11,593 bases of DNA from Pseudomonadota bacterium. Lineage in GTDB: Bacteria > Pseudomonadota > Gammaproteobacteria > Burkholderiales > Burkholderiaceae_C. A program made the position numbers and the translations under genes. Below are positions 1-11,593 of this stretch, one piece after another. Positions within the stretch are counted from its first letter, which is position 1. Each line of letters starts with the position of its first letter. The stretch is taken from the NCBI GenBank assembly GCA_030918015.1, contig JAUPTP010000028.1:1-11593 (forward strand), written 5' to 3'. Below the pieces are notes generated by a model. That model made no database searches, was not told the origin of the DNA, and saw only the letters and a list, made by a program, of their open reading frames with translations.

Positions 1-504
1 ATAGCGCTGGCGGTACTTCTGTTCCTGGTCGGTCATGCCGTGGAACTTGTCGGGCAGCGGGCGCAGCGCCTTGGTCAGCAGGCGGATCGAGGTGACCTTG
101 ATCGACAGCTCGCCGGTCTTGGTGCGAAAGAGCTGGCCCTCGGCGCCGAGGATGTCGCCCAGGTCCCAGCGCTTGAAGTCGGCCAGCTTCTCGGGGCCGA
201 CATTGTCCTGGGTGATGTAGAGCTGGATGCGGCCGGTGCCGTCCTGCAGCGTGGCGAAGCAGGCCTTGCCCATGACGCGCTTGAGCATCATGCGCCCGCC
301 GATGCTGGCGAGGATCGGCGCGGCCTCCAGCGCCTCGTTGTCACGGCCGTCGGCGGCGGCCTGCAGGTCGGCGGCGTGGTCACGCGGCTTGAAGTCGTTC
401 GGGAAGGCGACGCCCTGGGCGCGGATGGCGGCGAGTTTCTCGCGGCGTTCGGCGATCAGCTGGTTGTCGTCGGCGGGAACGGGAGTGGGGGCGGCGTGGC
501 TCAT
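1..504 (-). CDS. lysS: Lysyl-tRNA synthetase, class II (N-terminal part, cut by window edge)
   Basis: The gene reads from ATG at 504 down to base 1 with no stop, giving the first 168 residues of a protein that is normally about 500. LysS charges tRNA-Lys with lysine in the cytosol. Visible are the N-terminal helix ([18 protein letters not shown], residues 14-31), the start of the anticodon-binding OB fold ([20 protein letters not shown], about 70-89, then GRIQLYIT), the loop [19 protein letters not shown] (116-134) and the conserved [14 protein letters not shown] that precedes class II motif 1. The catalytic domain lies outside the window. It is transcribed away from the polysaccharide genes and serves as a chromosomal anchor for the locus. 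An open frame on the opposite strand of this region is its antisense shadow. Confidence 0.96.
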
Positions 505-574
505 CGTCGGCTCGGCCCGTCCGCGGCGGACGCGGCAGGCAGGTGTCGTGTGGAGGGAATAGGTTTGCGCGGCG

Positions 575-580
575 ATTCTA
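575..580 (-). promoter_or_regulatory. Candidate -10 box for lysS
   Basis: On the minus strand this reads TAGAAT, five of six matches to the sigma-70 -10 box, about 70 bases upstream of the lysS ATG. The matching -35 position (598-603, TTAGGC on the minus strand) is poor, so the call rests on the -10 alone and on the need for a promoter in this divergent gap. Confidence 0.3.
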
Positions 581-600
581 GGCTGGCCCGGCCCGCCGCC

Positions 601-606
601 TAAAAT
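601..606 (+). promoter_or_regulatory. Candidate -10 box for the wlb operon
   Basis: TAAAAT matches five of six bases of the sigma-70 -10 box and stands out in very GC-rich surroundings. It lies 63 bases before the wlbA ATG, so transcription would start near 613 with a leader of about 57 bases. No good -35 is visible 16-18 bases upstream. It overlaps the position where the divergent lysS promoter would have its -35, so the two promoters may compete. This is inferred from the sequence only. Confidence 0.35.
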
Positions 607-669
607 CGATCGACCGCCCGGCCGCCCATCCGCCGCATTCCGTCGCACTCCGACGCTTCTTTCGTCACC

Positions 670-1728
670 ATGACCGTCGCCTTCCCCATCACCGACCGCA
701 AGATCCGCTTCGCCCTGGTGGGCTGCGGGCGCATCGCGAAGAACCATTTCGGCGCGCTGGCGCAGCATGCCGACCGCGCCGAGCTGGTGGCCGTCTGCGA
801 CAGGCTGCCCGAGCGCGCCGCGGCCGCCGCCGCGCAGACCGGCGCACGCGCCTTCACCTCGCTGGAGGCGATGCTGGCTGAAGTCGATGCCGACATCGTC
901 GTGCTCACCACGCCCAGCGGCCTGCATCCGCAGCAGGCCGTGCGCGCCGCGCGCGCCGGCCGCCACGTGCTCTCCGAGAAGCCGATGGCCACCAAGTGGG
1001 ATGAGGGCATGGCGATGGTGCGCGAGTGCCGCGACGCCGGCGTCAAGCTCTTCGTCGTCAAGCAGAACCGCCTGAACGCGACGATGCAGCTGCTCAAGAA
1101 GGCGATCGACGACAAGCGCTTCGGCCGCATCCACATGGTGACGGTCAACGTCTTCTGGACCCGGCCGCAGAGCTACTACGACGAGGCGCCGTGGCGCGGC
1201 CGCTGGGACATGGACGGCGGCGCCTTCATGAACCAGGCCAGCCATTACGTGGACATGGTCGACTGGCTGGTCGGCCCGGTCGACAACGTGCATGCCTACA
1301 CCGCGACGCAGGGCCGCGACATCGAGGCCGAGGATTCGGGCGTGATGAGCCTGCGCCTGCGCGCCGGGGGTCTCGCCAGCATCAACGTGACGATGCTGAC
1401 CTACCCGAAGAACCTCGAGGGCTCGATCACGGTGCTGGGCGAGCGCGGCACGGTGCGCATCGGCGGCGTGGCGGTCAACGACATCCAGCACTGGGAGTTC
1501 GACGCGCCCCGCCCCGAAGACGAGCAGATCAAGGCCGCCAGCTACGCCACCACCTCGGTCTACGGCTTCGGTCATCCGCTCTACTACGCCAACGTCATCG
1601 ACACGCTGCGCGGCGAGGCCCATGCCGAGGTCGACGGCTACAGCGGCCTGCGCTCGCTGGAAGTGCTGATCGCCGGCTACCGCTCGGCGCGCGACGGCGT
1701 GCGCGTCGGCCTGCCGCTGGTGTTCTGA
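670..1728 (+). CDS. wlbA: WlbA-type UDP-N-acetylglucosaminuronate 3-dehydrogenase (Gfo/Idh/MocA family)
   Basis: This 352-residue enzyme oxidises C3 of UDP-GlcNAc-uronate to the 3-keto sugar, using NAD+, as the first dedicated step towards UDP-2,3-diacetamido-2,3-dideoxyglucuronate and the mannuronate. The N-terminal Rossmann fold has [17 protein letters not shown] (residues 14-30). The family EKP motif is at 103-105 with the probable catalytic Lys104. The C-terminal substrate domain carries [17 protein letters not shown] with His192 and Asp195 of the HxxD motif. [21 protein letters not shown] and [11 protein letters not shown] are near-identical, from memory, to Bordetella WlbA. WlbA subfamilies differ in whether they recycle NAD with 2-oxoglutarate, and I cannot tell which type this is. 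There is no clear Shine-Dalgarno before ATG 670, but the start puts the Rossmann strand about 10 residues in, as expected. wlbB follows 28 bases later. Confidence 0.92.
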
Positions 1729-1745
1729 GCCGAGCCCCCTCAACC

Positions 1746-1749
1746 GGAG
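1746..1749 (+). promoter_or_regulatory. Ribosome binding site of wlbB
   Basis: GGAG sits 7 bases before the ATG at 1757 and supports that start. It lies in the 28-base gap after wlbA, which contains no terminator-like hairpin. Confidence 0.7.
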
Positions 1750-1756
1750 AACCGAC

Positions 1757-2341
1757 ATGGACGCACCCGCCTGGCACCACGACACCGCGATCATCGACGA
1801 CGGCGCCCAGCTCGGGCCCGGCACCCGGGTCTGGCACTTCAGCCATGTCTGCGCCGGCGCGCGCATCGGCGCGGGCTGCTCGCTCGGCCAGAACGTCTTC
1901 GTCGGCAACGACGTGGTGATCGGCGCGGGCGTGAAGATCCAGAACAACGTCTCGGTCTATGACGCGGTGACGCTGGAGGACGACGTCTTCTGCGGCCCCA
2001 GCGTCGTCTTCACCAACGTCTACAACCCGCGCGCGGCGGTGTCGCGCAAGAGCGAATACCTGCGCACCGTCGTGAAGCGCGGCGCCACGCTGGGCGCCAA
2101 CTGCACCCTCGTCTGCGGCACCACGGTGGGCGAGCACGCCTTCATCGGCGCCGGCAGCGTGGTCAACCGCGACGTGCCGGCCTTCGCGCTGATGGTCGGC
2201 GTGCCGGCCAGGCGCATCGGCTGGATGAGCCGCCACGGCGAGCGGCTGGAGCTGCCCTGGCGCGGCGAGGGCGAGGCGAGCTGCCCGGCGACGGGGGAGC
2301 GGTATCGGCTGAGGGGTGATGTGCTGACGCGGGTGGAGTGA
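1757..2341 (+). CDS. wlbB: WlbB/WbpD-type UDP-3-amino-sugar N-acetyltransferase
   Basis: This 194-residue left-handed beta-helix acetyltransferase transfers acetyl from acetyl-CoA to the 3-amino group of UDP-GlcNAc3NA, giving UDP-2,3-diacetamido-2,3-dideoxyglucuronate. Hexapeptide repeats run from about residue 10 to 140 (for example [20 protein letters not shown] at 37-56). The segments [20 protein letters not shown] and [14 protein letters not shown] (59-92) are hallmarks of the WbpD/WlbB group, followed by [20 protein letters not shown] and the closing [18 protein letters not shown] (147-164). Length and start agree with the family, and a clear GGAG precedes the ATG. It continues the wlb operon from wlbA. 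Its last codons carry the ribosome binding site of the next gene, the inserted ATPase. The final 25 or so residues are the least conserved part. Confidence 0.93.
2335..2338 (+). promoter_or_regulatory. Ribosome binding site of the inserted ATPase gene, inside wlbB
   Basis: GGAG lies in the last codons of wlbB, 6 bases before ATG 2345, and decides that start. The wlbB stop (2339-2341) lies between this site and the ATG, so ATPase translation is probably coupled to wlbB. Confidence 0.65.
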
Positions 2342-2344
2342 TTC

Positions 2345-3619
2345 ATGACGGACGAAGCCGACAACCTGTCACCAGCCATATCGCGCACGCGCCGGCCGGC
2401 CCGAGCCAAGAAACCGGCGGCTCCGCCGCGCCTGCAAGTCGAACATCTGGGCCCGATCCTGTCGGCCGATGTAACCTTCGGCGACCTGACCGTGATCGTC
2501 GGCCCGCAGGCCACTGGCAAGAGCATCTTCCTGCAAACACTCAAGTTGCTGATCGACCGCGATCACATTCACGACACTTTCCGGCATCACAACGTCAATG
2601 TCGCTGGACGCGCCGAGGCTTTTCTGGAAGGCTATTTTGGTGGTGGTATGGCCGGGGCCTGGACCGCGGACACCTCGGCGCTGGATTGGAACGGCAAGAA
2701 GATCAACTTACCGGACTATGCCGCCCCCGGAAAAACGCCCAAGAGTCGCATCAAGCACGAACGGCTTTTCTATATTCCTGCGCAGCGCGTCATGAGTCTG
2801 CCAGGCGGCGTGTCTCAGAATTTCGGCCAGTTCAATTACGGCGATCCCTACACGCTTCGTGCGTTCAGCGATGCCGTGCATGACCTGATCCAGAACGAGT
2901 TTGGCGCAAAGGGTGATCTGTTCCCGTCGCCACGCAAGCTCAACGACAGTCTTCGTGGCCCGATCCATCAGCATCTTTTCGGCGGCGGCAAGTTGCTCAT
3001 CGATGAATCGAACTTCACGAAACGTCTGGCGCTGCAGTTGAAAGGCCAATCCAACGCACTGGGGTTCCTGTCTTGGTCAGCCGGACAGCGGGAATTCACG
3101 CCTTTGCTGATGGGCTTGTACTGGCTGTGCCAAGTCCGCCGCTCTCGGCGCATGTCCGGTGCGAGTCAGGACGAGGAAATCGAATGGGTGGTGATCGAGG
3201 AGCCTGAAATGGGCCTGCACCCCCAGGGCATCTCCGCCGTGCTGCTGCTGGTGCTGGAATTGCTGCGGCGAGGCTATCGGGTCGTCATTTCGACACATTC
3301 ACCGGTCGTGCTGGAAATGATCTGGGCCTTACAGGAGTTCAAGCAGCTTGGGGCCACGGAAAAAGAGGTCCGCAACCTGTTTGGTCTGAAAGCGGAGGAT
3401 TCCGCCAAGAAACTGGCTCAGGCTGCCCTGTCGAAGGATTACCGCGTCTACTTCTTTGACCGCCAGAGCCCGGTCCGCGACATCTCGACACTGGACCCTG
3501 GGGCTCTGGAGGCTGCCGAATCAGAATGGGGAGGCATCACCGGCTTTTCGTCACGCGTGAACGCCACCATCGCAGCCGCCGTGAACCGCGCAGCGGCAGG
3601 CACGGGAGCCGCAAGCTGA
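2345..3619 (+). CDS. ABC/RecF-like AAA ATPase of an inserted two-gene cassette (AAA_15/AAA_21 type)
   Basis: The 424-residue protein is a soluble ATPase of the RecF/OLD/ABC-like group. After a basic, Pro/Ala-rich tail (1-28) comes strand LQVEHLGPILSADVTFGDL, then Walker A GPQATGKS (53-60), a Q-loop-like FYIPAQRVMSLPGG (142-155), an ABC-signature-like LSWSAGQRE (242-250), Walker B VVIEEPEMGLHP (282-293, catalytic Glu of the EEPE type) and the H-loop VISTHSPVVLE (314-324). About 100 residues follow with no recognisable TOPRIM motif, so it is not an OLD-type nuclease by itself. All catalytic motifs are intact. It starts 3 bases after wlbB and its stop overlaps the next start (TGATG). It is visibly less GC-rich than its neighbours (29 of 60 bases in 2521-2580, 34 of 60 in 2761-2820, against 45 of 60 in 4921-4980), which suggests transfer. 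No polysaccharide role is apparent. A defence or stress-sensor role is an inference from architecture only. Confidence 0.85.
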   Translation: MTDEADNLSPAISRTRRPARAKKPAAPPRLQVEHLGPILSADVTFGDLTVIVGPQATGKSIFLQTLKLLIDRDHIHDTFRHHNVNVAGRAEAFLEGYFGGGMAGAWTADTSALDWNGKKINLPDYAAPGKTPKSRIKHERLFYIPAQRVMSLPGGVSQNFGQFNYGDPYTLRAFSDAVHDLIQNEFGAKGDLFPSPRKLNDSLRGPIHQHLFGGGKLLIDESNFTKRLALQLKGQSNALGFLSWSAGQREFTPLLMGLYWLCQVRRSRRMSGASQDEEIEWVVIEEPEMGLHPQGISAVLLLVLELLRRGYRVVISTHSPVVLEMIWALQEFKQLGATEKEVRNLFGLKAEDSAKKLAQAALSKDYRVYFFDRQSPVRDISTLDPGALEAAESEWGGITGFSSRVNATIAAAVNRAAAGTGAAS

Positions 3620-4128
3620 TGCCCACCCGTCGCCAAGCCAGCGCTCGATCCGGGCAAGCCTCGTCCGACTTCGAGCACGCCTGCCGCCATGCGGAACTGG
3701 AGCCGCAACCCGGGCTGAGCGCCGTCAAGGGTGACTACCGTCCGGGCGTGGCGCTGAAGCCAGGTCACCGCCACACGGCCAGCATCGATCTGGATGCCTG
3801 CCTTCTGGCCAGCGAGCCCACGGCAGCCCGGTGGGACTACGGCATCGGAGTGCGCGGTGAGTCGGGCCAGGAAAGTCTGGTCTGGCTGGAAGCCCACCCG
3901 GCATCCAGCACAGGAGAAGTGCAGAAGATGCTCGACAAGTTGGCTTGGCTGAAAGGCAAGCTGAACCAGCCCGCCTTCGCGCATTTGCGTCGTCTCGAAC
4001 ACAAGGTCTCGGCCTACCGCTGGCTGGCCATGACCGGGGCCATCCGCATCCTGCCCCACAGCGCAGAAGCCAAGCGACTCGCCAAGGCAGGCCTGTCGTC
4101 TCCTCAGCGGCGCGTCGAACTGCCCTGA
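3619..4128 (+). CDS. Conserved-looking small protein partner of the AAA ATPase, function unknown
   Basis: This 169-residue protein starts at ATG 3619, sharing its first base with the ATPase stop codon (TGATG), so the two genes are translationally coupled and probably act together. A start at 3526 in the same frame would overlap the ATPase by 94 bases and is less likely. There is no signal peptide or membrane segment. After a polar tail (about 1-50) it has SIDLD (55-59), RWDYGIGV (71-78), SLVWLEAHPASS (86-97), EVQKMLDKLAWLKGKL (100-115) and a C-terminal SAYRWLAMTGAIRILPHS (131-148) followed by a basic KRLAKAGLSSPQRR. The order Asp73, then a hydrophobic strand ending Glu91-x-His93, loosely resembles a PD-(D/E)XK nuclease core with His in place of Lys, but this is speculative. 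I do not recognise the family. Its base composition is intermediate (41 of 60 GC in 3841-3900, 32 of 60 in 3901-3960). Confidence 0.75.
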   Translation: MPTRRQASARSGQASSDFEHACRHAELEPQPGLSAVKGDYRPGVALKPGHRHTASIDLDACLLASEPTAARWDYGIGVRGESGQESLVWLEAHPASSTGEVQKMLDKLAWLKGKLNQPAFAHLRRLEHKVSAYRWLAMTGAIRILPHSAEAKRLAKAGLSSPQRRVELP

Positions 4129-4162
4129 CGCCATGCCCCTTGCCACCGCGTTACGCCCATGA

Positions 4163-4318
4163 CGCTGGCCGGGCCGCGCTGGCACCGCGAGCGGCTTCAC
4201 CAGTTCGTCGGCAATCCCCTTTCCCTCGGCAGGCGAGCTGCGGGCGATGGACTGGGGCACGCCGCTGCTGCTGGCACGGCGGCCCTGGGTCGTGGCGCTG
4301 CTCGGGATGTGCCGCTGA
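4163..4318 (+). pseudogene. Possible 3' remnant of a displaced gene
   Basis: In the second forward frame an open stretch ends at TGA 4316-4318, 60 bases before wlbC. Its last 27 sense codons (4235-4315) have G or C in the third position in all but one (gca), a stronger coding signature than the first forward frame across the same bases. The peptide includes AGELRAMDWGTPLLLARRPW and a hydrophobic end. An in-frame stop at 4160-4162 and the lack of a convincing start and Shine-Dalgarno suggest a broken gene, perhaps a native gene disrupted when the ATPase cassette arrived. I do not recognise the peptide. The stretch may also simply be GC-rich non-coding DNA. Confidence 0.3.
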
Positions 4319-4378
4319 CGACGCCGGCGAGCCGCCTGAGCGGGCCGGATCGAGGTGCTCTGCAACAATCCGGCCACC

Positions 4379-5503
4379 ATGCAATTCATCGACCTCAAGA
4401 CCCCCTACGCCGCGCTGAAGACCGACATCGACGCGGCGATCCATCGCGTGCTCGATCACGGCCAGTACATCATGGGGCCGGAGGTGAAGGCGCTCGAGGC
4501 CGCGCTGGCGACGTTCGCCGGCACGAAGCACTGCGTGACCGTCTCCAGCGGCACCGAGGCGCTGCTGATCGCGCTGATGGCGCTGGGCGTGAAGGCGGGC
4601 GACGAGGTGATCACCACGCCCTTCACCTTCGCCGCGACCGCCGAGGTGATCGCGCTGCTGGGCGCGCGCCCGGTCTTCGTCGACATCGAGCCCGAGACCT
4701 GCAACATCGATCCTCGCCTGATCGAGGCGGCGATCACGCCGAAGACGCGCGCGATCATGCCGGTGAGCCTGTACGGCCAGGTCGCCGACATGACTGACAT
4801 CAACGCGATCGCCGCGCGCCACGGCCTGCCGGTGGTGGAGGACGCGGCGCAGAGCTTCGGCGCCACCTACCAGGGCCGGCGCAGCGGCGCCACCAGCACG
4901 ATCGGCTGCACCAGCTTCTTCCCGAGCAAGCCGCTGGGCTGCTACGGCGACGGCGGCGCGCTCTTCACCGACGACGACGCGCTGGCCCAGGCCGCGCGCG
5001 AGATCCGGGTGCACGGCCAGAGCGCGCGCTACACGCACACCCGCGTCGGCGTGGGCGGACGCATGGACACGATCCAGTGCGCGGTCGTGCTGGCCAAGCT
5101 GCCGCGCTTCGAGTGGGAACTGCAGCGCCGGCGCGAGCTGGGCGCGCGCTACCACGCGCTGCTGGCGCCGCTGGCCGCACGCCATCCCGGCTTCGGCCTG
5201 CTGACCGTGCGGCCGGACCGCGACTGCGTCTGGGGACAGTACACCGTGTTCGTGCCGGAACGAGCCAAGGTGCAGGCCGCGCTGCAGGCCGCCGGCATCC
5301 CGACCGCCGTGCACTACCCCAGGCCGCTGCATCACCAGGCGGCCTACGCCGCCGGCTGCTGCCCGGACTGCTGCCCCGGCAGCCTGGACGCCGCCGCCCG
5401 CGTGATGAGCCTGCCGATGAGCCCGGACCTGACGGAAGCCGACCAGGACCGCGTCGTCGCGGCGCTGGCCGAAGCGCTGGCCGGGCTGGCCGCGGACGCC
5501 TGA
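4379..5503 (+). CDS. wlbC: WlbC/WbpE-type UDP-3-keto-sugar aminotransferase (DegT/DnrJ/EryC1 family)
   Basis: This 374-residue PLP enzyme transfers an amino group from glutamate to the 3-keto sugar made by WlbA, giving UDP-GlcNAc3NA for WlbB. The start MQFIDLKTPY matches the family N terminus, so ATG 4379 is preferred over an in-frame GTG at 4355. Visible are HGQYIMGPEV (27-36), the PLP phosphate loop SSGTEALLIAL (56-66), VITTPFTFAATAE (77-89), EDAAQSFGA (154-162) and the PLP lysine in SFFPSKPLGCYGDGG (Lys184). VHYPRPLH and VMSLPMSPDL lie near the C terminus. The order and sequence are close to Pseudomonas WbpE. It belongs to the same pathway as wlbA and wlbB but is separated from them by the inserted cassette. 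No Shine-Dalgarno is visible before 4379, and only weak promoter-like sequence (CAACAAT at 4363-4369). The flippase starts 11 bases downstream. Confidence 0.93.
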   Translation: MQFIDLKTPYAALKTDIDAAIHRVLDHGQYIMGPEVKALEAALATFAGTKHCVTVSSGTEALLIALMALGVKAGDEVITTPFTFAATAEVIALLGARPVFVDIEPETCNIDPRLIEAAITPKTRAIMPVSLYGQVADMTDINAIAARHGLPVVEDAAQSFGATYQGRRSGATSTIGCTSFFPSKPLGCYGDGGALFTDDDALAQAAREIRVHGQSARYTHTRVGVGGRMDTIQCAVVLAKLPRFEWELQRRRELGARYHALLAPLAARHPGFGLLTVRPDRDCVWGQYTVFVPERAKVQAALQAAGIPTAVHYPRPLHHQAAYAAGCCPDCCPGSLDAAARVMSLPMSPDLTEADQDRVVAALAEALAGLAADA

Positions 5504-5514
5504 GCCGGTCCGAG

Positions 5515-6777
5515 ATGAGCGAGTTTTCCGCGCCGCCGGCCGGTCGGGCCCCGGCCGGACTGCTGCGCGCCAGCCTGCTGCTGCTGCTGGGCAGCGCCGC
5601 GGCCCAGGCCATCCCGCTGCTGCTGGGCCCGCTGCTGACGCGGCTCTACAGCCCGGAGGAGTTCGGCCGCTTCCAGCTCTTTGCCTCAGTGGCGACCAAT
5701 CTGGCGGTGCTGGGCTGCGGCCGCTACGAGTTCGCGCTGCCGCTGGCCCGCGACGAGGCCCAGGCCCAGGCGCTGCGCCGGCTGTGCTTGCGCCTGCTGA
5801 TGGCGCTGACGCTGCTGTGCGTGCCCGGCGGCGCGCTGGCCGCCTGGCATCAGGGCGAGCCGGGCTGGCTGGCGCTGCCGGCGGCGGTGGCCAGCGCCAG
5901 CCTGGCCTCGCTGGCCACGCTCTGGGCCACCCGCGAGCAGCGCTTCGCCGACATGGCCGCGGCGCGCTTCAGCCAGCACACCGGCACGACGCTGGTGCAG
6001 CTGCTGCTGGGCTGGCTGCACTGGGGCGTGGGCGGGCTGATCGCCGGCAGCATCGCCGCGGTGGCGGGCGCGATCGCGCTGCTGCGGCTGCCGCTGGGCG
6101 GCCTGCGCCACACCCCGGCGCCCGAGCGCGCGCTGGAGCGCGAGATGGCGCGCCGGCACCGCGAGTTCCCGCTGCTCAACACCCCGCATGCCTTCGCCGG
6201 CGCGCTGCAGGACACGCTGGCGGTGGCGCTGATCGCCGCCCAGCTCGGGCCGGCGGCGGCCGGCTTCTGGGCGCTGTCGCTGCGCTATCTGAAGGCGCCG
6301 GCCACGCTGGTGGGCGGAGCGGTGTCGCAGGCGCTCTATCCGAAGCTGGTCGCCGCCGGTGGCAGCACGCCGGCGGCCCGCGCGATGGTGCGCCGGGTGA
6401 TGGCGGTGCTGCTGGCCGGCGGCATCACGCTGGCGCTGGCGCTGCATCTGCTCGCACCGGCGCTGTTCGGCTGGTTCTTCGGCGCGCAATGGCGCCCGGC
6501 AGGCGAGCTGGCGGCGGTGCTGGCGCCCTACATCGGCGTGCATTTCGTCGCCGCGCCGCTGGCTGTGGTGACCATGGCCTGGCAGGCGCAGGGCTGGGCG
6601 CTGCGGCTGGCGCTGGTCGGGCAGACGGCCTTCGTCGGCGCGCTGGCGCTCGGCCTGCATCTGGGCGGGCTTCAGGGCGCGGGCCTGGCGGTGTCGCTGG
6701 CCATGGTGGTCTACTTCGGCTTCTATTTCTGGCGCCTGGCCACCTGGCCGACCGATTCCGACGGACTCACCCGATGA
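5515..6777 (+). CDS. Wzx-like polysaccharide repeat-unit flippase (MOP superfamily)
   Basis: This 420-residue, very Leu/Ala-rich integral inner-membrane protein probably moves the undecaprenyl-linked repeat unit to the periplasm. Hydrophobic segments are visible at about residues 17-41, 52-68, 92-110, 118-137, 157-190, 225-245, 262-276, 294-318, 332-353, 362-382 and 387-406, consistent with 10-12 membrane helices. The motif LLTRLYSPEEFGRFQLF (40-56) followed by GRYEFALPLARDEAQA (69-84) is typical of the polysaccharide-synthesis flippase family, as is REFPLLNTPHAF (216-227). ATG 5515 follows the wlbC stop closely with only a weak GAG before it. The same open frame extends upstream into wlbC, but residues before Met 5515 are out-of-frame wlbC sequence. 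Its stop overlaps the next ATG (ATGA). Confidence 0.88.
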   Translation: MSEFSAPPAGRAPAGLLRASLLLLLGSAAAQAIPLLLGPLLTRLYSPEEFGRFQLFASVATNLAVLGCGRYEFALPLARDEAQAQALRRLCLRLLMALTLLCVPGGALAAWHQGEPGWLALPAAVASASLASLATLWATREQRFADMAAARFSQHTGTTLVQLLLGWLHWGVGGLIAGSIAAVAGAIALLRLPLGGLRHTPAPERALEREMARRHREFPLLNTPHAFAGALQDTLAVALIAAQLGPAAAGFWALSLRYLKAPATLVGGAVSQALYPKLVAAGGSTPAARAMVRRVMAVLLAGGITLALALHLLAPALFGWFFGAQWRPAGELAAVLAPYIGVHFVAAPLAVVTMAWQAQGWALRLALVGQTAFVGALALGLHLGGLQGAGLAVSLAMVVYFGFYFWRLATWPTDSDGLTR

Positions 6778-7403
6778 TCCTGCTGTCCCTGCGTGCCTGG
6801 CTCAACCGCCGACGCCGCCGCCTGGTGCGCGCGCTGATGTTCCGCGTGATCTTCGGCGAGCGCTCGCAAGGCCGCGACCTGCCTCACACCCGCATCGCGC
6901 CCTCGACCTGCATCGAGCACGAGGAGGGCCTGCGCCTGGGCGACCATGTCTTCATCGGGCACTTCAACCTGATCGAGGCCAGCGGCGGCGTGACCCTGGG
7001 CGAGGGGGTCCAGATCACGAGCCACTGCGCCATCGTCACCCACAGCTCGCACCGCAGCCTGCGGCTGCTGGGGCCCGGCTTCGCCACCTGGCCGGGGCCG
7101 GGCGAGCGCCCGGGCTGGATCGCCGGCCCGGTGGAGATCGGCCCCTGGAGCTACATCGGCCCGCACAGCGTCATCGAGGCGGGCACCCGGCTGGGCCGCG
7201 GCACGATCGTGCGGGCGGGCACCCGTGTGAGGGGTGTATTTCCGGATTTCTCGATCCTGGAAGGAACACCCGCCAAAGTGGTCGGCGACAGCCGCGACGG
7301 GGATGCGACACTGCTGCAAAGACATCCGCACTGCAGGGAGCAGCATGCCGCATGGTCGGGCGGACTCGCCCGGCCCGCGGCCGATGACCCCGACTGCCGC
7401 TGA
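6774..7403 (+). CDS. Left-handed beta-helix acyltransferase (hexapeptide repeat family)
   Basis: This 209-residue protein probably O- or N-acylates the polysaccharide repeat unit in the cytosol. A basic, amphipathic N terminus (LRAWLNRRRRRLVRALMFRV, 6-25) may bring it to the membrane face. Hexapeptide repeats start near residue 52 (LRLGDHVFIGHFNLIE) and continue through VTLGEGVQITSHCAIVTHSSH (His90 or His93 as likely catalytic base), GPVEIGPWSYIGPHSVIEAG and LGRGTIVRAGTRV, ending with the usual GTPAKVVG (164-171). A 38-residue tail after that motif (to CR at 209) is atypical and polar. The gene overlaps the flippase stop by 4 bases (ATGA), a sign of translational coupling. Acyl donor and acceptor cannot be told from sequence. 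Confidence 0.82.
   Translation: MILLSLRAWLNRRRRRLVRALMFRVIFGERSQGRDLPHTRIAPSTCIEHEEGLRLGDHVFIGHFNLIEASGGVTLGEGVQITSHCAIVTHSSHRSLRLLGPGFATWPGPGERPGWIAGPVEIGPWSYIGPHSVIEAGTRLGRGTIVRAGTRVRGVFPDFSILEGTPAKVVGDSRDGDATLLQRHPHCREQHAAWSGGLARPAADDPDCR
7335..7340 (+). promoter_or_regulatory. Possible ribosome binding site for an upstream start of the first glycosyltransferase
   Basis: AGGGAG lies 4 bases before an ATG at 7345 that is in frame with the next gene. If used, it would add 20 residues and overlap the acyltransferase gene by 59 bases. Neither later start (7384, 7405) has a visible site, so this leaves the start open. Confidence 0.35.
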
Positions 7404-7404
7404 C

Positions 7405-8544
7405 ATGGCCCGACGACTGATCCGCGACCTCCCCGAAGCCTTGCCCCAGCTCGATCCCCCGGCCTACGGCCGCTGGCGCCATGTGCTGATCGGCGACGCC
7501 GAGAGCCCGCACCTGCTGAAATGGGCCCGCGCACTGGCTCCGCAGGTGGACCTGTGGGTGGCCTCGAGCCGGGGCTTCGCGCCGGGCTTCGAGGGGCTGG
7601 TGCCGCGCAAGTGCCGCTTCGAGCTGGGCGAGGACACCCGCCACGGCGGCGGCAACGTCGGCGTGCTGCGCCGGCTGCCCGAGCTGGGCCGCTGGCTGCA
7701 GCAGGTCGACGCCGACTGGCTGCATCCGCACTACCTGACCTCGCACGGCACGCTGACCGTGGCGGCCAAGAAGGGCTGGAAGCTGCGCGGGCGCATCTGC
7801 GCCTCGGCCTGGGGCAGCGACATCCTGGTGACGCCGCAGCGCGGACCGCACTACCGCTGGATCACCTCGCAGGTGCTGCGCGCCAGCGCGCTGACCACCA
7901 GCGACTCCGAGCACATGGCCGCGCAGATGCGCCAGCTCGGCGCCGCCGAGGTGCAGGTCTTCCCCTTCGGCCTGGAGCGCATGCCCCCGGTGCCGGTGCG
8001 CAAGGCGCCGTGGACCTTCTTCGCCAACCGCGGCCTGGAGCCGATCTACCGGCCGGAGCGGGTGCTCTCCGCCTTCGCGACGATCGCCAGCGCCTTCCCC
8101 GAGGCGCGGCTGACGGTGGCCAACGACGGCTCGCTGCGCAGCGCCCTCGAGGCGCGGGTGGCCGAGCTGGGCCTGTCGCGCCATGTGCAGTTCGTCGGCC
8201 GGCTCGACGCCAAGACCCAGCAGCGCCACTACGAGGAGGCGCAGTGGTACTTCAGCCTGCCCTCGAGCGACTCGGTGGCGGTGTCGGTGCTGGAGGCGAT
8301 GGCCAGCGGCTGCATCCCCATCCTGTCGGACCTGCCGGCCAACCACGAGCTGGTGCGCTCGGGCAGCAACGGCCTGATCCTGACCGATGCGCCGATCGCG
8401 CTGATGAACCTGCCGATGCAGCTCGTGCCGATGCTCGACCAGGCCCTCGAGATCGGACGCGACAATCACGAGTGGGTGAGGCTGCACGGCCAGTTCGCCC
8501 CGGCGGTGGTCGGCCTGCTCGACCGCATGGCCGAGCTGATGTGA
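7405..8544 (+). CDS. Glycosyltransferase, GT4 family (GT-B fold)
   Basis: The 379-residue reading from ATG 7405 is a retaining GT-B glycosyltransferase that would add a sugar to the lipid-linked repeat unit on the cytosolic membrane face. The N-terminal domain begins WRHVLIGDAESPHLLKWARAL (24-44) and has WLHPHYLTSHG (105-115) and SAWGSDILVTP (134-144), a motif seen in GT4 enzymes. The donor domain has FANRGLEPIYRPERVL (206-221) and VQFVGRLDAK. The EX7E-like region is VSVLEAMASGCIPILSDLPANHELV (Glu297 within it). ATG 7405 follows the acyltransferase stop by 1 base. Alternatives are 7384 and 7345, the latter with the better ribosome site; the first core strand lies downstream of all three. The donor sugar is unknown; a diacetamido-uronate from the wlb enzymes is a reasonable guess. 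Confidence 0.85.
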   Translation: MARRLIRDLPEALPQLDPPAYGRWRHVLIGDAESPHLLKWARALAPQVDLWVASSRGFAPGFEGLVPRKCRFELGEDTRHGGGNVGVLRRLPELGRWLQQVDADWLHPHYLTSHGTLTVAAKKGWKLRGRICASAWGSDILVTPQRGPHYRWITSQVLRASALTTSDSEHMAAQMRQLGAAEVQVFPFGLERMPPVPVRKAPWTFFANRGLEPIYRPERVLSAFATIASAFPEARLTVANDGSLRSALEARVAELGLSRHVQFVGRLDAKTQQRHYEEAQWYFSLPSSDSVAVSVLEAMASGCIPILSDLPANHELVRSGSNGLILTDAPIALMNLPMQLVPMLDQALEIGRDNHEWVRLHGQFAPAVVGLLDRMAELM

Positions 8545-8548
8545 TGCG

Positions 8549-9817
8549 ATGAATCTCCTCTACCTGAACCACTATGCCGGCGCGCCCGCGCTGGGCATGG
8601 AATTCCGCCCCTACTACCTCGCGCGCGAGTGGACCCGCCTGGGCCACCGGGTGCAGATGGTGGCCTGCGCGACCTCGCATGTGCGCGCTACCGCGCCCAC
8701 GCCCCGCGGCCGCCCGGTCGTGCAGCCCGAGCACCAGGACATCGACGGCATCGACTACCTGTGGTTCCCCGGACCGCCCTACCAGGGCAACGGCCTGGGC
8801 CGGGTCAAGAACATCTGGGCCTTCCTGAGCCAGGTCTGGCGCGCCGCGCCGGCCCTGGCCACGCAGTTCCGCCCGGATGTGGTGATCGCCTCCAGCACCT
8901 ATCCGATGGACATCTGGGTGGCGCGACGCATCGCCCGGCTGGCCGGCGCGAAGCTGGTCTTCGAGGTGCACGACCTCTGGCCGCTGTCGCCGATCGAGCT
9001 GGGCGGCATGTCGCCGCGCCATCCCTTCATCCTGATGTGCCAGAAGGCCGAGGACGATGCCTACCGCGACGCCGACGTGGTCGTGTCGATGCTGCCGAAG
9101 GTGCACGAGCACATGGCCGGGCGCGGCCTGGACCTGCGCAAGCTGCACATCGTGCCCAACGGCATCACGCTCGACGAGTGGGACGGCGCGCCCGAGCCGC
9201 TGCGCGAGGATGTCGCCGGCGCGGTCGCGGCGGCGCGGGCCGCCGGGCGCACGGTGGTGGGCTACGCCGGCTCGATGGGCCTGCCCAACGCACTCGACAC
9301 GCTGCTGGACGCGGCCAAGCGGCTGCGCGACGCCGGCGCCGCGATCGCCTTCGTGATGGTCGGCGGCGGCCACGAGCGCGATCGCCTGGCCGAGCGGGTG
9401 CGCACCGAGGGCCTGGAGGCCAGCGTCACGCTGCTCGCGCCCATCCCCAAGCGCCAGATCCCGAGCTTCCTGGCCGGCATCGACATCGCCTACATCGGCT
9501 GGCAGCGCGTGCCCATCTACCGCTTCGGCATCGCGCCCAACAAGCTGATGGACTACATGATGGCCGGCTGCGCGGTGCTCCACTCGGTCGAGGCCGGCAA
9601 CGACCCGGTCGCGCAGGCCGGCTGCGGCCTGACGGTGGCGCCGGAGTCACCGGACGCGGTGGCCGAGGGGCTGCGCCGGCTCGCCGCGCTGCCCGCGGCC
9701 GAGCGCCGCGCGATGGGCGAGCGCGGCCGCGCCTTCGTGCAGGCGCACCACACCTATCCGGTGCTGGCCCGGCGGTTTCTCGACGCCGTTTCAGTTCTGC
9801 CGGACTCGCGATCTTGA
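8549..9817 (+). CDS. Glycosyltransferase, GT4 family, WbuB-like
   Basis: This 422-residue GT-B glycosyltransferase resembles the WbuB group of O-antigen enzymes. It begins MNLLYLNHYAGAP and has GMEFRPYYLAREWTRLGHRV (16-35) in the acceptor domain, followed by IDGIDYLWFP and PDVVIASSTYPMDIW (109-123). FEVHDLWPLSPIELGG (138-153) is a strong family signature. The donor domain has VPNGI (202-206), VVGYAGSMGLPN (236-247), FVMVGGGHERDRL and the nucleotide-sugar site YRFGIAPNKLMDYMMAGCAV (324-343). It starts 4 bases after the previous stop. It is the last gene of the tightly packed block: a 102-base gap follows with no obvious strong terminator. Donor and linkage cannot be assigned. The name WbuB describes the subfamily, not a proven FucNAc transfer. 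Confidence 0.88.
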   Translation: MNLLYLNHYAGAPALGMEFRPYYLAREWTRLGHRVQMVACATSHVRATAPTPRGRPVVQPEHQDIDGIDYLWFPGPPYQGNGLGRVKNIWAFLSQVWRAAPALATQFRPDVVIASSTYPMDIWVARRIARLAGAKLVFEVHDLWPLSPIELGGMSPRHPFILMCQKAEDDAYRDADVVVSMLPKVHEHMAGRGLDLRKLHIVPNGITLDEWDGAPEPLREDVAGAVAAARAAGRTVVGYAGSMGLPNALDTLLDAAKRLRDAGAAIAFVMVGGGHERDRLAERVRTEGLEASVTLLAPIPKRQIPSFLAGIDIAYIGWQRVPIYRFGIAPNKLMDYMMAGCAVLHSVEAGNDPVAQAGCGLTVAPESPDAVAEGLRRLAALPAAERRAMGERGRAFVQAHHTYPVLARRFLDAVSVLPDSRS

Positions 9818-9894
9818 GCGCGATCAACCGCCGCGATTCAGGCCAGATGGCGCGCTGACAGCCCGACCGCCCCCCTAGCATCGCGCACGGACAG

Positions 9895-9902
9895 GCCGAG
9901 AA
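9895..9902 (+). promoter_or_regulatory. Possible sigma-28 (FliA) -10 element before the flagellin-like gene
   Basis: GCCGAGAA differs by one base from the enterobacterial FliA -10 consensus GCCGATAA. The expected -35 position (9876-9883, TAGCATCG) is a weak match to TAAAGTTT, and the box lies only 17 bases before the ATG, which would leave a leader of about 10 bases. TAGCAT at 9876-9881 could instead be a sigma-70 -10. This is a tentative call, worth making only because the downstream gene has a flagellin fold. Confidence 0.25.
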
Positions 9903-9919
9903 AGCGAAGCAAGCGGGCC

Positions 9920-11347
9920 ATGGCGGATCTCCTGGCAATGATGACGATGGCGTGGAGCGGCTTGACCCGGCTGTCGGCCCATGACGGCACGCGCACGGCC
10001 GCCGCACGCCTGGCCACCGGACGGCGTGTCAACCAGGCCAGCGATGATGCCGCCGGCCTGGCGATCTCCGAGCGGCTGCTCGCGACTTCACGGGCGCAAG
10101 GCGTGATCGGACGCGGCATCAACGAGGCCATCGGGCGCGTGCAGCAGGCCGATGCCGGCCTGACGCAGATTGCCGGCCTGATCCAGGACGCCCGCGACCT
10201 GGCCATCGAGTCGGGCAACGGTGCCCTGAAGGCATCGGACCGCGCCCGGCTGCAGACGAACTACGAGATGCTGCTTGCGCAGATCGACGCCACCGCCGCG
10301 GGCACGCGCCTGTTCGGACAAAGCCTGCTGATCGCCCCCCAGGAAAGCGACACGCCCGATCTGAACCGGGTCTTCGGCGAGTCCGGCCGCAGCCTGTGGC
10401 TGAACTCGGGCATCCGGCCGATTGCACGCATTCCGGCCGGCATGCGCAATGTGGAGATCGAAGTCGACGCGCTGGGCGCCGATGACGACCTGCAGATCTT
10501 CACCACCGACGGCCGCCACCTGCTCGGCACCCGGCTGGACGACATGGTCTGGCGGGCCAATCGCATCACCACCGGCGAGCAGGTGCGCGAGCGGGTGATG
10601 CTGCGCTCGCTGGGCTTTGCGCCGGGCGCGCATTACGACGACAGCGGCCTCCTCGACGGCAGCGCGGCCTTCGTCGATCCGGCGCTGGCGCTGGCCGGGG
10701 AGGCGGCGCTGCTGGAGACCAGCCTGGGCGGCATGACGCTGGGCTACAGCGGCGACGGCGATCATCAGGACGACGCGCCGAACGATGGCCGGGTCAGCGG
10801 CAGCGCGCGCCACGAGCTGCTGATGATCGGCGAGGTGACGCAGTCGCTGCTGGTCATGGTGGTGGGCTCAGGCTCCTTCGGAGCGCGCGCGCGCTGGACC
10901 GATGCCGACCCCACGACGGCGGGTTCGCTCGATGACGCCGGGCCGCGGGTGGTGCTGAGCGCCGATTTCGGCCAGGCGAGCCAAGGCATGACGCTGGCCC
11001 TCCTGCCGGCGGACCGTGCCGCGCTGGGGCTGTCAGGCAGCGGCATCGCCACGCAAGCCGCCGCACGATCGAGCCTGAGTGCGCTGGACCAGGCGCTGGA
11101 GACGGTGGGCAGCCACCGCGGACGCCTCGGCGCGCAGAGCCGTCGACTCGAACAGGCGCTCGGGCACTGCGAAGCCGCCGCCCCCCTGAACCAGTTCGCC
11201 CGCAGCCGCATCATCGATGCCGACATGGCCACCGAACTGGCGGCCCTGGCTCGGCAGCGACTGCGTGAGCAGATCGGCCCGGCCCTGCTGGGCCAGGCCA
11301 CGCTGATGCCTCGACAGGTGCTGGCGCTGTTGCTCGGGCACGGATGA
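9920..11347 (+). CDS. Divergent flagellin-like protein with an unrecognised middle domain
   Basis: This 475-residue protein has both conserved ends of flagellin. At the N terminus, RLATGRRVNQASDDAAGLAI (30-49) corresponds to RLSSGLRINSAKDDAAGQAI in FliC; 29 residues precede it here against 30 in E. coli, which supports ATG 9920. Then come INEAIGRVQQADAGL (67-81) and ARDLAIESGN. At the C terminus, ALDQALETVGSHRGRLGAQ (388-406), SRIIDADMATELAALAR (429-445) and LGQATLMPRQVLALL (457-471) match the D0/D1 helices. It would be exported by the flagellar type III apparatus and either polymerise in the filament or cap it. The middle (about 140-375) includes LQIFTTDGRHLLGTRLDD and HELLMIGEVTQSLLVMVV and is not recognised. 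Only one lysine (104) and one cysteine (417) occur, with four tryptophans, unusual for filament flagellins. No other flagellar gene is in the window. Confidence 0.82.
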   Translation: MADLLAMMTMAWSGLTRLSAHDGTRTAAARLATGRRVNQASDDAAGLAISERLLATSRAQGVIGRGINEAIGRVQQADAGLTQIAGLIQDARDLAIESGNGALKASDRARLQTNYEMLLAQIDATAAGTRLFGQSLLIAPQESDTPDLNRVFGESGRSLWLNSGIRPIARIPAGMRNVEIEVDALGADDDLQIFTTDGRHLLGTRLDDMVWRANRITTGEQVRERVMLRSLGFAPGAHYDDSGLLDGSAAFVDPALALAGEAALLETSLGGMTLGYSGDGDHQDDAPNDGRVSGSARHELLMIGEVTQSLLVMVVGSGSFGARARWTDADPTTAGSLDDAGPRVVLSADFGQASQGMTLALLPADRAALGLSGSGIATQAAARSSLSALDQALETVGSHRGRLGAQSRRLEQALGHCEAAAPLNQFARSRIIDADMATELAALARQRLREQIGPALLGQATLMPRQVLALLLGHG

Positions 11348-11373
11348 TCTCGCGGGAAGATCGCCACCGTGGC

Positions 11374-11377
11374 AGGA
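11374..11377 (+). promoter_or_regulatory. Ribosome binding site of the methyltransferase-like gene
   Basis: AGGA lies 9 bases before ATG 11387 and supports that start over an in-frame GTG at 11369. Confidence 0.45.
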
Positions 11378-11386
11378 TCTGCGCTC

Positions 11387-11593
11387 ATGGCCCGCCCCTC
11401 CCGACCCGACGACGAGACCACCCGCATCGCACAGCGCTACGCCCGCCGGGCCCGGGCGGCCGCGGACGGACAGGCCGACCGCTACAGCCTGCTGCGGCCC
11501 GAGGTCTGGCAGACGGTGCAGGAGCGCCAGCGCGCGATGCTCGGCCTGTTCGCCCGCCACGGCTGGCACGACCTGGCGCAGCGCCAGATCGTC
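11387..11593 (+). CDS. Probable SAM-dependent class I methyltransferase (N-terminal 69 residues, cut by window edge)
   Basis: The reading frame is open from ATG 11387 to the edge. The start TTRIAQRYARRARAA (11-25), then DRYSLLRPEVWQTVQERQRA (31-50) and MLGLFARHGWHDLAQRQIV, resembles from memory the N-terminal segment of class I methyltransferases found in exopolysaccharide clusters, in which the SAM-binding VEVGCGSGG motif follows directly. That motif would begin just past the end of the window, so the assignment cannot be confirmed here. It is 39 bases after the flagellin-like gene on the same strand. It could act on the polysaccharide or on another substrate. Confidence 0.5.
   Translation, partial: MARPSRPDDETTRIAQRYARRARAAADGQADRYSLLRPEVWQTVQERQRAMLGLFARHGWHDLAQRQIV

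Follow-up and report, generated by a model that had tools for sequence, protein, structure and literature searches.

The PDC-M56 gene pair, a candidate ATPase-nuclease defence module, lies between wlbB-like and wlbC-like genes of a sugar operon

Two adjacent genes lying between wlbB-like and wlbC-like genes were identified, by sequence matches to both proteins, as PDC-M56, a putative two-gene defence candidate (A and B) of PADLOC-DB. They are located in the window, the whole stretch of 11,593 nucleotides that was analysed, which comes from a Sphaerotilus-group bacterium. The assignment was judged by the matches, which span nearly the full length of both models, and by the adjacency of the genes on the same strand. 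This is most probably a defence pair, real and well conserved, which represents a catalogued candidate family and a described architectural theme. We put at roughly two in three the probability that PDC-M56 is an anti-phage switch in the manner of Septu and PARIS, with a PtuA-like ABC ATPase controlling a small predicted PD-(D/E)XK nuclease. The predicted effector fold, the embedding in mod-res operons and the swap site in wlb operons are new for PDC-M56. The features of the locus are these:

670-1728, plus strand: Gfo/Idh/MocA dehydrogenase (wlbA-like), from ORF and family match
1757-2341, plus strand: left flank, hexapeptide acyltransferase (wlbB-like), from ORF and family match
2345-3619, plus strand: ABC-type (SMC/Rad50/OLD-like) ATPase of 424 aa, PDC-M56A, a putative sensor or regulator
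2501-2524, plus strand: Walker A GPQATGKS, residues 53-60 (G53, Q55, G58, K59 and S60 invariant in 80 aligned sequences)
3077-3094, plus strand: signature-like SAGQRE, residues 245-250 (S245, A246, G247, Q248 and E250 invariant, R249 nearly so, in the 80 ATPases)
3188-3223, plus strand: Walker B region VVIEEPEMGLHP, residues 282-293, including EEPEMGLHP at 285-293 (E285, E286, E288, G290, L291 and H292 invariant in the 80 ATPases)
3290-3301, plus strand: H-loop STHS, residues 316-319 (S316 and H318 invariant in the 80 sequences)
3479-3535, plus strand: C-terminal motif DIS...WGG, residues 379-397, candidate partner-contact site
3619-4128, plus strand: small protein of 169 aa, PDC-M56B, predicted PD-(D/E)XK-like nuclease effector
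3835-3897, plus strand: putative catalytic D73 ... E91-x-H93, from conservation and predicted model
3937-3939, plus strand: putative catalytic K107, invariant in 81 sequences, on helix 99-115 of the predicted model
4159-4309, plus strand: remains of a broken membrane-type ORF (90 aa where intact), outside the pair, found by tblastn in two pieces
4379-5503, plus strand: right flank, DegT aminotransferase (wlbC-like), likely ATG at 4379, from ORF and family match

Both ORFs of the pair are open, and the TGATG junction and ATPase motifs were found where the first-pass annotation had placed them. The ATPase stop TGA (3617-3619) and the small-gene start ATG (3619-3621) overlap by 1 nt; the 169 aa of the small protein are counted from this ATG, and its reading frame extends upstream to 3526 in the mechanical ORF list. 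Only 3 nt separate the acyltransferase stop from the ATPase start, a spacing that suggests co-transcription with the wlbB-like gene. At the other end, about 250 nt that include the broken small ORF separate 4128 from the likely wlbC start. No promoter was found by consensus inside the cassette, and two terminator-like matches, on the minus strand, compare with 1.5 expected. The pair is less GC-rich than its flanks, as had been noticed: GC3 was 0.722 for the ATPase gene and 0.775 for the small gene vs 0.952 (wlbA), 0.964 (wlbB) and 0.957 (wlbC).

The row of plus-strand ORFs is consistent with a wlb-type surface-sugar operon, the wlb names being carried over from the first-pass annotation. Downstream of the DegT gene are ORFs that read as flippase-like and glycosyltransferase-like, and after the latter lies a 475-aa ORF (9920-11347, plus strand) whose sequence reads as the N-terminus of a flagellin; the arrangement could be a hint that a filament protein is glycosylated. 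Positions 1-600, on the minus strand, read as the N-terminal part of a lysyl-tRNA synthetase. The 90-aa membrane-type ORF that is broken in the window is intact in G011 (L075 6437-6709) and matched over 81 residues in G012; no PADLOC match to it was found.

The first-pass annotation knew of no named system that the pair would fit, and the partner family had appeared undescribed to it. The PADLOC search confirmed neither point. The ATPase matched PDC-M56A with an E-value of 3.6e-134 (profile 3-379 of 382), and the small protein matched PDC-M56B with an E-value of 2.4e-25 (profile 8-146 of 151), its sole PADLOC match at E ≤ 1. PDCs reportedly originate in the guilt-by-embedding study of Payne et al. 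(2024, bioRxiv). A literature search of main texts found no mention of PDC-M56 by name. PMC12988326 describes PDCs as putative candidates from a guilt-by-embedding study, most of which await validation.

Walker A, signature, Walker B and H-loop sequences are all present in the ATPase, which places it among the ABC-type ATPases of the SMC/Rad50/OLD group. Its match to the AriA model of PADLOC (1.7e-16) is far behind that to PDC-M56A. The best NCBIfam model was the MADS ATPase MAD3 (47.9 bits, E 1.1e-12), far below that model's cut-off of 420 bits, and PDC-M56A is a far better match. The NCBIfam PtuA model gave 13.2 bits where 500 is its cut-off, so the protein is not a PtuA by sequence model, and no PtuA model was present among its best 25 of 102 PADLOC matches. 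The DIS...WGG motif is invariant at D379, I380, S381, L383, W395, G396 and G397 in the 80 aligned ATPases, and we infer that it is a candidate site of contact with the small protein.

The small protein matched no Pfam or NCBIfam family. The first-pass view that it lacks a TOPRIM, HNH or DUF4435 domain was borne out by family search. A Pfam scan of 81 aligned members gave scattered weak matches; DUF7822 (best, 0.0018, 2/81) and an AHJR-like REase (0.13, 1/81) were too weak and were set aside. A profile search of PDB sequences retrieved no nuclease, and Foldseek with the predicted model found nothing at E ≤ 0.001 in the PDB or among viral models. The small protein is nevertheless predicted, from conservation and the structural model, to be a PD-(D/E)XK-like nuclease. 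Two acids, D73 and E91, are invariant in the 81 sequences; D73 lies before the second core strand of the model and E91-x-H93 at the end of the third. Position 93, two residues after the second acid, is H rather than K (H in at least 90% of sequences, R in P0055), and an invariant lysine, K107, is found on the helix that follows the third core strand. In lysine-migrated PD-(D/E)XK members the active-site lysine is on the next helix; our literature search on the migrated lysine found nothing. That the small protein merely shares this fold, as a structural or regulatory partner, is rather unlikely, since the most conserved residues, D73, E91 and K107, sit at the would-be active site.

PDC-M56 differs from several named systems. 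The Septu partner PtuB is an HNH protein, whereas the partner here is a predicted PD-(D/E)XK protein with PDC-M56B as its only PADLOC match and no Pfam family. In PARIS, AriB is a TOPRIM nuclease, and no such match was found for the small protein in Pfam or PADLOC. The type III CRISPR nucleases Card1, Can2 and Cdn1 share 4-13% identity with it; their CARF domain has no room in a 169-aa protein, and control here would come from the separate ATPase. The OLD-ABC ATPases are alike in concept. A 2026 survey (PMC12839542) reports them from BREX neighbourhoods, in pairs with nucleases of HNH, PD-(D/E)XK or PIN type, and proposes that such pairs are backup effectors against anti-restriction strategies. 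Those pairs are described for BREX and related loci; what they would have in common with PDC-M56 is the idea of an ATPase plus a PD-(D/E)XK nuclease that backs up a restriction-type system.

We scanned a small-protein alignment against 84,980 species genomes and obtained 34 loci. In 32 of these an ATPase relative (tblastn, 1e-5) lies directly upstream of the small gene, and the match is in pieces at L010 and L023. The first-pass annotation would have counted it as a refutation if the small protein had no homologues beside ATPases elsewhere, and this did not come true. The two loci that lack it are L009 and L025, and the L025 small gene has an in-frame stop. In the reverse search, ATPases at E ≤ 1e-60 were found in 12 family genomes and 3 order genomes, out of 399 in each set. 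The small gene was directly downstream in 14 of 14 distinct genomes (G000 counted once), two of which (G322 and G723) have an ATPase flagged for one stop within the match. Both genes were present in identical sets of genomes in the order (3/399) and in the genus (7/13); the order and family searches scored the first few candidates per genome and may therefore miss distant copies. The loci fall in Pseudomonadota, Myxococcota, Acidobacteriota, Verrucomicrobiota, Armatimonadota, Chloroflexota, Nitrospinota and Planctomycetota. A phage origin was considered and rejected, as no relative was found in viral contigs or phage records. One plasmid relative was found, in Opitutaceae TAV5, and it is distant (32%).

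The surroundings of the pair vary from locus to locus, and restriction genes are often close by. Four loci (L005, L006, L014 and L017) have a Type III methyltransferase on one side of it (PADLOC 1.2e-167, 1.7e-34 with only a C-terminal piece, 2.8e-173 and 4.5e-171, respectively) and a ResIII protein on the other (Pfam 1.2e-7, 1.2e-7, 6e-10 and 3.1e-8), with genes overlapping or nearly touching. Type I restriction genes precede it in L013, L016 and L018, with two other ORFs intervening in L016, and DrmMI- or IIG-like methyltransferases are upstream in L023 and L031. Other nearby defence families are DarG (L020), DruE (L021), a mad3-like ATPase (L027), HEC-01B (L034) and a PADLOC subtilase (L032). 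Counted over 28 of the 34 loci (four Sphaerotilus-group wlb-site loci, L008 and L033 were left out), a PADLOC family was present among the scanned neighbours at 14 and a restriction type at 9. PADLOC matches were found for 17 of 44 neighbour proteins, hand-chosen mostly for size and scanned at cut-offs that varied (1e-15, 1e-8 and 1e-20), vs 2 of 20 random distant ones (two-sided Fisher P = 0.02). The controls were genes at least about 5.5 kb away (22 drawn, the first 20 scanned), and the two that matched are the hsdR of the L013 system and a mad3-like ATPase in L006. The L006 region at 16084-17958 encodes a mad3/AriA-like ATPase (mad3 1.7e-52) at a distance of about 5.6 kb, which may make L006 a defence island that extends beyond the pair. 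Contrary contexts were also found: L012, L015 and L022 are beside metabolic genes and L029 is beside a histidine kinase.

The first-pass annotation had called for comparison with relatives, and had noted that a constant place in the wlb operons of all relatives would refute the module reading. The pair is not constant. It is present at wlbB-wlbC in 7 of 13 genus genomes (G000, G001, G006, G007, G009, G011 and G012) and missing from the wlb operons of four genus and seven outgroup genomes. In two of these genus operons (G004 and G010) nothing but a short spacer separates wlbB from wlbC. G008 carries Septu there (PADLOC PtuA 1.5e-146, PtuB 1.1e-42; L074 4363-6360, minus strand), and G003 has about 5.4 kb of genes that read as sugar-catabolic or regulatory (L073 5150-10481). 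By their translations the G003 genes read as an acetyltransferase, a LacI-type regulator, two sugar isomerase/epimerase-like proteins and an oxidoreductase. In G011 the pair is followed by Septu (PtuA 6.3e-142, PtuB 2.2e-41; L075 6800-8761, plus strand). Close wlbB and wlbC homologues are absent from G002 and G005, and wlbB adjoins wlbC in the outgroup genomes G013, G015, G019, G023, G025, G044 and G048.

The pair had been called a mobile defence or toxin-like module. The reading as an anti-phage-type ATPase-effector pair was supported, but mobility of its own was not: the window's cassette lacks mobility genes, and a search for direct repeats of at least 14 nt on its two sides gave none. The pattern of divergence fits exchange through the conserved flanking wlb genes; the cassette is likely passed on by homologous recombination there, not by its own transposase or integrase.

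Purifying selection acts on both genes in the seven genus copies (dN/dS 0.08-0.18 for the ATPase in 21/21 pairs, 0.12-0.30 for the small gene in 20/21, one being undefined). In 20 of 21 genome pairs, all but G011-G012, the ATPase had a higher dS than any of wlbA, wlbB and wlbC, and simple vertical inheritance with wlb is therefore rejected as the full story. Between G000 and G007, for instance, dS was 0.19, 0.17 and 0.21 for wlbA, wlbB and wlbC, 0.99 for the ATPase and 2.39 for the small gene, and identity changes abruptly near 2300 and 4300. Flank GC3 of about 0.95 compresses flank dS and may explain part of this contrast. Small-gene dS is not clearly above the flanks among G000, G011 and G012. 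Mosaic cases are harder to explain by flank GC3. Between G000 and G012, dS was 0.52 for the ATPase and 0.11 for the small gene. In the small-gene tree G007 branches outside the six remaining copies (99/93), whereas the G007 ATPase groups with G000, G011 and G012 (100/99), and these conflicting positions suggest a partner swap. The G007 copy (Sphaerotilus natans, L078 4606-6404) is 54-58% identical to the genus copies in the small protein and 76-82% in the ATPase. The ATPase tree unites the seven genus copies in a single clade (100/97), and the small-gene tree does so with weak support (89/55); one arrival followed by exchange is thus the simplest history, and not the only one.

Three other functions were weighed. 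A toxin-antitoxin-like module, with a nuclease toxin neutralised by the ATPase and kept by addiction, would account for the overlapping genes, the strict pairing, the decay of the lone L025 small gene, the DarG antitoxin neighbour in L020 and the distant plasmid relative. We consider it unlikely, given an ATPase of PtuA/AriA type, the repeated embedding in restriction operons, the Septu at the same wlbB-wlbC site in a sister genome, and the 6 of 13 genus genomes that lack the pair. A repair or genome-maintenance role, with a Rad50-like head and a nuclease as in SbcCD, is improbable: presence is patchy even within the genus, codon usage differs from that of neighbouring genes, the neighbours include defence genes, and the predicted ATPase model has no long coiled-coil arms (longest helix 21 residues).

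Domestication to regulate or remodel the surface-sugar operon would fit the site and the ATPase-tree clade shared by the seven genus copies, and the closeness to wlbB. Yet wlb operons without the pair remain intact, unrelated cargo also occupies the site, and none of the 30 loci outside the group has a wlbB or wlbC relative at 1e-5 (L022 alone has a distant wlbA-like gene), which makes this role very improbable.

An anti-phage switch would work as follows. ATPase and small protein would form a complex in which the ATPase holds the nuclease. The ATPase would sense some product of the phage; a product connected with loss of restriction is the most plausible trigger, given the mod-res and hsd contexts. 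On infection it would unleash the small protein, which would cut nucleic acid, and the outcome would be phage restriction or abortive infection. Two described systems offer parallels: in PARIS, AriA sequesters AriB and releases it on binding a phage protein such as Ocr (PMC12409363), and in one Septu the ATPase and HNH sites are both required and tRNA-Tyr is cleaved (PMC13096335). The OLD-ABC backup-effector picture fits PDC-M56, and the mod-res and hsd neighbours agree with it. We offer a bolder version only tentatively, as doubtful. PDC-M56 would be a restriction bodyguard native to Type III mod-res operons, whose ATPase senses restriction inhibitors from phages and fires a lysine-migrated PD-(D/E)XK killer nuclease; in Sphaerotilus it would be a recombination-swapped cartridge that alternates with Septu in a surface-glycan operon and whose halves are traded between strains.

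These findings take PDC-M56 from a bare catalogue entry to a testable two-part machine with named residues. It would bring a PD-(D/E)XK effector into the Septu/PARIS-style group of ATPase-controlled nucleases, and the mod-ATPase-nuclease-res operons point to a built-in second line in some restriction systems. At wlbB-wlbC, defence pairs replace each other within a housekeeping sugar operon, and the window's cassette carries no mobility gene; searches based on defence islands would not pick up such a swap route.
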